In this document: positions 1-64,000 of the stretch, piece after piece
Layout: every line of letters starts with the position of its first letter
How positions within the stretch are numbered: the first letter of the stretch is position 1
Source of the DNA: Deferribacterales bacterium Deferri_01
Lineage (GTDB): Bacteria > Chrysiogenota > Deferribacteres > Deferribacterales > Geovibrionaceae
NCBI GenBank assembly: GCA_001603805.1
Contig: LUZY01000011.1
Location: 124,001 to 188,000 of the forward strand
Reading direction: 5' to 3'
DNA: 64,000 nucleotides
The notes under the pieces: model-generated
The model's database searches: none
Told to the model about the DNA's origin: nothing
Seen by the model: only the letters and a program-made list of their open reading frames with translations
Program-made: the position numbers and the translations under genes

Positions 1-1
1 T

Positions 2-367
2 AAAAAGGATAAAAAGATTCACATGGTCACAAGCGATGACATGAAGATTAAGGCTCTCCGTGAGATGCTTATCGGCGCCGTGATTAAACGCTCCATAGAC
101 CCGGACTGTCTGAATTTTAAGGAACCTGAGCCAACCGGCAACAGGCAGTTTAAAAGGGATGTTGTTGTTAAGGAAGGGCTTGATAAAGAAGTAAGCAAAA
201 AGATCGTTAAAATGATCAAAGACTCTAAGCTTAAGGTTCAGGCTTCCATCATGGACGACAAGGTCAGAGTGCAGGGCAAGAAGATTGATGACCTTCAGGA
301 GGTTATCCAGTTTCTGAAATCTGCTGATATAGGTATGCCCCTTCAGTATGTAAACATGAAGAGCTGA
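2..367 (+). CDS. yajQ: YajQ family nucleotide-binding protein (5' truncated)
   Basis: The reading frame is open from the window edge, so only the C-terminal about 121 residues are present. The tail contains the family signature IKDSKLKVQA followed by VRVQGKKIDDLQ and ends LQYVNMKS, as YajQ (UPF0234) proteins do. Family members are small cytoplasmic two-domain ferredoxin-like proteins; some bind cyclic di-GMP and influence virulence and stress genes. An internal ATG at 23 is not the real start because the upstream codons continue the domain. The next gene starts five bases after the stop, so the two are probably co-transcribed. The abundance of c-di-GMP proteins in this window fits a c-di-GMP-binding role, which is inference. 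Confidence 0.9.
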   Translation, partial: KKDKKIHMVTSDDMKIKALREMLIGAVIKRSIDPDCLNFKEPEPTGNRQFKRDVVVKEGLDKEVSKKIVKMIKDSKLKVQASIMDDKVRVQGKKIDDLQEVIQFLKSADIGMPLQYVNMKS

Positions 368-372
368 TACCT

Positions 373-1002
373 GTGAAAGAGCTGTTTGACGGCGTTGTCC
401 GCTTTCGTGACGAAGATTACGCAGACCACCGTGAGCTGTTTGAAAACCTCGGCAGCAAGCAGAATCCCCACACTCTTTTTGTGGGGTGCTCTGATTCGCG
501 CGTGGTTCCTAATCTTATTACCCGCACTATGCCCGGTGAGCTTTTCGTTGTCCGCAACATAGCAAACATGGTTCCCCCATACAGGGAAACTTCTGACTAT
601 GTTGCCACAACAAGTGCTGTGGAATACGCCGTCAATATACTCAACGTTCAGAATATAATAGTTTGCGGGCACTCCAACTGCGGAGGATGTTCTGCTCTTT
701 ATCAGTCAGAAGAGTCTTTGGTGAATGTGCCAAAGGTTAAGAAATGGCTGGAGTTGGCTGCCCCCGTCAAGAAAAAAGCCGCTGAAATATGCGGTGATGA
801 TGCGGGCAGGCGTGAATGGGTCACGGAGCAGGTGAATGTAATCCATCAGGTGCGCAACCTTCTCACATACCCGTATATCAAAGAAAGGGTGAACAAGGGT
901 GAGCTTACTCTCTACGGCTGGTATTACATAATATCCACCGGGGAGGTATATAACTATAATTTTGAAACAGGTTATTTTGATTTGATAAGCAATGAGCAAT
1001 AA
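373..1002 (+). CDS. can: Beta-class carbonic anhydrase
   Basis: This 209-residue cytoplasmic enzyme interconverts CO2 and bicarbonate. The zinc ligands of beta-class enzymes are visible: Cys39 in CSDSR with the Asp41/Arg43 dyad, then His100 and Cys103 in CGHSNCGG. Length is normal for the family. It starts with GTG at 373, five bases after the yajQ stop, and its last 11 bases overlap the start of the transporter gene, which indicates an operon. It could supply bicarbonate for carboxylations or the reductive TCA cycle; the sequence does not say which. The catalytic assignment is secure. Confidence 0.95.
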   Translation: MKELFDGVVRFRDEDYADHRELFENLGSKQNPHTLFVGCSDSRVVPNLITRTMPGELFVVRNIANMVPPYRETSDYVATTSAVEYAVNILNVQNIIVCGHSNCGGCSALYQSEESLVNVPKVKKWLELAAPVKKKAAEICGDDAGRREWVTEQVNVIHQVRNLLTYPYIKERVNKGELTLYGWYYIISTGEVYNYNFETGYFDLISNEQ

Positions 1003-1876
1003 AACTGCCGGGCTGTATGCCGGTCTGGCATCATATATATTCTGGGGTCTGAGCCCTGTTTTCTGGAAGCTGTTTGACCAGTCTTCCGGCGTTGAGGTGC
1101 TTGCACACCGCCTTGTATGGTCGTTCTTTTTTCTTTTTCTCATAATTCTTGTTCAGCACAGGTTCGGTGAACTGATAGCTGTATTTACCGACAGGAAAAC
1201 CTTCTTTCTTCTTTTCCTTTCATCCATTGCCATAAGCATAAACTGGGGTGTTTTCATAATTTCTGTGAATACTGGACACATACTCCAGGCGAGTCTCGGT
1301 TACTACATGAATCCGTTTGTCAGCATGCTGTTCGGCATTCTTATTTTTAAGGAAAAACTTAATAAACTTCAGGTTACAGCAGTAGTGCTTGCCGCAGCAG
1401 GGGTTATTATTTATGCCTCTGGTCTGAAGAGTTTCCCATGGGCATCAATAAGCCTTGCGTTCAGCTTCGCAGCTTACGGTGCTCTGAGAAAACATGTTAA
1501 GGTTCTGCCCGTTCCCGGTCTTCTGGCGGAGACTCTTATGATGTTTCCTGTCGCATTGGGTTATCTGATTTATCTTGAAAGAGTGTCAGCAGGGAGTTTT
1601 GCTCATTTTTCAGGCATGTATGATTCCTTGTTCATTCTTTCCGGAATAGTTACTTCTGCGCCGCTTTTGGGGTTTGCATTTGCTGTGAAGAGGCTAAAAC
1701 TTATAACAATAGGAATTTTTCAGTTTACAATACCGACCCTTCATTTACTTATCGGAGTGTTTGTCTATTCCGAGCCGTTCACACCGGTCCATGGAGTAAC
1801 TTTCGGGCTGATATGGGTTTGCGTGGGTCTTTTTGTGGCGGATGCCGTTATTAACATGAATAAAGGCAGGGGATAA
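992..1876 (+). CDS. rarD: RarD-type EamA family transporter
   Basis: The 294-residue protein is almost entirely hydrophobic, with about ten predicted membrane segments in two EamA repeats. The N-terminus (YIFWGLSPVFWK, then LAHRLVWSF) matches RarD proteins. RarD belongs to the drug/metabolite transporter superfamily in the inner membrane; its substrate is not firmly known, and chloramphenicol sensitivity is the historical phenotype. The ATG overlaps the end of the carbonic anhydrase gene by 11 bases, so translation is likely coupled. Confidence 0.9.
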   Translation: MSNKTAGLYAGLASYIFWGLSPVFWKLFDQSSGVEVLAHRLVWSFFFLFLIILVQHRFGELIAVFTDRKTFFLLFLSSIAISINWGVFIISVNTGHILQASLGYYMNPFVSMLFGILIFKEKLNKLQVTAVVLAAAGVIIYASGLKSFPWASISLAFSFAAYGALRKHVKVLPVPGLLAETLMMFPVALGYLIYLERVSAGSFAHFSGMYDSLFILSGIVTSAPLLGFAFAVKRLKLITIGIFQFTIPTLHLLIGVFVYSEPFTPVHGVTFGLIWVCVGLFVADAVINMNKGRG

Positions 1877-1907
1877 CGGCGGGAAAAGGATTTTATATCC
1901 GCACAGC

Positions 1908-1929
1908 GCAGCCCCGCTGGGGGGGCTGC
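1908..1929. terminator. GC-rich hairpin between convergent genes
   Basis: An inverted repeat, GCAGCCCC / GGGGCTGC (1908-1915 and 1922-1929), lies in the 73-base gap between the converging rarD and tpx genes. There is no good T-tract on either side, so it may be a weak bidirectional terminator or a 3'-end stabilising hairpin. Confidence 0.45.
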
Positions 1930-1949
1930 TATTCCATGCGCTATCTTTA

Positions 1950-2456
1950 CTATTTCTTCAGAAAAGCTATAAGTTTGTCGAAATCAGGGCTGGAAGTAAC
2001 TTCCGGCACATATTCAACATAGGTTATGTTATCGTTTTCATCTGCAACGAAAACTGCTCTGGCAAGCAGGCGGAGTTCTTTAATAAGCACACCGTATGCA
2101 GTTCCGAATGCAGCTTCTTTGTGGTCGCTTGCAGCAACAGCGTTTTCTATGCCTGCGGTGGTGCAGAACCGCTTGATAGCGAAGGGAAGATCCATGCTGA
2201 CGTTTATTACTGCATATTTGTCGCCCATCGCTGCTATTTCACTGTTGAACCTGCGGAGCTGAAGATCGCAGACCGGCGTATCCAGTGATGGGGTAACACT
2301 TATTACTTTTATTTTTCCTTTATAAGTGTCAAGGGTGACAGGCTGCATGCCGCCGTCAAGCACGGTAAACATGGGAGCTTTGTCTCCGATTTTGATTTCA
2401 TTTCCGACGAGTGTTACTGGGTTGCCTTTCATGGTTACGGTTCTTGCTTTGTCCAT
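1950..2456 (-). CDS. tpx: Thiol peroxidase (Tpx, atypical 2-Cys peroxiredoxin)
   Basis: The 168-residue protein reduces hydroperoxides with thioredoxin as the usual reductant. The peroxidatic Cys63 sits in TPSLDTPVCD and the resolving Cys98 in RFCTT, the spacing typical of Tpx. The start is set at 2456 because a strong GGAGG lies just upstream of MDKARTV; a longer frame exists upstream but is not typical of the family. The start codon overlaps the stop of the upstream transporter gene by one base (TGATG), so the two genes are probably translationally coupled. It is a normal oxidative-stress gene for an anaerobe. Confidence 0.95.
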   Translation of the reverse strand: MDKARTVTMKGNPVTLVGNEIKIGDKAPMFTVLDGGMQPVTLDTYKGKIKVISVTPSLDTPVCDLQLRRFNSEIAAMGDKYAVINVSMDLPFAIKRFCTTAGIENAVAASDHKEAAFGTAYGVLIKELRLLARAVFVADENDNITYVEYVPEVTSSPDFDKLIAFLKK

Positions 2457-3364
2457 CAATTCCTCCGTTTCTGACTGAAGTGTACTGTCATACCGCTTAA
2501 TGCTATAAATAGTATACCACATATTCCTATAAAATCAGGTATTTTATCGCCCGCCATTATGCCTGCCAAGGTGGCAAAAAAGAGCCCTGAGTAACTCACT
2601 GAAGCGGCGATTGAGGCTCTGGCGAGGGAGTAGGCTTTGGTAAGAAAATACTGTGAAACAGTGGCAAGCAGCCCTATCATTATAATGCAGTACCATTCAT
2701 AAGCACCTGATGGAAGTCTGTGAAAAAGCCCTCTAAGGGCCTCATTTCCCAGAGGAGTGTAATAAATTGCCGCATAAACAATTGGCGGACCGATTACTCC
2801 TGCTGCAGCGAATGAGGCTACAACTGCTCTGGGTGAGTAATACTCACGAAGGTTTCTGACTGTTGTATAGGCGGCTGCGGCAAAAAGTCCGCTTAAAAGA
2901 GCGCTGAGGCTTCCAGCATTGATTCCGCCAGTTTCCGGTCGCATAAGCATGACAACGCCGAGGAATCCTGTTAAAAGCCCTCCCCAGATCAAAATTCCCT
3001 GTTTTTCCTTAAGCAGGAAGAAAGCAAGAATCGCAGTGAAGATAGGATCAATCTTGGTGAGTGTCGCTGCCGTACCCAGAGGCAGAACACTTATGGAGTA
3101 AAAATAAAAAAACAGAGCGAGAAATCCGAAAACACCTCTCATGGCAAGCATGAACGGCTTTCCGCCCTTTGTGCCGGATGGACGTGCTATCAGGCTTGGA
3201 ACTATTATCAGAAGCCCTATCAGGTTTCTGAAAAAAACAATTTCACCCGTACCAAGTGTTTGCCCAAGGATTTTAACATAGTATCCCATAGTGGAGAAAA
3301 ACGCCGAGGCAAGAAGCATATAAATGATGCCGGCTTTCTCCGTGGATTGAAAGTTTTCGTTCAT
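2456..3364 (-). CDS. EamA/DMT family transporter
   Basis: A 302-residue inner-membrane protein with about ten hydrophobic segments and two EamA repeats (for example FFSTMGYYVKIL in the first and YSGLFFATLAGIM in the second). Drug/metabolite transporters of this type export amino acids, metabolites or drugs; the substrate cannot be read from sequence. It is the upstream gene of a two-gene unit with tpx (one-base overlap). It is not a close copy of the rarD-type gene nearby. Confidence 0.87.
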   Translation of the reverse strand: MNENFQSTEKAGIIYMLLASAFFSTMGYYVKILGQTLGTGEIVFFRNLIGLLIIVPSLIARPSGTKGGKPFMLAMRGVFGFLALFFYFYSISVLPLGTAATLTKIDPIFTAILAFFLLKEKQGILIWGGLLTGFLGVVMLMRPETGGINAGSLSALLSGLFAAAAYTTVRNLREYYSPRAVVASFAAAGVIGPPIVYAAIYYTPLGNEALRGLFHRLPSGAYEWYCIIMIGLLATVSQYFLTKAYSLARASIAASVSYSGLFFATLAGIMAGDKIPDFIGICGILFIALSGMTVHFSQKRRN

Positions 3365-3469
3365 TGATGTTCAGTACAACTTCCCGATTAAACGGTCAAT
3401 AGGAAGATTTTAAACGTGCAATTTTTAAAGCTAATGTTTAAAATCAATATTTTTGATGGTAATTTTTCT

Positions 3470-3497
3470 TTGATGTTAAAATTAACCATGTTATATT
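3470..3497 (+). promoter_or_regulatory. Sigma-70-type promoter for the STAS gene
   Basis: TTGATG (3470-3475) and TATATT (3492-3497) are separated by 16 bases in an AT-rich gap, about 50 bases before the STAS start codon. Confidence 0.4.
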
Positions 3498-3548
3498 GTT
3501 AAAAATGATTCAATACAGCGTATTTATATAAAAGTGAGGAGGGTGTCC

Positions 3549-3842
3549 ATGGCTCAAGTATCTGTTGAAGAGAACAGTGTTAAAATAAAAGGGAATATTA
3601 AAAGTATAGATGATTACCTCACCGTAAAAAATTCTCTTCAGGAACTTGTTGATTCCGGATACCGCAGTATTGATATATGCTTCTTGGATTCAGTTTCCAT
3701 TACCTCATCAATTATCGGGTACATGCTTAAGCTCATTAATATTGATAAGATTGAGCTTACGGTTGCCGCCGGTGACAAAAAACTGATAACACTTATGGAG
3801 GAGCTTGAGCTTCATAATGTTTTCAGCGTCAGAGAACTCTGA
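3549..3842 (+). CDS. STAS-like (anti-sigma factor antagonist-like) protein
   Basis: A 97-residue protein whose pattern (short strand, helix DDYLTVKNSLQELV, strand IDICFLDS, then SVSITSSIIGYMLKL) follows the STAS fold. In that fold a serine or threonine at the start of the DS-(S/T) loop is phosphorylated in SpoIIAA-type antagonists. The start at 3549 is chosen because AGGAGG at 3537-3542 precedes it at proper spacing; an in-frame GTG upstream lies on the ribosome binding site itself. No anti-sigma kinase or PP2C phosphatase gene is visible nearby. It may serve the signalling operon that follows, but it appears to have its own promoter. Confidence 0.65.
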   Translation: MAQVSVEENSVKIKGNIKSIDDYLTVKNSLQELVDSGYRSIDICFLDSVSITSSIIGYMLKLINIDKIELTVAAGDKKLITLMEELELHNVFSVREL

Positions 3843-3868
3843 AATTCCATTTCCATTTCCTTAATTTA

Positions 3869-3897
3869 TTGCCGTAAGAATTTTGCAGTAGTATAAT
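3869..3897 (+). promoter_or_regulatory. Sigma-70-type promoter of the luxP operon
   Basis: TTGCCG (3869-3874) and a perfect TATAAT (3892-3897) are separated by 17 bases. The predicted transcription start is near 3904, about 60 bases before the first gene of the receiver-luxP-GGDEF/EAL operon. Confidence 0.65.
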
Positions 3898-3962
3898 ATT
3901 ATCAGATAAAGTGTTTTGATATAAGCTCAAAACATGATGGCTTTATCGGGCGGAAGGATTAA

Positions 3963-4322
3963 ATGAAAGATATATCTGTACTTATCGTTGAAGATGATCC
4001 GGCAGTTGCCAATGCATTGGAGCTTAGATTGAAGCGTACATTCAGAAGAGTGCTGAGTGCACCTGACGGTCTTAAGGGACTTGAAACTGCGGTTACTGAA
4101 AAGCCTGACGTTATTCTGACGGATCTCCGTATGCCCCACATGGAAGGGTTGGCCATGATAGAAGAGATCCGTAAAACCCTGCCGGATGTACATGTTATAG
4201 TTCTTACCGCATCCAGTGACCGATTTGACCGTAACAAGGCTGAAGAACTTGGTGTTGAAGGTTATTTTACAAAACCTCTGATGGTGAATGAGCTTATAGC
4301 GAAAATTCAGGAGATGGTTTAA
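3963..4322 (+). CDS. Single-domain response regulator (CheY-like receiver)
   Basis: The 119 residues form one receiver domain with no output domain. The acidic pair is E10-D12, the phospho-acceptor is Asp54 in ILTDLRMP, the switch threonine is Thr82 and the conserved lysine is Lys104 in FTKP, so it should be phosphorylated. GGAAGGA precedes the ATG. It is the first gene after a strong promoter and lies one base from the luxP start, so it is in the same operon as the AI-2 receptor and the GGDEF-EAL protein. No histidine kinase is encoded in this operon, so its phosphodonor must come from elsewhere. Confidence 0.93.
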   Translation: MKDISVLIVEDDPAVANALELRLKRTFRRVLSAPDGLKGLETAVTEKPDVILTDLRMPHMEGLAMIEEIRKTLPDVHVIVLTASSDRFDRNKAEELGVEGYFTKPLMVNELIAKIQEMV

Positions 4323-4323
4323 T

Positions 4324-5424
4324 ATGAAAGGGGCTAAGGCTCTCTTTCTGTTTGTTTTTCTCACCTCTTTTGCCGCATTTGCTGATGAACGGTCGTTTTA
4401 TACTGTCTCCGAATACATGCTGAAAAGTCCTGAGCAGGCGTGGAAATTTGATAATTTTGCCAATATTGTACGCAGTGAACCGGTTCCTTTGAAGTCCGTT
4501 AATACCACTCCTGTGAAAATAGCCGTTGTTTATCCTGCGCTTCAGTCCTCCGACTACTGGAGACGAAGCGAACGGGCTCTTAAAAAGCGTTTGTCAGAGC
4601 TTAATATAAACTATACCCTGCTTACTTATCACAGCAAACCTTCAGGGGATACCAGATTACAGGTTTCGCAGCTTGCTCAGGCAGCTTCCGCAGGGGCGGA
4701 CTTCATTATTGTTTCCGCAGATTCCCCTCAGATGCGCAGTGCGGTGGGCAGGCTGTTGTTTGAAGGCAGACATAAAATAATAATACAGAACCTGACTACA
4801 CCTCTTAAGGAGTGGGAACGCCGCCGTCCCCTTCTTTATACAGGGTTTGACCATATTTCCGGTTCGGCGATTCTGGCTGATTCCGCCGCTTCGATGGCTG
4901 GGCAGAATGCATCTTATGCTGTTCTTAACTGCTCAGAAGGAGAAGTGGGATATCTCAGGACAAAAGGCTTTGAGGAAAGACTTGCAGAGCGCGGGGAATA
5001 TGCTAAAAAGGCTGAGTATATTACCGATTTCAATCTGGAAAAAGCACGGGCTGCCACAAGGGAAATTATAAAGAAATATCCGGATATAAGCTTTATTTTT
5101 GCATGTTCAACAGACATTGCCCTTGGTGCGGCGGAAGCCCTGAAAGATTCCGGAACGAAAAATGTTATTCTTAACGGATGGGGCGGCGGTGAAGCGGAAC
5201 TGCGGCTGATAGAGAGAGGGGAGCTTGATTTTACAGTCATGCGGATGAATGATGACAGCAGTATAGCGGCGGCAGAAGCGGTGAAGCTTGTTATTTCCGG
5301 TATGGAAAAAGAGGTTCCTGTCATTTTTTCAGGAGACTTCAGCCTTATCACCGCATCGGACAGTGCAGAAAAAATAAAAGAACTAAAAAAGAAAGCCTTC
5401 AGGTACTCCGGTGAAAATGAATAG
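4324..5424 (+). CDS. luxP: LuxP-type autoinducer-2 periplasmic receptor
   Basis: A 366-residue type I periplasmic sugar-binding fold protein with a signal peptide (cleavage near FAAFA-D). Similarity to Vibrio LuxP is strong along the chain: VYPALQSSDYW, LQN-like QNLTTP-EW, TGFDH, CSTDIALGA, NGWGGG, VMRMNDD and the C-terminal KKKAFRYS. From memory the AI-2 contacts in V. harveyi LuxP are Gln77, Ser79, Trp82, Asn159, Arg215, Trp289 and Arg310; here Gln74, Ser76, Trp79, Asn156, Arg212, Trp286 and Arg307 stand at the equivalent places, a constant offset of three. It should therefore bind the borate form of AI-2. It ends inside the start of the GGDEF-EAL sensor gene (14-base overlap), its likely membrane partner. 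No luxS is visible in the window. Confidence 0.92.
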   Translation: MKGAKALFLFVFLTSFAAFADERSFYTVSEYMLKSPEQAWKFDNFANIVRSEPVPLKSVNTTPVKIAVVYPALQSSDYWRRSERALKKRLSELNINYTLLTYHSKPSGDTRLQVSQLAQAASAGADFIIVSADSPQMRSAVGRLLFEGRHKIIIQNLTTPLKEWERRRPLLYTGFDHISGSAILADSAASMAGQNASYAVLNCSEGEVGYLRTKGFEERLAERGEYAKKAEYITDFNLEKARAATREIIKKYPDISFIFACSTDIALGAAEALKDSGTKNVILNGWGGGEAELRLIERGELDFTVMRMNDDSSIAAAEAVKLVISGMEKEVPVIFSGDFSLITASDSAEKIKELKKKAFRYSGENE

Positions 5425-8400
5425 AATTAAATCAGTTAAGATATCGTCATTTCTTGCTCTGCTGCTGACGGGTTTCTCGGTAATCCTGTCCGTGGTTATC
5501 CTTGTTTGGAACAGCCTTGATGCAGGCATTATCATTAAAAGAGAGCAGTCCCGGCTGCTTAAACGTAATCATGACACTGCTTCAATGGTTTTTGAAAAAG
5601 AAATAGAGCATCTCAGCTGGGTTACAAGGGATCTCCGAATAAATTTAAAGCAGCTTCTGGAAAGGAATGCAGACATTAATTCGGATGATTTCAGGAGCGG
5701 TTTTGCATCCATATATGATTTAAGCGCAGGGGAAAATCTGGACATTATGATTTTCGTGTCATTTGACGGTACGAATGTTATTGATGTCGGTTCTATGTTT
5801 TTTGACACGAGCGAGATAGTCCGTTTTTTACAGACAAAAGGGAACAGCGTTTCTGCGGGCGGTTCGGTATATACAATCAGAAAGCCTGACAACTCGGCTC
5901 CTCTGAGCTTTATTCTGGGGTATTCATCCGTTAATCACCCCTCCAGCGGGCAGGTTCTCGGCAGGGTTTACATAGGCAAGATAATAAACGGAGCGCCGGA
6001 TATTATACGCGAGGCGGAATTTGAAGATGGTTCGTTGGTTGCCTTTGTTTCAGAAGGCAGAATAATATCCTCTTCTGACGGATTTACTGCATCAAATTTT
6101 TTTCCGGAAGCCTGCGAGAAACCTGATACTGTTTTAAGGGCAACAGGCTCACTCACTGCGTACTGCAGACCTCTTCTTCTGAAAGGCAGCGAAACTCCGC
6201 TGATGATTTATCAGCTTACCGGAAGCCAGTCTCTTGCTATGATGAAAAAACAGACAGCCGGCAAGGCAGCCGGCATCATTCTGCTTGTTATAATAATGAC
6301 CGGAGTTTCTGTTTACGGCTTTCACAGGGTGACCGCGCGTTCCCTGCATTATCTTATAGACTATACTCACAAGATAAGCGCTTCCGGCAGCACAGATGAC
6401 TTTGAGCCGACTCCGGTGGAGGAGTTTAACATGCTCGGAGAGGCTGTTTCTGCAATGAACAGGGAACTGCGTGAAACACAGGCATATCTGGGCAATTTTC
6501 TGAGCTTCGCCAAAGTGCCTCTCATTGCGTGGGACACCGAAAATAAAATTGTAATATTCAACAAAGCCATGGGTGAGCTTTCCGGCATAAGTGAACAAGA
6601 TGCTATCGGAGAAAGCCTTGAAATAATTTTTTCCTGCCTTTCCGGTGAAAAGCTTAAAGAACTGCTTCTGAAAGCGGCGGATAATGCAGATACGCTTTCT
6701 AATTTTGAATCCATAGTAAAGAACATAAGCACAGGCGAGATGAAATATATTCTTTGGAACCTTTCAATGGCGGGAACTGAAGGAAATAGCTTCGGCGTTG
6801 TGCTTCAGGGTATAGATATTACCGACAGAAAATCGTCGGAGGAAAAACTTCTGCTTGCTTCAAAAGTTTTTGAAAACACTATTGAGGCAATTTACATAAC
6901 CAATACAAGAGGCGTTATTCTCAGTGTTAATAAAGCCTTCCTGCGGATTACAGGCTTCAGCGAGGAAGAAGCAATCGGAAATAAAACCAGTATCCTCCGC
7001 TCCGGCAGGCATGCCAACCACTTTTATAAAGGACTATGGGGAGCGCTGAAAGAGACAGGAACATGGCAGGGTGAAATATGGAACAGACGCAAAAACGGTG
7101 AACTCTATCCCGCACTGGTTAATATATCGAGCATTAAAGACTCAAACGGGAATATCTCACATTATATTGGCGTTATGCACGACATAACTGAAAGAAAAAA
7201 ATATGAAGAGCAGATAAAGTACCAGTCTCACTATGATCCGCTGACCAACCTGCCTAATCGCTACCTGTTCCATGACAGACTGAGTATGGCTATATCCAGA
7301 GCTAAGAAAAACCACAACTATGTGGGGCTCATATCCATCGATATCGACAGGTTTAAAAATGTTAACGACACTCTCGGACATAACGTTGGGGACATACTCC
7401 TTCAGAAGATAGCAGACCGCATAGTCGGCACAGTGGGTGACAGTATCACAGTAAGCCGTCTTGGAGGAGATGAGTACACTGTTATTGTGGAGGATCTTTC
7501 CGATAAAAACAGAGCTGTAACAATCGCCTATAACGTTATTAAGCAACTTGAAAAGCCGTTTCAGGTGGATGATTACGAGTTGTTTCTCAAATGCAGCGCA
7601 GGCTTAAGCTTTTACCCTGATGATGGCGAAGATGTTTTCACTGTCGCCAAAAACGCCGATGCGGCAATGTACCGTGCAAAGTCAAAAGGGCGGGGCATGC
7701 TTCAGATATATACCACAGACTTTAATGACACAGCCAAAGACAGGCTCATTGTGGAAACAAAACTGAACAGGGCTTTGGATAACGGTGAGTTTGAGGTGTA
7801 TTATCAGCCGAAGATAAATCTCCGCACACTTGAGCTCGTGGGCATGGAAGCTCTTATAAGATGGAATAATGCTGAACTCGGCAGGGTATTTCCTGATATG
7901 TTTATACCCATAGCAGAAGAAACCGGACTTATTGTTCCCATCGGTCAGTGGGTGCTGAAAAAATCCTGCGAGGACCTCATGAGATGGCGTTCGATGGGGT
8001 ATGAGCTTAAAGTGGCAGTGAATCTTTCACTGAAGCAGTTTATTCAGAAGGATCTTTTTATGTCTGTGCGGAATGTGCTTCAGGAGACCGGCATGGAGCC
8101 GAAGCATCTTGAGCTTGAAATTACAGAAAGCACGATAATGGTTGATACTGACAATACAATGGATATTCTTGATAAACTCAGCTCACTGGGGATAAGCTTC
8201 GCCATTGATGACTTCGGAACAGGGTTCAGCTCCATAGGCTACCTTACCAGAATACCTATAGATACTATTAAAATAGATAAATCCTTCACTCAGGGGATCG
8301 ATACCAGCGAGGATTCTCTCTCCATTGTCCGTTCTGTCATTCAGCTTTCCAGCAACTTAGGAATTGAGGTCGTGGCGGAGGGTGTGGAGAATGAGGACCA

Positions 8401-8542
8401 TCTCCGCCTTTTACGTGAGCTTGAGTGTGATCTGGCGCAGGGATACTACTTCAGCAGACCTGTCCCCGCAGAGGAGTTTGAAAAACTCCTTGAAGGGTGG
8501 CAGGAGAGCTTTGCTCTGGAGATAAATTCAACAAAGCAGTGA
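5411..8542 (+). CDS. Membrane sensor with LuxQ-like periplasmic domain, PAS-PAS-GGDEF-EAL
   Basis: The 1043-residue inner-membrane protein makes or breaks cyclic di-GMP. TM1 is about residues 11-34 and TM2 about 284-304; the roughly 250-residue loop between them is periplasmic and has the size and local pattern (PSSGQVLG...) of the double-PAS periplasmic domain of LuxQ. A HAMP-like linker, PAS (about 356-475) and PAS (about 485-600) follow. The GGDEF domain carries GGDEY at 685-689 and has no RxxD I-site. The EAL domain keeps EAL (813-815), DDFGTG (933-938) and the AEGVE loop, so both activities may be retained. It starts with GTG at 5411 or ATG at 5417, overlapping luxP. AI-2-loaded LuxP probably controls it; that coupling is inference. 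Confidence 0.9.
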   Translation: MKMNRIKSVKISSFLALLLTGFSVILSVVILVWNSLDAGIIIKREQSRLLKRNHDTASMVFEKEIEHLSWVTRDLRINLKQLLERNADINSDDFRSGFASIYDLSAGENLDIMIFVSFDGTNVIDVGSMFFDTSEIVRFLQTKGNSVSAGGSVYTIRKPDNSAPLSFILGYSSVNHPSSGQVLGRVYIGKIINGAPDIIREAEFEDGSLVAFVSEGRIISSSDGFTASNFFPEACEKPDTVLRATGSLTAYCRPLLLKGSETPLMIYQLTGSQSLAMMKKQTAGKAAGIILLVIIMTGVSVYGFHRVTARSLHYLIDYTHKISASGSTDDFEPTPVEEFNMLGEAVSAMNRELRETQAYLGNFLSFAKVPLIAWDTENKIVIFNKAMGELSGISEQDAIGESLEIIFSCLSGEKLKELLLKAADNADTLSNFESIVKNISTGEMKYILWNLSMAGTEGNSFGVVLQGIDITDRKSSEEKLLLASKVFENTIEAIYITNTRGVILSVNKAFLRITGFSEEEAIGNKTSILRSGRHANHFYKGLWGALKETGTWQGEIWNRRKNGELYPALVNISSIKDSNGNISHYIGVMHDITERKKYEEQIKYQSHYDPLTNLPNRYLFHDRLSMAISRAKKNHNYVGLISIDIDRFKNVNDTLGHNVGDILLQKIADRIVGTVGDSITVSRLGGDEYTVIVEDLSDKNRAVTIAYNVIKQLEKPFQVDDYELFLKCSAGLSFYPDDGEDVFTVAKNADAAMYRAKSKGRGMLQIYTTDFNDTAKDRLIVETKLNRALDNGEFEVYYQPKINLRTLELVGMEALIRWNNAELGRVFPDMFIPIAEETGLIVPIGQWVLKKSCEDLMRWRSMGYELKVAVNLSLKQFIQKDLFMSVRNVLQETGMEPKHLELEITESTIMVDTDNTMDILDKLSSLGISFAIDDFGTGFSSIGYLTRIPIDTIKIDKSFTQGIDTSEDSLSIVRSVIQLSSNLGIEVVAEGVENEDHLRLLRELECDLAQGYYFSRPVPAEEFEKLLEGWQESFALEINSTKQ

Positions 8543-8548
8543 TAAGCC

Positions 8549-9379
8549 CTACAGTTTGGCAGGACCAGCCATTCCGAATCCCTGCGTGGTTCTTATGCCT
8601 ATTCCTGACTCCACAAGCAGAGAGAGGTCATCAGGGTGTCCTGAAAGCTGAAAAGTTCCTGTTATGCCGGTAAGCATCATGAGAGACTTGCCGGTCTTTT
8701 CCCTGAACTTGTCTAGGGTGTGTTTAATAACTGTTTTACGCAGTTTGATTGATTTGAAAACAATGGGCTCCTGCGGGTATTTCCCTGTCATTCCGAAAAT
8801 ACGCATAGAAGATATCTCCGCCAGCCTGTCGGAATATTCCTTTTCAGTTACTTCCAGTTCGCTGTAGCCATCCTCAACCGGTGGGATTATAGGCTTTTTC
8901 GAGTTCAGCGCTTCCAGCAGCACAGGAGAATGCGTGTGCAGGGTTACTCCGGAAGATTCAATTGTAAAGGGTTTATTGAGAAGCTTTGTGTTCTCAAGCA
9001 TGTAGGTAAGCTTTCTGCCGCCGACAAGGATTTGACCATTTCTGGAAAAGTCTATGTTTCTCTTTTTTTCAAAGCCGTTCTGTACAGCCTGAAGAAACTG
9101 CTCGTACGGACTGCTTACGTACAGAGTGATAAATTTGTTTTCCGGTATGTAGAACACTGTGTCATGCACTTCAAAGTTATTGTCGAACACGATAGATTCT
9201 TTTTTGAACCTGTCTCTGGAAAAAGCAAGATTGAACGTGAAAAACTTAAAACTTTTGTCCGTGAGTCCCATCCCCAGCGACTCATAGCCGATTTCTGCTG
9301 CGGATTTAATAACTTCGGCTATTCTGTTCCTGAAAATGACCGGTACTTCAGTTGCGGTAAGAGTAAGTTTCAAAAGCAT
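8549..9379 (-). CDS. cas6: CRISPR-associated endoribonuclease Cas6 (solitary)
   Basis: A 276-residue protein with the Cas6 layout: two ferredoxin-like halves and a C-terminal glycine-rich loop, GIGIRTTQGFGMAG at 259-272, the hallmark of RAMP RNA-binding proteins. Cas6 cuts CRISPR precursor RNA within repeats. The motif KFFTFN near residue 45 corresponds to the usual KPFTFS, but the histidine normally found shortly before it is absent (MGLTDKSF). The first His is at 72, so catalysis may be lost or may use other residues. The ATG at 9379 has AGGAG at good spacing and is preferred over an upstream TTG. No other cas gene and no repeat array is in the window, so it either acts in trans or is a remnant. 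Confidence 0.85.
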   Translation of the reverse strand: MLLKLTLTATEVPVIFRNRIAEVIKSAAEIGYESLGMGLTDKSFKFFTFNLAFSRDRFKKESIVFDNNFEVHDTVFYIPENKFITLYVSSPYEQFLQAVQNGFEKKRNIDFSRNGQILVGGRKLTYMLENTKLLNKPFTIESSGVTLHTHSPVLLEALNSKKPIIPPVEDGYSELEVTEKEYSDRLAEISSMRIFGMTGKYPQEPIVFKSIKLRKTVIKHTLDKFREKTGKSLMMLTGITGTFQLSGHPDDLSLLVESGIGIRTTQGFGMAGPAKL

Positions 9380-9433
9380 CGGGAAGTCTCCTGTCAAAAA
9401 AGAAAATTCACAATTAAGTATGTTTGCATTTTT

Positions 9434-9462
9434 ATATTAACATAAAGATAATGAAAGGACAA
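9434..9462 (-). promoter_or_regulatory. Sigma-70-type promoter for cas6
   Basis: On the minus strand TTGTCC (9457-9462) and TAATAT (9434-9439) are separated by 17 bases, about 55 bases upstream of the cas6 ATG. This suggests the gene is still transcribed on its own. Confidence 0.5.
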
Positions 9463-9833
9463 TCTTAACAGAATCTTATATTTAAAATAATATTAACGGA
9501 ATTTATGAAATGGCAATAAAAAAAATTGATAAAGGTAAAAAAAAAATCAGATCAAATTACTATTAGGTTCATGAATATGCTTTTCTATAAGTATGATAAT
9601 CCTTATTGGTTTTATTAACTGTTTTTATTACTATGTTTAAGTAAGCCTTAACGGCAATCTTTAAAGATTATTTTAATACACATCTTGTTTTTCCTGAGAA
9701 AGTTCTGCTTCATCTGTATTTGCATTTTATGTGAACAGGGAGGAATAGTTATCAGCAGAATTTATTCATAATACTGTATCCCGCTTTTTACAAGGTGTCA
9801 GGTAAAGATAAAAAATAGTTGTTAAACAAATTT

Positions 9834-9857
9834 AAGCGGCAGGTTTACGAGCCGCTT
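9834..9857. repeat. 7-bp perfect hairpin before the exonuclease gene
   Basis: AAGCGGC and GCCGCTT flank a 10-base loop, 22 bases before the exonuclease start codon. There is no T-tract, so it may be an operator or leader hairpin and not a terminator. Confidence 0.4.
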
Positions 9858-9878
9858 ATTTGGTGATATAAAATAAGA

Positions 9879-10523
9879 ATGGACGAAGCACTTATAATAT
9901 CTACACAAAACAGACTAAGCAAAGAGTACGTAGCTTCACTGGAAGCAATCAGATTTGACGGGGAAATTGTAACGGTTACGGAATCCGGACACGCTGACGA
10001 AGTATGCAGGGAGCTTGGCTGTCAAAAAGAGCTGGGATTCGATACGGAAAGCAGACCCTCATTCAGAAGAGGGGTCAGTTATCCGGTTTCTCTTGTTCAG
10101 CTTTCCACGCATGAAAAGGCATATCTGTTCCAGCTGAACGGAGGGGGGCTGCCTGAGGGGCTTATAAATATTTTTTCTGATCCTTCTATCAAAAAAATCG
10201 GTGTCGGGCTCAGGGACGATATTAAGAAGCTTAAGGAACTTGCCTCTTTTGAGGAGAAAGGCTTTGTAGACCTCGGAGATATTGCTGCGGAAAAAGGGAT
10301 AATACAGTTTGGGGCAAGGGCTCTGGCTGCCCGTTATCTCGGACGGAAAATAGTTAAGTCCGCTCAGAAAACCAACTGGGCGCGCAGAGATCTCACCGAG
10401 AAGCAGAAAAACTACGCCGCAACAGATGCATGGGTGTGCCTTATGATTTATCCTATTTTGCTGAAAGATACTAATGACTACAGAGAGTATCCCGCAGAAA
10501 CTCCGGAAGATGCAAATGGATAA
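9879..10523 (+). CDS. DEDDy 3'-5' exonuclease (RNase D / WRN-exonuclease-like)
   Basis: The 214 residues form a single 3'-5' exonuclease domain without the HRDC domains of full RNase D. The metal-binding residues can be placed: Asp55 and Glu57 in GFDTES (Exo I), the Asp113/Asp114 pair in GLRDDI (Exo II), and Tyr179 plus Asp183 in YAATDAW (Exo III, DEDDy subtype). It probably trims RNA or DNA ends in the cytoplasm. The ribosome binding site is weak. The gene overlaps the thioesterase start by a few bases, so they form one transcription unit. Confidence 0.88.
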   Translation: MDEALIISTQNRLSKEYVASLEAIRFDGEIVTVTESGHADEVCRELGCQKELGFDTESRPSFRRGVSYPVSLVQLSTHEKAYLFQLNGGGLPEGLINIFSDPSIKKIGVGLRDDIKKLKELASFEEKGFVDLGDIAAEKGIIQFGARALAARYLGRKIVKSAQKTNWARRDLTEKQKNYAATDAWVCLMIYPILLKDTNDYREYPAETPEDANG

Positions 10524-10935
10524 TCCCTTTTTTCTTCAGAAAGAAATTGAAATTCAGGGGTATGACATTGATTACGGCGGTGTGGTAAGTAATATTGTTT
10601 ACATCCGCTGGATGGATGATCTGCGTACAGCTCTTCTGAAAGATCATCATTCATTAGAACTGATGGCTAAGAACGGCTTGGCACCAGTAGTGAACAAGAC
10701 CCATGCGCACTACAAACGTCCTGCCCTGTTCGGCGACAGTCTGATAGCTGAGATCCGCATCACAATGCTGGAAAAGATAAGGTGGGAAGTTCAGGTGGAG
10801 ATAACCAAAAACGGCGGTGAAACAGTGTTTACCGCCGTTCAGTCAGGTGCTTTTGTGAACCTGAAAAATGGACGCCCTGTGCCTGTGCCCGCTGTTCTGG
10901 CGGACAAGTGGAAGGAGTATCAGACTGTACTCTGA
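10516..10935 (+). CDS. Acyl-CoA thioesterase (hotdog fold, YbgC/FadM family)
   Basis: A 139-residue 4-hydroxybenzoyl-CoA-thioesterase-like protein. The active-site region reads DIDYGGVVSNIVYIRWMDDLR, with the catalytic aspartate in the DYGG segment. It should hydrolyse acyl-CoA or acyl-ACP thioesters in the cytoplasm; the chain length preference is unknown. An ATG at 10516 has GGAAG six bases upstream and is preferred over upstream in-frame starts at 10474 and 10510. Its 3' end overlaps the converging unknown gene by 16 bases. Confidence 0.85.
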   Translation: MDNPFFLQKEIEIQGYDIDYGGVVSNIVYIRWMDDLRTALLKDHHSLELMAKNGLAPVVNKTHAHYKRPALFGDSLIAEIRITMLEKIRWEVQVEITKNGGETVFTAVQSGAFVNLKNGRPVPVPAVLADKWKEYQTVL

Positions 10936-11507
10936 ACCGCACTCCAGACAATATTTCCATCACTGTCTATGCTCATGCTGGCGTTATATTTATTTGAGTC
11001 ACTGAAAAGATACGCCCATTTCATGACTGCGGCTAACTGGTTTATTGCGTAATCTTCACTGAATTTGACATGGGTGTCCAGTGCTGCGATCAGTTCATGA
11101 TTGCCTGATATACCTCTGAAAAGGTTTTCAAATTCGGGATTATCAGAAAAAATTTCCTCTATTTCAGCTTTTGCCGGATGGCCGCCTTTAACATAAACAT
11201 GACCGTCCGATGCTGTTGCAAGCTCAAAAGGAGGATCAGATTCTATCCCTCTTTCTTTCATTATGTCCTTCAGGGTCTCTTCAAATATCTTCTCCAGAGT
11301 AGCTGTGCGTTCCTGAATGCTTTCGCCTGAAGAAGAGGGCAGGGTGTAGGGCATGCGGAGATCCCCATTCTGCATTTTTGGTTGAGATGACTGAAGCTCA
11401 TTGATAATACTTAGAAACTCCTGCTCTGCCGGGCTCTTGGCGGAGTCTGCGGCTGGCTGCAAATAGGGTTCTGTTTGTTTTTGGTTTGAGAGGTTATTGA
11501 TGAACAT
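10920..11507 (-). CDS. Uncharacterised acidic protein
   Basis: A 195-residue soluble protein with no recognised domain. Residues 15-70 are low in complexity and rich in Ser, Pro and Gln, which suggests a flexible N-terminus. The C-terminal half is predicted helical, then ends in a small strand segment (ASMSIDSDGNIVW). There is no signal peptide or membrane segment. The start at 11507 follows AAGGAAAGGA at good spacing and is preferred over the longer frame to 11555. It lies downstream of htpG in the same direction with about a 100-base gap. I cannot assign a function. Confidence 0.7.
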   Translation of the reverse strand: MFINNLSNQKQTEPYLQPAADSAKSPAEQEFLSIINELQSSQPKMQNGDLRMPYTLPSSSGESIQERTATLEKIFEETLKDIMKERGIESDPPFELATASDGHVYVKGGHPAKAEIEEIFSDNPEFENLFRGISGNHELIAALDTHVKFSEDYAINQLAAVMKWAYLFSDSNKYNASMSIDSDGNIVWSAVQSTV

Positions 11508-11611
11508 TTTTTCCTTTCCTTGCGCCGAAAAAAATATTTTATTATCTATCAGCAAAAGCTATGCTCGAAGGAATAGGAAAAAAGGGGAGCATTAAGCCCC
11601 CCTGTGTTGTT

Positions 11612-13495
11612 TTATTTCATTCCCTTGATCATCAGCTCTGCCGTTTTGCCGGCAAAAAGAGAAGGATCTTCCGGTGCCGAACCCTCAACAATGAGTGCAA
11701 GGTTGAAAAGGATATCTGAATAGTCCTTAAGAACCGAAGACTTAGAGTCTGTTTCATGAAGTTTTTTCATTTCGGTAAAGAGTGAATGTTCGGGGTTTAT
11801 TTCCAGAATCTTCTTGGATTTAGGAATAAACTGACCCATAGCCTCCATCATGCGTGCCATGTGCGGGTCTATATCATTATCATCACCCACAAGGCAGCAG
11901 ACAGTGTTTTTAAGCCTTCCGGAGAGGCGTACGTCTTTCACTTTATCCTTCAGTGCTTCTTTAATTGTATCAAGGAGCCCGCCCAGCTCTTTCTTCTGCT
12001 CTTCGGTTTTCTCTTTGCTGTCAAGATTTATGTCTCCTTTAACAGCAGAGTGAAGCTTTTTGCCTTTGTATTCTCCGAGTGATGGTATGACTATTTCATC
12101 AACTTCGTCCGTCATGAAAAGGACTTCGATGCCTTTTTCTGCAAATGATTCAAGGTAAGGAGACTTCTTCAGTTCAGCAATGTTGCCGCCTGTAATGTAG
12201 TAAATCTCTTCCTGATCAGGTTTCATGTTTTCGACATATTTTTCAAGGTCGGTGAATTCATCCCCTTCTGTTTTGTTTGAGCGGAACATCAGGAGTGATG
12301 CTATTTCCTCTTTTTTGGTGAACTCGTAGTGGAGACCTTCCTTGAGGATTTTGCCGAACTCTTTATAAAAAATGGCGTACTTGTCTGCCTCGTTCGCTTT
12401 CATCTCTTTAAGGGCATCCAGAACCTTTTTGGTGATGTTCTTTTTGATGACTTCGATCATGCGGTTGTTCTGGAGAATTTCCCTTGAAACATTCAGGGGC
12501 AGATCACTTGAGTCCGCCATGCCTTTAACAAAACGGAGATACAACGGAAGAAGCTGCTCGCAGTTTTCCATAATCTGCACTTTTTTTACATAAAGAGCCG
12601 GACCGAACTTAAAATCTTTATAGAGAATGTCAAAAGGAGCCTTGGACGGTATATACATCAGAACAGTAAATTCCGCTGTTCCTTCCGCACGGTAATGTAT
12701 TGTTTTCAGAGGATCTGTGAAGTCGTGGGAGATATGTTTGTAAAATTCGTTGTACTCCTCTTCCGTAACCTCTGATTTGTCTTTCAGCCAGATCGCCTTC
12801 ATGGAGTTGAGAGTTTCTTCTTTGACGGATGTTTCTGTTTTTCCGTCTTTTTCTTCCTCTTCTGCCACATCCATTACAACAGGATATTCGATATAGTCGG
12901 AGTATTTCTTGATTATGCTTCTGATGCGGTATTCATCAAGGTATTCTTTGCCGTCATCCTTGAGGTGGAGTGTAATTTCCGTACCTCTGGATTCCTTTTC
13001 GGCGGGTTCAACGGTGAAAGTTCCGTCAGCGGCGGATTCCCACTTCACAGCTTCTTTTTCGCCTGCTTTGCGGGTGATTACCGTAACCTTATCTGCAACC
13101 ATGAATGCTGCGTAAAAACCTACTCCGAACTGACCTATGAGTTCGGGATTGTTTTTCACCTCTTCAGATTTAAGTTTGTTGAGAAACTCCTTTGTGCCTG
13201 AATGGGCAATGGTTCCGAGAGCCTGTACTGCTTCCTCTTTTGTCATACCTATGCCGTTGTCGGATACTGTGAGGGTATTATTTTCAGCATCTGGTATCAG
13301 CTTGATTCTGAAATTTCCGTCTCCTTCGAGTATTCCGCTGTCGGTGAGGGAAATGTAGCGAAGCTTGTCAATAGCATCGGATGCGTTGGAGACAAGCTCT
13401 CTTAAAAAGATTTCCTTGTGGGAATATAATGAGTTGACCACAAGGTCGAGCAGACGGCTTACCTCCGCCTTAAACTGAACAGTTTCCTGCGCCAT
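11612..13495 (-). CDS. htpG: Molecular chaperone HtpG (Hsp90)
   Basis: A 627-residue cytoplasmic Hsp90 of normal bacterial length. The N-terminal GHKL ATPase motifs are intact: ELVSNASDAIDKLR, DNGIGM, and GQFGVGFYAAFM with the lid glycines. The middle domain carries the catalytic arginine region SREILQNN, and the C-terminal dimerisation domain follows. It folds and remodels client proteins with DnaK. GGAGGT precedes the ATG. The gene is divergent from the serine hydrolase gene, with 58 bases between the two start codons. Confidence 0.98.
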   Translation of the reverse strand: MAQETVQFKAEVSRLLDLVVNSLYSHKEIFLRELVSNASDAIDKLRYISLTDSGILEGDGNFRIKLIPDAENNTLTVSDNGIGMTKEEAVQALGTIAHSGTKEFLNKLKSEEVKNNPELIGQFGVGFYAAFMVADKVTVITRKAGEKEAVKWESAADGTFTVEPAEKESRGTEITLHLKDDGKEYLDEYRIRSIIKKYSDYIEYPVVMDVAEEEEKDGKTETSVKEETLNSMKAIWLKDKSEVTEEEYNEFYKHISHDFTDPLKTIHYRAEGTAEFTVLMYIPSKAPFDILYKDFKFGPALYVKKVQIMENCEQLLPLYLRFVKGMADSSDLPLNVSREILQNNRMIEVIKKNITKKVLDALKEMKANEADKYAIFYKEFGKILKEGLHYEFTKKEEIASLLMFRSNKTEGDEFTDLEKYVENMKPDQEEIYYITGGNIAELKKSPYLESFAEKGIEVLFMTDEVDEIVIPSLGEYKGKKLHSAVKGDINLDSKEKTEEQKKELGGLLDTIKEALKDKVKDVRLSGRLKNTVCCLVGDDNDIDPHMARMMEAMGQFIPKSKKILEINPEHSLFTEMKKLHETDSKSSVLKDYSDILFNLALIVEGSAPEDPSLFAGKTAELMIKGMK

Positions 13496-13553
13496 GCAAT
13501 CTACCTCCGTAAGTTCATTGATTATTGCAACTTACAAATATACAATATGCGTC

Positions 13554-14684
13554 ATGAAGATCAACAGTTTTGGCAGCAGAAAAAATACTCTGAACATCGC
13601 AATATTTTTCTTAATTTTTATGTTGCCTGTCAGTGTTTTTGCAGATCAGCGTATTGACAGTGTCTGTGAATCCGCAATGAAAGACGGTCTTAGTGAAGGT
13701 GTCGTTATTCTTGTCCGGCAGAATGGGAGCAACCTGTATTTTAATGCCTGCGGAACAGCGGAGAAAAAAAGCGTTTTTGACCTTGCGTCACTTACCAAGG
13801 TTTATGCTGCCACACTTGCGGTGATGCGGCTCACTGATATGGGACTGCTAGACCCGTCAGATAAAATAAGCAGTTTTTTCCCCCAGTACAGTGAAGGGGA
13901 TAAGGTAGGGGTGACAATTGAAGATCTCCTCCGCCACCGCTCCGGTCTGCCCGCTTGGGAACCTTTGTACTGCTTTGATGAGCCATCTACGCATCTGCTT
14001 AATATTCCTTTGGAGTATAAAACGGGAGCAAAGCGTGTTTACAGTGATTTAGGTTTTATGATTATCGGTCTGATTGTGGAGAAAGTCAGCGGCACAAAAC
14101 TTGAAAAGTTTGTTAAAGATGAGTTTTATAAGCCGCTGGGGCTTAAATCCACAGGTTTTTTTCCGGATTCTGTTAATGTCATGCCTACATTCTTTGGCGG
14201 TTTTGAAGCGGACATGATTGAAAATGACGCATGCCGCATTAAGCAGAAAGAAGAGGTACTCAAAGGAAAAGTCAATGACGGCAACGCCCGGATGGCTTTC
14301 GGCGGTGCGGCGGGACACGCCGGACTTTTCAGCACAGCAGAGGAGCTTGCAGTCCTCACGGAGATGCTCACAGACGGCAGGCATATTAAGCCTGAAACAC
14401 TGAAAAGATTTCTCACGAAAGATGCATCAGAGCAGGGAATGGGCTTTGCAATGACGTCAGGCTCTCTCCATGCGGATAACATCACTGAGCAAACTTTCGG
14501 GCATTTGGGGTTTACTGGAACGTCCGCAGTTTATGTACCGGAAAAGAAATTAACGGTTATTGTTCTGACAAACAGACAGATGAAAGGCATGAACGATAAA
14601 GGGCGTTACCCTGATTTAAAAGAATTCAGAAGAACTGTTTTCAGGAATGCTCTTCGTCTGGCTGATGAAAATGTGTTAAAATAG
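13554..14684 (+). CDS. Secreted serine hydrolase (beta-lactamase/PBP class C family)
   Basis: A 376-residue protein with a signal peptide (hydrophobic 13-27, cleavage after FA near 30). The class C beta-lactamase/DD-peptidase motifs are present: SLTK with Ser79 and Lys82, YSD with Tyr163 in place of YxN, and HLG near residue 312 as the third motif. Such proteins act in the periplasm as peptidases, esterases or carboxypeptidases; true beta-lactamase activity is not implied. The start is set where the signal peptide begins; a longer frame to 13494 has no signal-peptide logic. The trypsin-like gene follows 20 bases later. Confidence 0.87.
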   Translation: MKINSFGSRKNTLNIAIFFLIFMLPVSVFADQRIDSVCESAMKDGLSEGVVILVRQNGSNLYFNACGTAEKKSVFDLASLTKVYAATLAVMRLTDMGLLDPSDKISSFFPQYSEGDKVGVTIEDLLRHRSGLPAWEPLYCFDEPSTHLLNIPLEYKTGAKRVYSDLGFMIIGLIVEKVSGTKLEKFVKDEFYKPLGLKSTGFFPDSVNVMPTFFGGFEADMIENDACRIKQKEEVLKGKVNDGNARMAFGGAAGHAGLFSTAEELAVLTEMLTDGRHIKPETLKRFLTKDASEQGMGFAMTSGSLHADNITEQTFGHLGFTGTSAVYVPEKKLTVIVLTNRQMKGMNDKGRYPDLKEFRRTVFRNALRLADENVLK

Positions 14685-14704
14685 ATTTTTATGGTGAGGT
14701 CGGA

Positions 14705-15658
14705 ATGAAAAAAATTCTTATAATTCTTTTTACGGCGGTTCTTGTTCCGCTGAGTGTTCAGGCTCTGGATGCGCCTTTTATCGTTGGCGGAAACACTGCG
14801 TCACGCGGGGAATACCCCTTCATCGCTGCTTTGGCAAACAAAGGCGGGACACCTCTTTTTAACAGACAGTTCTGCGGCGGAGTTCTTATTGCTCCGGAGT
14901 GGGTAATTACTGCGGCGCACTGTGTTACGACAGAAAATCCCCCGGGTGCAGTAACTGATGATCCGGCAACTTTAGAGGTATATGTCGGAGAATATGATCT
15001 GGCTAACTCCACAGGTACACGCAGAAACATTTCAAACATATATGTCCACCCGTCCTATCTGGTTAACAGCACAACCGGCGGAGGCTCCCGGGATGTTGCT
15101 CTCCTTGAACTCAGTGAGGCTGTGGGTTCGGAGTACGCATCGGTTCTGAACACTCGTGATGCCCGATACTATGCTATTTCCGGCGATATAGCCACTGTCA
15201 TAGGATGGGGAAGCACGGACGGCGTTGTTGATGTTTATCCGGATCTGCTTCAGGAGGTTGAAATCCCCATAGTTTCAAATCAGACATGTTCAGCGGCTAT
15301 GAGCCCTTATACGATTTATGATTATGAAATTTGTGCAGGATACGCTTCCGGAGGCAAAGACTCCTGTTCAGGGGACAGCGGAGGACCTCTCCTTGTTAGC
15401 AAAAACGGAGGCTGGGTTGTTGCCGGAATCGTAAGCTGGGGAGGTGATGAATGTGCCAAAGCTGGAGAATATGGTATTTATGCCAGAGTTGCAGATAACC
15501 TTGCATGGATTGAAGGTTACACCGGTGAGCTTGATTACGGCAACAGCGCTTCATCAGGCGGCGGTGGCGGCGGATGTTCTGCTTCTGCAAACGGAAATAT
15601 ATCCCTTGTTCTGATGTTTGCAGCGCTGGCAGTCTTTATAAAAAGACGCAAAGCTTAA
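14705..15658 (+). CDS. Secreted trypsin-like serine protease with C-terminal sorting tail
   Basis: The 317 residues comprise a signal peptide (1-20), an S1 peptidase domain starting at IVGG (about 26), and a C-terminal anchor. The catalytic triad is His72 (TAAHC), Asp130 (SRDVALLEL) and Ser225 (GDSGGP). Asp219, six residues before the serine, is the position that gives trypsin its preference for Arg/Lys. The mature N-terminus follows only a few residues after the signal peptide, so it may need little activation. The tail is a six-glycine run, Cys291, a hydrophobic segment and KRRKA, matching tripartite CTERM sorting signals. It converges on a subtilase with the same tail. Confidence 0.93.
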   Translation: MKKILIILFTAVLVPLSVQALDAPFIVGGNTASRGEYPFIAALANKGGTPLFNRQFCGGVLIAPEWVITAAHCVTTENPPGAVTDDPATLEVYVGEYDLANSTGTRRNISNIYVHPSYLVNSTTGGGSRDVALLELSEAVGSEYASVLNTRDARYYAISGDIATVIGWGSTDGVVDVYPDLLQEVEIPIVSNQTCSAAMSPYTIYDYEICAGYASGGKDSCSGDSGGPLLVSKNGGWVVAGIVSWGGDECAKAGEYGIYARVADNLAWIEGYTGELDYGNSASSGGGGGGCSASANGNISLVLMFAALAVFIKRRKA

Positions 15659-15671
15659 TTATTAAAATAAA

Positions 15672-15698
15672 AATCCCCGCTTTGTTCAGGCGGGGATT
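15672..15698. terminator. Bidirectional terminator between protease genes
   Basis: A perfect 9-bp stem, AATCCCCGC / GCGGGGATT, with a 9-base loop sits between the two converging protease genes. On the minus strand it is followed by TTTTATTTT-like sequence, and on the plus strand by a short T-rich stretch. Confidence 0.8.
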
Positions 15699-15705
15699 CT
15701 GTTTT

Positions 15706-17901
15706 CTATATCTTTCTTCTTTTCAGTATAACTCCTGCGAAAAGCATTATCATAAGCAGAAGGTAATCTGAACTGCCCCCTGCGGCACATCCGCCTCCGC
15801 CGCCACCACCTGATGAACCGCTGTCAGTATCGTTGTCCTCATCACCAATGGGATCGGCAGAAGACGTAACAAAATATGACTGCCCTGCGGAACTTAAAGC
15901 ATTACCCGCAAGATCAGTTACCCCTGTGGAGATGTTAACTGTGTATGCAGTTCCGGCACTTAAGTTTGAAGCAGGGTTAAAGGTTACTGTATTGCCTGAT
16001 ATTGTGAGATTACCGGAGGTCACAGGTTCAAGAGTTGAGCGGTTTGTCAAAGACAGATTGGATGCTGTGAGGCTTGATGAGAGGACAGGCTCACTGAAAG
16101 TAATGGAAATATTTGTACTTCGTGAGACATTTGTTGAGTTGTTTTCTGGTGTAATACTCACAACGTAAGGAGCAACAGTGTCCAGAATGATTGTGTCTGA
16201 TGCGGGCAGGCTTATGTTTTCATTAAGATCTTTAACCCATACGTAAACACTTTTTAATCCGTTAGAGCCGCTCAAACTAAGACTTTCATCTGTTATTGAA
16301 ATATCTGTTTCAGGAGCTATTGTGGTGAACTGTGACCCCGTAGGAGTTGAGCCTGTTTCAGAAACATAGTAACCATTAATACCAAGACTGTCTGTGCCTG
16401 TTATATTTAATGTCAGTTCTGTTGAGTTGACATAGACATCGTCTGAATTTATGGAAACACTCACTCTCGCATCATTTGATATGGCAGAAGCAACATTATC
16501 CGCATTAATACGACCTTCATCTCCATGTACTGTACATTCATGGCTTACGGGTGAGGCTGTATTTTTCATTGCAGTAACAAGTTGGTTAAGGGAGACCGTG
16601 TCGCTTTTTTGCCGGAAAAGGGCGAATGCTCCGGTGATATGGGGGGTAGCCATTGAGGTTCCGCTCCATGCCTCATAGTCTGAATCTCCGCTTCCAACAG
16701 ATGAATTAATCCCTTCACCGGGGGCATATATATCCAGAACATCTTTCAGGTAGTTGCTGAAGTAAGCTTCCTGATCTGTGTAGTCAACAGCACCAACGGT
16801 TATTGCATTCTGGATGCATGCAGGAGTTCCGACTGCACTGCAGTACTCTTCATTTCCTGCCGCAACAGCAACGGCTATATCAGCATAAGTGAGATTATTA
16901 ATAGCTCTTGTGTATAATAAATCATCCGCATCACAGTAGCCGCCGTGTTTACCATCACCAAGGCTGAGGTTTACTGCAGCTATGTTATAGGTGTTTTTTT
17001 TACTGTAGATATATTCGAGAGCCGCTTTCTGATCTGAATCATAAGAAAGAACACAAGGAAATCTGTCACCACAATCTGATTTATTTTCAAATCTGGAAAA
17101 GACCTGAATTGCAATTATGTCCGCATCATATGCCACACCTTTCTGAACCGGACCATTACCGGCAGCAATTCCCGCTACATGGCTTCCGTGGTCGTAGCTG
17201 TAATATGTGCTTTCATAGTGAGCTGCAGCACCGATAACATCTTTCAAATTACTGCTGTTATTTGGGCAGTCGTTGAGTGATGAGAAGCACGCTTCGATTA
17301 TATTTTTTCCGGCAAACATTTCATGGGTGCGTCTTATCCCCGTGTCAAGTACGGCTACATACCAGCCTACACCTGTATAGCCTGATGCCCATAAAGTATC
17401 TGCCCCTATCTGCCCTGTTGAATTAATGCCGGCGTAGGGAGCGGACAAAGTTTCAGGAAGCTTCCTCGGAACATCTTCAACTATGTATTCCACGAGGGGA
17501 TTATTTGAAAGTTCTGACAAGCCTTCGACTGTGATTTCCATTGCCGCTTCGGGGGTGTAATCATAAGCTCTGTTTATGATAAAGTTTTTAGAATTAACAG
17601 ATTCAAGCGCCTTTTCTCTGCTTCTGCGGGTTTCAGCCTTCACTGCTGCATCGGCTTTTTCAGCCGCTCTGGCTCTGGCTGTTCCTTTTGTGTTGAGCCC
17701 TGCTCTGCGTGATGCTCCTATCAATTCCGGGTAGCTGTCAGACTTAAAGCCTACAATAACCCGAACGTAGCCGTCTTTTGCTGCTCTCATTGCCAGAGAA
17801 GCCTTGTTAAGTACTCTGGGTGAGCTGTCTGCATCTGAAGTTTGAGCAAATGCGGTAACTATTGTTAAAATAAGGAATAAAGTCAGGATCTTTAATTTCA
17901 T
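15706..17901 (-). CDS. Secreted subtilisin-like protease with Ig-like domain and sorting tail
   Basis: A 731-residue S8 peptidase. In order it has a signal peptide (1-20), a propeptide-like I9 segment (about 45-145), the catalytic domain (about 160-470) with Asp186 (VLDTG), His238 (HGSHVAG), oxyanion Asn350 (AAGN) and Ser416 (GTSMATP), then a linker and a Big_5/Ig-like domain (about 585-690; VVSITPENNSTNVS, ITFSEPV). It ends in a seven-glycine run, Cys, a hydrophobic segment and KRRKI. The tail matches the one on the neighbouring trypsin-like protein, so both are probably processed and surface-attached by the same machinery. No matching sortase-like peptidase is seen in the window. Confidence 0.94.
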   Translation of the reverse strand: MKLKILTLFLILTIVTAFAQTSDADSSPRVLNKASLAMRAAKDGYVRVIVGFKSDSYPELIGASRRAGLNTKGTARARAAEKADAAVKAETRRSREKALESVNSKNFIINRAYDYTPEAAMEITVEGLSELSNNPLVEYIVEDVPRKLPETLSAPYAGINSTGQIGADTLWASGYTGVGWYVAVLDTGIRRTHEMFAGKNIIEACFSSLNDCPNNSSNLKDVIGAAAHYESTYYSYDHGSHVAGIAAGNGPVQKGVAYDADIIAIQVFSRFENKSDCGDRFPCVLSYDSDQKAALEYIYSKKNTYNIAAVNLSLGDGKHGGYCDADDLLYTRAINNLTYADIAVAVAAGNEEYCSAVGTPACIQNAITVGAVDYTDQEAYFSNYLKDVLDIYAPGEGINSSVGSGDSDYEAWSGTSMATPHITGAFALFRQKSDTVSLNQLVTAMKNTASPVSHECTVHGDEGRINADNVASAISNDARVSVSINSDDVYVNSTELTLNITGTDSLGINGYYVSETGSTPTGSQFTTIAPETDISITDESLSLSGSNGLKSVYVWVKDLNENISLPASDTIILDTVAPYVVSITPENNSTNVSRSTNISITFSEPVLSSSLTASNLSLTNRSTLEPVTSGNLTISGNTVTFNPASNLSAGTAYTVNISTGVTDLAGNALSSAGQSYFVTSSADPIGDEDNDTDSGSSGGGGGGGCAAGGSSDYLLLMIMLFAGVILKRRKI

Positions 17902-17987
17902 TTTTCCCTCAAGTATGGATACGCAAACTTATTGGCTGTAATATATAACGGATAATTTAGGGTGTGGGTTTCAATTCGCAAGCTGAT

Positions 17988-18953
17988 TTATTCGGCTCTT
18001 ATGCAGAAAAAGTTTTTTTCTTCACCGATTCCCGCAGTACACTCCGCAGTTATATCTGAGATCATGTTGAGCAGACCGGAGGCATCGTCAGTTACTTCCG
18101 GCGTCACACTCATTCCACCCACATGAACACCCAGAAAGCTTCCGTATTCTGTTTCATGTTCAATAGCGAGATTATTTATGTGTTTTACAACAGTCTTTGC
18201 TATGAATTCTGCTCCTTTCAGGTCTGTTGACGGCAGAAAAAGGGCGAAGCTGTTTCCGCCTATTCTCGCAAGGAGGTCTCCCGGACGTTTTGCGGATTTT
18301 TTCAATGCGGAGGATATACGGCGCAGGACCTTATCTCCTTCCAGAAATCCGTATTTTGCGTTGTAGTCCCTGAAATCAGTTATGTCTATACGCAGAAGAG
18401 AAATTGCTGATTTGGTTCTTACTGCACGGCTGATCTCCTCTTCAAGCTTGAAGCTGAAATAGCGCTTTGAGAGAATGCCCGTCAGTCCGTCAATATTTGA
18501 AATGTCCTCAAGTTTTCGATTATTCTCTTCAATTTCCTTTTCTCTGGTTCTTCTGCTTATTATTTCATGTCGCAGAGCAACAGCAGTTCTCAGACGTGCA
18601 TAGATCTCTGTTTTGTCCGAAAAATCCTTTACATAGTCAAGACATCCGGTTTCCTGCATCGCCTTTATGATGTCATTGTCATCCGAGTTGTGGTAGGAGA
18701 TCACAACCGTATCGGTGTACTTGCCGTCTGATTTTATTGCAAGCGTAACTTCATATGCTTCAATATTGTTCTCAAAACTGATAAGAACTATATCCGGCTG
18801 AACAATGGGTTTTGCAGGGCTGAGAATCGCCAGCTTGTCAAATGATTCAAGCAGTGTCATATTCTCGACCCATGAAATCTCCTCTATCCTGGAAAGAGCT
18901 TCTTTCAGCGGTTTCAGATCTGTCCGCACGTCATCTATGACGGCAAGAATCAT
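17988..18953 (-). CDS. Degenerate receiver-GGDEF protein, likely c-di-GMP receptor
   Basis: A 321-residue cytoplasmic protein. Residues 1-125 follow a receiver fold, but the phospho-acceptor position is Ser59 (DIVLIS), so it is probably not phosphorylated. Residues 145-310 form a GGDEF domain whose active-site loop is GGNSF (232-236), lacking the metal-binding and catalytic acidic residues. The inhibitory site RPGD (223-226) is intact. Such proteins typically bind c-di-GMP at the I-site without making it. The start overlaps the stop of the GspE-type ATPase by 4 bases, so it is co-translated with the pilus/secretion motor, its likely target. Confidence 0.88.
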   Translation of the reverse strand: MILAVIDDVRTDLKPLKEALSRIEEISWVENMTLLESFDKLAILSPAKPIVQPDIVLISFENNIEAYEVTLAIKSDGKYTDTVVISYHNSDDNDIIKAMQETGCLDYVKDFSDKTEIYARLRTAVALRHEIISRRTREKEIEENNRKLEDISNIDGLTGILSKRYFSFKLEEEISRAVRTKSAISLLRIDITDFRDYNAKYGFLEGDKVLRRISSALKKSAKRPGDLLARIGGNSFALFLPSTDLKGAEFIAKTVVKHINNLAIEHETEYGSFLGVHVGGMSVTPEVTDDASGLLNMISDITAECTAGIGEEKNFFCIRAE

Positions 18954-20674
18954 AAATTAGCCTCTGCGACATCCTCGCTCACTGTCACTCTGTTGAGTTC
19001 CTCAATTGTGGTGAGTCCTCGCAGAATTTTTTTAAGACCGTCATAACGGAGGGTTTTATATCCTCCTTTTGCCATAGTGTACTCCTGAACCTGAAGAATA
19101 TTTGCTCCTTCAGCGATCATTTTCCTCACTTCGTGGTCTATCATCAGCAGCTCATGGATAGCGATTCTGCCTTTATAGCCGCTGCCGTAGCATTTGGGGC
19201 ATCCTTTACCCTTGTAGAAATGGACTTTGGTTTTTCCGTCCCACTCGTAGAAATAGCGCATTATCTCTTCCGGTTTAAGCTCGTAGGGCTCTTTGCAGTG
19301 GTCGCAGATTCTTCTTATAAGCCTCTGAGACATAACGCCTATCATTGATGGAGCCACAAGGAACGGTTCAACGCCTATTTCAAGAAGCCTTGTTACCGCC
19401 TCCATTGCGCTGTTGGTGTGCATGGTAGCAAGGACAAGGTGTCCGGTAAGTGCTGCCTGTGCAGCTATTTTTGCTGTTTCAGTATCCCTGATTTCACCTA
19501 TAAGTATGATATCTGGGTCCTGACGCAGAAATGAACGCAGAGTGTTCGCAAACCCCAGCCCCACCGCCGTATTCACCTGAACCTGTGTAAGCCCCTGAAG
19601 ACGGTACTCAACAGGGTCTTCAATGGTCATGATATTTACGCCCGGTTCATTCAGATATTTCAAAAGGGCATAAAGAGTTGTAGTTTTCCCTGAACCCGTG
19701 GGCCCCGTTACGAAGAAAACTCCGTTGGGGTTCTCCATGAGCAGATTGAGCTTGCTGTATATGCTTTTGGAAAAGTTGAGGTCAGTCAGCGAGGGAACAG
19801 TCTTAGAGTCCTTCTGACCGAGTATTCGCAGAACAGCTTTTTCTCCGTATATGCTGGGTACTGTGGATATACGGAAGTCGATTGAGCGGTTTTTAAGCTT
19901 AAGCACGCATCTGCCGTCAAGAGGGAGTCTGCGTTCGGTAATATCAAGGTTTGACATAACTTTAAGCCTTGATATAAGACCTGTGAGGATAATCACATCA
20001 AACTTAAGCAGATCCTGAAGAACGCCGTCTATTCTATAGCGTACACGGACAAAATTTTCCTGAGGCTCAATGTGTATATCTGATGCGCCTTCTTTTATGC
20101 CGATGAGCATTATGGCACGCACCAGTTCAATAATCGACTGATCCCCCGCCATTCTCTGAAGCTGGCCGGCTGTGATCTTGCTTGTTCCTTTTACAAGTGA
20201 ATCTACGGAGATCTTGGCGAGGAATTCATCAATTTTTGTACTGTCCTGATAGCTTATCTCAAGGGTATCCTCAAGATCTTCCGGCATGGCGAACACTGTG
20301 CTGACATTTGCTTCAAAGTATTTTTCACATGCACGTACAGCCTCCATATTCTCAGGGTCAGAGACAGCAATAGTCACTGTATCACCGAACTTGTAGAGAG
20401 GCACAACCCTGAATTTTTTAGCAGTTTCGGAGGGGAGCATGGCAAAAAGATCATAGTTGATCATGGTTCTGCCGAGATCGACGTAGGCTTTGTTTATTGA
20501 ATCGCCCCAGAGTTTTGCCATGAGGTCTCTTGAGGCGGCTCCGCCCTCTATGAGATAGTGGAGTATATCAGCGGCGCTGCCGTTAAATTTTTTCAGAAGA
20601 TTGTTTTTATCCTCTTCTGTGAGTACCCGTTCCTTAACCAGAAGCTCCATGAACTCGTCATTTCTTTTCTTCAT
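18950..20674 (-). CDS. GspE/PilB-type secretion or pilus assembly ATPase
   Basis: A 574-residue type II secretion/type IV pilus ATPase. It has an N-terminal MshEN-like domain (about 1-145), the catalytic core with Walker A GPTGSGKT (324-331), an Asp box, Walker B ILIGEIRD (near 390) with His box GHLVLATMHTN, and a C-terminal zinc motif with Cys457, Cys460, Cys492 and Cys495. Hexamers of this family power pilin polymerisation at the inner membrane. No other pilus or T2SS gene lies in the window, so it is an orphan motor gene inside a signalling operon (kinase, receiver, 49-residue protein, degenerate GGDEF). A regulated pilus or secretion motor is the natural reading. Confidence 0.93.
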   Translation of the reverse strand: MKKRNDEFMELLVKERVLTEEDKNNLLKKFNGSAADILHYLIEGGAASRDLMAKLWGDSINKAYVDLGRTMINYDLFAMLPSETAKKFRVVPLYKFGDTVTIAVSDPENMEAVRACEKYFEANVSTVFAMPEDLEDTLEISYQDSTKIDEFLAKISVDSLVKGTSKITAGQLQRMAGDQSIIELVRAIMLIGIKEGASDIHIEPQENFVRVRYRIDGVLQDLLKFDVIILTGLISRLKVMSNLDITERRLPLDGRCVLKLKNRSIDFRISTVPSIYGEKAVLRILGQKDSKTVPSLTDLNFSKSIYSKLNLLMENPNGVFFVTGPTGSGKTTTLYALLKYLNEPGVNIMTIEDPVEYRLQGLTQVQVNTAVGLGFANTLRSFLRQDPDIILIGEIRDTETAKIAAQAALTGHLVLATMHTNSAMEAVTRLLEIGVEPFLVAPSMIGVMSQRLIRRICDHCKEPYELKPEEIMRYFYEWDGKTKVHFYKGKGCPKCYGSGYKGRIAIHELLMIDHEVRKMIAEGANILQVQEYTMAKGGYKTLRYDGLKKILRGLTTIEELNRVTVSEDVAEANL

Positions 20675-20676
20675 GG

Positions 20677-20826
20677 TTATTCACCCTTTTTCAGCTTAAT
20701 TTTATCTTTGCTGGTGATAAGCCTCTGGATACCGTCCTGCGTGAGCTTGCGCTGGGTCATCTTTTCAAATTCTTCGTCAGCTTTGATCTCCAGAAGAATT
20801 TCTCTCAGGTTGTACCTTATCCTCAT
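20677..20826 (-). CDS. 49-residue basic small protein in the ATPase operon
   Basis: The frame encodes a 49-residue charged, probably helical protein starting MRIRYNLREI and ending KLKKGE. A strong AAGGAG lies eight bases before the ATG. The gene begins inside the 3' end of the receiver gene (50-base overlap, different frame) and ends two bases before the ATPase ATG, the tight packing of a real operon member. No family is recognised. It could be an adaptor between receiver and ATPase; that is inference from position only. Confidence 0.65.
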   Translation of the reverse strand: MRIRYNLREILLEIKADEEFEKMTQRKLTQDGIQRLITSKDKIKLKKGE

Positions 20827-21220
20827 CTTTGTTTCTCCTTGCAGTCAGGAAAGTGTTCCATGATTCGACTATTATCTGCCGTATTTCTTTTATGGGGGTG
20901 TCTTTTCTTATATAGTTGTATGCTCCGTGCTTTATGCACTCATCAACAGTTTCCACATCAGCGACTGATGTGAGCATGATAATAAGCGCTCCGGGCTGAA
21001 GCTCTTTTATTCCCTTTATGGACTCAGTTCCTGTCTGTTTGGGCATGTTTATATCAAGCAGGACTATATCCACCTTGTACTGCCTGCAGAGCTCAACAGC
21101 TTCAAGCCCGTTTTGGGCCTCGCCGACAAGCTCGCAGTTAATGCTCTGGATGACTTTTTTCATGATGAGACGGATATGCGCTTCATCATCAGCGATAATG
21201 ACTCTCGGTGCAACACTCAT
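20777..21220 (-). CDS. Receiver-domain response regulator
   Basis: A 147-residue protein: one receiver domain (about 1-125) followed by a polar charged tail without an output domain. The phospho-acceptor is Asp56 (VLLDINMP) with acidic Asp11/Asp12, a switch Thr in IIMLTS and a conserved Lys in IRKDTP. Its start overlaps the stop of the upstream receiver-kinase gene by 4 bases (ATGA), so the kinase is the likely phosphodonor. The tail overlaps the start of the 49-residue gene. Confidence 0.92.
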   Translation of the reverse strand: MSVAPRVIIADDEAHIRLIMKKVIQSINCELVGEAQNGLEAVELCRQYKVDIVLLDINMPKQTGTESIKGIKELQPGALIIMLTSVADVETVDECIKHGAYNYIRKDTPIKEIRQIIVESWNTFLTARRNKDEDKVQPERNSSGDQS

Positions 21221-22374
21221 AAGTTTGTCTCCGCAGGCAGTTTAACGGTGATTTCCGTACCTTCGCCTTTTTTGCTTTTTACACTGAAGCTTCCGTTGTG
21301 TGCGTACACTATGCTTTTTACTATAAAAAGCCCCAGTCCTGTTGATTTTTCCCCGTCGGTCGGTTTGCTGTCCACTGTGCAGTATTCACCGAAAAGCTTG
21401 GGGATATCATCCTCGCTTATTCCGACACCCTGATCCGCCACTGTTATGGCGATATCATTTCCCTCTTTGTATAGTTTAACCTTTACTTCAGTATTTTGCG
21501 GAGAAAATTTTAAAGCATTGCCCAAAAGATTGTCCAGCACCTGATCGATTCTGTTTTTATCAACAGACACAATGCCCACATCTTCAAGCTCACGGGTAAT
21601 TATGATGTTTTTCTTGGCTGCTGCCGGTTCATTGATGTTTATGCGTCTGTCTATGACTTTTTGAAGGTTATGTCCATGTTTAAGCAGTGACATTCTGCCG
21701 CTTTCTATCACCGCATAGTCAAGCAGATCATTGACAAGCGACAACATCCCATGGCTGGTTTCGTGTATCATACTGAGCATTTCTGACTGATCGTCATTAA
21801 GTTTCTCTTCCAATTCATCAGCCAGCATCTCGGCAAATCCTCTTATTGATGCAAGAGGTCCGCGGAGATCATGCGCTGCTGTGCCGAGAAAGCGGTTTTT
21901 TATCTGATTAAGCTCTTCCAGACGGCGGTTCAGCCTCTTAAGCTCCTCTTCCTGCTGGGAACGTTTATCCGTTTCAAGTTTCAGCTTAATTATTGCGTCC
22001 ACTCTTGCTTTCAGAACCGGTTTTGAAACAGGCTTGAGAATAAAGTCCGCAGCTCCTGCCTCAAAAGCATCAGAAAGAGTCTGTGCATCGTTTTTTACAG
22101 ATATCATAATAACAGGTATATGCTCATAGACAGGGTGTGTTTTAAGCCTCTGAACAGCTTCAATACCGTTCATCTGCGGCATCACTATATCCATAAGGAT
22201 TAAATCAGGCAGTTTTTCCTCATGATTTTCTGCTTCATCAAGGATCTCGATACCTTCCCATGCTCCAGGGGCAGTGACTATATTACTGTACCCGCATGAG
22301 TTAAGTATCCGTTCAAGAATGTTCAGTGATGTTTCAGAATCGTCAATAATCAGAATTCTGCTGCTTCCATTCAT
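21217..22374 (-). CDS. Hybrid receiver-histidine kinase (soluble)
   Basis: A 385-residue cytoplasmic protein with an N-terminal receiver (Asp62 in LMDIVMP), a coiled-coil linker (about 130-160), a HisKA domain with His168 in AAHDLRGP, and a HATPase domain. The HATPase N box is in DNLLGNALKFS, with G boxes VADQGVGI and GLGLFIVKS. There is no membrane segment, so it senses through its receiver or partners. It is the first gene of the operon that continues with a receiver, a 49-residue protein, the ATPase and the degenerate GGDEF protein. The upstream 260 bases before the oppositely oriented small transporter would hold its promoter. Confidence 0.93.
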   Translation of the reverse strand: MNGSSRILIIDDSETSLNILERILNSCGYSNIVTAPGAWEGIEILDEAENHEEKLPDLILMDIVMPQMNGIEAVQRLKTHPVYEHIPVIMISVKNDAQTLSDAFEAGAADFILKPVSKPVLKARVDAIIKLKLETDKRSQQEEELKRLNRRLEELNQIKNRFLGTAAHDLRGPLASIRGFAEMLADELEEKLNDDQSEMLSMIHETSHGMLSLVNDLLDYAVIESGRMSLLKHGHNLQKVIDRRININEPAAAKKNIIITRELEDVGIVSVDKNRIDQVLDNLLGNALKFSPQNTEVKVKLYKEGNDIAITVADQGVGISEDDIPKLFGEYCTVDSKPTDGEKSTGLGLFIVKSIVYAHNGSFSVKSKKGEGTEITVKLPAETNL

Positions 22375-22635
22375 TGTGTGTCCCCGGTTATAAGATTAAT
22401 CAATCTGCCAATAAGCAGGATACGCTCCAGTAATAACATGTTTAACCTCTGGTATTCAACACGAAATAGCCGCACTTAGGCTTAAATGCAGCGGGATTTA
22501 TGTTTTTGCGGTTAGTTTAAGATACCATTAAATAAGGAAAAAGTTGTAATTTTGTTCCGAAGAAGACAATTCTCCTTGAAGATTTATTTCTTTTAAAGGA
22601 TAGTTGCTTCTGCAAAATGATGAGGAGAGTAAAGG

Positions 22636-23061
22636 ATGATATACTGGTTCGGAATTTTTCTTGCGGTTTTTTCAAATGTTTTTTATCACATAAGCCAGAA
22701 AACAATTTCTGCAAATGCAAACCCTGTTGTTTCTCTGGTATTTACATATCTTACCGCTGCTGCTGCCTCGTTATTTCTTATCCCTTTTTTCCCGTTTAAA
22801 GGCACAATCACAGAGGAAATAAGCAGGCTGAACCTGCCCAGTGCAGTTTTGGGTATTTCTATTGTGGGGCTTGAGCTTGGATTTCTTCTTGTTTACAGGG
22901 CAGGGTGGAACATAAATATAGCCGGCATTGTTGTCAGTGTTATGGTGGGGCTTTGTCTTATCCCTGTCGGTTATCTGGTTTTTAATGACACTCTTACGGT
23001 GAAAAGTGCTATGGGCATTGCTTTGTGTATAGCAGGTCTTATTCTGATAAATTATAAATAA
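22636..23061 (+). CDS. Half-length EamA/DMT-type transporter
   Basis: A 141-residue membrane protein with about four hydrophobic segments, equal to one EamA repeat. The C-terminal part (FNDTLTVKSAMGIALCIAGLILI) is typical of drug/metabolite and SMR-like transporters that work as dimers. GGAGAG upstream supports the ATG at 22636. It lies alone between two minus-strand operons and converges on a histidine kinase gene. The substrate is unknown. Confidence 0.8.
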   Translation: MIYWFGIFLAVFSNVFYHISQKTISANANPVVSLVFTYLTAAAASLFLIPFFPFKGTITEEISRLNLPSAVLGISIVGLELGFLLVYRAGWNINIAGIVVSVMVGLCLIPVGYLVFNDTLTVKSAMGIALCIAGLILINYK

Positions 23062-23064
23062 TAC

Positions 23065-25065
23065 CTAAAACAGGGGTAGCTCAACGGTAAAGCAGCTGCC
23101 GCCTTCCGGATTGTCCGTAACATAAATACTGCCTCCGTGATCAGTGACTATCTCTCTGCATATGGCAAGTCCGAGCCCTATACCGCCTGCACCGGTTTTT
23201 GTTTTGGATGACTGAGTAAACTTTTCAAATATAAGTAGCTTTTCCGACTCATCCACTCCGGGACCAAAATCCGTAACAATAATTTTCACGATGGAGTTTT
23301 CGGAGATGATATCAGTTATGATAAGACTGTCTGGAGGGCTGAATTTTGCCGCATTGGAATAGATGTTGAGAAACACCTGTCTTAGTCTGGCTTCGTCAGC
23401 GCAGATAAGTGTTCCGTTTTCAGGTACTCTTACTGCAATGTTTTTTTCAAGAAACACTCTTTCCAGCTCCTTAACTGCTCCTTTCAAAAGTCCTGTTACG
23501 TTGAATCTTGACACTTTATATTTTATTCTGCCCGATTCAAGATCGGAAAGGTCTGTCAGATCATTAATAAATGAAAGAAGGCGTCCTGCACTTTCTGCTA
23601 TTTTAATGAAATAGCCTTTCTGTCTCTGATCTTTGGTATTTTCAAACTTTTTGAAACCGAAGGATGAATAGCTGAGGATTGCATGAATCGGTGTTCTTAT
23701 CTCATGGGACATGTTTGCGAGAAACTCTGTTTTTACCATGCTTGCTTCTGTTGCCTTCTTTCTGGCGGCTATCAGTTCATTGTTCACTTTGGCAATTTTA
23801 AGATTTTCTTTGCGCAGGTGGATACTTATATCTTTCAGATCTCTGATCCGCTCCTCCACAGTTTTTTCAAGGTTGTCTTTTATCCTGCCAAGTCTTCTTT
23901 CTGTGTTGATAACGTATAAATGCTCTTCTTCCAGTTTTTTGCCGATTAGCTTCAGTTCCTTTGTTCTGTTCTCCGCCTTAATGAATGAGTTTTCAAGTGA
24001 TTTGACTAAGCTGCGTCTGCTTCTGGCTGTCAGAGTTATAACAAGGAAGATCAACGCAGCCGCCGCTGCGGCGGAAGCTGCGGTATACGCATAGAGCTTA
24101 TGTTTGAGATCCTTGCTAATTGAAGATTTTATAACCGCTCTTGGGGTTTCATCAAACCCTGCAGCTACAATCCAGTTCCATTCGGGTATTCTTCTGACGG
24201 CGGTCATGCGCAGATGTTTCATATTTTCGCTGTTTTGGGTTATTTCATAGAAAAAGGAGCTTGAAGCATCCCCCAGTCGGGATTTAAGCTTAAGTCCGTA
24301 GCCCTGATCCTCACTGATATTGCCTCCGGTACTGATTATTTCGGAATTGTCCGAAAACACAGTGAAAAAAGAGAGTGAACTTTGATCCTTAACAAGGCTT
24401 TCAAGCTGTTTGATTATATAGCTCTGAATCTTCTCAATGCTTTTTTCATGGCTGAATCCTGAAGCTATTTTCCAGCCGTGCGGAGGTATGCTTTTTATGT
24501 AGCTTGTTTTTCTGACAATTTTCCCCTGTTCAGTGAATACATTGTAGGTAACTACGGCAGAACCGCCCTCTGAAATTGCGTTAACCTTATTTCTGATTTC
24601 ATTAATTTCATCAGGAGGAATAATCATATCAAGCTTATCTTTGAGAGGGTGAGTCGTCGGTCTGTTTCTTTTGTTCAATACATAAACATATTCGTCACCG
24701 GCTGATTTATTTACCGTTTCGAGATAGTCTGAAATGATGGAGTCATCGTTTGTTTCGGGCGTTGCTTCAACCTCGGCTACAGCTGCTGCAAAAGATTCCA
24801 CTCTCTCCTTTGCGGCAAGCAGAGCCTCTTGCCTGTCCTGCCGAATTACAAAGTCTATTTCCGCCTCAAGCTGTTCCAGAAAGTTTTCAAGGCCTATCCT
24901 TTTGCTTTCTGCTGCTTTACGTGCTGCTGTTTCAGTTTCTTTATGGTATCTGTCAGAATAAACACTGAACAGAACAGCCTCAACGATTAATATACCGGCA
25001 ATCAGCACGGCTGAAAGCATTTTAAAGTTTTTTTCGATGGATGCCGCTGCGCTTTGCCTGTTCAT
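23065..25065 (-). CDS. Membrane histidine kinase with periplasmic Cache-type sensor
   Basis: A 666-residue sensor kinase. TM1 is about 16-36; a 290-residue periplasmic region follows that contains two Cache-like segments ending HGWKIASGF and WNWIVAAGF. TM2 is about 327-347, then a long coiled coil (355-445), HisKA with His454 in NMSHEIRTP, and a complete HATPase domain (N box NIYSNAAKFSPP, G boxes DFGPGVDE and GIGLGLAIC). It should autophosphorylate. Its ATG overlaps the stop of the pseudokinase gene by 4 bases, suggesting the two membrane proteins work together. Confidence 0.94.
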   Translation of the reverse strand: MNRQSAAASIEKNFKMLSAVLIAGILIVEAVLFSVYSDRYHKETETAARKAAESKRIGLENFLEQLEAEIDFVIRQDRQEALLAAKERVESFAAAVAEVEATPETNDDSIISDYLETVNKSAGDEYVYVLNKRNRPTTHPLKDKLDMIIPPDEINEIRNKVNAISEGGSAVVTYNVFTEQGKIVRKTSYIKSIPPHGWKIASGFSHEKSIEKIQSYIIKQLESLVKDQSSLSFFTVFSDNSEIISTGGNISEDQGYGLKLKSRLGDASSSFFYEITQNSENMKHLRMTAVRRIPEWNWIVAAGFDETPRAVIKSSISKDLKHKLYAYTAASAAAAAALIFLVITLTARSRRSLVKSLENSFIKAENRTKELKLIGKKLEEEHLYVINTERRLGRIKDNLEKTVEERIRDLKDISIHLRKENLKIAKVNNELIAARKKATEASMVKTEFLANMSHEIRTPIHAILSYSSFGFKKFENTKDQRQKGYFIKIAESAGRLLSFINDLTDLSDLESGRIKYKVSRFNVTGLLKGAVKELERVFLEKNIAVRVPENGTLICADEARLRQVFLNIYSNAAKFSPPDSLIITDIISENSIVKIIVTDFGPGVDESEKLLIFEKFTQSSKTKTGAGGIGLGLAICREIVTDHGGSIYVTDNPEGGSCFTVELPLF

Positions 25066-27152
25066 TGTACATCCCCCAGTTCAGGGATCACTACGGAAAA
25101 CAGGCTTCCTTGCTCGGTTTCATTCACATAAAAAGTTCCGCCGCATCTCTTCAGAGCCTCGTTGAATATGTTTATGTTGATAAATGAGCTGTCTGAACCC
25201 GAAGGAAGGCTGAAAGGGTTGTGCCCTTTCATGATATCAAGTGATTCAATGTAGCCTGTTTCAATTGTTGCTGAGTCAACAAGGGTTCCTGAGCGGAGTG
25301 ATTTTGTGCGGAAATATCTTAAATTAAGTCTTGTTCCTTTCCGGCAGCTCTTCGCAGCGTAGCTCAACAGGTGGAGAAATGCGATTTCTGCATGGCGGTA
25401 TCTTGTGCGGATAACAATGTTTTCGTCCGAAAATTCAATATTGACTGCACTTTCTGTGGCGGCAAAAAGGGGCACTGTTTCGTAGCACAGTCTGGTGAAC
25501 AGCTCCTTGAAATCGACTGATGATATTTTATCCTCTGTTTTGCCTGCTTCAAGCTTTGAAAGATCGATTATCAGACCGAGGAAGTTCATCAACTCCCCGC
25601 CTTTTGAGTGGATGCTGCCAAAAAGAGATGCAGTTTCCTCTGCGGTCATTTCATCAAAGCCTGCACTTCCGGTTTCAGAGCATTGCTTTATCTCTGTTAC
25701 CATTGTTTTGAGTTTTTCGGATGTGTTTGTGAGAAACTCACGCTTCATAATATTTGCTGCTTCTGCTTTTTCTTTTTCGGCACGGAGAATCTGATCCTGC
25801 TGAGTGCGCTCCATGTTTTCGGCAATGAGCATCTCGTTCATTTTGCGGTATTCTTTTGTTTTCAAAGCGAGTTTTTCTTCAAGCTCAAGTTTTGAGTCAT
25901 TAAGCTTTTTTTCTTTTTCTTTATGTTCTTTTATTTTTTCAGCCATTCTGAAGTTAACGGTGTGCAGATCGGTTAGCTCTTTTTCCGCAGGCGATAAAGC
26001 TTTATGAACAAGCCCTGAATTTTTTATTAGTATGTATAGGGTGAAGAGCCCCATCACAGAAAATACTATTAAAATCAAATAACCGTTTTGAAGATTGTTC
26101 GTTGCTGTGAGTATTATGTCAGGTTTTTCAATATGTATGCCGTCGTATTCAAAAAAGCGGCTTTTTGTGATATACCAATTCCACTCAGGATATTTCTTAA
26201 CAACAGTGAGAGCTTCGGAATATTTTCCGAAAACCGGATCTTCCCTTGTGTGGAGTATTATCTCCCTGCCGCTGTAAATAAGCGGGGCAAATTCTGAACT
26301 TTTTTGACCGTCATTTTCCGGTGTGCTTTCAAGTTCTTCATTAAGAACAGTTTTGAGAAAACTTTTTCCTGTAAATGTGCCCACAGATTCAAAAAGATTT
26401 ATTCTTCCGTAAGCCGGATAAAGCATGTAGAGATTTGAGAGATCGTCTCTGACCTTGCTTTTTGCAATTCTTTCAGCTTCTGTATTGTCAGCTTCAGCTA
26501 TGGTGATAATTCCGCTTTGGCTGTCGCAGACTACGTAGGCTTTCTTTTTTTCAGGCGACATGCCGTGCCTTGCTCTTAGGCTGTAAGTTATGAATTTATT
26601 TGTGAATCTTTCGGGCTTTGCGGCTATTTCGGCAAAGATGTTTTCGCCTTCAGACGTTCTGAAGCCCAGAAAAGACGAGTTTTCATACATAGGTTCTGCG
26701 GGAAAAATGTGTGCTTTGCCGTCGGGAGCAAGAACATAAAGATTGAACACGCTGTCTGCTCTGTTTACTGCGGCAAGGATAGAGACAGACATCTCCACCC
26801 CCTTTTCGGCTCCATACTCGTTTTTCATTTTCTGAATAAACTGCATGGTTGTTTCAGCCTTGTTTTTTAGTCTGAAGTTCAGGTTTTCGTCTTCCTGTCT
26901 GCGGATGTAGTTTATTCTGTTTATAATGTTATCAAGCTCATTGTTAAGGATATTCTCCGCTGCGCTGATTTTTGTGTCTTTCTCATGGCGTGTTTCCAAT
27001 GGTCTGCGGGTGAAACCGTCAGCAAAAAACATGAGAGTTCCCGCAGCAGCGAGAAGCAAAAACAATAAAAAGAAAGCTCCGTATTGTTCTATATTTTTTA
27101 TTTTAAACCGTCCCTGTGAGGTATGAACATCCTGAAAACAGCGCCTCCGCAA
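25062..27152 (-). CDS. Cache-type membrane sensor pseudokinase
   Basis: A 696-residue paralogue of the downstream kinase in overall plan: TM1 (about 25-44), a periplasmic Cache-like region (ending PEWNWYITKS), TM2 (about 356-376), a long coiled coil (385-470) and a HisKA/HATPase-like tail. The phospho-accepting histidine is replaced by Glu479 (NTSEKLKTM where active kinases have NxSHExRTP). The C-terminal domain lacks recognisable N, G1 and G2 boxes, so ATP binding and autophosphorylation are unlikely. The start is a TTG at 27152 with AGAGGA upstream, inside the preceding gene. It probably modulates the adjacent active kinase. Confidence 0.85.
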   Translation of the reverse strand: MRRRCFQDVHTSQGRFKIKNIEQYGAFFLLFLLLAAAGTLMFFADGFTRRPLETRHEKDTKISAAENILNNELDNIINRINYIRRQEDENLNFRLKNKAETTMQFIQKMKNEYGAEKGVEMSVSILAAVNRADSVFNLYVLAPDGKAHIFPAEPMYENSSFLGFRTSEGENIFAEIAAKPERFTNKFITYSLRARHGMSPEKKKAYVVCDSQSGIITIAEADNTEAERIAKSKVRDDLSNLYMLYPAYGRINLFESVGTFTGKSFLKTVLNEELESTPENDGQKSSEFAPLIYSGREIILHTREDPVFGKYSEALTVVKKYPEWNWYITKSRFFEYDGIHIEKPDIILTATNNLQNGYLILIVFSVMGLFTLYILIKNSGLVHKALSPAEKELTDLHTVNFRMAEKIKEHKEKEKKLNDSKLELEEKLALKTKEYRKMNEMLIAENMERTQQDQILRAEKEKAEAANIMKREFLTNTSEKLKTMVTEIKQCSETGSAGFDEMTAEETASLFGSIHSKGGELMNFLGLIIDLSKLEAGKTEDKISSVDFKELFTRLCYETVPLFAATESAVNIEFSDENIVIRTRYRHAEIAFLHLLSYAAKSCRKGTRLNLRYFRTKSLRSGTLVDSATIETGYIESLDIMKGHNPFSLPSGSDSSFININIFNEALKRCGGTFYVNETEQGSLFSVVIPELGDVQ

Positions 27153-28162
27153 GGGGAGTCCTCTGCTTCAACACTTCCGCCGTGTATTTCTGCTATATGT
27201 TTGACTATGCTTAAGCCTATCCCCATTCCTTTAATATGCCTGCGGCTGTCAGTTATTCTGAAGTCATCAAAGATCTGCTCTGTGTTTTTTTCCAGTCCTT
27301 TACCGCAGTCTTCGACAATAAATGCAGTGTCTTTATCTCCGCATGCTGTTTTGATGTTAATATGTGATTCTTTTTCAGAGTATATCACTGCATTCTCAAT
27401 GAGCATTGTCAGGGCTTCCACAAGAGTTTCCCTGTCTCCGCTTATCTGAAAATCCGGTTCATTGTATATTTTGATGGATATGTTTTTTGCTTCGGCTTCG
27501 GGCAGTTTTTTCTTAACAGCTTCATCGATACATTCGGATGCCTTGAATTCAGATACTCTCATTCTGAAACCGGACTTCAGCCTGCAAAGCATTGTGGTTT
27601 TATGAACAAGATCTGCAATTTGCTTTGCCCCCTGCAGGATCAGTTCCGCCAGTTCTCTGTTTTCCTTTCCGAGAGCTTTATCTTCAAGAAGCATTTCCGC
27701 AGGACCGACTATTGCTGAAAGGGGTGTTCTTGTCTCATGGGAGAATATATTTATTATATCTCTTTTAACTGCATCCACTTCCTCAAGGCGTTTGAGCTTG
27801 AGAAATACTTTGATCTTTGCCAGAAGCTCATCATCGTTAAATGGTTTTGTGATATAATCATCCGCCCCGGCATCGTAGCCCCTGAGCCTGTCTTCCGTCA
27901 TCGATTTGCCTGAAACAAGAATTATTTTGGTAAACCTGTGGGTTTCCCCTTCACGTATTCTCCGGCATACTTCATAGCCGTCCATTCCGGGCATCATTAT
28001 ATCCAGCAGTATTATATCTGGTTTGAAGTTTTTTTCTGCTTTAAGAGCATCTTCACCGGATGACACTGCAGCGCAGGAATATTCGGAAGCGAGTATTTCC
28101 ATCATAATATCAAGATTTACAGGGTCGTCATCCACAATAAGGATTCTGTGTTCAGGTTTCAT
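27098..28162 (-). CDS. Hybrid receiver-histidine kinase (soluble)
   Basis: A 354-residue protein with a receiver (Asp54 in LLDIMMPG, Lys106 in ITKPF), HisKA with His142 in IFSHETRTP and HATPase with G boxes (VEDCGKGLE, GMGIGLSIVKHI). No membrane segments are present. The ATG at 28162 has GGAGGAG upstream and is preferred over a frame opening at 28210. It is the first gene of a three-gene unit with the pseudokinase and the Cache kinase, and overlaps the former by 55 bases. It resembles the 21217-22374 gene in layout. Confidence 0.92.
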   Translation of the reverse strand: MKPEHRILIVDDDPVNLDIMMEILASEYSCAAVSSGEDALKAEKNFKPDIILLDIMMPGMDGYEVCRRIREGETHRFTKIILVSGKSMTEDRLRGYDAGADDYITKPFNDDELLAKIKVFLKLKRLEEVDAVKRDIINIFSHETRTPLSAIVGPAEMLLEDKALGKENRELAELILQGAKQIADLVHKTTMLCRLKSGFRMRVSEFKASECIDEAVKKKLPEAEAKNISIKIYNEPDFQISGDRETLVEALTMLIENAVIYSEKESHINIKTACGDKDTAFIVEDCGKGLEKNTEQIFDDFRITDSRRHIKGMGIGLSIVKHIAEIHGGSVEAEDSPCGGAVFRMFIPHRDGLK

Positions 28163-28293
28163 AAACTCCTCCGCCACGTTGAGACAATAATAAAGCGGTT
28201 TTTTCCTCACATCAAGGAAGCATTGCGGGTTGTTCTTGTTTATAGTTTTTTAGGATGCTATTATCCGTTTTTTCTTCAACAGGTGTAATTACT

Positions 28294-29472
28294 ATGTACG
28301 CATTCCGCAATAAAAGCAGAATTGTCGTGACCTGCGCTAAAGGGATAAATCCCTTTCTTAAGGAAGAGCTTGAAGCTCTGGGTTACGGTATAAAAAACGA
28401 ACTCACCGCAGGGCTTGAGACAGAAGGTACAATGAAAGACGCCATGCGCCTTAACCTCTTTCTGAGAACAGGCAGCAGGGTGCTTTTTCAGCTTGCCCGT
28501 TTCCGTGCTGCCGGACCGGATGAACTCTATAAAGAAGTCAAACAGCTTCCGTGGGAGGACATGCTTGATCCCAAAGGTTATTTCAGCATAACCTCCTCTG
28601 TTCTCAATGATAATATAAGGGATACAAGGTTTGCGAACCTCCGGTGCAAAGATGCCATAGCGGACAGGATGACATCAAAACTCGGTAAACGCCCTAATAC
28701 CGGACCTGAACTTAACGCCGCTGTTCTTTTTCTTCACTGGAGGGAGGATGAGTGCGCCCTTTATATCGACACCTCCGGTGAAGCACTTTCAAAAAGGGGT
28801 TACAGATATAATCCTATGATGGCTCCCATGACTGAAACCCTTGCTGCTGCTGTTATTATGAAAACAGGGTGGAAAGGCACAGATAACTTTATCAACCCAA
28901 TGTGCGGCAGCGGAACCCTTGCCATTGAAGCGCTTATGAGCGCTTTGAACATGGCAGGAGGAATTATAAGACGCAATTTCGGTTTCATGCACATCACCGG
29001 TTTCAACAAAAAGGAGTGGAGCGACATGCGCAATGACGCTCTTCGTGTGGTTAAAAAAGATATAAAAGGACAAGTAATAGTTTCCGATCATGATGAAAGA
29101 TGTCTGAAAGCTGTGGAAGAGAATGCAGGATACGCTGGAGTTGAAAAATATCTGGATTATCAGCTTTGTGATTTCCGTGACTGTACCGTTCCGGAAGGCG
29201 GGGGAACAGTGATTCTTAATCCCGAATACGGCAAAAGACTGGGGGATGAAAAACAGCTTGAATCTGTTTACGGAGCTATAGGAGATTTTTTCAAAAGCAG
29301 CTGTCAGGGCTACAAGGGATATATTTTTACCGGAAATATGGAACTGGCTAAACATGTTGGTCTGCGTACGGCTTCAAAGACGGTTTTCTTTAACTCAAAG
29401 ATCGAATGCCGCCTGCTTGAATATGAACTTTACAAAGGAACAAAGAAACATCAGGATAAAGACGAAGCATAG
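28294..29472 (+). CDS. THUMP-domain class I RNA methyltransferase (RlmL/YpsC-like)
   Basis: A 392-residue SAM-dependent methyltransferase. The N-terminal THUMP part (about 1-160) carries VTCAKGINPFLKEEL and LRTGSRV. The Rossmann domain has NPMCGSGTLAIEAL for SAM binding, and the catalytic loop reads NPEYG, where RlmL/RlmK relatives normally have NPPYG. It most likely makes N2-methylguanosine in 23S rRNA. The start at 28294 follows CAGGTG at suitable spacing; the longer frame from 28255 lacks one. A lipoprotein gene follows 19 bases later. Confidence 0.88.
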   Translation: MYAFRNKSRIVVTCAKGINPFLKEELEALGYGIKNELTAGLETEGTMKDAMRLNLFLRTGSRVLFQLARFRAAGPDELYKEVKQLPWEDMLDPKGYFSITSSVLNDNIRDTRFANLRCKDAIADRMTSKLGKRPNTGPELNAAVLFLHWREDECALYIDTSGEALSKRGYRYNPMMAPMTETLAAAVIMKTGWKGTDNFINPMCGSGTLAIEALMSALNMAGGIIRRNFGFMHITGFNKKEWSDMRNDALRVVKKDIKGQVIVSDHDERCLKAVEENAGYAGVEKYLDYQLCDFRDCTVPEGGGTVILNPEYGKRLGDEKQLESVYGAIGDFFKSSCQGYKGYIFTGNMELAKHVGLRTASKTVFFNSKIECRLLEYELYKGTKKHQDKDEA

Positions 29473-29491
29473 ACTTTAAGGAGCAGAAACA

Positions 29492-29953
29492 ATGATTAAA
29501 AAAGTTCTTCTCTGCGCTTTCTGCGCGGTTTTTCTCAGTGCATGCCTCACTCCGAAAGAGTGTAAAGTGGCAAAAAATATCCTTATTATGCCTGCTGACT
29601 ACAGCACATCACAGGGTGCAGGTGTTGATTTCGGCAGACAGTTTCAGGATACCCTCACACAAGACATAGCTGACAGATTCAAGGCTCTTAATGTTAAAGA
29701 GGGTTATGAGGGCGAGAACAGTGACATTATAATCCGTGTTGTTCTTGTTGAGTATTCTGATCCGGTTTTTACCGACAGTCTTGTTAATTCCGGCACGGGT
29801 AATGTTGAGGTGAGTGTGAGGCTTTTCAGCGGCAAGGGTGCATTTTTAAGGGAAACGTACATAATGAGAGACCTTAAGAAGGGAACAAAGGAAGATGTTC
29901 TCAAGAGCATTGTTGATGAAGCCGTTACTTTTATAGATAAGCAGTGTCTGTAG
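29492..29953 (+). CDS. Outer-membrane-type lipoprotein (DUF4410-like)
   Basis: A 153-residue protein with a lipoprotein signal peptide and lipobox LSAC (Cys18). The mature part alternates short strands and helices with the pattern seen in DUF4410 lipoproteins (NILIMPADYSTS, DIIIRVVLVEYSDP). Function is unknown. AAGGAG precedes the ATG. It is followed directly by a strong terminator, which closes the unit with the methyltransferase. Confidence 0.75.
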   Translation: MIKKVLLCAFCAVFLSACLTPKECKVAKNILIMPADYSTSQGAGVDFGRQFQDTLTQDIADRFKALNVKEGYEGENSDIIIRVVLVEYSDPVFTDSLVNSGTGNVEVSVRLFSGKGAFLRETYIMRDLKKGTKEDVLKSIVDEAVTFIDKQCL

Positions 29954-29965
29954 ATTAATAAAGCT

Positions 29966-29992
29966 AAGGGGCGGATACACCGCCCCTTTTTT
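29966..29992 (+). terminator. Rho-independent terminator
   Basis: A perfect 9-bp stem, AAGGGGCGG / CCGCCCCTT, with a 5-base loop, followed by a T run; it lies 12 bases after the lipoprotein stop. The converging gene ends at 30006, so it may also work for that strand. Confidence 0.9.
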
Positions 29993-30005
29993 CGTACAGA
30001 GGCAG

Positions 30006-30887
30006 CTACAAGGGTTTTACCAGTGTCAGCCAGGCTGATGTTCCTTCTGTTGTGTCCTGTGCTTCAAATTCTCTGTAAAGCTTACATTTAAATATGGCTC
30101 CAAGTGCTTCGGAGAATATGTCCACTTCCGGTCCTATACCGAAAATTCTGTCATGGACGCTTTTGTCCCACGAGGCATCATTCCCCTTGTCATCCGTAAT
30201 TTGCCAGTGAGCATAACCGGCGAGTCCGATCTCAATTTTAGGAGTTACAGCTTTTGCTATTCCCCATTCAATATTTAAATCATCACCGTATGTTACATCG
30301 GTGTCATTATTCTCAAAGTGCTTCTCATAACGGCTGAGAACAGAGAGTGACCACTCTCTTTCCGGATCAGGATAATATGTTGCGCCCAGCGTAAGCATAA
30401 ATGTGTAGTGGTCTTTTCCTATATTCAAAGGACTGCTTTTGTCATAGCTTCCTGTTGGCAGGAAAAGGGCAGTTCCCAAAACTGCTTCAAAGCGCTCCTC
30501 GCGCCATGAGAGAAACATAGGCTCAACGATTATATCCCCAAGATCCGTATCATCCTCATCCACTCCGGCAGCGCCGATGCTCAAATCTGCATATACAAGT
30601 GGAATAATGATATTCATCCCGTAATATGCGCCGAGTATTTTCTTTTCTGTCACATACACAAACCTGTGTACGTTGGCAAAAGTGGAAATTTCAAAATCAA
30701 TGTCCTGTTCGTTCCCGTTTTTGTCCATAGATTTGTCAGATGTGTAATAGTTGTTGTACATCAGATAATAAAATCCCGGACCGGGAGCCGTTCCTGCTTT
30801 TATTCCCTCTGAACCCAGTGAGTAATCCTGAGCATGTGCAAGCCCTGCAAATGAAAGTATGAATATAATAAACAGCTTTTTAAGCAT
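30006..30887 (-). CDS. Outer-membrane protein, MetA-pathway (phenol degradation) type
   Basis: A 293-residue protein with a signal peptide (cleavage after AHA near 19) and a mature part of alternating aromatic and polar strands typical of a beta-barrel. It fits the family named after meta-pathway phenol degradation, whose members are thought to take up aromatic compounds across the outer membrane. AAGGAG supports the ATG at 30887. It is the last gene of the flavoprotein-cytochrome operon, so it may admit the organic electron acceptor; that is inference. Confidence 0.7.
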   Translation of the reverse strand: MLKKLFIIFILSFAGLAHAQDYSLGSEGIKAGTAPGPGFYYLMYNNYYTSDKSMDKNGNEQDIDFEISTFANVHRFVYVTEKKILGAYYGMNIIIPLVYADLSIGAAGVDEDDTDLGDIIVEPMFLSWREERFEAVLGTALFLPTGSYDKSSPLNIGKDHYTFMLTLGATYYPDPEREWSLSVLSRYEKHFENNDTDVTYGDDLNIEWGIAKAVTPKIEIGLAGYAHWQITDDKGNDASWDKSVHDRIFGIGPEVDIFSEALGAIFKCKLYREFEAQDTTEGTSAWLTLVKPL

Positions 30888-30898
30888 ACGGTTCTCCT

Positions 30899-31402
30899 TT
30901 ATTTTATTTTCCAGCCTGCGGGAAGCCGCTCTTCCCATTTTGCATGATGGCATTCCGCACATACAAAAACGGATGCCTGATGCACCTTATGGCATTCATA
31001 GCAGCCTATCTCACCCATATGGGATTCGTGCGGGTTGCGACCCCATTTTTCCATGAAGCCTTCAGTGCGTTTACGTATGGCTTGGTAGCTTTCATGGCAT
31101 CTGAAGCAGAAATCAGGTTCGTATTCCCGTGTGTACATGGGTTCCTCATATTCTCCGTTTTTATACATTTCCTCTTCATTTTTACGGGTCTCATCAGAGT
31201 ATTCGTGGCACTCCGTACATCCGATTCCTGCCTCAAAGTGTTTGCTTACAAGAAGTTTGCCGTCTTTGACTCCTTCTGTATAAGGTTTAATTATGTGGCA
31301 TTTATCTCCGCATGCGGAGCTGCCTTCTGCAAAGGCAAGCCCCGCCGCAAGAAGAATCGGGAGCAGTATTAATGGAGGAAAAAACAGCTTCCGTTTCAGC
31401 AT
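30899..31402 (-). CDS. Periplasmic multihaem cytochrome c (four to five haems)
   Basis: A 167-residue exported protein (signal peptide to about residue 25). Four standard CxxCH haem sites are at 62-66, 99-103, 134-138 and 148-152, and a CX3CH variant is at 31-36 (CGDKCH), giving four or five haems. The layout is close to the tetrahaem domain of flavocytochrome c fumarate reductases. It lies 9 bases after the TAT-exported flavoprotein gene, so it is almost certainly that enzyme's electron donor. The CX3CH site is unusual; whether it carries haem is not known. Confidence 0.92.
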   Translation of the reverse strand: MLKRKLFFPPLILLPILLAAGLAFAEGSSACGDKCHIIKPYTEGVKDGKLLVSKHFEAGIGCTECHEYSDETRKNEEEMYKNGEYEEPMYTREYEPDFCFRCHESYQAIRKRTEGFMEKWGRNPHESHMGEIGCYECHKVHQASVFVCAECHHAKWEERLPAGWKIK

Positions 31403-31411
31403 CTTCCGCCC

Positions 31412-33112
31412 TTAGATTTTTATAGAAGGTATGATTTTGTAGGGATCTTTACCGGCAGCTTTTATACCTGCCATTCTTCCAAATGTGAGGCATCTGCCGT
31501 GGTTGATTCCGGGGCAGATTGTGGGATAGTCATTGGCAAAAAATTCACCTCCGGCAGAACCCGCAACATACAGCCCCTGTATGGGGTTTCCTTCTGCATC
31601 AAGAACCAGCAGGTTGCTGTCTGTTCTGACACCTCCGGACATTGTGAGAAGCGTACTGAAAAGCTTGCCTGCATAAAACGGAGGATTAATGATTGGTGTA
31701 AGAAGTTCTTTTCTTTTACCGAAATCCACATCATCCTGCATTTTATAAAGTTCATTATACCTGCTGACAGTCTTAATAAGGTTTTCGACAGGTACGTTCA
31801 TTTTGGAGGCAAGTTCTTCTATGGAGCTTGCGGTCACAACCTTACCGTCTTTTATGTGGGCTTCCTGAGTCATTTTTTCAACTTCCAGATTAAATCCGTT
31901 GCCCCATGGCTGCCACATCTGCCCGTAGAAGAGTCCTCCTGCAAGGTTGGCATCAACCTGTTTTTTAACCTGTGTGAGACCGTCACGGTCGTATATTGTC
32001 CAGGCTATTCCGCCTGGTTCAAGCTCTTTTGAGCAGCTTTTTGACTGTGTGTTGACATCTTCGTTTTTGAACCGGTTGCCCAAAGCGTTAACATGAAGAA
32101 AACCGTAGCTGGCGGCTCCGGCTTCCAGGTGCACTGTTGCGCCGTGGGGCTCATGCCTCTGCATCGCACCGCCAACCTGCATTGCCATTATATGTCCGTC
32201 ACCTGTGTTGCATTTATTGGGAAAATATATCTGTGCATCAGCTTTCAGCGAGAACGGAGAGTAGCATCTCTTCATTTCGTCATTTGAAGCGTAATCACCG
32301 GTTGCTATGATGACACTGGGAGCAATAAATTTGGTGTATTTGCCGGGTTTGCCGGCGATAACTCCGTTTACTCTGCCGTCTGACCCTTTAAGTATCTGTA
32401 CCGCAGGTGTTCCGTAGTTGAAAGCCACTCCTTTTGATTTTGCTTCTTTTTCGAGAGCAGGAACTAAGGTAACATTGCCTATTCCCTTTGAATTGCCGTA
32501 AACATATGATAAATCAGCGTCTTCTTCATGAAAAAAGTGAGTTACAGGATATTCAGTATAGTCAGGTCCTTTGTAGTAGCCTTCCCACATAGTTACTTTA
32601 AGTCCGTATTTTTCGCCTATCGCCACAGCCCAGTCCATGCATGCGCCACTTTTTTCAGCAAAACTCCATAAAAGCCTTTCATCCATACGCCCCTGAGCCC
32701 ATGCAATCCAATCACGGATGACTTGTCTGTAGTTGTTTTTGATTCCGAGACGTTTCTGTATTTTACTGTCAAATGCTGTTATATGACCGCCTCTGGCAGC
32801 CCATGTGTTGTTTTTTTCAATAAGCTGGACAGAAGCGCCGAATTCTGCTGCGGAAAGTGCGGCTGTTATACCTGCAAGCCCGGCTCCTATGACGACTACA
32901 TCTGATTTGACAGTCTTCTTGATCTGTTTTTCAGGGATAGCCTTAACGGGTTTTTCCCAGCTCCATTGTGTGCATTCGTTAGGAAGCGGATGCCCTGCTG
33001 CTGTGTCAGCAGAGGCAATGCCTGGGAGGCTGACTGCTGTTACTGCCGCCGCCGCACCGGCGATACCGGTTTTAATAAAATTACGTCTTGATAATTTTGT
33101 TTTTTCGTCCAT
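31412..33112 (-). CDS. TAT-exported flavoprotein reductase (flavocytochrome c / fumarate reductase family)
   Basis: A 566-residue FAD enzyme. SRRNFIK at 8-14 with the following Ala-rich segment is a TAT signal, so the protein is exported folded. The FAD-binding GAGLAG motif lies near residue 77 and the second FAD segment SGGVRTD...GLYVAGSAGG near the end. It resembles the flavin domain of periplasmic fumarate, methacrylate, urocanate and cinnamate reductases, but the region where Fcc3 has its final substrate arginine reads differently (PTICPGINHGRC), so the substrate is not fumarate with any confidence. Electrons would come from the adjacent cytochrome. The gene has a sigma-54 promoter and faces a XylR-type regulator. 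Confidence 0.9.
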   Translation of the reverse strand: MDEKTKLSRRNFIKTGIAGAAAAVTAVSLPGIASADTAAGHPLPNECTQWSWEKPVKAIPEKQIKKTVKSDVVVIGAGLAGITAALSAAEFGASVQLIEKNNTWAARGGHITAFDSKIQKRLGIKNNYRQVIRDWIAWAQGRMDERLLWSFAEKSGACMDWAVAIGEKYGLKVTMWEGYYKGPDYTEYPVTHFFHEEDADLSYVYGNSKGIGNVTLVPALEKEAKSKGVAFNYGTPAVQILKGSDGRVNGVIAGKPGKYTKFIAPSVIIATGDYASNDEMKRCYSPFSLKADAQIYFPNKCNTGDGHIMAMQVGGAMQRHEPHGATVHLEAGAASYGFLHVNALGNRFKNEDVNTQSKSCSKELEPGGIAWTIYDRDGLTQVKKQVDANLAGGLFYGQMWQPWGNGFNLEVEKMTQEAHIKDGKVVTASSIEELASKMNVPVENLIKTVSRYNELYKMQDDVDFGKRKELLTPIINPPFYAGKLFSTLLTMSGGVRTDSNLLVLDAEGNPIQGLYVAGSAGGEFFANDYPTICPGINHGRCLTFGRMAGIKAAGKDPYKIIPSIKI

Positions 33113-33199
33113 CTGACTCTCCTTAAAATATGTGATATTGGGAAAACATTTTTCCCGTCACGTTTAATAAAAATTAAACATGCAGATGCCGTTAGTGTG

Positions 33200-33227
33200 T
33201 TAGCTCATAAAATGGTTTATGAGCTAA
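33200..33227. repeat. Perfect 12-bp stem palindrome at the 5' end of the flavoprotein mRNA
   Basis: TTAGCTCATAAA and TTTATGAGCTAA flank a 4-base loop with no mismatch. It begins about eight bases after the predicted sigma-54 transcription start, so it would be either a 5' mRNA hairpin or a repressor operator. There is no T-tract of the kind that makes a terminator. Confidence 0.75.
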
Positions 33228-33245
33228 TAAACTTGTATTTTGTAA

Positions 33246-33261
33246 AGCATATGATGTGCCA
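33246..33261 (-). promoter_or_regulatory. Sigma-54 promoter of the flavoprotein operon
   Basis: On the minus strand the sequence reads TGGCACATCATATGCT. The GG and GC dinucleotides are separated by exactly 10 bases as RpoN requires, and the -24 element is a perfect TGGCAC. It lies about 134 bases before the flavoprotein start codon. Confidence 0.8.
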
Positions 33262-33323
33262 AAATAATGATAGAAGATAACACGTTTATAAATAGGTTAT
33301 TTATTTGTATATGTCTTTATATG

Positions 33324-33359
33324 GCTATCATTTTGATAGCTGTATCTATCAACATGATA
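33324..33359. promoter_or_regulatory. Two enhancer-like dyads (putative UAS)
   Basis: GCTATCA-TTT-TGATAGC (33324-33340) and TATCA-ACA-TGATA (33347-33359) share a core and have centres 21 bases apart, two turns of the helix. They lie about 80-100 bases upstream of the sigma-54 promoter, the typical arrangement for a XylR/NtrC-type activator. Confidence 0.7.
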
Positions 33360-33432
33360 AGTTTTGATTGCGATTGTATTATGAGAAATGATACAGTGTT
33401 TATATTTGATTGTTTTATTGAGGATAAACTTT

Positions 33433-35076
33433 ATGGATGTATGTAATTTGAAAACAGATGCCTATAACCTGAAAATTGACGATCTGCTGAAAGTAGATCC
33501 TGAGAGTAAGATTATTTATTTTATGAACCAGAGAGTTCTTATCGACGACTGTATATCCAAGGGACTTCTCCGAAAAGAAATTATACAGATTTTTGGTAAA
33601 TACGGTGCAAAAAACGTTTTTACCAGATACGGTTACGCTCACGGGTGGAGAACGGCGGAAATGCTTAAAGAAAAATTTCCCCGATTATTCAACAGCCCGA
33701 TTGGCGGGGCGCATCTGCATATTATTCTCGGTCTCTTCATAACTACTATGCTCGAACAGACAGACGGCAAAGGTGATAAACCGCTTATTCACTCCGTAAT
33801 TCAAAATTCTCATGAAGCGGAGCAGCATATTATGCACTTTGGAAAATCAGATGAACCTGTTTGCTGGACACTGACAGGTTTTGCCAGCGGGTATGAGTCA
33901 TTTAAGCATGGACGTGATGTTTATTTTATTGAAACAAAATGCGTAGGCAAGGGGGATGAACACTGTGAGATTGAAGGAAGATTCGCTGATAAATGGGGAG
34001 ACAGACTTCAGGAACAGCTCCCGTTCTATGGAATGGATTCAATCAACGATATACTTGGTGAGCTTACCAGCCGAATATGCAGTACAGAAAAAAAGCTTAA
34101 AAAAACACAAATGCATCTGCAAAATCTTGAGTTGAAGAAATATGCTGTCGAAGGAATGGTCATCAGAAGCAAGAAGATGCAGGATATTATCAACCTTGCC
34201 GAGCGTACCGCTAAAGTTGTTTCACCTGTTTTGATTGTCGGTGACAGCGGTTCAGGCAAAGAGGTTCTGGCACGGTATATTCATAACAACTCACCATGTG
34301 CTGCCTGCCCTTTTATTGCGGTTAATTGCGGAGCATTCAGCGATTCTCTTCTGGAAAATGAGCTGTTCGGGCATGCCAAAGGTGCGTTTACCGGTGCTGA
34401 CAGAGATCATAAGGGGCTTTTTGAAGAAGCAGAAGGAGGGACTTTGTTTCTTGATGAAATAGGTGAAACCTCCCCAAGCATGCAGGTGAAACTGCTTCGT
34501 GTACTTCAGGAAAAAGAGATCAGGAGGCTTGGCGAGAATAAAACAAGAAAAATAAATGTAAGGATAATTTCCGCAACCAACAGATGTCTTGAAACAGAGA
34601 TAGAAAAAGGTGCGTTCAGAAAAGACCTTTATTACAGGCTGAGAGTCATTGAACTCAATATTCCCCCCCTTCATCAGCGCAGCGAAGACATACTTCCTCT
34701 GGCTCATTTCTTTTTGAAGCAGGCTTCTGCAGAAATGAAAACCAACGTCACAGGTTTTTCCCCTGCTGCCGCAGAAGTGCTTTTAAGATATAACTGGCCG
34801 GGAAATGTCCGTGAACTTCAGAACGCAGTTCAAAGAGCTGCTGTTTTGTGTGATTCAAAACTTGTGAGTGCCGCAGACCTGCCCCCTGAGATTTCTTTAG
34901 CGGACAGCAGCGGGTATAACGGCATTAACTTAAGCACTCTTGCAGATATTGAGAAAATCGCCATAGAAAAGACCCTCGAAACTGTAAAAGGAAACAGGAA
35001 ACTGGCTGCTGAAAAACTTGGTATAGGCATTGCAACACTGTACCGGAAACTGAAAAACTATGATATACAACAATGA
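33433..35076 (+). CDS. Sigma-54-dependent activator with XylR N-terminal and V4R domains
   Basis: A 547-residue enhancer-binding protein. It has an XylR_N-like effector domain (about 10-125), a V4R domain with CVGKGDEHC (about 130-190), a coiled linker, and an AAA+ domain with Walker A GDSGSGKE, the GAFTGA loop for sigma-54 contact and Walker B GTLFLDEIG. A Fis-type HTH follows at the C-terminus (RKLAAEKLGIGIATLYRKL). XylR/DmpR relatives bind aromatic compounds directly. The start is put at 33433 because GAGGAT precedes it; the longer frame at 33388 lacks one. It is divergent from the sigma-54-driven flavoprotein operon, its obvious target. Confidence 0.93.
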   Translation: MDVCNLKTDAYNLKIDDLLKVDPESKIIYFMNQRVLIDDCISKGLLRKEIIQIFGKYGAKNVFTRYGYAHGWRTAEMLKEKFPRLFNSPIGGAHLHIILGLFITTMLEQTDGKGDKPLIHSVIQNSHEAEQHIMHFGKSDEPVCWTLTGFASGYESFKHGRDVYFIETKCVGKGDEHCEIEGRFADKWGDRLQEQLPFYGMDSINDILGELTSRICSTEKKLKKTQMHLQNLELKKYAVEGMVIRSKKMQDIINLAERTAKVVSPVLIVGDSGSGKEVLARYIHNNSPCAACPFIAVNCGAFSDSLLENELFGHAKGAFTGADRDHKGLFEEAEGGTLFLDEIGETSPSMQVKLLRVLQEKEIRRLGENKTRKINVRIISATNRCLETEIEKGAFRKDLYYRLRVIELNIPPLHQRSEDILPLAHFFLKQASAEMKTNVTGFSPAAAEVLLRYNWPGNVRELQNAVQRAAVLCDSKLVSAADLPPEISLADSSGYNGINLSTLADIEKIAIEKTLETVKGNRKLAAEKLGIGIATLYRKLKNYDIQQ

Positions 35077-35079
35077 GAA

Positions 35080-35103
35080 AAGGGACGGAATACACCGTCC
35101 CTT
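35080..35103. terminator. Bidirectional terminator hairpin
   Basis: A perfect 9-bp stem, AAGGGACGG / CCGTCCCTT, with a 6-base loop between the converging regulator and outer-membrane protein genes. A T run follows a few bases later on the plus strand. Confidence 0.75.
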
Positions 35104-35128
35104 CTGAATTTTTTGTGATTCTTTTATT

Positions 35129-36193
35129 TTAGAAGCCGAGGCTTAAGGTCAGGACGTGTCTTTCGTCCTCAAGCTGACCGGAGTAAGCACCCATTTCTTC
35201 CTGATAGTAAGCATAATCAAGAGTAACATAGCGGAGATCCAGTCCGAGCCCCATTGTGAAATATCCCTGATGGAGACCTGTTCTTACAGCGAGGGCTTTC
35301 CATGTTGCCTGTGCGCCGAGGTTGACTCTTTTGGGAATATCACTGTCCTGATCATTTGCCATGAGGACATCTCTGAAATCTGCCACAAAGTCGGTTGATA
35401 TCGATCCGAATGTAGGAGAGTAAGCAACAGAGAGATTCACTGTTGTCTCAAGGTCTTCAGCATCGCCCATATCTGTTGTGCCGATATTGTTTACTGCTGC
35501 GCCCACACGGAGATTGGAGGTGTTTTTGGGCGTTATGTTGTAGATAACGCCAACGTTTGCAAGAAGTCCTGTTCCGTCTTCCAGATCATCTTCGATTATT
35601 TCATCAAATTCGTCACTGGCTATATCAGCCACGGAGTAGGTTTCACTGAGGCTGCTTCTGTTCATAAGGATTACGCTGACACCGACATCAAGCCTGTCAC
35701 TCATGAATGAACGGGATATTCCGCCGATTATTCCGTAGTCTATCACTGCGTCAGTATCGAGTTCCGGAAACATTTTGTTTCTTGCAATACCTGTAACCTG
35801 TGCGCTGGCGAATACGCCCAGAGAAAAGTTCTTTCTGTAGTAGGCGGGGAAGAATGTTCCGTTGAAGTTCTGATAATCTCCGATTATATCACGGAGAAAG
35901 TCTGCCACTTCGGCTTCATCATCCCAGTCTGTGTCGCTGTATGCGTTTTTATTATCCATGAGGTTATTATTTGCTCCAAGCTGAAGGCTGATGATGCTCC
36001 ATCTGGAATTGTCTATTCTGGCAAGCCCTGCGGGGTTGTAGAACATTGTATATTGATCCTCACCCATTGCGTAATAGGCATCACCCATTCCCAGAGCTTT
36101 TGTGGAGCGTACTATGGAGGGATACTCCAGAGACGCAGCAAAAAGCACAGAGGGGAGTATCAGGATTGCTAAAAGAATGACCAGCTTTTTCAT
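35129..36193 (-). CDS. Outer-membrane beta-barrel protein (PorV/PorQ- or TraF-like)
   Basis: A 354-residue protein with a signal peptide (1-19). Its N-terminus RSTKALGMGDAYYAMGEDQYTMFYNPAGLA is the signature of PorV/PorQ- and TraF-like FadL-type barrels, and it ends in an aromatic residue (LSLGF) as outer-membrane barrels do. Its function is not known; relatives act in outer-membrane transport or secretion. The start codon overlaps the stop of the upstream lipoprotein gene by one base (TAATG), so the two are translationally coupled. Confidence 0.8.
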   Translation of the reverse strand: MKKLVILLAILILPSVLFAASLEYPSIVRSTKALGMGDAYYAMGEDQYTMFYNPAGLARIDNSRWSIISLQLGANNNLMDNKNAYSDTDWDDEAEVADFLRDIIGDYQNFNGTFFPAYYRKNFSLGVFASAQVTGIARNKMFPELDTDAVIDYGIIGGISRSFMSDRLDVGVSVILMNRSSLSETYSVADIASDEFDEIIEDDLEDGTGLLANVGVIYNITPKNTSNLRVGAAVNNIGTTDMGDAEDLETTVNLSVAYSPTFGSISTDFVADFRDVLMANDQDSDIPKRVNLGAQATWKALAVRTGLHQGYFTMGLGLDLRYVTLDYAYYQEEMGAYSGQLEDERHVLTLSLGF

Positions 36194-37035
36194 TATACTA
36201 CCCCCACTATTACGAAGTTAATGTAGTCTGCAATATCTCCGGCGTCATATACTTGGTTATTATCATGATCCAGATCATTCAGGAAGTCTTCAAAATCTTC
36301 CTTAATATCACTGGTATCCCCGCCTTTGATGCTTGAAAAAACTTCAATTGCGTCTGCAATTGCGGTGAGGTTTCTGTTAATACGTGTGTTAGCCGCCAGA
36401 GATGTCTGTTCTTCGCTGGCGTTGTTTATTACATCACTTTCAGTCACAGCCGCTCCGTTAAGAGCAGTCCGGATTCCTTCTTCAGAAAGAGTGAGGGAAT
36501 CTTCGTCTGCAACATCCATAACTGTTTTTGCCACAAGAATCGTGATGTCCATTGCACCCAAAACACCCTTCATTGTTCTTACATCCTTGTCGGTTGATGC
36601 TTCATCAAGGACATTGAACGCCGTCAGGATGGCTTCTTCATATTGCTCAATGGTGAGAGCGGCTTTTGCTCGTACTTTTCCTGTTACGGGTGTTGCAGCC
36701 GCAAGGATTTCATCAGCGCCGAATATTGAGGCGATAATATCGAATGTTTCAAGATCAGAATCTGCAACTTCGATAAGGTTGATGAAATCCACATTGACTT
36801 TGCCCAGATAGGCGGACGCAAGATAAACCTGCTGTTTGGGATCAAGGCTTGATTTGCCGAGATAATAGGCTATGACCTCGTCATAGTCCCCTTCATCCAG
36901 AGCGCGGATGGCGTCAAACTCTTTTGCTTCGCTGCTGCTGTCGTCCGCAACATCTTCAAAGAGATTGCTTCCGCCGCATCCCGCTAAAGAAAGCGTGAGC
37001 AGCAGGATACCTAGAAATACTGCCAGTTTTTTCAT
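36193..37035 (-). CDS. Lipoprotein with C-terminal EF-hand/dockerin-like loop
   Basis: A 280-residue lipoprotein (lipobox LAGC, Cys20). The body (about 40-245) is helical with a TPR-like pattern. Near the C-terminus a loop reads DHDNNQVYDAGD, with acidic and Asn residues at 1, 3 and 5 and Asp at 12, similar to a dockerin/EF-hand calcium site. GGGG upstream supports the ATG at 37035 over the longer frame. It is coupled to the barrel gene, so the pair may form an outer-membrane complex. No family is firmly recognised. Confidence 0.7.
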   Translation of the reverse strand: MKKLAVFLGILLLTLSLAGCGGSNLFEDVADDSSSEAKEFDAIRALDEGDYDEVIAYYLGKSSLDPKQQVYLASAYLGKVNVDFINLIEVADSDLETFDIIASIFGADEILAAATPVTGKVRAKAALTIEQYEEAILTAFNVLDEASTDKDVRTMKGVLGAMDITILVAKTVMDVADEDSLTLSEEGIRTALNGAAVTESDVINNASEEQTSLAANTRINRNLTAIADAIEVFSSIKGGDTSDIKEDFEDFLNDLDHDNNQVYDAGDIADYINFVIVGVV

Positions 37036-37179
37036 GTTAAACCCCTTGGTTATTGAATTAAAGAATATTACCATAAGCCTGATAATAATCAAAGCGGGCT
37101 TGAGGACAAAGGTCATTTTACCAATTAAATCAGAATTGCTTTATTGCTGTTTTTTCCCATTGAGGCTAATATTAAATCT

Positions 37180-38253
37180 ATGTTGCGCAAAGTATTAATT
37201 ACTCTCGGTTTTGTTTTTTTTCTGTTCAGCAATTGTTATGCAGAAGAGTTGTCTGCAATGATCGGGCAGATGATCATGGTCGGTATTAAAGATACTTCGC
37301 CGGAAGGTATTTCTCTTGTTAAGAAACAGATAGAACAGGGTAAAATTGGCGGCGTGATCCTTTATAAATACAATATAGAAAGCCCTGAACAGGTCAAAAA
37401 ATTTAATAAAGAACTCAAGATGGCAGCGGGTAAAAAACGACCTGTACTTTTTACGGCAGTTGATCAGGAAGGCGGGAAAGTGCAAAGGCTTATTGCAGAA
37501 AAAGGTTTCAGAAGCTACCCTTCTCACAAAGAAACGGCTGCGAAACTTCCCCCTGAGAAAGCGTACAGACAGTATTTAAATATGGCAAACGATATAGCCG
37601 AAGCAGGATTCAATGTTAATTTCGCACCTTCTGCCGATCTGGATGTCAACCCGGATTCCCCTGTAATAGGGAAACTTGGCAGAAGCTTTTCCGGTAAAGT
37701 TGACCAGGTTGTGCTTTACGCTGAAGAGTTCGTTAAAGCACATAATAGAGCAGGAGTAATTACTTCCATAAAACATTTTCCCGGTCACGGAAGTGCGCTT
37801 GCAGATTCTCATCTCGGATTTACCGATGTTACAAACACCTGGAGCAGAAAGGAGCTTGAGCCTTTTAGGATTCTGATTAATAAGGGGCTTGCTCCTTCTA
37901 TAATGACGGCTCATGTGTTTAATTCGACTGTTGATCCTGTGTATCCTGCCACTCTGTCAAAAAAACATATTGATATACTTAGAAAAGAGCTTGGATATGA
38001 GGGTGTGGTTTTTACTGATGACCTGCAGATGGGTGCTGTGAGAGATAACTATTCCATTGAGGAAGCTGTTGTAAATGCTGTAAATGCGGGGGCGGATGTT
38101 CTGGTTTATTCCAACTTCTTTTTTAACGATCCTGAGTTCCCTGAAAAAACTGCAAAAATAATAAAAGAAGCGGTTATGGACGGCAGAATAAACCTGCCAT
38201 CCATCGAACATTCATACGAAAGGATTATCAGGCTTAAGCGGAATCTCCGTTAA
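37180..38253 (+). CDS. GH3 beta-N-acetylhexosaminidase-like glycosidase (NagZ-like, exported)
   Basis: A 357-residue glycoside hydrolase family 3 protein. The general acid/base region KHFPGHGSALADSH and the nucleophile region FTDDLQMGA are conserved as in NagZ. Unlike NagZ of Enterobacteria, it begins with a signal peptide (LITLGFVFFLFSNCYA), so it should act in the periplasm on muropeptides or other N-acetylglucosaminides. The start is set at the signal peptide; a longer in-frame start at 37144 exists and neither has a strong ribosome binding site. Its end overlaps the converging ligase gene by 20 bases. Confidence 0.87.
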   Translation: MLRKVLITLGFVFFLFSNCYAEELSAMIGQMIMVGIKDTSPEGISLVKKQIEQGKIGGVILYKYNIESPEQVKKFNKELKMAAGKKRPVLFTAVDQEGGKVQRLIAEKGFRSYPSHKETAAKLPPEKAYRQYLNMANDIAEAGFNVNFAPSADLDVNPDSPVIGKLGRSFSGKVDQVVLYAEEFVKAHNRAGVITSIKHFPGHGSALADSHLGFTDVTNTWSRKELEPFRILINKGLAPSIMTAHVFNSTVDPVYPATLSKKHIDILRKELGYEGVVFTDDLQMGAVRDNYSIEEAVVNAVNAGADVLVYSNFFFNDPEFPEKTAKIIKEAVMDGRINLPSIEHSYERIIRLKRNLR

Positions 38254-39367
38254 ACATAATTCCTATGACACTTCCTGAAAGCAGCCACATAAGCATTGCC
38301 ACTTCCGAATCTCCAAGATTGTTTTCTGTGAGTCCGCATATAAGAAACGCTATAAAGGCAGCTAAAACACCGTAGGAATAGGGTATCTTTCGTTTCACAG
38401 TTTTCATAATCTCCTGCCATAAAACTCCGAAAAAAATCATGAGGACAGTCAGACCGGTCAGACCGTATGACACTGCCTGCTGAAGAAAAGAGTTGTGGGC
38501 ATGTGCCTTTGAACCGAGTGGTTTATTATTATACTTGTCCACATTCTTTCTGAAATTGCCGTAACCAATACCGAACACAGGGTTGTCTCGGATGATTTTC
38601 AGCGAGGTCTGCCATAGTACGACCCTTGTGCCTATGGAACTGTTTGATACTTTGTATTCATCAGAAATAATTCTGGAAAAACGTTCATTTATTGACGGTG
38701 TGAAGACTATCACTGCAATTACTGCCGCCCCTAAAAGGCATGCGTAGGCGAGTCCTTTGAATCTGAATTTAATTATAAGAAGAATTGCCGCTGTCATGGG
38801 AAGTGCAAGTATCGGTCCCCTTGAGCCGGATAAGACAAGAGAGATGATAAGCAGAGGAAGTGCCGTATAGAAAAGGATTTTTTCACTTCTGCTTTTAAAT
38901 CTGTTTTCGGTAATTGTAAAGAGGCACAGAACTGCTATCATCACAATAGAGTTGCCAAAGGTGAGTGCATGAGTCATGAACCCGATGGCTCTTTCTGTGT
39001 CAAAGAAAAAATACTGTATTATCGCGTAGGAAGCAGCAAAGGCACCGCCTGCAACAATAGAGTTCATTATCAGTCTCAATTTTGCTTTATCTGTGACTAA
39101 AAGCATAGCTGTAAACAGATAAGACATTCCCCAGAAGCTCTTTGCACTTTTTGTTATATTCGGCGTAGGGTTTGTAAAAAGCAGCGACAGCCCAACAGCG
39201 GCATAAAGCAGACAGAAGCAGACGAAGAGTCTTGTTTTGAAGATCTCAAAATCACCTTCTTTATAAATAAACCAGAACGAGCTGATTATCATTACTCCAA
39301 GCAGTATCTGTGAGGCGCTTATGGAGATAGATTGAGAGAATCCGGCTAAGGTAAGTATGTAGTTCAC
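38234..39367 (-). CDS. O-antigen ligase/polymerase-like membrane protein
   Basis: A 377-residue inner-membrane protein with about ten hydrophobic segments. The Wzy_C/WaaL motifs SRGPILALP and, after a periplasmic loop, HAHNSFLQQAVSYGLTG are recognisable. Family members transfer or polymerise O-antigen or other glycans in the periplasm. It stands between a pyrophosphatase gene (20-base gap, same strand) and the converging glycosidase; there is no sugar-nucleotide pathway around it, so the acceptor is unknown. Confidence 0.82.
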   Translation of the reverse strand: MNYILTLAGFSQSISISASQILLGVMIISSFWFIYKEGDFEIFKTRLFVCFCLLYAAVGLSLLFTNPTPNITKSAKSFWGMSYLFTAMLLVTDKAKLRLIMNSIVAGGAFAASYAIIQYFFFDTERAIGFMTHALTFGNSIVMIAVLCLFTITENRFKSRSEKILFYTALPLLIISLVLSGSRGPILALPMTAAILLIIKFRFKGLAYACLLGAAVIAVIVFTPSINERFSRIISDEYKVSNSSIGTRVVLWQTSLKIIRDNPVFGIGYGNFRKNVDKYNNKPLGSKAHAHNSFLQQAVSYGLTGLTVLMIFFGVLWQEIMKTVKRKIPYSYGVLAAFIAFLICGLTENNLGDSEVAMLMWLLSGSVIGIMFNGDSA

Positions 39368-39387
39368 GGTAAAGTCCTCTTATATAT

Positions 39388-41028
39388 TTATCCGTTAAGT
39401 TCTTCAAGAACACGGAGAATTTCAGGAAGAAGCTGTTTTTTCCTTGACAAGACCCCGGGAAGGTCAAAGCATCTGTCTTCTGTTTTGTTATAAGCAAGTA
39501 TTTTCTCTCCTGCTTCAAAACCAGTGGTGAGCAAAATACTTTTTTCCATTATGATATCAGTAACAAGCAGCATCCCCCAGTCAAGGCTTTTATCGGAAGT
39601 ATTTTTCTTGATAGCTTCGAGGAGAATATCTTTGACTTCATCCATTTCCTGAAGAGTGACAACTTCCACCTGACTGATGCCGACTTTTACTCCGTATTCC
39701 TCATATATTTTGAAATCGGTGTTGATGATATTCTGCGGATCCCTTGTCTTGAGACTGTCTGTGGCGGAGAAAATTTCCACTCCGTATTCTTCATAGTTCA
39801 GTCCTGCTGTCTCAGCCAGAGCTTTTACGGCTTTTCTATCCTCCTCTGTGGTGGTGGGAGATTTGAGTATTACTGTATCAGAAAGAATACCGGAGAGCAG
39901 TATGGAGGCGGTGTCTTTGTCAATTTCTGTTCCGTTTATCATGTACTGCTGATAAACCAGTGTGCATGTGCTGCCGACGGGTTTGGCAAAGAAATGTATA
40001 GGTGTCTTGGTTTTAATTGTACCGAGCCTGTGGTGATCGACTATTTCATGAATAACCGCTGTCTCTGCTCCGTCAACCGCTTGGGAGATCTCGTTATGAT
40101 CCATCAGTATAAGCCCCTTCTGGGTTTTTTTGATAAGATCAGAGCGGGTGACTATCCCTATGAGTCTGTTGTCTCTAAGCACAGGCAGACCCTTGTGGTC
40201 AATCTGGAGGAGTTTATCTTTTACCTCTTCCAGATAATCATGTTCGTCAACGGATGGAATGTCCTTTTTCATTACTGCTTTCGTGGGGATACTGAGCTGT
40301 AGACGGCGGACTGTTTCTGCTGTGTCAAGCTCAGAGATGAATACCCAGCCTTCGTATCCTGTGAAATCCAGATCCACATCATTTTCATCTTTTATTCCGG
40401 TGAGGATTATGGCAGGAAGCTGGCTTTTTACAGCGTATTCAATAATATCTCTGCGTTTTCCGACTATTAGAACTATCTCTTTGGACTGCTGTGCCTCCAT
40501 GCGTGCTTTAAAGCGTTCGTAGGGCATGGCGCCTATCATCACTGATGCTTTGAACTCTTCTTTTTTGCCGCGGACATAGCTGTAACCGCCTATGACTTTT
40601 TCAAAGTTTTCTGCTCTGAAATGGAACACAGGCTTAGTCGTTACATCTTTAGTGGCGAGAAAGTCTGAGAGTTCAAATATGCTCACTACTCCTTTAAAAA
40701 CGTTTCCGCCTTCCACAACAGGAGTAATGCGTATTTTGAGTTCATCGATATTTCTGATAACACCGAATACAGGTTCATTTTCATCGATTGCAATGACTTT
40801 TCTGGTCATAACATCGCTGACTCGTGGGTAAACATCTTTTATGAAAACCGGCGGTGTAATGCCGAATTTGTCGAAAATAAATCTTGTCTGTTTGTTCAGG
40901 TTTCCGCACCTTGCTGCTGTGTATATGTTTTCCGGGTCAAGGGCGTTTTTGAGCTTTGCGTACCCGTATGCAGAAGCTATTGAATCAGTATCGGGGTTTT
41001 TGTGTCCCACAACGTATATTTCGGGCAT
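39388..41028 (-). CDS. Manganese-dependent inorganic pyrophosphatase with CBS and DRTGG domains
   Basis: A 546-residue family II pyrophosphatase. The DHH part begins GHKNPDTDSIASA and includes the metal motif VDHHRLGT; the DHHA2 part is at the C-terminus. Between the DHH segments are a CBS domain pair interrupted by a DRTGG domain (about 70-300), the regulatory insert that binds adenine nucleotides or diadenosine polyphosphates. It hydrolyses pyrophosphate to phosphate in the cytoplasm. The presence of a polyphosphate locus a few kb away makes a joint phosphate-economy role plausible. Confidence 0.93.
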   Translation of the reverse strand: MPEIYVVGHKNPDTDSIASAYGYAKLKNALDPENIYTAARCGNLNKQTRFIFDKFGITPPVFIKDVYPRVSDVMTRKVIAIDENEPVFGVIRNIDELKIRITPVVEGGNVFKGVVSIFELSDFLATKDVTTKPVFHFRAENFEKVIGGYSYVRGKKEEFKASVMIGAMPYERFKARMEAQQSKEIVLIVGKRRDIIEYAVKSQLPAIILTGIKDENDVDLDFTGYEGWVFISELDTAETVRRLQLSIPTKAVMKKDIPSVDEHDYLEEVKDKLLQIDHKGLPVLRDNRLIGIVTRSDLIKKTQKGLILMDHNEISQAVDGAETAVIHEIVDHHRLGTIKTKTPIHFFAKPVGSTCTLVYQQYMINGTEIDKDTASILLSGILSDTVILKSPTTTEEDRKAVKALAETAGLNYEEYGVEIFSATDSLKTRDPQNIINTDFKIYEEYGVKVGISQVEVVTLQEMDEVKDILLEAIKKNTSDKSLDWGMLLVTDIIMEKSILLTTGFEAGEKILAYNKTEDRCFDLPGVLSRKKQLLPEILRVLEELNG

Positions 41029-41091
41029 TTTGTTACCTCATAAAAATAATTTTGAACGATAACAGGGAATATTGGTTAAAGCAACAAAACA

Positions 41092-41547
41092 TCAGTAAAA
41101 AATTGTTTCGAGCTTTTTTCTCCTGAAATCAAAGATCTGCTCCAGCTTTTTGCGCACGTAAAAAGCGTGTGCTATTCTGCCCAGAGGTCCGAACGGAAGT
41201 ATATAATCCACAATATCCGTCATTTCCGTCCCTTCACTTGTTTCTTTGAATATATGTTGATGATGCCAGAATTTGTACGGACCGAAGCGCTGTTCATCCA
41301 CAAAAAAGTACGGTTTTTCTGCATGGGTTATTTCGGTTATCCATTGCACGGGAAGTCCGGCGAGCGGTGTGATTGTGTATCGGATGATCATTCCTGCATA
41401 TGTTTCAGGCGGAAGCTGGGTTTTAACCTTAAATCCCAGCCAAGGTGGAGTTATTTCCTCGAGTTTTGAGGGATCACCGAAAAATTTCCACGCTTTTTCC
41501 ATATCAACAGGAAGGGTCTGCTTCCTCATGAGTGTATAGAGCTTCAA
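41092..41547 (-). CDS. SRPBCC/START-like ligand-binding protein
   Basis: A 151-residue protein of the SRPBCC (Bet v1-like) fold, with the pattern AWKFFGDPSKLEEITPPWLGF and the C-terminal helix typical of coenzyme-Q-binding or cyclase-like relatives. The ligand is unknown. The start is a TTG at 41547 because AAGAAGG lies six bases upstream and the resulting N-terminus (MKLYTLMRKQ) fits the family; the frame opens earlier, at 41568. It is a single gene between the pyrophosphatase and the SixA gene, divergent from the latter. Confidence 0.78.
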   Translation of the reverse strand: MKLYTLMRKQTLPVDMEKAWKFFGDPSKLEEITPPWLGFKVKTQLPPETYAGMIIRYTITPLAGLPVQWITEITHAEKPYFFVDEQRFGPYKFWHHQHIFKETSEGTEMTDIVDYILPFGPLGRIAHAFYVRKKLEQIFDFRRKKLETIFY

Positions 41548-41751
41548 AACACACCTTCTTTCTGACAATTTTCTGACATTTTTGCCACAACACTATTAAA
41601 CAATAACTTATTTTAAGATGTATAATCAATAGTATGGTGAAAATACGGGAAGTGCGTAAACCTGATTGATAAAACGAGGGGAATTCCTTTGATTATGGAA
41701 AAACCAGGCGGAAAATCATTATTTAATGTTAGAATAAATAAGGTGAATGTG

Positions 41752-42210
41752 ATGAGGCAGTATTTTATCCGCCATGCCCATGCGGAAGAGAGGCATGAAT
41801 GGAAAGAAGATGACATGCTCCGCCCTCTGACAGCCGCAGGCAAGTCCCGCATGGAAAATACAGTCCGGAAGTTCTTTTCAATCTATCCTCTGCCTGATCA
41901 CGTAGTATCCTCCGAAGCGGTGCGTGCCGTACAGACAGCCGAGATAGTGTGCGGTGTCACAAAGGGAGGTTTTGTAAAAGAGCCTCTTCTGAACCCGGGT
42001 GCAGATATTGCCGACTGGATTGAGGCGGTAAAAAAATTTCCCGGCAGCAGCACAGTGGCTTTTGTAGGGCATGAACCGGACATGACAGAATTTTTGTCCT
42101 TTTACATGGCGGGAAACGCAATCGAGCTTGTTCTCAAAAAAGGATCGATATGCCATCTGGAAAACAGACATCTCATAAATCTTGTTCAGCAGAAGCTGCT
42201 TATAGACTAG
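41752..42210 (+). CDS. sixA: SixA-type phosphohistidine phosphatase
   Basis: A 152-residue histidine-phosphatase superfamily protein. The catalytic RHAHAEE (His8) and second-site FVGHEPD are present, with LTAAGKSRM matching SixA. It removes phosphate from phosphohistidine on signalling proteins. The ATG at 41752 follows AAGGTGA and is preferred over the long frame to 41689. It is the first gene of a likely operon with the CHAD and ParA-like genes. SixA and CHAD genes are neighbours in many bacteria. Confidence 0.88.
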   Translation: MRQYFIRHAHAEERHEWKEDDMLRPLTAAGKSRMENTVRKFFSIYPLPDHVVSSEAVRAVQTAEIVCGVTKGGFVKEPLLNPGADIADWIEAVKKFPGSSTVAFVGHEPDMTEFLSFYMAGNAIELVLKKGSICHLENRHLINLVQQKLLID

Positions 42211-42220
42211 GACTGATATT

Positions 42221-43552
42221 TTGAAAAAACGTATATTTGCTCTTAAAAACTTCTCTCTTAATGCTCTTGAGGCATTTGCCGGATTCACCCTTAGACAAAA
42301 TATTACCGGAGTGATGAAAAAAGTCGAACTGCCCGATGAACTCTTCCCCCTTAGAGATCGTGTTGAGTGCTTGTTAAGGAAAGATTCATTCAGCCTTATA
42401 AACGAGGACGGGAAAACAGTGTGCCGCCTCAACCTGACGGAAATCGAAGTCTGTTCCGCAGGCAGTGTTTTCAATTTTTCTTTTGCAGAACTTATACCCC
42501 TAAAAGGGTATTTTGGGGAGTTTTGCATTGTTCAGGCCGCTGTTGAAGATCAGGGCGGCAAAGAAACAAAGAAATTGCCTGTTATTTACTCTGTAAGAAA
42601 AGCAGGGTTCAGATCTGATGCCGGCAAAGGTACTGTTGAGGCGGATAAGACTCCTGATGCACCTGCGGCGGATGTTATACGTAATATTCTGATAAGGCTC
42701 ATTAATATAGCAGAGGCAAAGGAGCATGGAGTTCTTGAGGACACAGACCCTGAATTTCTCCATGATTTCAGGGTGGCTCTGAGGCGTTCAAGGTCGGCTT
42801 TTTCGATGTTTAAAGGGGCTTTTCCTCCGGAGGAGCATGAGTATTTCCGTCAAAAGCTTTCACATCTGTTTGCCAGAACCAGCCTCGCCAGAGATCTGGA
42901 TGTTTATATTAAGATAATGGGGCAGTACAGAGCTGTCCTGCCTGATAGTATGCAGGATGACCTCGAGCCTGTTGAAAAGTATCTGACGGCAATGAAGAAG
43001 AAAGAACATGAGAAGATTGTCGGTTTGATAAACTCTGAAGAATATTCACTTTTTAAGAATGAATGGCGTAATTTTCTGGGCAGGGCTGTTTATGGTGAGA
43101 AAGGCATGCAGAGAGTCCGTGACGCCGCATCGGAAGTTATAAAAAATGCTTATGCAAAAATTGTCAAAGACGGCAGAAAGCTTGATAATTCAAGCCCTGC
43201 TTCTGACATACACAAAGTTCGTATAGGGTGCAAGAAGCTTCGTTATGCTCTGGAGTTTTTCAGACCTATTTTCCCTTCAAAGCAGGCTGACGCTGTCACA
43301 AAAAAACTGAAAACTCTTCAGGATTCCCTTGGCGCTCATCAGGACTATGAAGTCCAGAGGGAAAAGCTTCTCCGTTATACGGAAGAGGCGGCTAAAGGGA
43401 TGAAAGATAAGGTTAACCTATCTCTTGCTTCCGGTTATCTGGCGAGGTATTTGGATGAGCTTAAATGTTCTGAACGGGAGAGATGTCTTGAAATGATAGA
43501 CAGTTTTATTTCAGATAAGGTGAGAGCGCAGATAAAAGAAATGATAAAATAG
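42221..43552 (+). CDS. CHAD-domain polyphosphate-binding protein
   Basis: A 443-residue cytoplasmic protein. Its N-terminal about 140 residues are not a recognised domain. Residues about 150-430 form a CHAD domain rich in conserved His, Arg and Lys (FLHDFRVALRRSRSAF; ARDLDVY; HKVRIGCKKLRYALEFF). CHAD domains bind inorganic polyphosphate and direct proteins to polyphosphate granules. It starts with TTG 10 bases after sixA, preceded by AGGAC. The polyphosphate kinase and exopolyphosphatase genes close by support this role. Confidence 0.9.
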   Translation: MKKRIFALKNFSLNALEAFAGFTLRQNITGVMKKVELPDELFPLRDRVECLLRKDSFSLINEDGKTVCRLNLTEIEVCSAGSVFNFSFAELIPLKGYFGEFCIVQAAVEDQGGKETKKLPVIYSVRKAGFRSDAGKGTVEADKTPDAPAADVIRNILIRLINIAEAKEHGVLEDTDPEFLHDFRVALRRSRSAFSMFKGAFPPEEHEYFRQKLSHLFARTSLARDLDVYIKIMGQYRAVLPDSMQDDLEPVEKYLTAMKKKEHEKIVGLINSEEYSLFKNEWRNFLGRAVYGEKGMQRVRDAASEVIKNAYAKIVKDGRKLDNSSPASDIHKVRIGCKKLRYALEFFRPIFPSKQADAVTKKLKTLQDSLGAHQDYEVQREKLLRYTEEAAKGMKDKVNLSLASGYLARYLDELKCSERERCLEMIDSFISDKVRAQIKEMIK

Positions 43553-43570
43553 TATAAAAAGGTTGTGATA

Positions 43571-44311
43571 ATGAAGATACTGGCGGTTTACAGCATAAAA
43601 GGCGGAGTGGGCAAAACTGCGGCGGCGGTTAATCTGGCTTATTGTGCGGCGCAGAGCGGTATGAAGACGCTTCTTTGGGATTTTGATCCGCAGGCAGCCT
43701 CCACTTTTTACTTCCGGGTGAAGCCGAAACTGAATAAAAGCATGAAAAAAGCGGTGAAGGGCAAATCTGATCTGGATGCTGAGATCAAGGCAACAGACTT
43801 TGATAACCTTGACATACTCCCTGCTGATTTCTCCTGCCGCAATATGGATTTATTTCTGGATTCAGCGGATAAACCAAAAAAAGCAGTAAGAGACATGTTC
43901 AAAAGCATCAGTGGAGACTACGATATAGCTATTGCAGATGCACCTCCCGGAATAACCCTTCTTTCGGAAGGGATTATGAGCGCCGCGGATGTACTTGCCG
44001 TTCCTCTGATTCCCACAACTCTTTCCCTGCGTACATGTGAAATGCTCCTGAACTTCATGAAGGATAATAAGATAAAAGATGTGAAAACCGCACTGTTTTT
44101 CTCCATGGCAGACCGGCGTAAAAAAATACACCGTGACGTCATGGATGGGGCGGAGTTTGAAAAGGCAAAGCTCCTTGAAAACTATGTGCCTTATTCGGCG
44201 GATGTGGAAAAAATGGGGCTTCATCGTGAACCCGTGGGGGCATTCAGCCCTAAAAGCAAAGCTGCTGTAAGTTATGGCGGAATCTGGCGTGAGATTGTCA
44301 ATATTTTGTAA
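43571..44311 (+). CDS. ParA/MinD-family ATPase in the polyphosphate locus
   Basis: A 246-residue P-loop ATPase with the deviant Walker A KGGVGKT (signature Lys10, Lys15), switch I region DFDPQAAST and a Walker B-like IAIADAPPG, as in plasmid and organelle-positioning ParA proteins. Such proteins form ATP-dependent gradients on the nucleoid to position cargo. AAAAAGG precedes the ATG at 43571 by 8 bases; GTG at 43565 is an alternative. No parB or plasmid gene is nearby. Its neighbours are a CHAD protein upstream and Ppx/Ppk downstream, which suggests polyphosphate granules as cargo. Confidence 0.88.
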   Translation: MKILAVYSIKGGVGKTAAAVNLAYCAAQSGMKTLLWDFDPQAASTFYFRVKPKLNKSMKKAVKGKSDLDAEIKATDFDNLDILPADFSCRNMDLFLDSADKPKKAVRDMFKSISGDYDIAIADAPPGITLLSEGIMSAADVLAVPLIPTTLSLRTCEMLLNFMKDNKIKDVKTALFFSMADRRKKIHRDVMDGAEFEKAKLLENYVPYSADVEKMGLHREPVGAFSPKSKAAVSYGGIWREIVNIL

Positions 44312-44391
44312 ATTATTCGCAAAAGCAGTGACAAATCCGGTCAATATAATATAACTCTTCAAATGCTGTAATTTCGGGGAAGTCATTATAC

Positions 44392-45915
44392 ATGTTAGGT
44401 AATGGAATAAACATAGCCGTGGTGGATATAGGAAGCAACACTGTCCGCCTTCAGGTTTCACAGGTTAAGGATAAAAGCTACAGGGTTCTTGAGGAATACA
44501 AGGAGTCTGTGCGTCTCGGTGACGAGGTTTTTGAATACGGCATGATCACAGAGGCAGCACTTAACAGACTTTTAGTGAGCCTTAAGGAAGTGCGGGCAAT
44601 CATTGATAACTGGAAAGTTCATCAGGTGAGAGCTGTGGCTACAGCGTCCTTCAGGGGCGCATCCAACTACAGTGAAGTGATTCAAAAGGTGACGGACGTC
44701 TGCGGTTTCGGCGTTGAGATGATTAGCGGCGAGGAAGAAGCCCGCTACACATTCATAGCCGCTTCGGCAAATTTTCAGATAAGCAAGTATCATGCTCTGG
44801 TGCTTGATATAGGTGGAGGAAGTGCCGAGTATTCCGTTGTGAACAAAGGCAGACTTGAAAAGGCGCACAGTGTTGAGCTGGGCTGCAACAGGCTTACCAA
44901 AAAGTTTATCAAAAGTGACCCTGTGACAAACACTGAGTATCAGACCCTCAAAGACTTTCTGGTGAAAGAAGTCCGGAAGCTGAAGCTCCCTAGAACAATA
45001 GATCTCCTGATCTGTACCGGCGGTTCAATGGGCAACCTTTCGACTATACATTATCTTGCCTGCGGACAGAGGGCTGACAGAACAGTAAAATATCTTGAAC
45101 GCAAACATCTGAAAAAACTGATAAATGACATACGCAACAAAACCATAGCAGAACGCATACAGATTCCCGGCATGGAAGAGAAAAGGGCGGATATAATTCT
45201 TGCTGCTGCCATGCAGGTTGATGCGGTGCTTGAGGAAACAGACGGCGAAGGTCTTTACACTTTGAGCGGCGGTCTGCGAAGCGGACTTACTATCGATACT
45301 ATCAATAAAATGGGGTTTGAGCTTCCTTTTCAGTCGAATATGGATAATGTGCGCCATTCACGCTTAATTGAGATCGGCAACAAGTTTTCTTTTGAAGAAC
45401 GTCACGCAAGGCAGGTGACAAAACTTGCCCGCAAACTGTTTGACGGCCTTCACACAGAGCTTGGGCTTGATAAAGCCGACTGGGCAGTGCTGGAGGCTGC
45501 GTCCCTTCTGCACGATATAGGCAATTATATTTCCTACTCAAGCCACCATAAGCATTCCCAGTATCTTATAATGAACTCTGACCTCATGGGATACAGCCAT
45601 GACGAGATAATAACGATAGGCAACATAGCCAGATACCACCGCAAAAGCCCGCCGAGGCAATCTCACAGGTATTTCAGAATGATGACCGGAGACGGGCAGA
45701 GGAAGATAGCCGCTATGAGTGCTGTTCTTCGTGCAGCGGACGGTCTGGACAGATCCCATAAATCTCTTGTTCGTGATTTAGAAGTTCTTGTAAAACCAAA
45801 GAAAATTGAAATAAAGCTTATTTCCGACCATAATCTCTCTCTGGAGAAAAAGAAGTTTGAAATGAAAAAAGATCTTCTGGAGGAGATAAGCGGGAAGGAG
45901 CTTATTATTTTATGA
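44392..45915 (+). CDS. ppx: Ppx/GppA exopolyphosphatase with HD domain
   Basis: A 507-residue protein. The N-terminal ASKHA ATPase-like part has DIGSNTVRL (12-20), SGEEEARY with the catalytic Glu, and DIGGGSAEYS; the C-terminal part (about 320-507) is an HD domain with LLHDIGNYI and HHKHS. Ppx removes terminal phosphate from polyphosphate; GppA acts on pppGpp. The key residues are all present, so it should be active. It starts 80 bases after the ParA-like gene and overlaps the next Ppx-like gene by 4 bases (ATGA). Confidence 0.95.
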   Translation: MLGNGINIAVVDIGSNTVRLQVSQVKDKSYRVLEEYKESVRLGDEVFEYGMITEAALNRLLVSLKEVRAIIDNWKVHQVRAVATASFRGASNYSEVIQKVTDVCGFGVEMISGEEEARYTFIAASANFQISKYHALVLDIGGGSAEYSVVNKGRLEKAHSVELGCNRLTKKFIKSDPVTNTEYQTLKDFLVKEVRKLKLPRTIDLLICTGGSMGNLSTIHYLACGQRADRTVKYLERKHLKKLINDIRNKTIAERIQIPGMEEKRADIILAAAMQVDAVLEETDGEGLYTLSGGLRSGLTIDTINKMGFELPFQSNMDNVRHSRLIEIGNKFSFEERHARQVTKLARKLFDGLHTELGLDKADWAVLEAASLLHDIGNYISYSSHHKHSQYLIMNSDLMGYSHDEIITIGNIARYHRKSPPRQSHRYFRMMTGDGQRKIAAMSAVLRAADGLDRSHKSLVRDLEVLVKPKKIEIKLISDHNLSLEKKKFEMKKDLLEEISGKELIIL

Positions 45916-47429
45916 AAAACGGTCTTTTTGCCACGATCAACATAGGCGCAAGTGCGTTCAGAATGCAGATCTCCGAATTTAATGACGGGCATGAGCGGAT
46001 TATGGAGACCCTTGTGAAGCCTCTGGGTCTGGGTAAGGATACTTTTACGAAAGGCTATATAACGCTGGACAGTGTGTACAAAGCAACAAATATTCTCCAG
46101 ATGTTTCGTCATAAGCTTGATGAGTATGGCATAAAAAAGAACTATAAATGCGTCTGCACCAGCGGGGTCAGGGAAGCCAGAAACCGTTATTTTCTCATAG
46201 ATCATGTGATGAACAAAACGGGACTGAAGCTTGAAATTATAGATCCGTCAGATGAGATATACATCAAATACATAGGCGTTAAAAACGATATAAAAGGCTT
46301 TGAAAGCTATGAAAAGAAAGGCGTTCTCTTTGCTAATATATCAAGCGGAAACGTGTCTATAAACATACTCAAGGACGACACCAGCATATTTTCCGGCTCT
46401 CTTCCCTACGGCAGTCTCCGTCTTCGTCAGCTTTTCAAAGGCATACCCATACACAGCCGCTACAAGGCATACAATCAGTATGTGGAGACTATGTTCAACA
46501 CAATAAACTCCTCCCTTGGGGGAGCTTCAAAAATAAAGTATCTGGTTTGCTCCGGTAGCTCTGTAAATACTTTGCAGTTTATTTTCAACCCGAAGGTGAA
46601 CTACTTCCACCGCACAGAGCTTGAGGAGCTTTATGAAAGAGTGAAGGACAAGACCTCACAGGAGAATATGACAGCACTGGGCATAAGGATAAGTGAGGCA
46701 AAGGTGCTTGTGCCGATGCTTGAAACATACCTGCGTCTGATGCAGTTTGTCGGGACAGATAAGGTGCAGTTCAGCCGTAAATCGTTCCCGAACGTGCTTA
46801 CAAGGTATTACTCAAACAATATACGTGACAATGGCTTCCGCAACAGGCTCCGTAATACGCTCTACTATCTGGGAAGACGGTACAATTTTGACGAACCGCA
46901 CTCAAAGGTGGTGACTGATTATTCCGTGCAGATATTTGACGCATTGGGTGATCTGCACAATCTCGGAATGAACGAGCGGATGCTTCTTGAGGCGGCGGCT
47001 ATTCTGCATGACATAGGCTATTATATTGATGCCAGAATGCACCACGAGCATTCCTACTACATTGCCAAAGCCTTTGATATGCCAGGACTTGATCAGGAGC
47101 AGATAAAGATAATAGCTTTCCTTGTGCTTATGCACAGAGTCGGTACGGATGAAAGCACAGAAACCAGACTTTCTTATCTGAATATGGAAACACAGCTTAC
47201 CATCAGGAAGCTGGTGAGTATACTCCGCATTGCAGATGCCTTGGATACAAGCCATATGCAGCTTGTGGAGACTGTGGATGTGGACGTGCAGAGCAGTAAA
47301 ATAATAATCAAGGCACGCACAAGAAAACATGCCTACCTTGAGAAACTTGGATTTGACCAGAAAAAAGATATGTTTCTGGAAACATTCGGCATACCTGTCG
47401 AGCTGGAAATGAAGGTGCTTTATGAGTGA
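45912..47429 (+). CDS. Divergent Ppx/GppA-HD paralogue
   Basis: A 505-residue homologue of the preceding gene with the same two-part layout. The catalytic half is worn: INIGASAFRM replaces DIGSNTVRL, IDPSDEIYIK replaces SGEEEARYT, and NISSGNVSI replaces DIGGGSAEY, so phosphate-binding and catalytic residues are partly lost. The HD half keeps ILHDIGYYI and HHEHS. It may be a regulatory subunit for the active Ppx or a polyphosphate sensor, or have another substrate. It overlaps both neighbours (4 and 8 bases), so it is firmly in the ppx-ppk operon. Confidence 0.88.
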   Translation: MKNGLFATINIGASAFRMQISEFNDGHERIMETLVKPLGLGKDTFTKGYITLDSVYKATNILQMFRHKLDEYGIKKNYKCVCTSGVREARNRYFLIDHVMNKTGLKLEIIDPSDEIYIKYIGVKNDIKGFESYEKKGVLFANISSGNVSINILKDDTSIFSGSLPYGSLRLRQLFKGIPIHSRYKAYNQYVETMFNTINSSLGGASKIKYLVCSGSSVNTLQFIFNPKVNYFHRTELEELYERVKDKTSQENMTALGIRISEAKVLVPMLETYLRLMQFVGTDKVQFSRKSFPNVLTRYYSNNIRDNGFRNRLRNTLYYLGRRYNFDEPHSKVVTDYSVQIFDALGDLHNLGMNERMLLEAAAILHDIGYYIDARMHHEHSYYIAKAFDMPGLDQEQIKIIAFLVLMHRVGTDESTETRLSYLNMETQLTIRKLVSILRIADALDTSHMQLVETVDVDVQSSKIIIKARTRKHAYLEKLGFDQKKDMFLETFGIPVELEMKVLYE

Positions 47430-49434
47430 TTATAAATTTATTAACAGGGAGATAAGCTGGCTTCAGTTTAATGAGCGGGTTTTAAGAGAGGCTGAGGACA
47501 GCAGTGTGCCCCTCCTTGAAAAGCTGAAATTTCTGGCAATTTTCTCATCCAATCTGGATGAGTTTTTTATGATTCGTGTCGCAGGCATATATGACCAGAT
47601 AGATGCGAAATACAGCATAAAAGATGCCTCCGGACACACCCCTAAAGAGCTTCTCGGAAAGATTTCCGAAACAGCACACAGGCTTGTGAAGGATCAGCAG
47701 AAGATATTCAGAAAAACCATAAAAGAATGTGCCAAACACCATATAGTGATTCAGCCGGAGATAGACGGAGAACTTTCGGATATTGTTGACTCAATATTTA
47801 ATGACGAGATTCAGCCGTTGATCTCTCCTGTCACTCTGAGTGCTGCAAATCCTTTTCCGTTTATATATAACCTCCGTCAGTGTATTTTTGTTAAGCTGGA
47901 AAAGGGCGGAGAAACCCACTATTCGATCATTATTATTCCTGAAAATCTGCAAAGGGTGTTTAAAATCCGTCTCCACAGAACCTACTGTGTCACCAGTGAG
48001 GAGATAATAGCCCGCTCTCTGCCGCAGGTGTACCCCGGATACACCGTTGTGGACAGTTATATGCTGCGCCTTACCAGAAATGCCGACCTCACTGTTGAAG
48101 AGGACGAGGCGCAGGATCTGCTTAAGCTGATCGAGAAAAAGCTTCCTTCCCGCAAGAAGGGGAATGTTGTGAGAGTTGAGCTTGATAAAACAGCACCGGA
48201 TGAGGTGCTTAAGTTTCTTCAGGCGCATATAGGTTTTGATAATGAGGATGTGTATATCGTTGATAAACCGTTGGATCTCACGTTTCTTTTCTCCGTTGCT
48301 GACAGCAATCCGGAACTTTTATATCCCGAACACAAGCCTTTTGTACCTTACGGGCTTACCGCAGATGAAAATATATTCGACAAGCTGAAAGAGCGGGACT
48401 ATGTGTTCTACCGCCCTTACCATGATTTCGGCTTCAATTCTGCTCTGATACGCCGTGCGGCACAGGATGACAGCGTTCTTGCCATCAAAATGACCCTATA
48501 TAGAGCAAACAGGGGTTCCAGCATTGTTGAGTCTCTGGCTGAGGCAGCAAGGCGGGGAAAACAGGTCTGCGTGGTTATAGAGCTGAAGGCACGCTTTGAC
48601 GAGGAGCGTAACGTGGGCTGGGCAAAAAAGCTTGAGGATGCCGGCTGCATAGTCACATACGGGATAACAGGACTGAAGATTCACTCCAAGAACCTTTTGA
48701 TAATCAGGAAGGAGCCGCAGGGGATAGTCCGTTACAGCTACCTTTCAACAGGTAATTTTAATGAAGCCACTGCGAAAATTTATACTGATATAGACTACAT
48801 AACGGCAGATGAAAAAGTGGGGCAGGAATGCTCAAATCTCTTTAATCTTCTGATGGGCTATACCGACTATGCCGACTGGCACCGCATCAGTGTTGCGCCC
48901 ACCGGGCTTAAAAGCAAGCTTTTGTCTCTTATTGATTATGAAATAGAGAATGCTCTCGCAGGGAAAAAAGCAGAGATGATTGTTAAAATAAACTCTCTGA
49001 TAGATAAAGAACTTATTATGAAACTTCATGACGCTTCCCGTGCAGGGGTCAAGATAGAGATGATTATAAGAGGTATCTGCGGCATGACTGCGGGTGTGAA
49101 GGGGCTAACGGAGAATATCAGTATCCGCAGTATCATAGGGCGCTTCCTTGAACATCCCAGAATCATCTACTTTTACCATGGCGGCAAAAAACGTCTCTTC
49201 ATATCCACTGCGGACTGGATGGAGCGTAATATGCACTCAAGGGTTGAGCAGCTTTTTGAGATAACAGACAGCAATGCGAAAGACTTCATGATGACTATCC
49301 TTTCAAGCAACCTGAAGGACAATACTAAGGCGTGGGTTCTGGAAGGGGAGATATACAGAAAACTCAAGCCGGAAGCAGGAGAAGCCCATCACAATACACA
49401 GGAATTTTTCATAGGGAAGCAGATAGGGCATTGA
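47422..49434 (+). CDS. ppk1: Polyphosphate kinase 1
   Basis: A 670-residue Ppk1 of ordinary length. The N-terminal domain opens FINREISWLQFNERVLREAED and the catalytic phospholipase-D-like halves carry KIHSKNLLI with the phosphorylated His and MHSRVEQLFEI with the second. It reversibly transfers the gamma-phosphate of ATP onto polyphosphate at the inner membrane or cytoplasm. It is the last gene of the ppx-ppx'-ppk operon, with an 8-base overlap. Confidence 0.97.
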   Translation: MSDYKFINREISWLQFNERVLREAEDSSVPLLEKLKFLAIFSSNLDEFFMIRVAGIYDQIDAKYSIKDASGHTPKELLGKISETAHRLVKDQQKIFRKTIKECAKHHIVIQPEIDGELSDIVDSIFNDEIQPLISPVTLSAANPFPFIYNLRQCIFVKLEKGGETHYSIIIIPENLQRVFKIRLHRTYCVTSEEIIARSLPQVYPGYTVVDSYMLRLTRNADLTVEEDEAQDLLKLIEKKLPSRKKGNVVRVELDKTAPDEVLKFLQAHIGFDNEDVYIVDKPLDLTFLFSVADSNPELLYPEHKPFVPYGLTADENIFDKLKERDYVFYRPYHDFGFNSALIRRAAQDDSVLAIKMTLYRANRGSSIVESLAEAARRGKQVCVVIELKARFDEERNVGWAKKLEDAGCIVTYGITGLKIHSKNLLIIRKEPQGIVRYSYLSTGNFNEATAKIYTDIDYITADEKVGQECSNLFNLLMGYTDYADWHRISVAPTGLKSKLLSLIDYEIENALAGKKAEMIVKINSLIDKELIMKLHDASRAGVKIEMIIRGICGMTAGVKGLTENISIRSIIGRFLEHPRIIYFYHGGKKRLFISTADWMERNMHSRVEQLFEITDSNAKDFMMTILSSNLKDNTKAWVLEGEIYRKLKPEAGEAHHNTQEFFIGKQIGH

Positions 49435-49514
49435 CGGTCTTCAAATTCTGTTGTCTTTTAATCGGGTGTAGTATATCTTAATAAGAGTAAAAATATCTTA
49501 TTAAGGTTGCGGTT

Positions 49515-49646
49515 ATGGCAAAGATGTGCAAGCTTTCAAAACAGGAACGAATGGAAAAACTGGACGGCGAAAAACCAAGATATATCTGCAAATGCGGCAA
49601 AGAAGCAGCGAAGGAAAAGCATTTGTGCAAGCCAGAAAGAAAGTAG
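49515..49646 (+). CDS. 43-residue Cys-rich small protein
   Basis: A short lysine-rich frame with an intact ATG and stop. It contains CKCG and a later C within YICKCGK...HLCKP, a zinc-knuckle-like arrangement with Cys25, Cys27 and Cys38 and a lone Cys5. AAGG lies nine bases before the ATG, and a strong hairpin follows the stop. Similar lysine-rich Cys proteins of about 45 residues, ending in LCKP, occur as lone genes in other anaerobes as far as I recall. Function unknown. Confidence 0.65.
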   Translation: MAKMCKLSKQERMEKLDGEKPRYICKCGKEAAKEKHLCKPERK

Positions 49647-49662
49647 AATCTCTGCAAAATAA

Positions 49663-49687
49663 AAGGGGCTTGATAACCAAGCCCCTT
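49663..49687. terminator. Bidirectional terminator before potD
   Basis: A perfect 10-bp stem, AAGGGGCTTG / CAAGCCCCTT, with a 5-base loop. On the minus strand it is followed by TTTTATTTT, so it ends the pot operon; it also lies 16 bases after the 43-residue gene. Confidence 0.85.
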
Positions 49688-49700
49688 GATGTCATTTCAA

Positions 49701-50729
49701 TTATTTGCCTGTTTTAAGCATTTCCCAATATTTTTCATAGATGAGTATAGCGTCACCCACATCTTCCTGAAATTCGCCTTTTGCAACAATAGCATCTGAC
49801 GGGTAGGAGGTGGGGTTGTTTCTAACCTCTTCATCAAGGAGCTTTTTGCCTTCCCTGTTGGGGATAGCGTAGCCTATCTCTTCACTGATTATTTTTGATA
49901 TCTCAGGTCTGAGGACAAAGTTAATGAAGGTGTGAGCTTCATTTATATTCTGTGCGTTTTTGGGTATCGCAAAGTTGTCCATCCAGAGTATTACGCCTTC
50001 TTTCGGGTAAACGTATCTCATGGAGGGCATCTCTTCCTGTGCGAGGAATGCTTCGCCGTTCCAGTTCATTCCGATGGTAACTTCACCGTTGATGTAAGGC
50101 ACTTTCGGTGATTCGGAGTTGAATGTGCGGACAGCAGGCATAAGTTTTTTAAGAAGTTCATATGCCTCTTTTATTTCGGATTCTTTTATAGTGTTGCCGG
50201 AGTAGCCGAGCTGAACAAGCGCCATCTGAAATACCTCTCTCACATCATCAGTGAGGAGTATCTTGCCTTTGTAAGCCGGTTTCCACAATATGCTCCAGCT
50301 GTCCACCTTTTCTTTAACTTTATCAGCGTTGTAAGAAAGCCCTGTGCTGCCCCAAAGGTAGGGAACGCTGTAGTCATTGCTTGGGTCATAGGGTTTGTTA
50401 AGCAGGCTTTTTTCAAGGTTTTTAAAGTTGGGTATCTTGTTTTTGTCAATCTTGGAGAGGAGGTTTTCCTTCCTCATTTTGCTCACATAGTAGGTGGAGG
50501 GGACAATCAAATCGTATCCCTTGCCGCTTATGAGCTTAACTTTGGCGTACATCGCCTCGTTGCTGTCGTAGGTGTTGTAGATAACCTTGATCCCTGTCTC
50601 TTTCTGAAACTTCTGAAGAACCTCTTCAGGCATATACTCCGACCAGTTGTACAGGTAGAGTTCCTTTGCCGATGCCGCAAGGGGCATACACATTGCAAGA
50701 AGAAGCGCGATAGTCTGAAAAAATCTCAT
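49701..50729 (-). CDS. potD: Spermidine/putrescine-binding protein PotD
   Basis: A 342-residue periplasmic solute-binding protein. The signal peptide is residues 1-22, and the mature protein starts KELYLYNWSEYMP, the characteristic PotD/PotF opening. It keeps the acidic and aromatic residues typical of polyamine pockets (YDSNEAMYAK, WGSTGLSYN, WMDNFAIP). It delivers polyamines to the PotABC transporter. The start overlaps the potC stop by 4 bases. Confidence 0.95.
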   Translation of the reverse strand: MRFFQTIALLLAMCMPLAASAKELYLYNWSEYMPEEVLQKFQKETGIKVIYNTYDSNEAMYAKVKLISGKGYDLIVPSTYYVSKMRKENLLSKIDKNKIPNFKNLEKSLLNKPYDPSNDYSVPYLWGSTGLSYNADKVKEKVDSWSILWKPAYKGKILLTDDVREVFQMALVQLGYSGNTIKESEIKEAYELLKKLMPAVRTFNSESPKVPYINGEVTIGMNWNGEAFLAQEEMPSMRYVYPKEGVILWMDNFAIPKNAQNINEAHTFINFVLRPEISKIISEEIGYAIPNREGKKLLDEEVRNNPTSYPSDAIVAKGEFQEDVGDAILIYEKYWEMLKTGK

Positions 50730-51493
50730 TTTCTCTCCCTCATCAAGAATTGCGACGTCATTACCATGACGAGCGAAAACAGTAATATAATCGCACAGAG
50801 TGCGTTTATTTCAGGCTTAACGCCCAGCCTAACCATTGAGAAGATACGAAGCGGCAAAACCTCGTATCCTGGACCCGTTACGAAGAAGGAAACAATCACA
50901 TCATCAAGGGAAAGGGTGAAGCTAAGTAACCACCCGGCGGCGACAGCAGGCAGGGACATGGGGAGAATGACGGATTTGAATATCCGCATCTCGTCCGCTC
51001 CCAGATCCTTTGCAGCCTCTATTACATTTTTGTCGAATCCGCTGAGGCGTGAGTAGACAGTTACAACCACAAAGGGGATCGAAAATGTTATATGCGATAC
51101 AAGAAGTGTCCAGAAACCAAGTTCAATTTTTATGGAGGCAAACAACACCAGCAGAGAGATACCCATGACAATATCCGGAGACATAATCACAACGTATACC
51201 AGAGCATAAAGAAGCTTTTTGCCGAAAAAACTGTATCTGTAAAGTGTAACGGCGGTCAGTGTGCCGAGAACTGTTGCGGCGCTTGCCGAAAGAAACGCCA
51301 CAGTAAAGGAGTTTATCGCTGCGTCAAGCAGCATGGTATTAGAGGCAAGCTTACTGTACCAGTCAAGTGTGAAGCCCTTCCACCCCGTCATGTACTTTGA
51401 TGAGTTGAATGAGTTTATCACAAGGATAATGACGGGTATATAGAGAAACAGGTACACCATCAGCATGTACATGCTTTTGAAAAATCTGTTCAT
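50726..51493 (-). CDS. potC: Polyamine ABC transporter permease PotC
   Basis: A 255-residue inner-membrane protein with about six membrane segments. The EAA loop EAAKDLGADEMRIFKSVILPM contacts the ATPase. Order and overlap with potB and potD (4 bases each) mark it as the second permease of the polyamine importer. Length is normal. Confidence 0.95.
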   Translation of the reverse strand: MNRFFKSMYMLMVYLFLYIPVIILVINSFNSSKYMTGWKGFTLDWYSKLASNTMLLDAAINSFTVAFLSASAATVLGTLTAVTLYRYSFFGKKLLYALVYVVIMSPDIVMGISLLVLFASIKIELGFWTLLVSHITFSIPFVVVTVYSRLSGFDKNVIEAAKDLGADEMRIFKSVILPMSLPAVAAGWLLSFTLSLDDVIVSFFVTGPGYEVLPLRIFSMVRLGVKPEINALCAIILLFSLVMVMTSQFLMRERK

Positions 51494-52353
51494 ATGCCGC
51501 CCCTCTCGCCTGATTTCTGCACAAGCTTTGTACTCTTGTAGTACACAAGGAGCAGAACAGCCATTATGCAGGATAGAACAACACTCACTGCTGAACCGAA
51601 GGGCCAGTCACGGGCTGAGAGAAACTGATTTTTAATCAGGTTGCCTATCAGCAGCTCCTTTGCACCGCCCATAAGGTCCGGTATGTAGAAGAGGCAGAAT
51701 GACGGAAGAAAAACCAGAATACATCCGGCAATTATACCGGGCATAGTCAGGGGGATTATAACTTTAATAAAGGTCTGTATTTTATTTGCGCCGAGGTCTC
51801 CCGCTGCTTCGATATACACCTTGTCCAGCTTTTCTATACTGGCGTACAGAGGAAGAATCATAAACGGAAGCAAGGAGTAAACCATGCCGATTGTCACCGC
51901 TGTTCCGGTGTATAGCAGTTCCAGCGGCTCACTGATTATACCTGTTGCAAGCAGAGTCTTGTTGAGAAGACCATTGGTTTTAAGCACTATCATTATTGCA
52001 TAGGTACGTATAAGCGAGCTTGTCCAGAAAGGGATTATGATCAGCATAAAAAGTATATGCTTCACTCTGCCTTTAAGCCTTGCCAGCCTGTAGGCGAACG
52101 GATAGCCCACTAAAAGACAGATCAGCATTGAGATGAAGGCAAGCCTGAAAGATTCTGCAAATACTGTGAAATAGACACTTGTGAAGATTCTCTGGTAGTT
52201 CTCAAGGGTGAATGAGAAAGTGACAAAATTGTTTTCATGCCTCTCCAGAAAGCTGACAGCGAATACAAGGATATTGGGAACGAAAACAAATATAAGAAAC
52301 CACAATGAGATTATGGATATAACAATTGTTTTAAAGAGGCTTCTTTCATTCAT
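51490..52353 (-). CDS. potB: Polyamine ABC transporter permease PotB
   Basis: A 287-residue inner-membrane protein with six or so membrane segments and the EAA loop [21 protein letters not shown]. The start is put at 52353 because GGGAGGTGG precedes MNERSLF; a longer frame opens at 52380. It overlaps the end of potA by 8 bases and potC by 4 bases. Confidence 0.94.
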
Positions 52354-53446
52354 TGACCAGAACCACCTCCCATCCGTCAACCCAGCTTATGGCAACATCC
52401 TGCCCGAGTTTATAGTCAAATTCTTCATATTCCTCGTCAAAAAACTCGCTAGCCAGAAGCTTCTTACCGGAGGGAAGCACTATGATCGATTCAAGGGTAG
52501 CTCCCTTGTATGTTGTTTCTTCCACACGCCCGAAAATGGAGCCTGCTTCGGGTTTTTCAGCCTTGGCGAGTTCCTCTACACGGAGATCCTCCGGGCGGAG
52601 CAGAATGCTGACTTTAGAGCCCTCAGCAGGGCGTTTTTTTGAATGGATCTCGCAGGAGAATCCTTCTATTTTACAGGCAAAGCCGTTATCTGTATGTTTT
52701 TCCACAACAGTATCAAGCACATTTATCTCGCCCACAAAGCGGGCAACAAAAAGATTCGCCGGCTGTTCATAAACCTGTTTCGGAGTACCTGACTGCTGAA
52801 TTACCCCTTCCTCCATAACTATCACACGGTCAGACATGCTGAGTGCTTCTTCCTGATCGTGGGTTACGAATATGAAGGTGATTCCCAGCCTGCGCTGAAG
52901 CTGCTTCAGCTCCACCTGCATCTGCTTGCGGAGTTTGAAGTCAAGAGCAGAAAGAGGCTCATCAAGAAGCAGTATCCGGGGCTTTTTCACCACCGCACGG
53001 GCTATAGCCACCCTCTGCTGCTGTCCGCCTGAAAGCTGGCTCGGTTTCCTGTCTGCGTAATCAGACATCTTCACCATGCGCAGTGCGTCATTGACCTGGG
53101 CTTTTATTTCAGATTTCGACATTTTGTCCATATTCAGCCCGAAAGCCACATTTTCAAAAACAGTCATGTGAGGGAAGAGGGCATAGCTCTGAAAAACAGT
53201 GTTAACGTGTCTTTTATTGGAAGGTTGATCTGTAATATCACTTCCGGCGAGCAGTATCCGCCCTTCATCGGGCTGCTCAAACCCCGCAATTAAACGGAGT
53301 ATGGTAGTTTTGCCGCATCCGGACGGACCAAGAAGTGTAACAAATTCCCCATCGGATATGGAGAGATTGAGATTCTTCAGAATGGTATTCTCGCCGAACG
53401 ATTTTGTTATGTTGGTTAGTTCTATTACTGGTGAGTTCTGTTTCAT
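52346..53446 (-). CDS. potA: Polyamine ABC transporter ATP-binding protein PotA
   Basis: A 366-residue ATPase with Walker A GPSGCGKT, signature [12 protein letters not shown] and Walker [13 protein letters not shown], then a TOBE-type regulatory domain (about 270-350). It drives polyamine import through PotBC and is the first gene of the potABCD operon. The promoter would lie in the roughly 590-base AT-rich gap upstream. Confidence 0.97.
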
Positions 53447-54037
53447 TCCGCAGTATTTACAGGAAATATATAAACTATGTCAAGTTTTTCAGTTGAGTCA
53501 TTGTAACATATTGCAGTTTCTTGACAAAAACAGCACGCAAAAATCCTGTTTCATGTGTGAAAAACTGCGCTTAGGACTCCTTTATGAAGGTGGTTTTATT
53601 GGAAAATGCTGTATTTTTGAAAATGATATGGTAAAATGAAGGACTAAATAGTGGAAAAATACAAAAATATTTAAAAATAATATTTTTAGAAGCAAGGGAA
53701 TTTTAAAGAAAAAGCTCTGACGGAATATTCTCTTCAACCTGCGGTTAACTTTTGTCTGAAAATATTTAAAACATCGTTAATCTTTTTTGATGTTTCAGTA
53801 TGGCTGTGATTGATTTGGTGTTCAATAATGATTATAGGTGTTTTTAATAGTGTTTTTATTCTTTTTTTATCAGTTATTTAACAAAAATAAAACTGTTCTG
53901 TTTTTTGTATGATTTTATTGTTAAATTATACACCCATTATTAAATGGTAAGTGATTGTTTTAGTGATGAAAAAGTTTTAATTCTGTCTTGAAATGCCGTT
54001 GGAATGGTGTATTGTGAAGAACAAGAGGTGATGCAAT
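53447..54037. other. 590-base AT-rich gap between potA and an orphan gene
   Basis: Very AT-rich, with long A and T runs and no credible gene on either strand. Near its right end is a plausible promoter for the next gene. I saw no tRNA-like, repeat or attachment structure. Confidence 0.6.
53988..54015 (+). promoter_or_regulatory. Possible sigma-70 promoter of the 54038 gene
   Basis: TTGAAA (53988-53993) and TATTGT (54010-54015) are separated by 16 bases, directly before the ribosome binding site. The spacing leaves a very short leader, so the call is tentative. Confidence 0.35.
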
Positions 54038-54346
54038 ATGGAACAGAAAACCCGTTACGGTGTGGGTGATATTTTCAGGATTTATGACAGAGCGCTGGAA
54101 TCCTACAGAAATGTCATTCTTGTCAGGATAATTATTACGGAAGAACACTTTTATCTTCTGAGCATGCACTCTTTCGAGCCGTGGAGCGAAAGGGTTCTTA
54201 GTACAAAAGACATTTTTAAGAAGACTTCACTTACCATAGATGAAGTCAGCTACCTTGCCGACTCAGTGGATATTACATACCTCGGCAACGCTTATGAGCT
54301 TAAAGATGAGTTTGACAGCATGCTTCTGAATAAGGTTGCAAAGTAA
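54038..54346 (+). CDS. Orphan 102-residue protein
   Basis: A soluble, acidic 102-residue protein. The first part looks like a small beta-sheet domain (YGVGDIFRIYD, NVILVRIIITEEHFYLLSMHSFE), the second is helical (IDEVSYLADSV, AYELKDEFDSML). AGAGGTG precedes the ATG and a clear terminator follows, so it is a one-gene unit. I do not recognise the family. Confidence 0.72.
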   Translation: MEQKTRYGVGDIFRIYDRALESYRNVILVRIIITEEHFYLLSMHSFEPWSERVLSTKDIFKKTSLTIDEVSYLADSVDITYLGNAYELKDEFDSMLLNKVAK

Positions 54347-54385
54347 AAAAAATAAAACAATTTTTTTGAAGAATAAATAGCGGTT

Positions 54386-54416
54386 AAAAAAAGCTGTCCC
54401 ATGGGGCGGCTTTTTT
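54386..54416 (+). terminator. Terminator of the orphan gene
   Basis: A stem starting AAAAAAGC and closing GGCTTTTTT, with a bulge, around the 3-base loop ATG. A T run follows. Confidence 0.7.
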
Positions 54417-54429
54417 GTTTTTATGCACA

Positions 54430-54465
54430 AAAAAAGGACTTAGGTACGTACCTAAGTCCTTTTTT
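54430..54465 (-). terminator. 36-base perfect palindrome, tRNA operon terminator
   Basis: Six A, GGACTTAGGTAC and its exact reverse complement meet without mismatch (centre between 54447 and 54448). It lies 3 bases beyond the tRNA-Lys 3' end on the minus strand and ends in T6, so it should stop tRNA transcription. It also works symmetrically on the plus strand. Confidence 0.85.
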
Positions 54466-54468
54466 AAA

Positions 54469-54541
54469 TGGGATATGTAGGGCTCGAACCTACGACCTAC
54501 TGATTAAGAGTCAGCTGCTCTACCAACTGAGCTAATATCCC
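54469..54541 (-). tRNA. tRNA-Lys (anticodon CTT)
   Basis: 73 bases on the minus strand fold as a cloverleaf: acceptor GGGATAT/ATATCCC, D-arm with AGTTGGTAGA, anticodon loop CTCTTAA and T-loop GGTTCGAGCC. CCA is not encoded. It decodes AAG. Confidence 0.97.
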
Positions 54542-54610
54542 GTAAAAACTCTTCACGTAAATGAAAAAAGGAAACTGTCGTTATAAAAACAGTTCCCTCT
54601 CAACATCTTA

Positions 54611-54683
54611 TGGAGGTAATCGGGATCGAACCGATGACCTCGACACTGCCAGCGTCGCGCTCTCCCAGCTGAGCTATACCCCC
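54611..54683 (-). tRNA. tRNA-Ala (anticodon GGC)
   Basis: 73 bases on the minus strand: acceptor GGGGGTA/TACCTCC (one G-T pair), anticodon loop CTGGCAG and T-loop GGTTCGATCC. CCA is not encoded. It is the first gene of the tRNA-Ala/tRNA-Lys unit. Confidence 0.97.
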
Positions 54684-54697
54684 GTTACGAGATTGGG

Positions 54698-54725
54698 ATT
54701 ATATTAAATTTTCATGGATTTGCAA
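54698..54725 (-). promoter_or_regulatory. Promoter of the tRNA-Ala/tRNA-Lys unit
   Basis: On the minus strand TTGCAA (54720-54725) and a perfect TATAAT (54698-54703) are 16 bases apart, 15 bases before tRNA-Ala. Confidence 0.75.
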
Positions 54726-54776
54726 CAAAAAATATTCCCATGAAGGCAAAAAAACTTTTCAAGCTGCTCTCTGTCC

Positions 54777-56297
54777 TCAGAAATCTTCTCTTGCTATGCC
54801 CAGCTTTTCCATCTTGCTGCGAAGTGTGCTGGGCTTCAGACCCATTATTTCCGCCGCTCCTTTTTTGCCGTTTATGCGCCCGTTGGTGAATTTAAGCACT
54901 CTTCTTATGTAGGATGCTGTATTTTTATCCATTGTTTCCGGCTGATTCTGTTCAGGTAAATGCAGGATTTCAGGTTCAGAGTGTCCGCCTGTTATAGAGT
55001 CAAATGTGAGAACACCCCCCTTGAAACGGATGATCTCCCGCTCTATAACGTTGGAAAGCTCCCTGATATTGCCGGGCCATGGGTAGGAAGTGAGCTTATC
55101 CAGAGCGCCTATTGCTATGGCGGGCGGTGTGTGAAGACCTATTTCTCTGCTTGTTTTGTTTACAAGGTATCTTGTCAGAGCAGGTATGTCCTCTCTTCTG
55201 CTTCGCAGGGGTGGGATGTTGATTGGGAATACATTAAGCCTGAACCACAGATCTTCCCTGAAAGTTTTTTCTTCCACCATTTTTTCAAGATTTCTGTGTG
55301 TAGCGGCAATTATGCGAATATCCAAAGGGATTTGCTTTGAACCTCCCACACGTTCAAGCTCTTTATGCTGAAGGATTCTAAGCAGGCGTACCTGAGCCTG
55401 AAGGGGCAGTTCACCTATTTCGTCAAGGAAGATTGTTCCCCCGTTTGAGCGTTCAAAACGTCCTCTTTTGATGGCTGACGCACCTGTGAAAGCGCCTTTT
55501 TCATGTCCGAACAGTTCACTGTCAATGAGAGATTCTGGTATAGCTCCGCAGTTTACTTTGATAAAAGGTCCTCCGCCTCGCGGCGAGCCGTAATGTATGG
55601 CGTTTGCGATAACCTCTTTGCCTGCGCCGGTTTCTCCAAGGAGAAGCACTGTATTATTCAAAGGGGCGACCGAGCGCACCTGCTCCATTACATCCCGCAA
55701 CCCGCTTAGGCTTCCTATTATATCGTCCGAAAACTGCGGGCTGAGTTCTTTTTGAAGGAATCTGTTGTCGTCTATTAGTCTGTCTCTGTAGCTGAGAATT
55801 TCCTGATGAGCCAGAAAATTGGCAAGGGCAATTGTAAAAGGCTCAATTATGCTCTCCACAAGCTCAAGGTGGTTTTTATTGTATATTCCGTCACCCAGTG
55901 AGCGCAGGGCGAGGGAGCCTATTTTCTTTCCGTCTATATGCAGAGGAATAGGCAGAGTGGACTTGCCTTTGTTATTTGTGATTGATGCCATTTTAACTGT
56001 CATCGGGTTGTGGTTTTTTGAATCAGCCAGAAGAGGGTTGAAAAGTGACAGTTGCCATTCCCATATGTCTTTAGGCAGAGGGACAATTTCGTTTACTTCC
56101 TTTCGGGCGCTTTCCGGTTCGCAGGCGATAAGCCTGAGCGCTCCCATGCTTTCATCAATTGAGCTTAAAAAAAGAAAATCAAGAGGGAGGTATTCCTTCA
56201 TATAGTTATAGCAGCTTTTGAGTGCCGCTTTGATATCCAGACTGCTGCATATCCGCAGTGTCACTTCCCTGAAAAATTCATCTTTGCTGATGTTCAT
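54777..56297 (-). CDS. Sigma-54-dependent regulator with GAF domain
   Basis: A 506-residue enhancer-binding protein: GAF-like sensor domain (about 10-165), a short linker, AAA+ domain (about 190-420) with Walker A GETGAGKE, GAFTGA loop and Walker B GTIFLDEIG, and a Fis-type HTH (GKKGAAEIMGLKPSTLRSKM). GAF domains in NorR-like and FhlA-like relatives bind small ligands. It is divergent from the azoreductase-efflux operon, whose promoter is of the sigma-54 type, so that operon is its likely target. Confidence 0.93.
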   Translation of the reverse strand: MNISKDEFFREVTLRICSSLDIKAALKSCYNYMKEYLPLDFLFLSSIDESMGALRLIACEPESARKEVNEIVPLPKDIWEWQLSLFNPLLADSKNHNPMTVKMASITNNKGKSTLPIPLHIDGKKIGSLALRSLGDGIYNKNHLELVESIIEPFTIALANFLAHQEILSYRDRLIDDNRFLQKELSPQFSDDIIGSLSGLRDVMEQVRSVAPLNNTVLLLGETGAGKEVIANAIHYGSPRGGGPFIKVNCGAIPESLIDSELFGHEKGAFTGASAIKRGRFERSNGGTIFLDEIGELPLQAQVRLLRILQHKELERVGGSKQIPLDIRIIAATHRNLEKMVEEKTFREDLWFRLNVFPINIPPLRSRREDIPALTRYLVNKTSREIGLHTPPAIAIGALDKLTSYPWPGNIRELSNVIEREIIRFKGGVLTFDSITGGHSEPEILHLPEQNQPETMDKNTASYIRRVLKFTNGRINGKKGAAEIMGLKPSTLRSKMEKLGIAREDF

Positions 56298-56323
56298 AAC
56301 ATCCTCTTTTTCTCTCGATATTT

Positions 56324-56375
56324 CGACACATTAGCACAGGTGTCGGTATTTAGATAGTAAAGTGTCGCTATTTCG
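56324..56375. promoter_or_regulatory. GTGTCG half-site cluster (putative enhancer sites)
   Basis: Three half-sites are seen: CGACAC (56324-56329) inverted with GTGTCG (56340-56345), separated by 10 bases, and a third GTGTCG (56362-56367) in direct orientation 22 bases after the second. A shared extension TATTTCG or similar follows. They lie about 60-110 bases upstream of the sigma-54 promoter. Confidence 0.65.
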
Positions 56376-56432
56376 TGACTATTTTTCGTCTACCACCACC
56401 TAATTGCCTGATATCAAAGATTATGTTATTTG

Positions 56433-56448
56433 CGGCACAATGATTGCA
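56433..56448 (+). promoter_or_regulatory. Sigma-54 promoter of the azoreductase-efflux operon
   Basis: CGGCACAATGATTGCA carries GG and GC separated by exactly 10 bases with TTGCA at -12. It lies 28 bases before the azoreductase ATG, and GGAGG follows in the leader. Confidence 0.85.
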
Positions 56449-56475
56449 TATACAACTCTGTAATGGAGGTATCCT

Positions 56476-57108
56476 ATGGCAACTCTTCTCTATGTCACAT
56501 GCAGTATAAAACCAAAAGGAAAGTCCAGAAGCATGATGCTGGGAGACTGGTTTTTAGAGAAATATTCGGAGCTTAATCCGGATGATAGAATAGAAATAAT
56601 TGATACCTATAAGGACCCTGTTCAGAAGTTTGACTGCGATGTAATGAATGGAATATGCAGAATGAGGGAAGGGGAGACGCTGGGTTTTCTCTCTGATAAC
56701 GAGCAGATCAAAATCGCAAAGATATATGAATCAGCGGATAAATTTGCCGCAGCTGATAAATATGTGTTTGTCACCCCTATGTGGAATCTGGGTTTTCCGC
56801 CTGAGCTTAAAATGTATCTGGATACTGTCTGTATACCGGGGAAAACATTTGTCCACACTGAAAACGGTCCGGCAGGACTTTTAAGGGGAAAAGGCAGAAG
56901 GTGTCTGAGCATACATTCCAGTGGGTGGTACCACCACGGTAAAGAAAGTGATCATTCAGTACCTTACCTTAAATCAATAATGAGTTTTATGGGTGTGGAA
57001 GATTTCAGAACTGTGCTGCTTGAGGGTTTGGATGCAGAACCTCATATGGCAGAAATATATTTCGCAAATGCCATGAAGGCAGCAACAAAAGCGGCTGCGG
57101 AATTTTAG
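56476..57108 (+). CDS. FMN-dependent NADH-azoreductase-like flavoprotein
   Basis: A 210-residue flavodoxin-fold quinone/azoreductase. The FMN phosphate site is in TCSIKPKGKSRS near the N-terminus and the MWNLGFPPELKMYLD segment matches AzoR (PMWNFxxPxxLKxxID). It reduces quinones, azo dyes or nitro compounds by two electrons in the cytoplasm. GGAGG precedes the ATG. It leads an operon with a three-part efflux pump under a sigma-54 promoter, consistent with detoxification of electrophilic quinone-like compounds. Confidence 0.87.
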   Translation: MATLLYVTCSIKPKGKSRSMMLGDWFLEKYSELNPDDRIEIIDTYKDPVQKFDCDVMNGICRMREGETLGFLSDNEQIKIAKIYESADKFAAADKYVFVTPMWNLGFPPELKMYLDTVCIPGKTFVHTENGPAGLLRGKGRRCLSIHSSGWYHHGKESDHSVPYLKSIMSFMGVEDFRTVLLEGLDAEPHMAEIYFANAMKAATKAAAEF

Positions 57109-57121
57109 GAGAAATAGAATT

Positions 57122-58555
57122 ATGATAAAAAACATCAAAGGATTTCATGTACCTGCACTCGTACTGATGCTTATGCTCTTGGGCGGATGTGCCGGATACA
57201 AAGGAATCAGCACCTCTTCAAACATCAATGATGCTCCTGAACTACCGGGAATTTCATCGGAGAAAGGTATATGGCCGGATGAAAAATGGTGGGAGAAATA
57301 TAACGACTCTCAGCTTAACAGACTGGTGGAAGAAACTCTGAATAATAACCCCACTCTTGGTGAAGCACAGGCGAGAATAAGGGAAGCCCGTGCCGCTGCG
57401 GGCATTGTGGATTCTGACAGATTTATTCAAGTAAACCTCGGAGCTGAGAGTATGTTTCAGAGGTTTACAGGCAACGGAAGCGTTTCGCCCGAATTTGCTG
57501 AAAAGACAGACACGGTGAACAGTCTGAAGCTTAATGCCGCATATGAGTTTGATCTCTGGGGAAAAAACAAAGCTGATTATGCAGCAGCGATGGGTATGGT
57601 GAAAGTTGCTGAAATAGACGCAGAAACTGCAAGACTTGCCCTCGCAGCAGAGGTTGTGCAGTCATACCTGCATCTGGACCTTGTTTGCCGTCAGGAGGCA
57701 ATAAGCGTTGAGATACTTGGTATCAGCGAACGGCTGACAGAACTCAGATCAAAGAGATACGCCGCCGGACTCGACTCCGAGCAGAGGGTAAAGTATTCGC
57801 AGAGGGATTCAGCCGCTGTTAAGGCAGACATCAGGGCATTGCAGGAGACTCAGGCTCTGCTGAAAAATAAACTGGGTGCCTTAACAGGAAAAGGACCTGC
57901 TGCAAGCGTTGATATTCATGCACCGGCAGTGTCCTATGACAAGGGTTTTTCTCTTCCTGCTTTTCTGCCTGTTGAGTTGATAGCAAGGAGACCGGATATA
58001 GCGGCACAGAAATGGCGCATTGAAGCTATGGAGAAGCGGATAGAATCAGCGAAGACCGATTTTTACCCGAATCTGAACCTGAATTCTTTTGCGGGTTTTG
58101 ACTCAATAGGGCTGGAAAACCTGCTTAACAGGGGTAGCGGTGTGTTCGGCATAGGTCCGGCAATAACCCTTCCTCTGTTTAACGGAGGCAGACTTAAGAG
58201 CAGTCTGGCGGCAAGAAATGCAGAGTATGACACTGCTGTTGAAAGGTATAACACTCTTATAATAAACGCCGTGCAGGAAATAGCAGACTCAATTGCCTCG
58301 TGGAAATCCGCAGAAAGCAGGATCAGTGAATATGAGAATATTACTGAGAAACTGGCAGAAATCAAAAAACTTGCGGAAATAAATTATAAAGGCGGACTTT
58401 CCAGCAATATCCCCGTGCTGGAAGCGGAGAGCGGGCTGCTGGCGGAAATGCTTTTTATGGAAAATATAAAAATACAGAAGGCTAATGCCGGTGTTGCTCT
58501 GATTACTGCTTTAGGCGGTGGTCTGACTCCTGCTGTACCTTCTGAAAACAAATAA
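57122..58555 (+). CDS. TolC-like outer-membrane efflux lipoprotein (NodT family)
   Basis: A 477-residue outer-membrane factor. A lipoprotein signal ends in LLGGCAG (Cys23). Two OEP repeats with long helical segments follow (LNRLVEETLNNNPTLGEAQARIREARAA, and LARR-like IARRPDIAAQKWRIEAM). It forms the outer-membrane duct for the downstream EmrAB-type pump. The ATG lies 13 bases after the azoreductase stop. Confidence 0.92.
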   Translation: MIKNIKGFHVPALVLMLMLLGGCAGYKGISTSSNINDAPELPGISSEKGIWPDEKWWEKYNDSQLNRLVEETLNNNPTLGEAQARIREARAAAGIVDSDRFIQVNLGAESMFQRFTGNGSVSPEFAEKTDTVNSLKLNAAYEFDLWGKNKADYAAAMGMVKVAEIDAETARLALAAEVVQSYLHLDLVCRQEAISVEILGISERLTELRSKRYAAGLDSEQRVKYSQRDSAAVKADIRALQETQALLKNKLGALTGKGPAASVDIHAPAVSYDKGFSLPAFLPVELIARRPDIAAQKWRIEAMEKRIESAKTDFYPNLNLNSFAGFDSIGLENLLNRGSGVFGIGPAITLPLFNGGRLKSSLAARNAEYDTAVERYNTLIINAVQEIADSIASWKSAESRISEYENITEKLAEIKKLAEINYKGGLSSNIPVLEAESGLLAEMLFMENIKIQKANAGVALITALGGGLTPAVPSENK

Positions 58556-58573
58556 ACAAAACAGGTAATGATT

Positions 58574-59722
58574 ATGGAAAAAACAGAAAAAAGTACATCA
58601 AACGGCAAAAGAACAAAAATGCTCATAATATTCACAATGGTTTTTCTGCTCATTGGGGGAGGATACGGTGTGTATTGGGCAATTGTGGCAAGATATATTG
58701 AAAAAACAGACAACGCTTATGTTGCGGGAAATATTGTTCAGATAACTCCGCTGACTTCAGGAAAAGTCATCTCTGTTGAGGTGAATGACACTGACTATGT
58801 GGCAGAAGGCACAGTGCTTGCGAAGCTTGACAAGGCTGACGCTGAAATCTCCCTGAGAGAGGCCGAAGCGGTTCTGGCACAGACAGTTCGTCAGGTGACA
58901 ACGCTTTATACTAATGACGGCGCTTTAAAGTCCGTGGTTGCCCAGCGTGAGACAGATTTAAGAAAAGCGGAGAAAGACCTCAGCAGGCGTCAGAGTCTCG
59001 CCGGAACCGGTGCGATATCCAATGAAGAGATAGAACACGCTAAAGATGCTGTCGCATCTGCGAGGAAGGCTCTTCTCACTGCGAAAGAACAGATGAAGGT
59101 TAACAGAAACCTGATCGAGAATACAGACCCTGATAAGCATCCGGAAGTGGAAAAGGCTGCAGCACGTCTCCGTGAAGCGCATCTGGCATGGGAGAGAACA
59201 GTAATAAAAGCGCCTGTATCCGGCTATATAGCAAAAAGGAATGTTCAGCTTGGTCAGTGGGTTAATACCGGTGAGCCGCTGATGGCGCTTGTACCTCTGG
59301 ATCAGGTTTGGGTTGATGCCAACTTTAAGGAAACTCAGCTCAGGAATATGCGTATTGGTCAGCATGTGGAGCTGGTAAGCGATATGCTGGGCAGCAGGGT
59401 GAAATATCACGGAACTATAGAAGGTTTTTCAGCGGGAACAGGTGCTGTCTTCTCCCTCATACCCGCACAGAACGCCACAGGCAACTGGATAAAGGTTGTT
59501 CAGAGGCTTGCAGTGAGAATCACTCTGGATAAAGAACAGCTCGCGGACAACCCGCTTCAGATAGGTCTCTCCATGGAAGCAGAGGTAAATACGGAAAATC
59601 TGGGCGGCAAGAGACTGACAGGGACAGAAACGGAACATTCCGGTAATTCTGATACACAGACCGAAGAGGACATAAGCAGCGTCATAGGGCGGATTATAAC
59701 GGCAAATACGGACAGACAGTAG
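58574..59722 (+). CDS. EmrA/HlyD-type efflux adaptor
   Basis: A 382-residue membrane fusion protein. One N-terminal membrane segment (about 18-40) is followed by a lipoyl/biotinyl-like half (TDNAYVAGNIVQITPLTSGKV), an alpha-hairpin coiled coil (about 90-200) and a barrel domain with APVSGYIAKRNVQLGQ. It links the MFS pump to the outer-membrane factor. ATG at 58574 has AGGT eight bases upstream; ATG at 58568 is an alternative. Confidence 0.92.
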   Translation: MEKTEKSTSNGKRTKMLIIFTMVFLLIGGGYGVYWAIVARYIEKTDNAYVAGNIVQITPLTSGKVISVEVNDTDYVAEGTVLAKLDKADAEISLREAEAVLAQTVRQVTTLYTNDGALKSVVAQRETDLRKAEKDLSRRQSLAGTGAISNEEIEHAKDAVASARKALLTAKEQMKVNRNLIENTDPDKHPEVEKAAARLREAHLAWERTVIKAPVSGYIAKRNVQLGQWVNTGEPLMALVPLDQVWVDANFKETQLRNMRIGQHVELVSDMLGSRVKYHGTIEGFSAGTGAVFSLIPAQNATGNWIKVVQRLAVRITLDKEQLADNPLQIGLSMEAEVNTENLGGKRLTGTETEHSGNSDTQTEEDISSVIGRIITANTDRQ

Positions 59723-59740
59723 TCTGCCGGAGGTTAAAAT

Positions 59741-61291
59741 ATGCAGAATAACACAGTTCAGCAGCATATTCCTTATACGGGTATGCGTCTGTTTCTTGCC
59801 ACGGCTTCCCTTGGTCTTGCCACCTTCATGCAGGTTCTGGATACAACAATAGCCAATGTGTCTATCCCCGCAATATCAGGTGATCTGGGGGTGAGTACCA
59901 CTCAGGGAACGTGGGTTATTACATCATTTGCCGTTTCCAACGCTGTGGCTGTTCCGCTCACAGGGTGGCTTACAAGGCGCATAGGGCAGATGAAGCTGTT
60001 CCTCGGAGCGCTTCTGCTTTTTGTTATTTCATCATTTCTCTGCGGAATTTCGTGGAACATTGAAATGCTCATTGGCTTCAGAATCATGCAGGGTTTTGTG
60101 GCAGGTCCTATGATTCCCCTTTCAATGTCGCTTCTGCTCCAGTGCTTCCCCAGAGAAAGGGCGGGGATGGCGCTTGCACTCTGGTCCATGACGGTGACTG
60201 TTGCACCCATCGCCGGGCCCATTCTCGGCGGCTGGCTCACCGATAACGTTTCATGGCCGTGGATATTTTATATAAATATTCCCATAGGGATAGCTTCGGC
60301 AGCACTTACATGGGCAGTGATGAGGGAAAAAGAGACTCAGGCAGTGAAGCTCCCTGTTGATAAGGTGGGGCTTATTCTTCTCGCCGTGTGGGTGGGTTGT
60401 TTCCAGATTATGCTTGATAAGGGTAAAGAACTTGACTGGTTCAGTTCTCCTGCAATCATTGCTCTGCTGGTAATAAGCATAATAGCTTTTACATACTTCA
60501 TGATATGGGAGCTGACGGAGAAACATCCTATAATAGATTTAAGCCTTTTTAAGAACAGAAATTTCTCATCTGCGACCCTGACATTAAGCCTCGGTTACGG
60601 TGTGTTTTTCACAAATATAGTGCTTACTCCGCTCTGGCTTCAGACGAACATGGGTTACACAGCCACATGGGCAGGGCTTGTTACTGCGCCGTTCGGTCTG
60701 TTCGCCATAATTCTTTCGCCTGTTATAGGCAGAAATATGAACAGGGTGGATCCCAGATTATTTGTAACAGGAGCTTTCATATTTTTTGCATATGCTTTTT
60801 ATATGAGATCAGGCTTTTCCACCTCAGTGGATGCACGGACAGTGGCGCTGAATCATCTTATTCAGGGCATAGGCATGGCAGCTTTTATGGCTCCTCTTAA
60901 TGCAATAGCTGTTTCGGGGCTTACGCCGGACAGAATAGCATCAGCATCAGGACTCATGAACTTTGCCAGAATAATGCTTGGCGCTTTCGGTGCGTCCATC
61001 GGGACTACTGTGTGGGAAAACAGGGCGGCTATGCACCACTCTAATATAGCTGAAAGGATAACTCCCTACACCGATGCGGTGAAGATACCTCTTCACAGGC
61101 TTTCAGAAGCTGGGATCAACACTGATACCGCTGTGGGGATAATAAACTCAGAAGTTACCAGGCAGTCGTTCATGCTGTCTGTTGCGGAGATATATAAAAT
61201 ATCTGCATTTCTGTTTATCGTTCTGATAGGTGTGGTCTGGTTTGCCAGACCAAAGAAAATGCAAGCGAAAGCACCCGCAGCAGGACACTAA
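59741..61291 (+). CDS. DHA2-type MFS multidrug efflux permease (EmrB-like)
   Basis: A 516-residue permease with about fourteen membrane segments. The motif C of drug/H+ antiporters is seen in VAPIAGPILGGWL, and the N-terminus QVLDTTIANVSIPAISGDLG is typical of EmrB. It exports hydrophobic drugs or uncouplers across the inner membrane driven by the proton gradient. GGAGG precedes the ATG. It is the last gene of the operon and converges on the ABC ATPase gene with only 17 bases between stops. Confidence 0.95.
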   Translation: MQNNTVQQHIPYTGMRLFLATASLGLATFMQVLDTTIANVSIPAISGDLGVSTTQGTWVITSFAVSNAVAVPLTGWLTRRIGQMKLFLGALLLFVISSFLCGISWNIEMLIGFRIMQGFVAGPMIPLSMSLLLQCFPRERAGMALALWSMTVTVAPIAGPILGGWLTDNVSWPWIFYINIPIGIASAALTWAVMREKETQAVKLPVDKVGLILLAVWVGCFQIMLDKGKELDWFSSPAIIALLVISIIAFTYFMIWELTEKHPIIDLSLFKNRNFSSATLTLSLGYGVFFTNIVLTPLWLQTNMGYTATWAGLVTAPFGLFAIILSPVIGRNMNRVDPRLFVTGAFIFFAYAFYMRSGFSTSVDARTVALNHLIQGIGMAAFMAPLNAIAVSGLTPDRIASASGLMNFARIMLGAFGASIGTTVWENRAAMHHSNIAERITPYTDAVKIPLHRLSEAGINTDTAVGIINSEVTRQSFMLSVAEIYKISAFLFIVLIGVVWFARPKKMQAKAPAAGH

Positions 61292-61308
61292 GGCTCACAG
61301 GGCGGGCA

Positions 61309-61974
61309 TCAGCCCAGAAGCCCGTCCAGAACCTTTATCTCCCGCCTGGCGTATGCTGCCGTGGCGGGGTCATGGGTTACTACTATTATATTTTTCCCGC
61401 CATTGTTCAGCTCTGTTATCAGCTCCATTATGGATGCGGATGTTTCGCTGTCGAGCTGTCCGGTGGGTTCATCTGCAAGGATTATCTGCGGGTCGCTTAT
61501 TAATGCACGGGCTATGGCTACTCGCTGCTGCTGACCGCCGGAAAGCTGGTTAGGACGGTTTTTTCTTTTATCTGCAAGCCCAACCCTGTCCAGAAGTTCC
61601 AAGGCTCTTTTTTCCATCATCTTCATGCTTTCTCCGCTGTAATAGGCTGGCAGAAGCACATTTTCAAAAACATTTGCGTGCTGGATGAGGTGGAAACTCT
61701 GGAAAACAAAGCCCACTGTGCGGTTGCGTATATGAGAGAGGGCGTCATCGTCAAGCCCTGCCACATCCTCGCCGTTCAGCAGATACTGACCGGAGGAAGG
61801 GGAATCAAGGAGACCGAGAATGTTCATAAGAGTGGTTTTCCCTGAACCTGAAGGGCCTGTGACGGCGATGAACTCTCCTTTTTCGATCTCAAGGCTTATT
61901 CCTTTAAGCACCTCAAGTTCCAGCCCTTCCAGAATGTATTTCTTGCGTATATCAACAAGTTTTGCCAGTGCCAT
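61309..61974 (-). CDS. MacB/LolD-type ABC transporter ATP-binding protein
   Basis: A 221-residue ABC ATPase with Walker A GPSGSGKT, signature [12 protein letters not shown] and Walker B IILADEPTGQLD. It lies 3 bases after the MacA-like adaptor gene. A permease of the FtsX/MacB membrane family normally follows; here the convergent MFS gene begins instead, so the permease is missing from the locus. Confidence 0.93.
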   Translation of the reverse strand: MALAKLVDIRKKYILEGLELEVLKGISLEIEKGEFIAVTGPSGSGKTTLMNILGLLDSPSSGQYLLNGEDVAGLDDDALSHIRNRTVGFVFQSFHLIQHANVFENVLLPAYYSGESMKMMEKRALELLDRVGLADKRKNRPNQLSGGQQQRVAIARALISDPQIILADEPTGQLDSETSASIMELITELNNGGKNIIVVTHDPATAAYARREIKVLDGLLG

Positions 61975-61977
61975 TAA

Positions 61978-63210
61978 CTAAAACCCCTGTCTTTTTTCAG
62001 GAAGTATTATCTTAAGGGCAACCTCGTCGCCTTCGTTCAGTCCTTCTGTAATCTCTGTATTATTTTCGTCTTTAACGCCTGTTTTAACACTTACACGTTC
62101 AGTCGGATTCTTTTTATCTCCGGTGATTTTGTAGACAACACTTTCGGCTCCGTCCCACTTGACGGCACCGTTTTTTACGGCGAGAACATTCTCTTTCACT
62201 TCCTTGACTATGCGGACATGGGTGGTCATGTCTGTTTTAAGGAGAAGAGCATCTTCCGGCGTTATGCTTATCACAGCAGTGTAATAAACTATTCCTTCCT
62301 TGGTTTCGGGCTCAAGATATATCCGGCTTATTTTGCCCTCAAATCTTTTTTTGGGGTATGTGTCCACAGTGTAGAAAACATTCATGCCTTCGGAGATTTT
62401 TCCTATATCTGTTTCGTCCACGTAGATCCACATCTCAAGCTTTTCCGGCTGAAGGATCGTTATCAGGTTTGCCACCTGCAATCCTGCTACTATGGTTTCA
62501 CCCTCGTCAGCGGCAACCTGTGTCACAACACCGGATATGGGAGCGTGTATTTCATAATAGGATCTTTGTACGAGAAGCTCCTGTAACCTGCCTTCCGTTT
62601 CTTTGATCTGGTTTTCCAAAACCTGAACATCATTGACATGAGACGTTTTTATTTTGATTAATTCGGTCTTTGCGCTCTCAAGTTCCGCTTCGGCAAGTCG
62701 AAGCTCATGGAGAGACTGATCAAGCTTTTCGTCCGTGGAGGCATCCTGATCATAAAGTTTTTTCTGCCTGCCATAATTGCGCTGTGTCAGATGCAGATCC
62801 GCTTCCCGCTTCTCTATGTTTTTCTGCTGGAGATCAATATTCACAGGGAAAAGGTTTATCTCTTTTTCAAGGGTGGCTTTCATGGTTTTCAGAGTGATGC
62901 GCATTGTTTCTATGTTCCGCTCAATTTCACGGCTGTCAATCTTAGCAATAAGCTGCCCCTGTTCCACCTTATCTCCAACCTTAACTGGCATAGAGCTGAT
63001 AAGCCCAGTGGCTCTGGCGCCGATCTCAATTTTCGCTCCCACCACAGGTTTGACTATACCTGTTGCCAGAAGCTGATCCTGTATTGTTGCTTTCTCTGTT
63101 TTTACTGTCTCAAGTATCTGAATTTTGCTTCCGCCCTGCTTGGAGAAAAAAGCAAAGGCTCCCGCTCCAAGCAGTGTACAGGCAAGAATAATAGCAAAAG
63201 TTTTTTTCAT
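61978..63210 (-). CDS. MacA-like efflux adaptor (HlyD family)
   Basis: A 410-residue periplasmic adaptor. An N-terminal membrane anchor (about 5-21) is followed by a lipoyl half with VVGAKIEIGARATGLI, a long coiled-coil hairpin (about 95-210) and a C-terminal barrel with VRIVKEVKENVLAVKNGAV. AGAGG supports the ATG at 63210; the frame opens earlier, at 63264. It is paired with the ABC ATPase downstream to form a MacAB-type exporter, but the permease is absent here. Confidence 0.9.
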   Translation of the reverse strand: MKKTFAIILACTLLGAGAFAFFSKQGGSKIQILETVKTEKATIQDQLLATGIVKPVVGAKIEIGARATGLISSMPVKVGDKVEQGQLIAKIDSREIERNIETMRITLKTMKATLEKEINLFPVNIDLQQKNIEKREADLHLTQRNYGRQKKLYDQDASTDEKLDQSLHELRLAEAELESAKTELIKIKTSHVNDVQVLENQIKETEGRLQELLVQRSYYEIHAPISGVVTQVAADEGETIVAGLQVANLITILQPEKLEMWIYVDETDIGKISEGMNVFYTVDTYPKKRFEGKISRIYLEPETKEGIVYYTAVISITPEDALLLKTDMTTHVRIVKEVKENVLAVKNGAVKWDGAESVVYKITGDKKNPTERVSVKTGVKDENNTEITEGLNEGDEVALKIILPEKRQGF

Positions 63211-63388
63211 CCCGTCAACCTCTTTTATGTAAACCATTAATATACAATTCTTCCGACAGTTCATAAACCTAAAAGTTTGTTTTCATAAATAATAATCTTT
63301 TGCTCCTTTTTTGAGCGCTATTGACAAGCCGGCTTTATCGTCATAATCTTAAAGGTTATATTATATAGGCACAAGACAGGAGACATAT

Positions 63389-64000
63389 ATGAATATTGTA
63401 CTTGCGGACGGCAGTCAGAGGGTTCTGGACGAGGGCAGCAGTGTTCTTGACGCAGCCAAAAACATAAGCCTCGGACTTGCCAAAAAAGCTGTAGCAGGCG
63501 AAGTAAACGGCAAAGCAGTCGATCTCGGATATATTTTAAATGAAGGCGATAAGGTTAAAATAATAACGGAAAGCGATGCCGAAGGGCTGGAAATTCTCCG
63601 CCATTCCACTGCTCACCTTATGGCTCAGGCTGTGCAGAGGATTTATCCCGATGTGAAAGTGACCATAGGTCCTGTTATTAAAGACGGTTTCTATTATGAC
63701 TTTGACACAGGCGAAATGAAATTCACTCCTGACGATCTTCAAAAAATTGAGAAAGAAATGGCTAAAATAGCCGCTGAAAAAATTGAAGTGCATAGAAAAG
63801 TCCTTACCAAGGAAGAGGCAAAGAAAGTCTTTAATGACATGGGTGAGAACTATAAAATCGAACTCATAGACTCCATAGAAGACCCCACAGTTTCCCTCTA
63901 CGAGCAGGGAGACTTTATGGATCTCTGTCGTGGACCGCACATGGACAACACTTCAAAGATCAAACATTACAAGCTTCTTTCCGTTGCCGGCGCATACTGG
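63389..64000 (+). CDS. thrS: Threonyl-tRNA synthetase (3' truncated)
   Basis: The first 204 codons of thrS run off the window end. The TGS domain (about 1-62) and the N2 editing domain start are visible, with RHSTAHLMAQAVQRIYPDVK and the later DFMDLCRGPH segment of class II synthetases. It charges tRNA-Thr with threonine and hydrolyses misacylated Ser-tRNA. AGGAG precedes the ATG at 63389. No leader hairpin or T-box was seen in the 124 bases before it, only AT-rich DNA. Confidence 0.97.
   Translation, partial: MNIVLADGSQRVLDEGSSVLDAAKNISLGLAKKAVAGEVNGKAVDLGYILNEGDKVKIITESDAEGLEILRHSTAHLMAQAVQRIYPDVKVTIGPVIKDGFYYDFDTGEMKFTPDDLQKIEKEMAKIAAEKIEVHRKVLTKEEAKKVFNDMGENYKIELIDSIEDPTVSLYEQGDFMDLCRGPHMDNTSKIKHYKLLSVAGAYW

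Follow-up and report, generated by a model that had tools for sequence, protein, structure and literature searches.

In textbook LuxP signalling, detection of autoinducer-2 (AI-2) feeds a phosphorelay that leads to quorum-sensing genes, and in LuxPQ the ligand-bound LuxP reorganises LuxQ. Periplasmic binding proteins can also act on enzymes of cyclic di-GMP (c-di-GMP) metabolism: in Vibrio cholerae, the binding protein NspS switches the GGDEF-EAL enzyme MbaA (PMC8967002). LuxP itself was reported by Rezzonico and Duffy in 2008 in marine bacteria lacking luxS (Neptuniibacter, Marinomonas, and Desulfuromonas), and listening was suggested; luxP was found there in an operon with partners described only as PAS-containing regulators, with no mention of GGDEF or of diguanylate cyclases (PMC2561040). 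A 2025 paper reports that three LuxP sensory domains, drawn from Proteobacteria and Deferribacterota, bind AI-2; it views LuxP as a sensor-only protein, with AI-2 bound “for transport into the cell” (PMC12268683).

A 2016 survey of Cache domains counted 115 proteins with the LuxQ periplasmic domain, of which 112 were kinases and 1 was a c-di-GMP enzyme (PMC4822843). Coupling of this domain to c-di-GMP has therefore been tabulated once, and in the open-access literature we found no paper that discusses it, although an earlier description elsewhere is possible. The LuxP receptor is thus already known in Deferribacterota, and its c-di-GMP wiring appears to be little described.

Here we analyse a 64,000-nucleotide stretch of DNA (the window) from a member of the Deferribacterota, family Geovibrionaceae (the family of Denitrovibrio). 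Its luxP gene is followed by a gene joining a LuxQ-like sensor to GGDEF and EAL domains (Table 1). This downstream partner, overlooked by the first-pass annotation of the window, is the distinctive part of the locus.

Table 1. Features of the luxP locus, with coordinates in the window
Feature	Position	Strand	Remarks
Small STAS-like protein	3534..3842	+	Named by eye; no Pfam match
Single-domain response regulator (REC)	3963..4322	+	PF00072, 95 bits; ends one base before luxP
luxP orthologue	4324..5424	+	366 aa, ATG start; signal-peptide-like N-terminus; Peripla_BP_4 fold
Partner receptor, LuxQ-type periplasmic sensor + PAS + PAS + GGDEF + EAL	5411..8542	+	1043 aa
Partner residues 1-330	5411..6400	+	TM helix, LuxQ-like periplasmic double-PAS/Cache domain (~35-275), second TM helix
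Second PAS domain, partner residues 486-592	6866..7186	+	PF00989
GGDEF domain, partner residues 606-761	7226..7693	+	PF00990, 148 bits; motif GGDEY, without RxxD inhibitory site
EAL phosphodiesterase domain, partner residues 784-1017	7760..8461	+	PF00563, 261 bits

LuxP receptor and its ligand pocket

In a phmmer search of the PDB, the luxP product matched Vibrio harveyi LuxP over residues 25 to 363 (288 bits, E = 9e-85), and the next-best family, the ribose-binding proteins, reached 44 bits (1e-10). Identity to V. harveyi LuxP is 41% overall, with 132 of 312 positions identical along the mature chain. The reverse strand of the gene carries stops throughout in the frame tested. In the MAFFT alignment, Gln74, Ser76, Trp79, Asn156, and Arg212 correspond to LuxP Q77, S79, W82, N159, and R215, and Ser262, Thr263, Asp264, Trp286, and Arg307 correspond to S265, T266, D267, W289, and R310. 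The first-pass annotation had called a complete LuxP with its AI-2 contacts kept, and both the full-length match and the alignment of all of these residues bear this out, including its placement of Thr263 beside Asp264. It had also claimed a constant numbering offset of three over the whole chain; the offset is constant until about residue 325, and so spans every contact, but is then shifted by a 2-residue insertion that lies past the last of them.

Identity at all 10 AI-2 contacts would be expected with a hypergeometric P value of 1.5e-4 given the mature-chain identity, and eight of them do not vary among 61 LuxPs (P = 3e-7, a value that ignores relatedness). The contacts are intact in the window LuxP and its eight relatives in the phylum, apart from one S265A. 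Contact residues alone are no proof of LuxP, because two distant ABC-transporter sugar-binding relatives (28 to 29% identical) have six of the ten (S79, W82, R215, T266, W289, and R310); LuxP is distinguished from these two solely by Q77, S265, and D267 and, relative to one of them, N159. The window LuxP is placed well within the LuxP clade. Its AlphaFold model (pLDDT of 92.5), the input alignment of which contains Vibrio rows, lies 1.4 Å rmsd from AI-2-bound LuxP (1JX6), with a target-normalised TM score of 0.96. Comparison with V. harveyi LuxP and its solved structure, which the first-pass annotation had proposed as a check, thus finds the pocket conserved. Judged by these alignments, the gene is an intact LuxP orthologue.

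The STAS-like and REC genes upstream of luxP are retained across the genus, at 77% and 88% identity, respectively. REC also adjoins luxP in one sister genus (G023), and synteny of the STAS-like gene is confined to the genus. Just 3' of the partner lies a Cas6-like gene on the minus strand (8549-9397; PF01881, 54 bits); a search for a nearby CRISPR array yielded no direct-repeat family in positions 8400 to 64000.

Partner gene and its predicted output

The partner gene, starting at a GTG at 5411 or an ATG at 5417, overlaps the luxP stop. Its Pfam architecture is PAS-PAS-GGDEF-EAL, with no kinase domain (HisKA, HATPase, or REC output) detected. When seven Deferribacterota sensors were compared with 11 Vibrionaceae LuxQs by hhalign, they matched with 99.6% probability (E = 1.4e-23) over 306 columns, and a profile built from Deferribacterota sensors only recovered PDB LuxQ at 5e-8 and no other significant match. 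Against the LuxQ periplasmic family PF09308 (cut-off of 25.7 bits), the window partner scores 19.3 bits and its Denitrovibrio acetiphilus counterpart 40.2 bits, above the cut-off, and the first 480 residues of the partner match the NCBIfam Vibrio LuxQ model with 82 bits, where the cut-off for the full protein is 1200. In the AlphaFold model of the sensor (pLDDT of 88.6), LuxQ structures take all six top places among PDB folds, ahead of dCache chemoreceptors, with TM scores to LuxQ of ~0.6 to 0.7; the fold is supporting rather than independent evidence, because the alignment behind the model contained Vibrio rows. The profile comparisons indicate that the partner sensor is homologous to Vibrio LuxQ.

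By motif reading, the EAL catalytic set is complete (E813, N871, E903, D933, D934, K954, and E990). Phosphodiesterase activity is likely and cyclase activity uncertain, because this set is complete and the GGDEF motif reads GGDEY without RxxD. From these motifs, we lean toward a partner that would be mainly a phosphodiesterase enzyme.

Linkage of LuxP and the LuxQ-like sensor within the phylum

Of 50 genomes searched in the phylum, nine have LuxP, and exactly these nine also have the LuxQ-like domain. The sensor profile was built from seven of the nine positives, so the value of this co-occurrence lies chiefly in the 41 negatives. The two genes are adjacent in all nine genomes, with a transposase between them in one: in D. 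acetiphilus, a 466-aa transposase-like gene lies on the opposite strand between luxP and the GGDEF-EAL partner (L013:6058-7458). The partner of Denitrovibrio sp. BM704 (L014:7483-10494) has one in-frame TAA that parts the LuxQ-like domain from GGDEF-EAL; the gene may be broken, or the stop may stem from misassembly. In a genome from another family of the phylum (G009; L017:6666-10099), luxP is instead paired with a classical hybrid histidine kinase, and the LuxP of this genome falls outside the phylum's GGDEF-EAL clade.

Distribution and outputs of LuxP

Searching 84,980 species genomes gave 307 LuxP relatives, with Oceanospirillaceae, Halomonas, Stappia/Labrenzia, Kiloniella, Desulfobacterota, Arcobacter, and Vibrio among the best 80 of the 307. 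Groups with LuxP outside Vibrio include Oceanospirillales, Alphaproteobacteria, Desulfobacterota, Arcobacter, and Deferribacterota. The first-pass annotation had presented LuxP outside Vibrio as exceptional, a view that is not supported, as the receptor is found in all of these groups and has been published outside Vibrio since 2008. No relatives were found among viral contigs.

Partners in Vibrio are hybrid kinases, whereas GGDEF-EAL partners are found in Oceanospirillaceae, Halomonas, Stappia/Labrenzia, and most Deferribacterota. On a tree made by a quick method, with its deep branches open, the output changed between kinase and GGDEF-EAL at least three times. In the Desulfococcaceae bacterium HSG9 (L022:9233-11467), luxP is followed by a gene encoding the LuxQ periplasmic domain (78 bits), PAS, and a SpoIIE phosphatase; in this one Desulfococcaceae genome, SpoIIE is a third type of output for the LuxP/LuxQ input.

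Among 47 sampled LuxP carriers, some of them incomplete MAGs, luxS was found in 9 of 9 Vibrionaceae compared to 14 of 38 others. A rule by which LuxP with GGDEF-EAL means no luxS fails, as luxS is present in 6 of 19 such sampled carriers outside Deferribacterota.

Host genome and source of AI-2

The host genome (2.85 Mb in 14 contigs) is rated 100% complete. In family searches with positive controls, luxS (PF02664) was found neither in this genome nor in any of the 50 genomes of the phylum searched. The absence of luxS noted for the window in the first-pass annotation therefore extends to the whole genome. SAH is recycled by an SAH hydrolase (508 bits), and a family search of the host genome did not find Pfs. 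The host is thus not an AI-2 quorum-sensing organism in the strict sense, since its own LuxS-made AI-2 is missing; it may have non-LuxS sources of AI-2-like compounds. Because the LuxP pocket is intact and the whole genome is without luxS, listening to the AI-2 of others, as already suggested by the first-pass annotation, is the natural reading.

Proposed mechanism and alternative explanations

We consider the locus to be an AI-2 sensing module with direct c-di-GMP output, in a receiver without a known AI-2 synthase, and give this reading a probability of roughly 0.75. LuxP would be exported to the periplasm and bind AI-2, probably as the borate diester, and would pair with the periplasmic, LuxQ-like domain of the downstream partner. 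On binding its ligand, LuxP would close and thereby rearrange this receptor, and the change would pass through the TM helices and PAS domains to shift GGDEF/EAL activity, so that AI-2 from other species would set c-di-GMP in a cell without a known AI-2 route. Sequences and models establish the orthology and pocket of LuxP, the LuxQ homology of the sensor, the overlap of the two genes, their co-occurrence, the complete EAL set, and the lack of luxS; AI-2 as the ligand, the physical complex, and the c-di-GMP output we infer. By analogy with LuxPQ and NspS-MbaA, the c-di-GMP activity of the partner is expected to shift once LuxP has bound AI-2. The locus would then resemble LuxPQ in its input and NspS-MbaA in its output.

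One alternative concerns the output only. The partner could be a non-enzymatic, LapD-like receptor or a phosphodiesterase only, with AI-2 controlling a protein interaction or a one-way breakdown of c-di-GMP; this would be compatible with an AI-2 input. The GGDEY motif and the missing I-site favour such an output, but GGDEF-EAL partners in other genera carry GGDEF where the window partner has GGDEY, the EAL catalytic set is complete, and among family models the partner fits the phosphodiesterase DibA best (664 bits, where the cut-off is 980), against 141 bits for LapD, leaving this alternative unlikely, if a serious one. Less probable still is that the same pair and c-di-GMP output serve a different natural ligand, which would be a similar sugar or a sugar-borate diester and not the AI-2 made by LuxS. 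The LuxP family is a branch of the ribose-type binding proteins, crystal structures of V. harveyi LuxP itself exist with an AI-2 analogue derived from formose and with 1-deoxy-alpha-L-xylulofuranose-1,2-borate (PDB 4YP9 and 4YR7), and the host does not make LuxS AI-2. Against a sugar ligand stand the retention of Q77, N159, S265, T266, and D267 in a pocket nearly invariant over 61 LuxPs, a separate ribose-binding protein, RbsB, in the host genome, and the reported AI-2 binding by Deferribacterota LuxPs (PMC12268683). A role in sugar import, as the binding component of an ABC transporter and not as a signalling receptor, would fit the Peripla_BP_4 family and the 28 to 29% identical relatives adjoining ABC permeases. 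Here, however, luxP overlaps a LuxQ-like receptor gene and its product lies deep in the LuxP clade; as no ABC genes lie nearby, we rejected this role as very improbable.

As to the origin of the gene, recent acquisition of luxP from Vibrio by horizontal transfer would agree with a Vibrio protein being the best solved match and with the absence of the gene from most genomes of the phylum. The tree that the first-pass annotation had proposed for detecting such a transfer speaks against it: the window LuxP belongs to a clade of eight Deferribacterota sequences from luxP-GGDEF-EAL loci (SH-aLRT of 98), which extends to the other class of the phylum, and the Vibrionaceae LuxPs form a separate clade (support of 99). 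The G+C content of luxP (46%) also matches that of the window (44%). On the tree and G+C content together, we dismissed recent transfer from Vibrio as highly unlikely; an older transfer of luxP into or out of the phylum may have occurred.

The AI-2 module with c-di-GMP output can be placed in a wider frame, toward which we incline only slightly: the LuxP/LuxQ pair may be a portable AI-2 input to which evolution has joined three or more kinds of output (hybrid kinase, GGDEF-EAL, and SpoIIE phosphatase), and in luxS-less Deferribacterota foreign AI-2 may directly set c-di-GMP and thereby, probably, influence attachment or motility. The pair is seemingly wired straight to c-di-GMP here and in many marine bacteria, often luxS-less. 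Such wiring would make it directly testable which species sense AI-2 that they do not produce, and to what end, and surveys that treat LuxP as a sensor-only or transport protein would overlook its output.

Comparison with known systems

NspS-MbaA resembles the system proposed for the window locus in that a periplasmic binding protein controls a membrane GGDEF-EAL enzyme, a functional analogy for which we do not claim homology; NspS binds norspermidine and spermidine, whereas the window locus has LuxP and a LuxQ-like sensor. The LuxP of Neptuniibacter caesariensis (L085) has the same type of GGDEF-EAL partner as the window LuxP. The LuxPs of PMC12268683 share receptor family and phylum with it, and a GGDEF-EAL partner is not reported for them in the portions of that paper available. 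The dCache (CahR) and YeaJ receptors with GGDEF output link AI-2 to c-di-GMP enzymes as we propose here (PMC7584622, PMC12268683), but they bind AI-2 in the receptor's own domain without LuxP, whereas the window locus uses LuxP. LuxP-LuxQ of V. harveyi (1JX6, 1ZHH, and 2HJ9) has the same AI-2 pocket and an adjacent, overlapping gene that carries the homologous LuxQ sensor. In V. harveyi, the output of LuxPQ is a hybrid histidine kinase acting on LuxU/LuxO, whereas in the window locus the sensor is joined to two PAS domains, GGDEF, and EAL in a luxS-less host.

Follow-up and report, generated by a model that had tools for sequence, protein, structure and literature searches.

The two overlapping genes at positions 4324 to 8542 of the window (the whole stretch of 64,000 nucleotides that was analysed) probably encode an AI-2 receptor of the LuxPQ type in which the membrane protein ends in a c-di-GMP enzyme and not in a histidine kinase, so that AI-2 would control c-di-GMP.

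Organisation of the luxP locus

The following features were assigned in the window:

3534..3842, + strand: small protein of 102 aa, STAS-like, encoded upstream in the cluster (ORF; no Pfam match)
3963..4322, + strand: single-domain response-regulator receiver, ending 1 nt before luxP (Pfam Response_reg, E 4.6e-27)
4324..5424, + strand: luxP, predicted periplasmic AI-2-binding protein of 366 aa (HMMER and ligand-contact residues)
5411..8542, + strand: partner, LuxQ-input/PAS-PAS-GGDEF-EAL protein of 1043 aa (ORF, Pfam, profile and fold searches)
5441..5515, + strand: first membrane segment, about residues 11-35 (hydrophobic ISSFLALLLTGFSVILSVVILVW; model helix 11-85)
5516..6250, + strand: periplasmic LuxQ-type double-PAS/Cache domain, about residues 36-280 (PDB profile, Foldseek, hhalign)
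6257..6325, + strand: second membrane segment, about residues 283-305 (AAGIILLVIIMTGVSVYGF; model helix 273-325)
6491..6823, + strand: PAS domain 1, residues 361-471 (weak Pfam PAS_10; second PAS stretch of PF00989/PF13426/PF08448)
6866..7186, + strand: PAS domain 2, residues 486-592 (Pfam PAS, E 4e-25)
7226..7693, + strand: GGDEF domain with motif GGDEY, without RxxD I-site (Pfam, E 2.3e-43; motif columns)
7760..8461, + strand: EAL phosphodiesterase domain with the full catalytic set EAL, N, E, DD, K, E and Q (Pfam, E 1.5e-77)

The partner ORF starts with GTG at 5411 and has an in-frame ATG at 5417, the overlap with luxP being 14 nt from the former and 8 nt from the latter. Its order is membrane segment, periplasmic domain, membrane segment, PAS, PAS, GGDEF and EAL, and in the structural model an alpha/beta periplasmic region (about residues 36-280) lies between two long helices. 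Both the ORF overlap and the model helices agree with the preliminary description, in which a gene overlapping luxP coded for two membrane segments around a periplasmic region. Moreover, HisKA, HATPase_c and receiver domains were absent from the partner in Pfam searches, with PAS-PAS-GGDEF-EAL in their place, and the protein is thus read as having a LuxQ-type input without being a LuxQ kinase. Against the NCBIfam model of LuxQ (NF041947), which has a cut-off of 1200 bits, it scored 82.4 bits over residues 12-481 only.

Upstream, the receiver gene also adjoins luxP in the congener loci L018 and L019, and in L020 it is found by luxP together with an upstream histidine kinase. A 97-aa homologue of the 102-aa protein occupies the same position in L018 and L019; the term STAS-like is our own reading of this protein, given without a Pfam match.

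Output domains

The EAL catalytic set (E, N, E, DD, K, E and Q) was complete in all 27 luxP pairs with a GGDEF-EAL partner, that of the window included, while the GGDEF motif was degraded in four of them and the metal-binding DxD altered in some, a pattern that points to phosphodiesterase control as the likeliest output of the partner. In the window, the GGDEF motif reads GGDEY, the metal-binding DxD is kept and the RxxD I-site is missing. An earlier statement that both active sites were largely intact was therefore right for this protein, and the GGDEF-EAL output proposed with it stood as regards the presence of both domains, although conservation favours EAL and not both enzymes equally. The output could also be dominated by the PAS domains, should these bind a cytoplasmic ligand of their own.

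That the partner acts mainly as a diguanylate cyclase, with AI-2 altering c-di-GMP synthesis and EAL being opposing or regulatory (an MbaA-like switch), seems unlikely. Such an output would suit the GGDE and DxD retained in the window and the example of NspS-MbaA in V. cholerae, a known ligand-controlled c-di-GMP pair (PMC9578409), but only EAL is always complete across the 27 pairs, and the closest NCBIfam model over the PAS-GGDEF-EAL part of the window protein is the phosphodiesterase DibA, with a score below the DibA cut-off. In the same genome, 24 GGDEF, 12 EAL and 7 PilZ matches over the cut-off were found, so a c-di-GMP network exists in it.

LuxP, its ligand pocket and the source of AI-2

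The window LuxP matched the V. harveyi LuxP structures with an E value of 9e-85 (HMMER), compared with 1e-10 for the next best family, the ribose-binding protein, and its full-length similarity to LuxP clearly exceeded that to other sugar-binding proteins. Its residues Q74, S76, W79, N156, R212, W286 and R307, corresponding to what we take to be the AI-2 contacts in the V. harveyi LuxP crystal structure (Q77, S79, W82, N159, R215, W289 and R310 in its numbering), were invariant in 89 of 89 LuxPs, as was T263. The gene overlapped by 5411-8542 had already been named luxP, and both the HMMER match and the pocket residues bear this out; judged by sequence, the 4324-5424 product is a true LuxP.

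No luxS was found in the genome of the window, where SAH hydrolase is present, so that SAH recycling need not use LuxS. The gene was likewise not found in any of the 51 genomes of the phylum, nor in 21 of the 27 carriers of the pair, which suggests that most carriers would be AI-2 listeners. Without luxS, the window organism would rely on foreign AI-2 or on non-LuxS sources of DPD.

A different ligand, such as another sugar or borate ester, with LuxP being a diverged ribose-binding-like protein that links nutrient sensing to c-di-GMP, is quite improbable. The missing luxS would fit such a reading, the Pfam match to Peripla_BP_4 places the window LuxP within the ribose-binding superfamily, and outside the window's genus most LuxPs share no more than 38-49% identity with it. 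Nevertheless, the seven contacts and T263 never vary, the gap between the two E values is wide, and in an independent study LuxPs picked at random from Proteobacteria and Deferribacterota were reported to bind AI-2 (PMC12268683).

Homology of the periplasmic input domain to LuxQ

A single-sequence PDB search with the partner gave a marginal LuxQ match (E 0.03) among chance matches, and because of this, homology to LuxQ was accepted only with profile and fold evidence. A profile of 26 partner input domains, built with no Vibrio sequence, had LuxQ as its sole PDB match (3c30, E 3e-27), and hhalign of the input domain against Vibrio-type LuxQ gave 100% with an E value of 1.7e-39. In Foldseek, LuxQ periplasmic structures filled the first six places among the PDB matches of the AlphaFold model (pLDDT 84.5), so that the LuxQ-like fold claimed at the outset, which an unrelated fold would have refuted, passed this check; dCache structures ranked behind them. 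When 26 GGDEF-EAL partners were compared with Pfam, every one matched the LuxQ-periplasm family, the best with E 6e-21; taken singly, the window protein gave weak matches (E 0.0075 for the whole, 0.0008 for the N-terminal part) that fell short of the curated cut-off. This family was the only match of the window input domain, in which the dCache_1 domain of the CahR type was not found. On these profile and fold searches, the periplasmic part of the partner is homologous to LuxQ.

Recurrence of the gene pair

At least 27 pairs of luxP with a LuxQ-input-GGDEF-EAL gene were found in Deferribacterota, Oceanospirillales and Stappia/Labrenzia; the arrangement is thus not unique to the window and extends to three or more unrelated lineages of bacteria. 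Within the phylum, such a gene lies downstream of luxP in eight of the nine luxP genomes, a hybrid kinase taking this position in the ninth. The other 19 pairs were found in Proteobacteria among the best 80 of 307 luxP loci in order of resemblance to the window, and the proportions of output types are therefore not prevalence estimates.

The distances between LuxPs and between input domains were correlated (r=0.75, 48 pairs; maximum of 0.18 in 2000 shuffles), which is not proof of interaction, as shared descent contributes and gives the same signal. Taken with the gene overlap and adjacency, this correlation is consistent with a putative binding of LuxP to the partner. That the two are mere neighbours, the partner sensing its own ligand through a Cache-like domain and LuxP serving another system, is very improbable: the Cache superfamily, made up of extracellular sensors, does include LuxQ-periplasm (PMC4822843) and dCache structures come next in the fold search, but the genes overlap, their adjacency is kept across phyla, every profile search led to the LuxQ type and not to dCache_1, and no ABC transporter genes stand beside the window luxP.

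Among the relatives, an inserted gene separates luxP and the partner in L021, and in L022 the partner has an in-frame stop; the system may therefore be dispensable in some Denitrovibrio. The GGDEF-EAL output may have been gained once or repeatedly: three changes of output label are needed on the LuxP tree, but a single GGDEF-EAL clade was not rejected on the output-domain tree (AU p 0.279), which holds few outgroup paralogues.

We lean towards regarding LuxP with the LuxQ-type input as a portable AI-2 module placed on several outputs (hybrid kinase, plain kinase, GGDEF-EAL and SpoIIE phosphatase), whose c-di-GMP version would be a widespread, undescribed listening system of mostly luxS-less bacteria. 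If the circuit is confirmed, AI-2 would reach c-di-GMP through LuxP in one step in Deferribacterota, Oceanospirillales and marine Alphaproteobacteria at the least, interspecies listening would be directly testable in the mostly luxS-less carriers, and LuxP/LuxQ-input would prove to be a natural sensor module whose outputs can be exchanged.

Proposed circuit

In the proposed circuit, periplasmic LuxP would bind (borated) AI-2 from other species and dock on the periplasmic, LuxQ-type part of the partner. Closing of LuxP upon the ligand would make the partner dimer pack differently, a change relayed via the second membrane segment, the linker and the two PAS domains to GGDEF-EAL, where the EAL phosphodiesterase is most likely the regulated output and GGDEF may add an activity of its own or regulate by sensing GTP. 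The signal would pass from AI-2 to c-di-GMP within one membrane protein, without a LuxU/LuxO phosphorelay, and the AI-2 of neighbours could directly change the c-di-GMP level of a Geovibrio-like (Deferribacterota) bacterium. We infer control of the enzyme by AI-2 from the anatomy of the pair; the binding of the two proteins to each other, the direction of the effect and the downstream function of the circuit are inferred as well.

Comparison with known systems

The remark that such a circuit had not been described for LuxP-type receptors holds in that no description of the arrangement as an AI-2/c-di-GMP circuit was found in the literature, but parts of it had been seen. In particular, the LuxP operon of Neptuniibacter caesariensis MED92 has the same arrangement (L093), the partner there being a 1014-aa LuxQ-input PAS/GGDEF-EAL protein; Rezzonico & Duffy (2008) saw this operon and called the partner a PAS-containing 'transcriptional regulator', proposing no c-di-GMP output. 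Recent AI-2 papers still take LuxP as Vibrio-only and phosphorelay-acting, or list it with transport.

A direct path from AI-2 to a c-di-GMP enzyme with no phosphorelay, as proposed here, is shared with the CahR-type dCache AI-2 receptors (e.g. the DGC rpHK1S-Z16) and the GAPES1 receptor YeaJ, although in these the periplasmic domain of the receptor itself binds AI-2, without LuxP, and the input domains are of other families. By its description, the norspermidine system NspS-MbaA of V. cholerae also joins a periplasmic binding protein and a membrane c-di-GMP enzyme in one operon, and its ligand alters c-di-GMP, as would that of the window pair; the same description sets it apart by its binding protein and its ligand, a polyamine. 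Finally, the window pair resembles Vibrio LuxP-LuxQ in the same LuxP ligand pocket, in the homologous periplasmic domain between two membrane segments followed by a PAS region, and in the adjacent or overlapping genes, whereas the Vibrio partner is a hybrid histidine kinase feeding the LuxU/LuxO phosphorelay and that of the window has a GGDEF-EAL output in a genome without luxS.

LuxP and its gene cluster

In the window genome (2.85 Mb, phylum Deferribacterota, probably genus Geovibrio), luxP appeared in a cluster of four genes, the last of which, as in the preliminary description, overlapped it (by 14 nt):

3534-3842, + strand: small STAS-like gene, first of the cluster
3963-4322, + strand: single receiver domain, between the STAS-like gene and luxP
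4324-5424, + strand: luxP, with LuxP structures as best relatives
5411-8542, + strand: LuxQ-input PAS-PAS-GGDEF-EAL gene

The STAS-like and receiver genes (3534-4322), directly upstream of luxP, were kept in both congeners, and at another luxP locus (L020) the receiver domain upstream of luxP was preceded by a histidine kinase, which suggests a second input into the luxP operon. Moreover, a Cas6-like gene (8549-9397, − strand; Pfam Cas_Cas6_C, E 3e-14) was convergent with the GGDEF-EAL gene, and its homologue occupied the same place in both congeners.

Among proteins of known structure, the window LuxP was closest to LuxP of V. harveyi (E 9e-85 across residues 25-363), followed by ribose-binding protein (E 1e-10). 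Its residues Q74, S76, W79, N156, R212, W286 and R307 correspond to the AI-2 contacts of V. harveyi LuxP (Q77, S79, W82, N159, R215, W289 and R310), and all seven were invariant across an alignment of 89 LuxP sequences from the phylum and the genome_contigs scan. A 2025 survey reports that LuxPs picked at random from Proteobacteria and Deferribacterota bind AI-2; it assigns LuxP to sensing alone or to transport, and appears not to consider its partners (PMC12268683).

A LuxQ-type input domain

The partner comprised PAS, PAS, GGDEF and EAL domains by Pfam. An input-domain profile was built from 26 non-Vibrio GGDEF-EAL partners of LuxP, using the first 339 residues of each. In the PDB it retrieved LuxQ alone (3c30, E 3e-27; 1zhh chain B, 9e-20; 2hj9, 1.5e-15), and it aligned over 329 columns with a second profile, made from the LuxQs of Vibrio and its relatives (E 1.7e-39). 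All 26 members matched Pfam LuxQ-periplasm. Furthermore, the first 339 residues of the window protein were modelled with AlphaFold from an alignment of 42 sequences, none of them from Vibrio (mean pLDDT 84.5). In a fold search of the PDB, the six best matches of this model were all periplasmic structures of LuxQ (E between 1.6e-9 and 2.6e-8, target TM-score up to 0.71), with dCache chemoreceptor domains ranking behind them. Thus, profile and fold searches agreed on the LuxQ-like periplasmic part that had been proposed, rather than on an unrelated fold.

Recurrence and outputs of LuxP partners

A total of 9 out of 51 genomes of the phylum had luxP, followed downstream by a LuxQ-input GGDEF-EAL gene in eight and by a hybrid kinase in the ninth (G009). 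Among the best 80 of 307 candidate luxP loci in the genome_contigs scan, the GGDEF-EAL form appeared in 19 further genomes (Marinobacterium, Neptuniibacter, Oceanospirillum, Pontibacterium, Halomonas, Stappia and Labrenzia); partners were hybrid kinases in Vibrio and relatives, kinases in Arcobacter, Marinomonas, Kiloniella and several Desulfobacterota, and a SpoIIE phosphatase behind the LuxQ-periplasm domain in one Desulfococcaceae. The latter (L030:9233-11470; LuxQ-periplasm, HAMP, PAS, SpoIIE-type phosphatase) has an output type absent from the LuxQ-periplasm listing in PMC4822843. The GGDEF-EAL form fell into three separate groups of the LuxP tree; since the output-domain tree did not reject a single GGDEF-EAL clade, the form may have arisen once and been swapped later, or may have been acquired several times.

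In a Denitrovibrio-group genome of 3.22 Mb (G018), an opposite-strand gene (L021:6058-7458), transposase-like by eye, separated luxP from its GGDEF-EAL partner. In Denitrovibrio sp. BM704, of the window genome's family (Geovibrionaceae), an in-frame TAA interrupted the N-terminal part of the GGDEF-EAL partner (L022:4471-7491), reflecting either a pseudogene or an assembly error. The Oceanimonas partner (L104:7239-9080) presented LuxQ-periplasm (E 1.6e-66) and two PAS, with no catalytic output before the stop, and in Marinobacterium jannaschii a 315-aa ORF after luxP (L037:9092-10039) consisted of a LuxQ-type input domain, then a stop.

Enzyme activity, signal source and mechanism

All 27 GGDEF-EAL partners retained every catalytic residue of the EAL domain (EAL, N, E, DD, K, E, Q), and the GGDEF motif was GGDEF or GGDEY in 23 and degraded to SGDEF or NADEF/Y in four, with the metal-binding DxD varying in some. 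Judged from these motifs, the constraint across partners therefore falls on the phosphodiesterase, and both phosphodiesterase and diguanylate cyclase activities are possible for the window protein. By domain content (24 GGDEF, 12 EAL and 7 PilZ matches over the cut-off), its genome has the rest of a c-di-GMP network.

A search of all 51 genomes from the phylum found no luxS, and the window genome has SAH hydrolase in its place. Among the 19 proteobacterial carriers, luxS was present in six (Marinobacterium, Pontibacterium, Halomonas) and not found in 13; several carriers are draft or metagenome genomes. Given these absences, 21 of the 27 carriers look like AI-2 listeners.

The LuxP identity and pocket, the LuxQ-type input fold, the intact EAL site and the conserved gene pairing are established steps of the proposed circuit. 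By analogy with the Vibrio LuxPQ structures and NspS-MbaA, LuxP would sit on the periplasmic domain of its partner, and AI-2 would close LuxP and alter the partner dimer, a change that would pass via TM2 and the PAS domains to GGDEF-EAL; the effect of AI-2 may be more or less c-di-GMP.

Comparison with known systems

Control of c-di-GMP enzymes by AI-2 is already known for dCache and GAPES1 receptors and, in V. cholerae, via the LuxO pathway. Within LuxQ-periplasm, the table of Upadhyay et al. (2016) gives 112 kinases and one c-di-GMP protein out of 115 (PMC4822843). Full-text searches of a library of open-access papers returned no description of a LuxP/LuxQ-input-GGDEF-EAL circuit. Rezzonico & Duffy (2008) noted the luxP operon of Neptuniibacter caesariensis and its lack of luxS, proposed listening and named the LuxP partner a PAS-containing transcriptional regulator (PMC2561040), whereas at this locus (L093 here) the partner is a 1014-aa GGDEF-EAL protein.

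Follow-up and report, generated by a model that had tools for sequence, protein, structure and literature searches.

How bacteria position and inherit polyphosphate (polyP) granules is an open question. In Pseudomonas aeruginosa, AlgP spaces polyP granules on the nucleoid (PMC9239181), and a 2025 review names AlgP as the sole polyP positioning factor and no ATPase, giving the ATP dependence of positioning as unknown (PMC13052382). PolyP is bound by CHAD domains, which are found on granules (PMC6537752 and studies it cites). Carboxysomes are positioned by McdA–McdB, in which a stand-alone Walker A' ATPase is encoded together with a cargo-binding protein and the cargo is a cytoplasmic body. In Acidithiobacillus, the adjacency folD-ppk-parA-CHAD has been described as highly conserved; a 2024 paper describes the ParA only by its plasmid partition role (PMC10892726), and a 2019 paper, which discusses cAMP, depicts this cluster as well (PMC6416229). 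The ppk-parA-CHAD adjacency is therefore already known, without a positioning role.

The locus described here, which encodes a ParA/MinD-family ATPase beside a CHAD protein, shares features with each of these systems. It resembles McdA–McdB in its gene arrangement and predicted fold (6non, 6nop) but has a folded CHAD protein in place of McdB, polyP as its proposed cargo and only about 20% identity to McdA. The ATPase core and Arg 183 are common to Soj of the Soj/ParA–ParB–parS systems, which is among the closest solved structures; unlike Soj, the ATPase has no ParB, belongs to a separate clade, is basic rather than acidic and has the PRNVRLSEAPS segment replaced. AlgP acts on the same granules but is a DNA-binding protein resembling histone H1 and has no ATPase. 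The Acidithiobacillus cluster, compared by its published description, likewise has ppk1, parA and a CYTH-CHAD gene as conserved neighbors, in one genus and with no polyP role proposed for parA. No proposal of a polyP role for a CHAD-linked ParA was found in the literature covered, which lay largely outside subscription papers and preprints.

Gene organization of the locus

In the window (the whole 64,000-nucleotide stretch of DNA analyzed), six co-directional genes follow the order SixA-CHAD-ParA-Ppx-Ppx'-Ppk1 with gaps of 10, 18 (from the ATG), 80, −4 and −8 nt (Table 1). An earlier note on this DNA had described a ParA/MinD ATPase with a deviant Walker A motif, lying between a CHAD gene and ppx-ppx'-ppk1 and lacking a nearby parB or plasmid gene, and the description held in all its parts. 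The ATPase matched AAA_31 (4.6e-33) and carries KGGVGKT, the CHAD protein matched PF05235 (5.6e-54, 184 bits), two Ppx/GppA genes and Ppk1 were found in place, and neither parB nor a plasmid gene is present at the locus. A chromosomal Soj–ParB pair was located elsewhere in the genome (G000:C5), its Soj being 29% identical to the ATPase, which is therefore not the chromosomal partition protein. In the source genome, CHAD is represented by the single gene found at this locus. The ATPase reading frame starts at ATG 43571 and stops at 44309–44311; a GTG at 43565 could serve instead, although the ATG is preferred because the conserved start sits nine codons before the signature lysine.

Table 1. 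Features of the polyP gene run, in window coordinates.
Feature	Position	Strand	Remarks
SixA-like histidine phosphatase	41689..42210	+	Heads the run; gene absent from the earlier note's list
CHAD-domain protein, polyP binder, proposed adaptor, 443 aa	42221..43552	+	N-terminal domain shortened
ParA/MinD-family ATPase, CHAD-associated clade, 246 aa	43571..44311	+	ORF, Pfam, profile, tree and structure model
Deviant Walker A KGGVGKT, residues 10–16, signature Lys10	43598..43618	+	Lys10 and Lys15 in all clade members
Basic loop, clade-specific, residues 49–74	43715..43792	+	Low model confidence at 54–65
Walker B aspartate D123	43937..43939	+	Invariant in clade
RKKIHR, residues 183–188	44117..44134	+	R183 at position of invariant Soj Arg
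Clade motif PYSADVEKMG, residues 207–216	44189..44218	+	Stands in place of Soj PRNVRLSEAPS
Ppx/GppA family exopolyphosphatase	44392..45915	+
Ppx/GppA-family protein no. 2 (Ppx'), diverged	45912..47429	+
Ppk1 polyphosphate kinase	47422..49434	+	TIGR03705, 768 bits, above its cut-off
Terminator-like hairpin downstream of ppk1	49663..49687	.	Consensus match only

Ppx' has diverged strongly (58 bits against Pfam Ppx-GppA vs 193 for the first Ppx/GppA protein) and may be non-catalytic. It is retained in every complete Deferribacterota version of the SixA-CHAD-ParA-Ppx-Ppx-Ppk1 run. On the minus strand, a CBS-DRTGG manganese-dependent pyrophosphatase (39388–41028) and a small unclassified gene (41092–41568) point away from the polyP run; both are present in two congeners and in G023, and neither was seen at other loci.

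Sequence and predicted fold of the ATPase

The AlphaFold2 model of the ATPase (pLDDT 76, pTM 0.81, seven sequences) gave its best PDB matches with ParA-ATP 8ray, Helicobacter pylori Soj, SegA, McdA and also MinD, with TM values of about 0.7–0.8. The superfamily features are present: KGGxGK[TS] with the signature lysine, D123, the overall ParA/MinD fold (predicted) and D39, the catalytic aspartate after Walker A, which is found in all clade rows except one with an ambiguous letter. There is no N-terminal HTH, Walker A' being reached already at residue 10. The absence of an HTH and the presence of a cargo-associated neighbor are traits of cargo-positioning ParA proteins of the McdA/ParC/PpfA type. 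The protein scored far under the MinD cut-offs and stops at the last core helix, lacking the C-terminal membrane-targeting helix of MinD/FlhG. PF10609 (NUBPL) was matched at 36 bits against a cut-off of 27, over residues 2–138 only and ranked far below AAA_31, and the NifH and ArsA profiles fell below cut-off.

Clade members are basic (median pI 9.2, net charge +7) whereas Soj-type proteins are acidic (pI 5.6, net charge −3). The difference lies mostly in residues 49–74, a loop with a mean net charge of +5.9 in the clade vs −2.5 in Soj. Where Soj has PRNVRLSEAPS, the clade consensus is P-Y/F-S-A-D-V-E-R/K-M-G; most basic residues of the Soj segment are missing, positions 208 and 211 being non-basic, while R183 is kept. 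These changes suggest a rearranged nucleic-acid- or polyP-binding face.

Pairing of CHAD and ParA across phyla

A profile of the clade was searched against two genome samples, each drawn from the phylum in which a hit had occurred: 345 genomes for a Desulfobacterota hit and 246 for an Actinomycetota hit. The scores fell into two groups with a clean gap, 27 clade members at 267 bits or more and all other matches at 175 bits or less. Of the 27 members, 20 have a CHAD gene immediately upstream in the same orientation (15/19 in the Desulfobacterota sample and 5/8 in the Actinomycetota sample) compared with none of the 23 next-best ParA-type hits (p = 2e-8). The arrangement is far from chance. From the CHAD stop to the ParA start, 33 pairs had a median distance of −4 nt, i.e., overlapping codons, and none exceeded 24 nt, which points to translational coupling. 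CHAD and ParA form a conserved pair, with the genes overlapping or close together, across at least four phyla.

Wider stretches around the pair contain Ppk1, Ppx, SixA, CYTH and NUDIX genes. The pair also stands on several Paracoccus plasmids, strains of P. aestuarii and P. marcusii being among the carriers; the plasmid records read CHAD-ParA-CYTH-NUDIX and, in one further case, CHAD-ParA-CYTH. As its key test, the earlier note had proposed a survey of whether CHAD-ParA-Ppk neighborhoods recur. The pair does so across four phyla or more, in most cases accompanied by Ppk1, Ppx, SixA, CYTH or NUDIX genes, and with the neighborhood conserved that test was passed convincingly.

Seven of the 27 clade members have no CHAD neighbor, one of these at a contig end, and no common alternative partner was apparent among the neighbors listed. 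Among clade members from Actinomycetota, L101, L102, L103 and L108 have no CHAD neighbor, with Ppk1 in all three genomes tested. Two genomes, G394 and G091, encode the ATPase with neither a CHAD neighbor nor CHAD elsewhere, and Ppk1 is likewise absent.

Distribution in Deferribacterota

Fifty Deferribacterota genomes were sampled, the phylum being assigned from relatives and the ATPase counted at 40% identity or more. Ten encode it, nine with CHAD directly upstream. The full order SixA-CHAD-ParA-Ppx-Ppx-Ppk1 occurs in seven genomes, including the source genome; in an eighth the contig begins inside CHAD and keeps CHAD-ParA-Ppx-Ppx and the start of Ppk1. In the tenth carrier (G008) the ATPase lies behind other genes and a CHAD fragment is found at a contig edge. 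CHAD is present in all ten carriers vs 13 of the other 40 genomes (p = 1e-4), so that none of the 50 has the ATPase without CHAD. Ppk1 is also present in all ten carriers, as well as in most of the other 40.

One Deferribacterota genus, g4, has five genomes, and in the three of them that were inspected (loci L115, L116 and L118) SixA-CHAD-Ppx is kept and the ATPase is cleanly absent. These loci are a natural ATPase deletion for comparison. As polyP genes are kept without the ATPase in this phylum, it is accessory to polyP metabolism and not a requirement.

Co-occurrence and co-inheritance

In the Desulfobacterota sample, CHAD was found in 16 of the 19 genomes with the ATPase vs 23 of the 326 without (p = 2e-14), and Ppk1 exceeded its cut-off in 14 of the 19 (plus one fragment) vs none of 20 unselected genomes lacking it; these presence counts come from draft assemblies, in which some genes may be hidden.

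In the ATPase tree, the clade stands apart from Soj-type ATPases. Its members are mostly CHAD-paired, and the scatter of the unpaired ones suggests losses or partner changes. Many groupings of the ParA tree recur in the CHAD tree, for example Paracoccus with L093 from the Desulfobacterota sample, and in both trees Actinomycetota rows fall within a Desulfobacterota group. The CHAD and ParA distance matrices were correlated (Mantel r 0.82, 0/5000 permutations), with shared species history contributing to r. The two trees point to co-inheritance of CHAD and ParA, though their agreement may stem in part from shared species history.

The CHAD partner

The closest structures to the model of the CHAD protein were those of Chlorobium CHAD, including the polyP complex 6qva. 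An additional N-terminal domain containing a DTFDW motif is found in most paired CHAD proteins, as is a short C-terminal tail, which in many cases ends in F-x-x-L-F. As strict markers of ParA pairing the two were rejected, being typical but not exclusive: the tail also occurs in three CHAD proteins without ParA, and the DTFDW domain likewise in some unpaired ones. They are therefore candidates for the interface and not proof of it. In fold, the N-terminal domain weakly resembled TTM enzymes; nevertheless, its assignment to CYTH/TTM found no Pfam match and a negative profile comparison.

ParA partners usually carry a basic N-terminal peptide (PMC12204374). The window CHAD starts with MKKR. Unlike the McdA–McdB case, no basic N-terminal ParA-activating peptide common to the paired CHAD proteins was found, the true starts being uncertain. 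Relative to its congeners L021 and L022, the window CHAD lacks about 60 residues of the DTFDW domain in frame, the rest being intact.

Proposed role and alternatives

By a little over an even chance, the gene encodes the motor of a polyP-granule positioning system with CHAD as its adaptor. The ATP-bound ParA dimer would bind the nucleoid without sequence specificity. CHAD on a polyP granule would meet the ATPase, directly or via the granule surface, and trigger hydrolysis and release. The resulting ParA gradient would separate the granules and keep them spread over the nucleoid, and polyP would be inherited by both daughters. What was observed is that the protein carries ATPase motifs and has a predicted fold like that of Soj and McdA, and that the two genes form a conserved pair which usually overlaps, is linked to Ppk1 and is co-inherited; from this we infer that CHAD and ParA make contact, that the ATPase binds the nucleoid, that granules are moved and that CHAD acts as ATPase-activating adaptor. 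The earlier note had suggested granule spacing with the CHAD protein as adaptor. Its comparative prediction was borne out by the conserved pair and by the lack of any Deferribacterota ATPase without CHAD, which fits a ParA acting on CHAD-coated polyP, while spacing, nucleoid binding and the adaptor role themselves keep the standing of a proposal. Counting against positioning are the lack of a shared basic N-terminal CHAD peptide, F-x-x-L-F tails in unpaired CHAD proteins, non-basic residues 208 and 211, and the seven of 27 members without a CHAD neighbor. A more far-reaching version is tentative at best: a phylum-spanning system of CHAD and a basic ParA-type ATPase would move and partition granules ATP-dependently, and the ATPase may touch polyP itself via its clade-specific lysine-rich loop, making granule and nucleoid competitors for the ATPase.

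Other functions are known within the ParA/MinD family, BcsQ, FleN and metal-cluster proteins being examples, so fold and operon do not prove positioning. The ATPase might act on polyP synthesis, recruiting or holding a CHAD–Ppk1 complex at a cell site or switching it on, in a manner like that proposed for BcsQ and cellulose synthase. Ppk1 adjoins CHAD in L082, L091 and L099, lies one small gene apart in L087 and L092 and comes after Ppx in Deferribacterota, and the BcsQ profile matches the ATPase weakly (1.6e-6). We nevertheless find this unlikely. CHAD, and not Ppk1, is the tightest and most constant partner, the Paracoccus plasmid pair occurs with CYTH and NUDIX but without Ppk1, and many Deferribacterota have Ppk1 without the ATPase, so that polyP synthesis does not need it. 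A polyP-binding regulator, whose loop 49–74 would bind polyP or nucleic acid and whose ATP state would report polyP or energy to CHAD, Ppx or gene expression, could account for the basic charge concentrated in that loop. A basic face would also suit plain nucleoid binding, however, the loop has low model confidence, the ATPase has no DNA-reading domain and no regulator gene is constantly nearby, which makes such a regulator quite improbable.

That a plasmid or chromosome partition gene lies by chance in a polyP locus is very improbable indeed, even though relatives occur on large plasmids and the Pfam and NCBIfam names indicate partition ATPases. No ParB adjoins the gene, CHAD takes that place even on the Paracoccus plasmids, the pairing is shared by four phyla or more, and matches in phages are remote. 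A remnant of plasmid partition was ruled out by the missing ParB, the separate Soj–ParB pair and the conserved CHAD pairing. Phage origin was rejected as well, the nearest phage ParA being 28% identical, as was a defense system, for which PADLOC gave one weak partial match (25 bits) over the nucleotide-binding motif at residues 4–39.

The positioning reading points to a specific ATPase and a specific adaptor for the polyP granule, and of the candidates to date the CHAD–ParA pair is the best one for a machine spacing the granules and sharing them out at cell division. It is probably a case of ParA/MinD positioning with a new partner, CHAD, and a new cargo, polyP; if true, it would add a cargo to that positioning family. 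The question becomes testable by deletion and imaging in culturable bacteria.

The Marinobacter nauticus plasmid pMAQU02 encodes, without CHAD, a ParA that belongs to the same wider clade at 38% identity (L134, 5995–6744). Genes of an integrating conjugative element occur in this plasmid region, phbB and other acetyl-CoA genes are close by, and the ParA possibly serves another storage granule.
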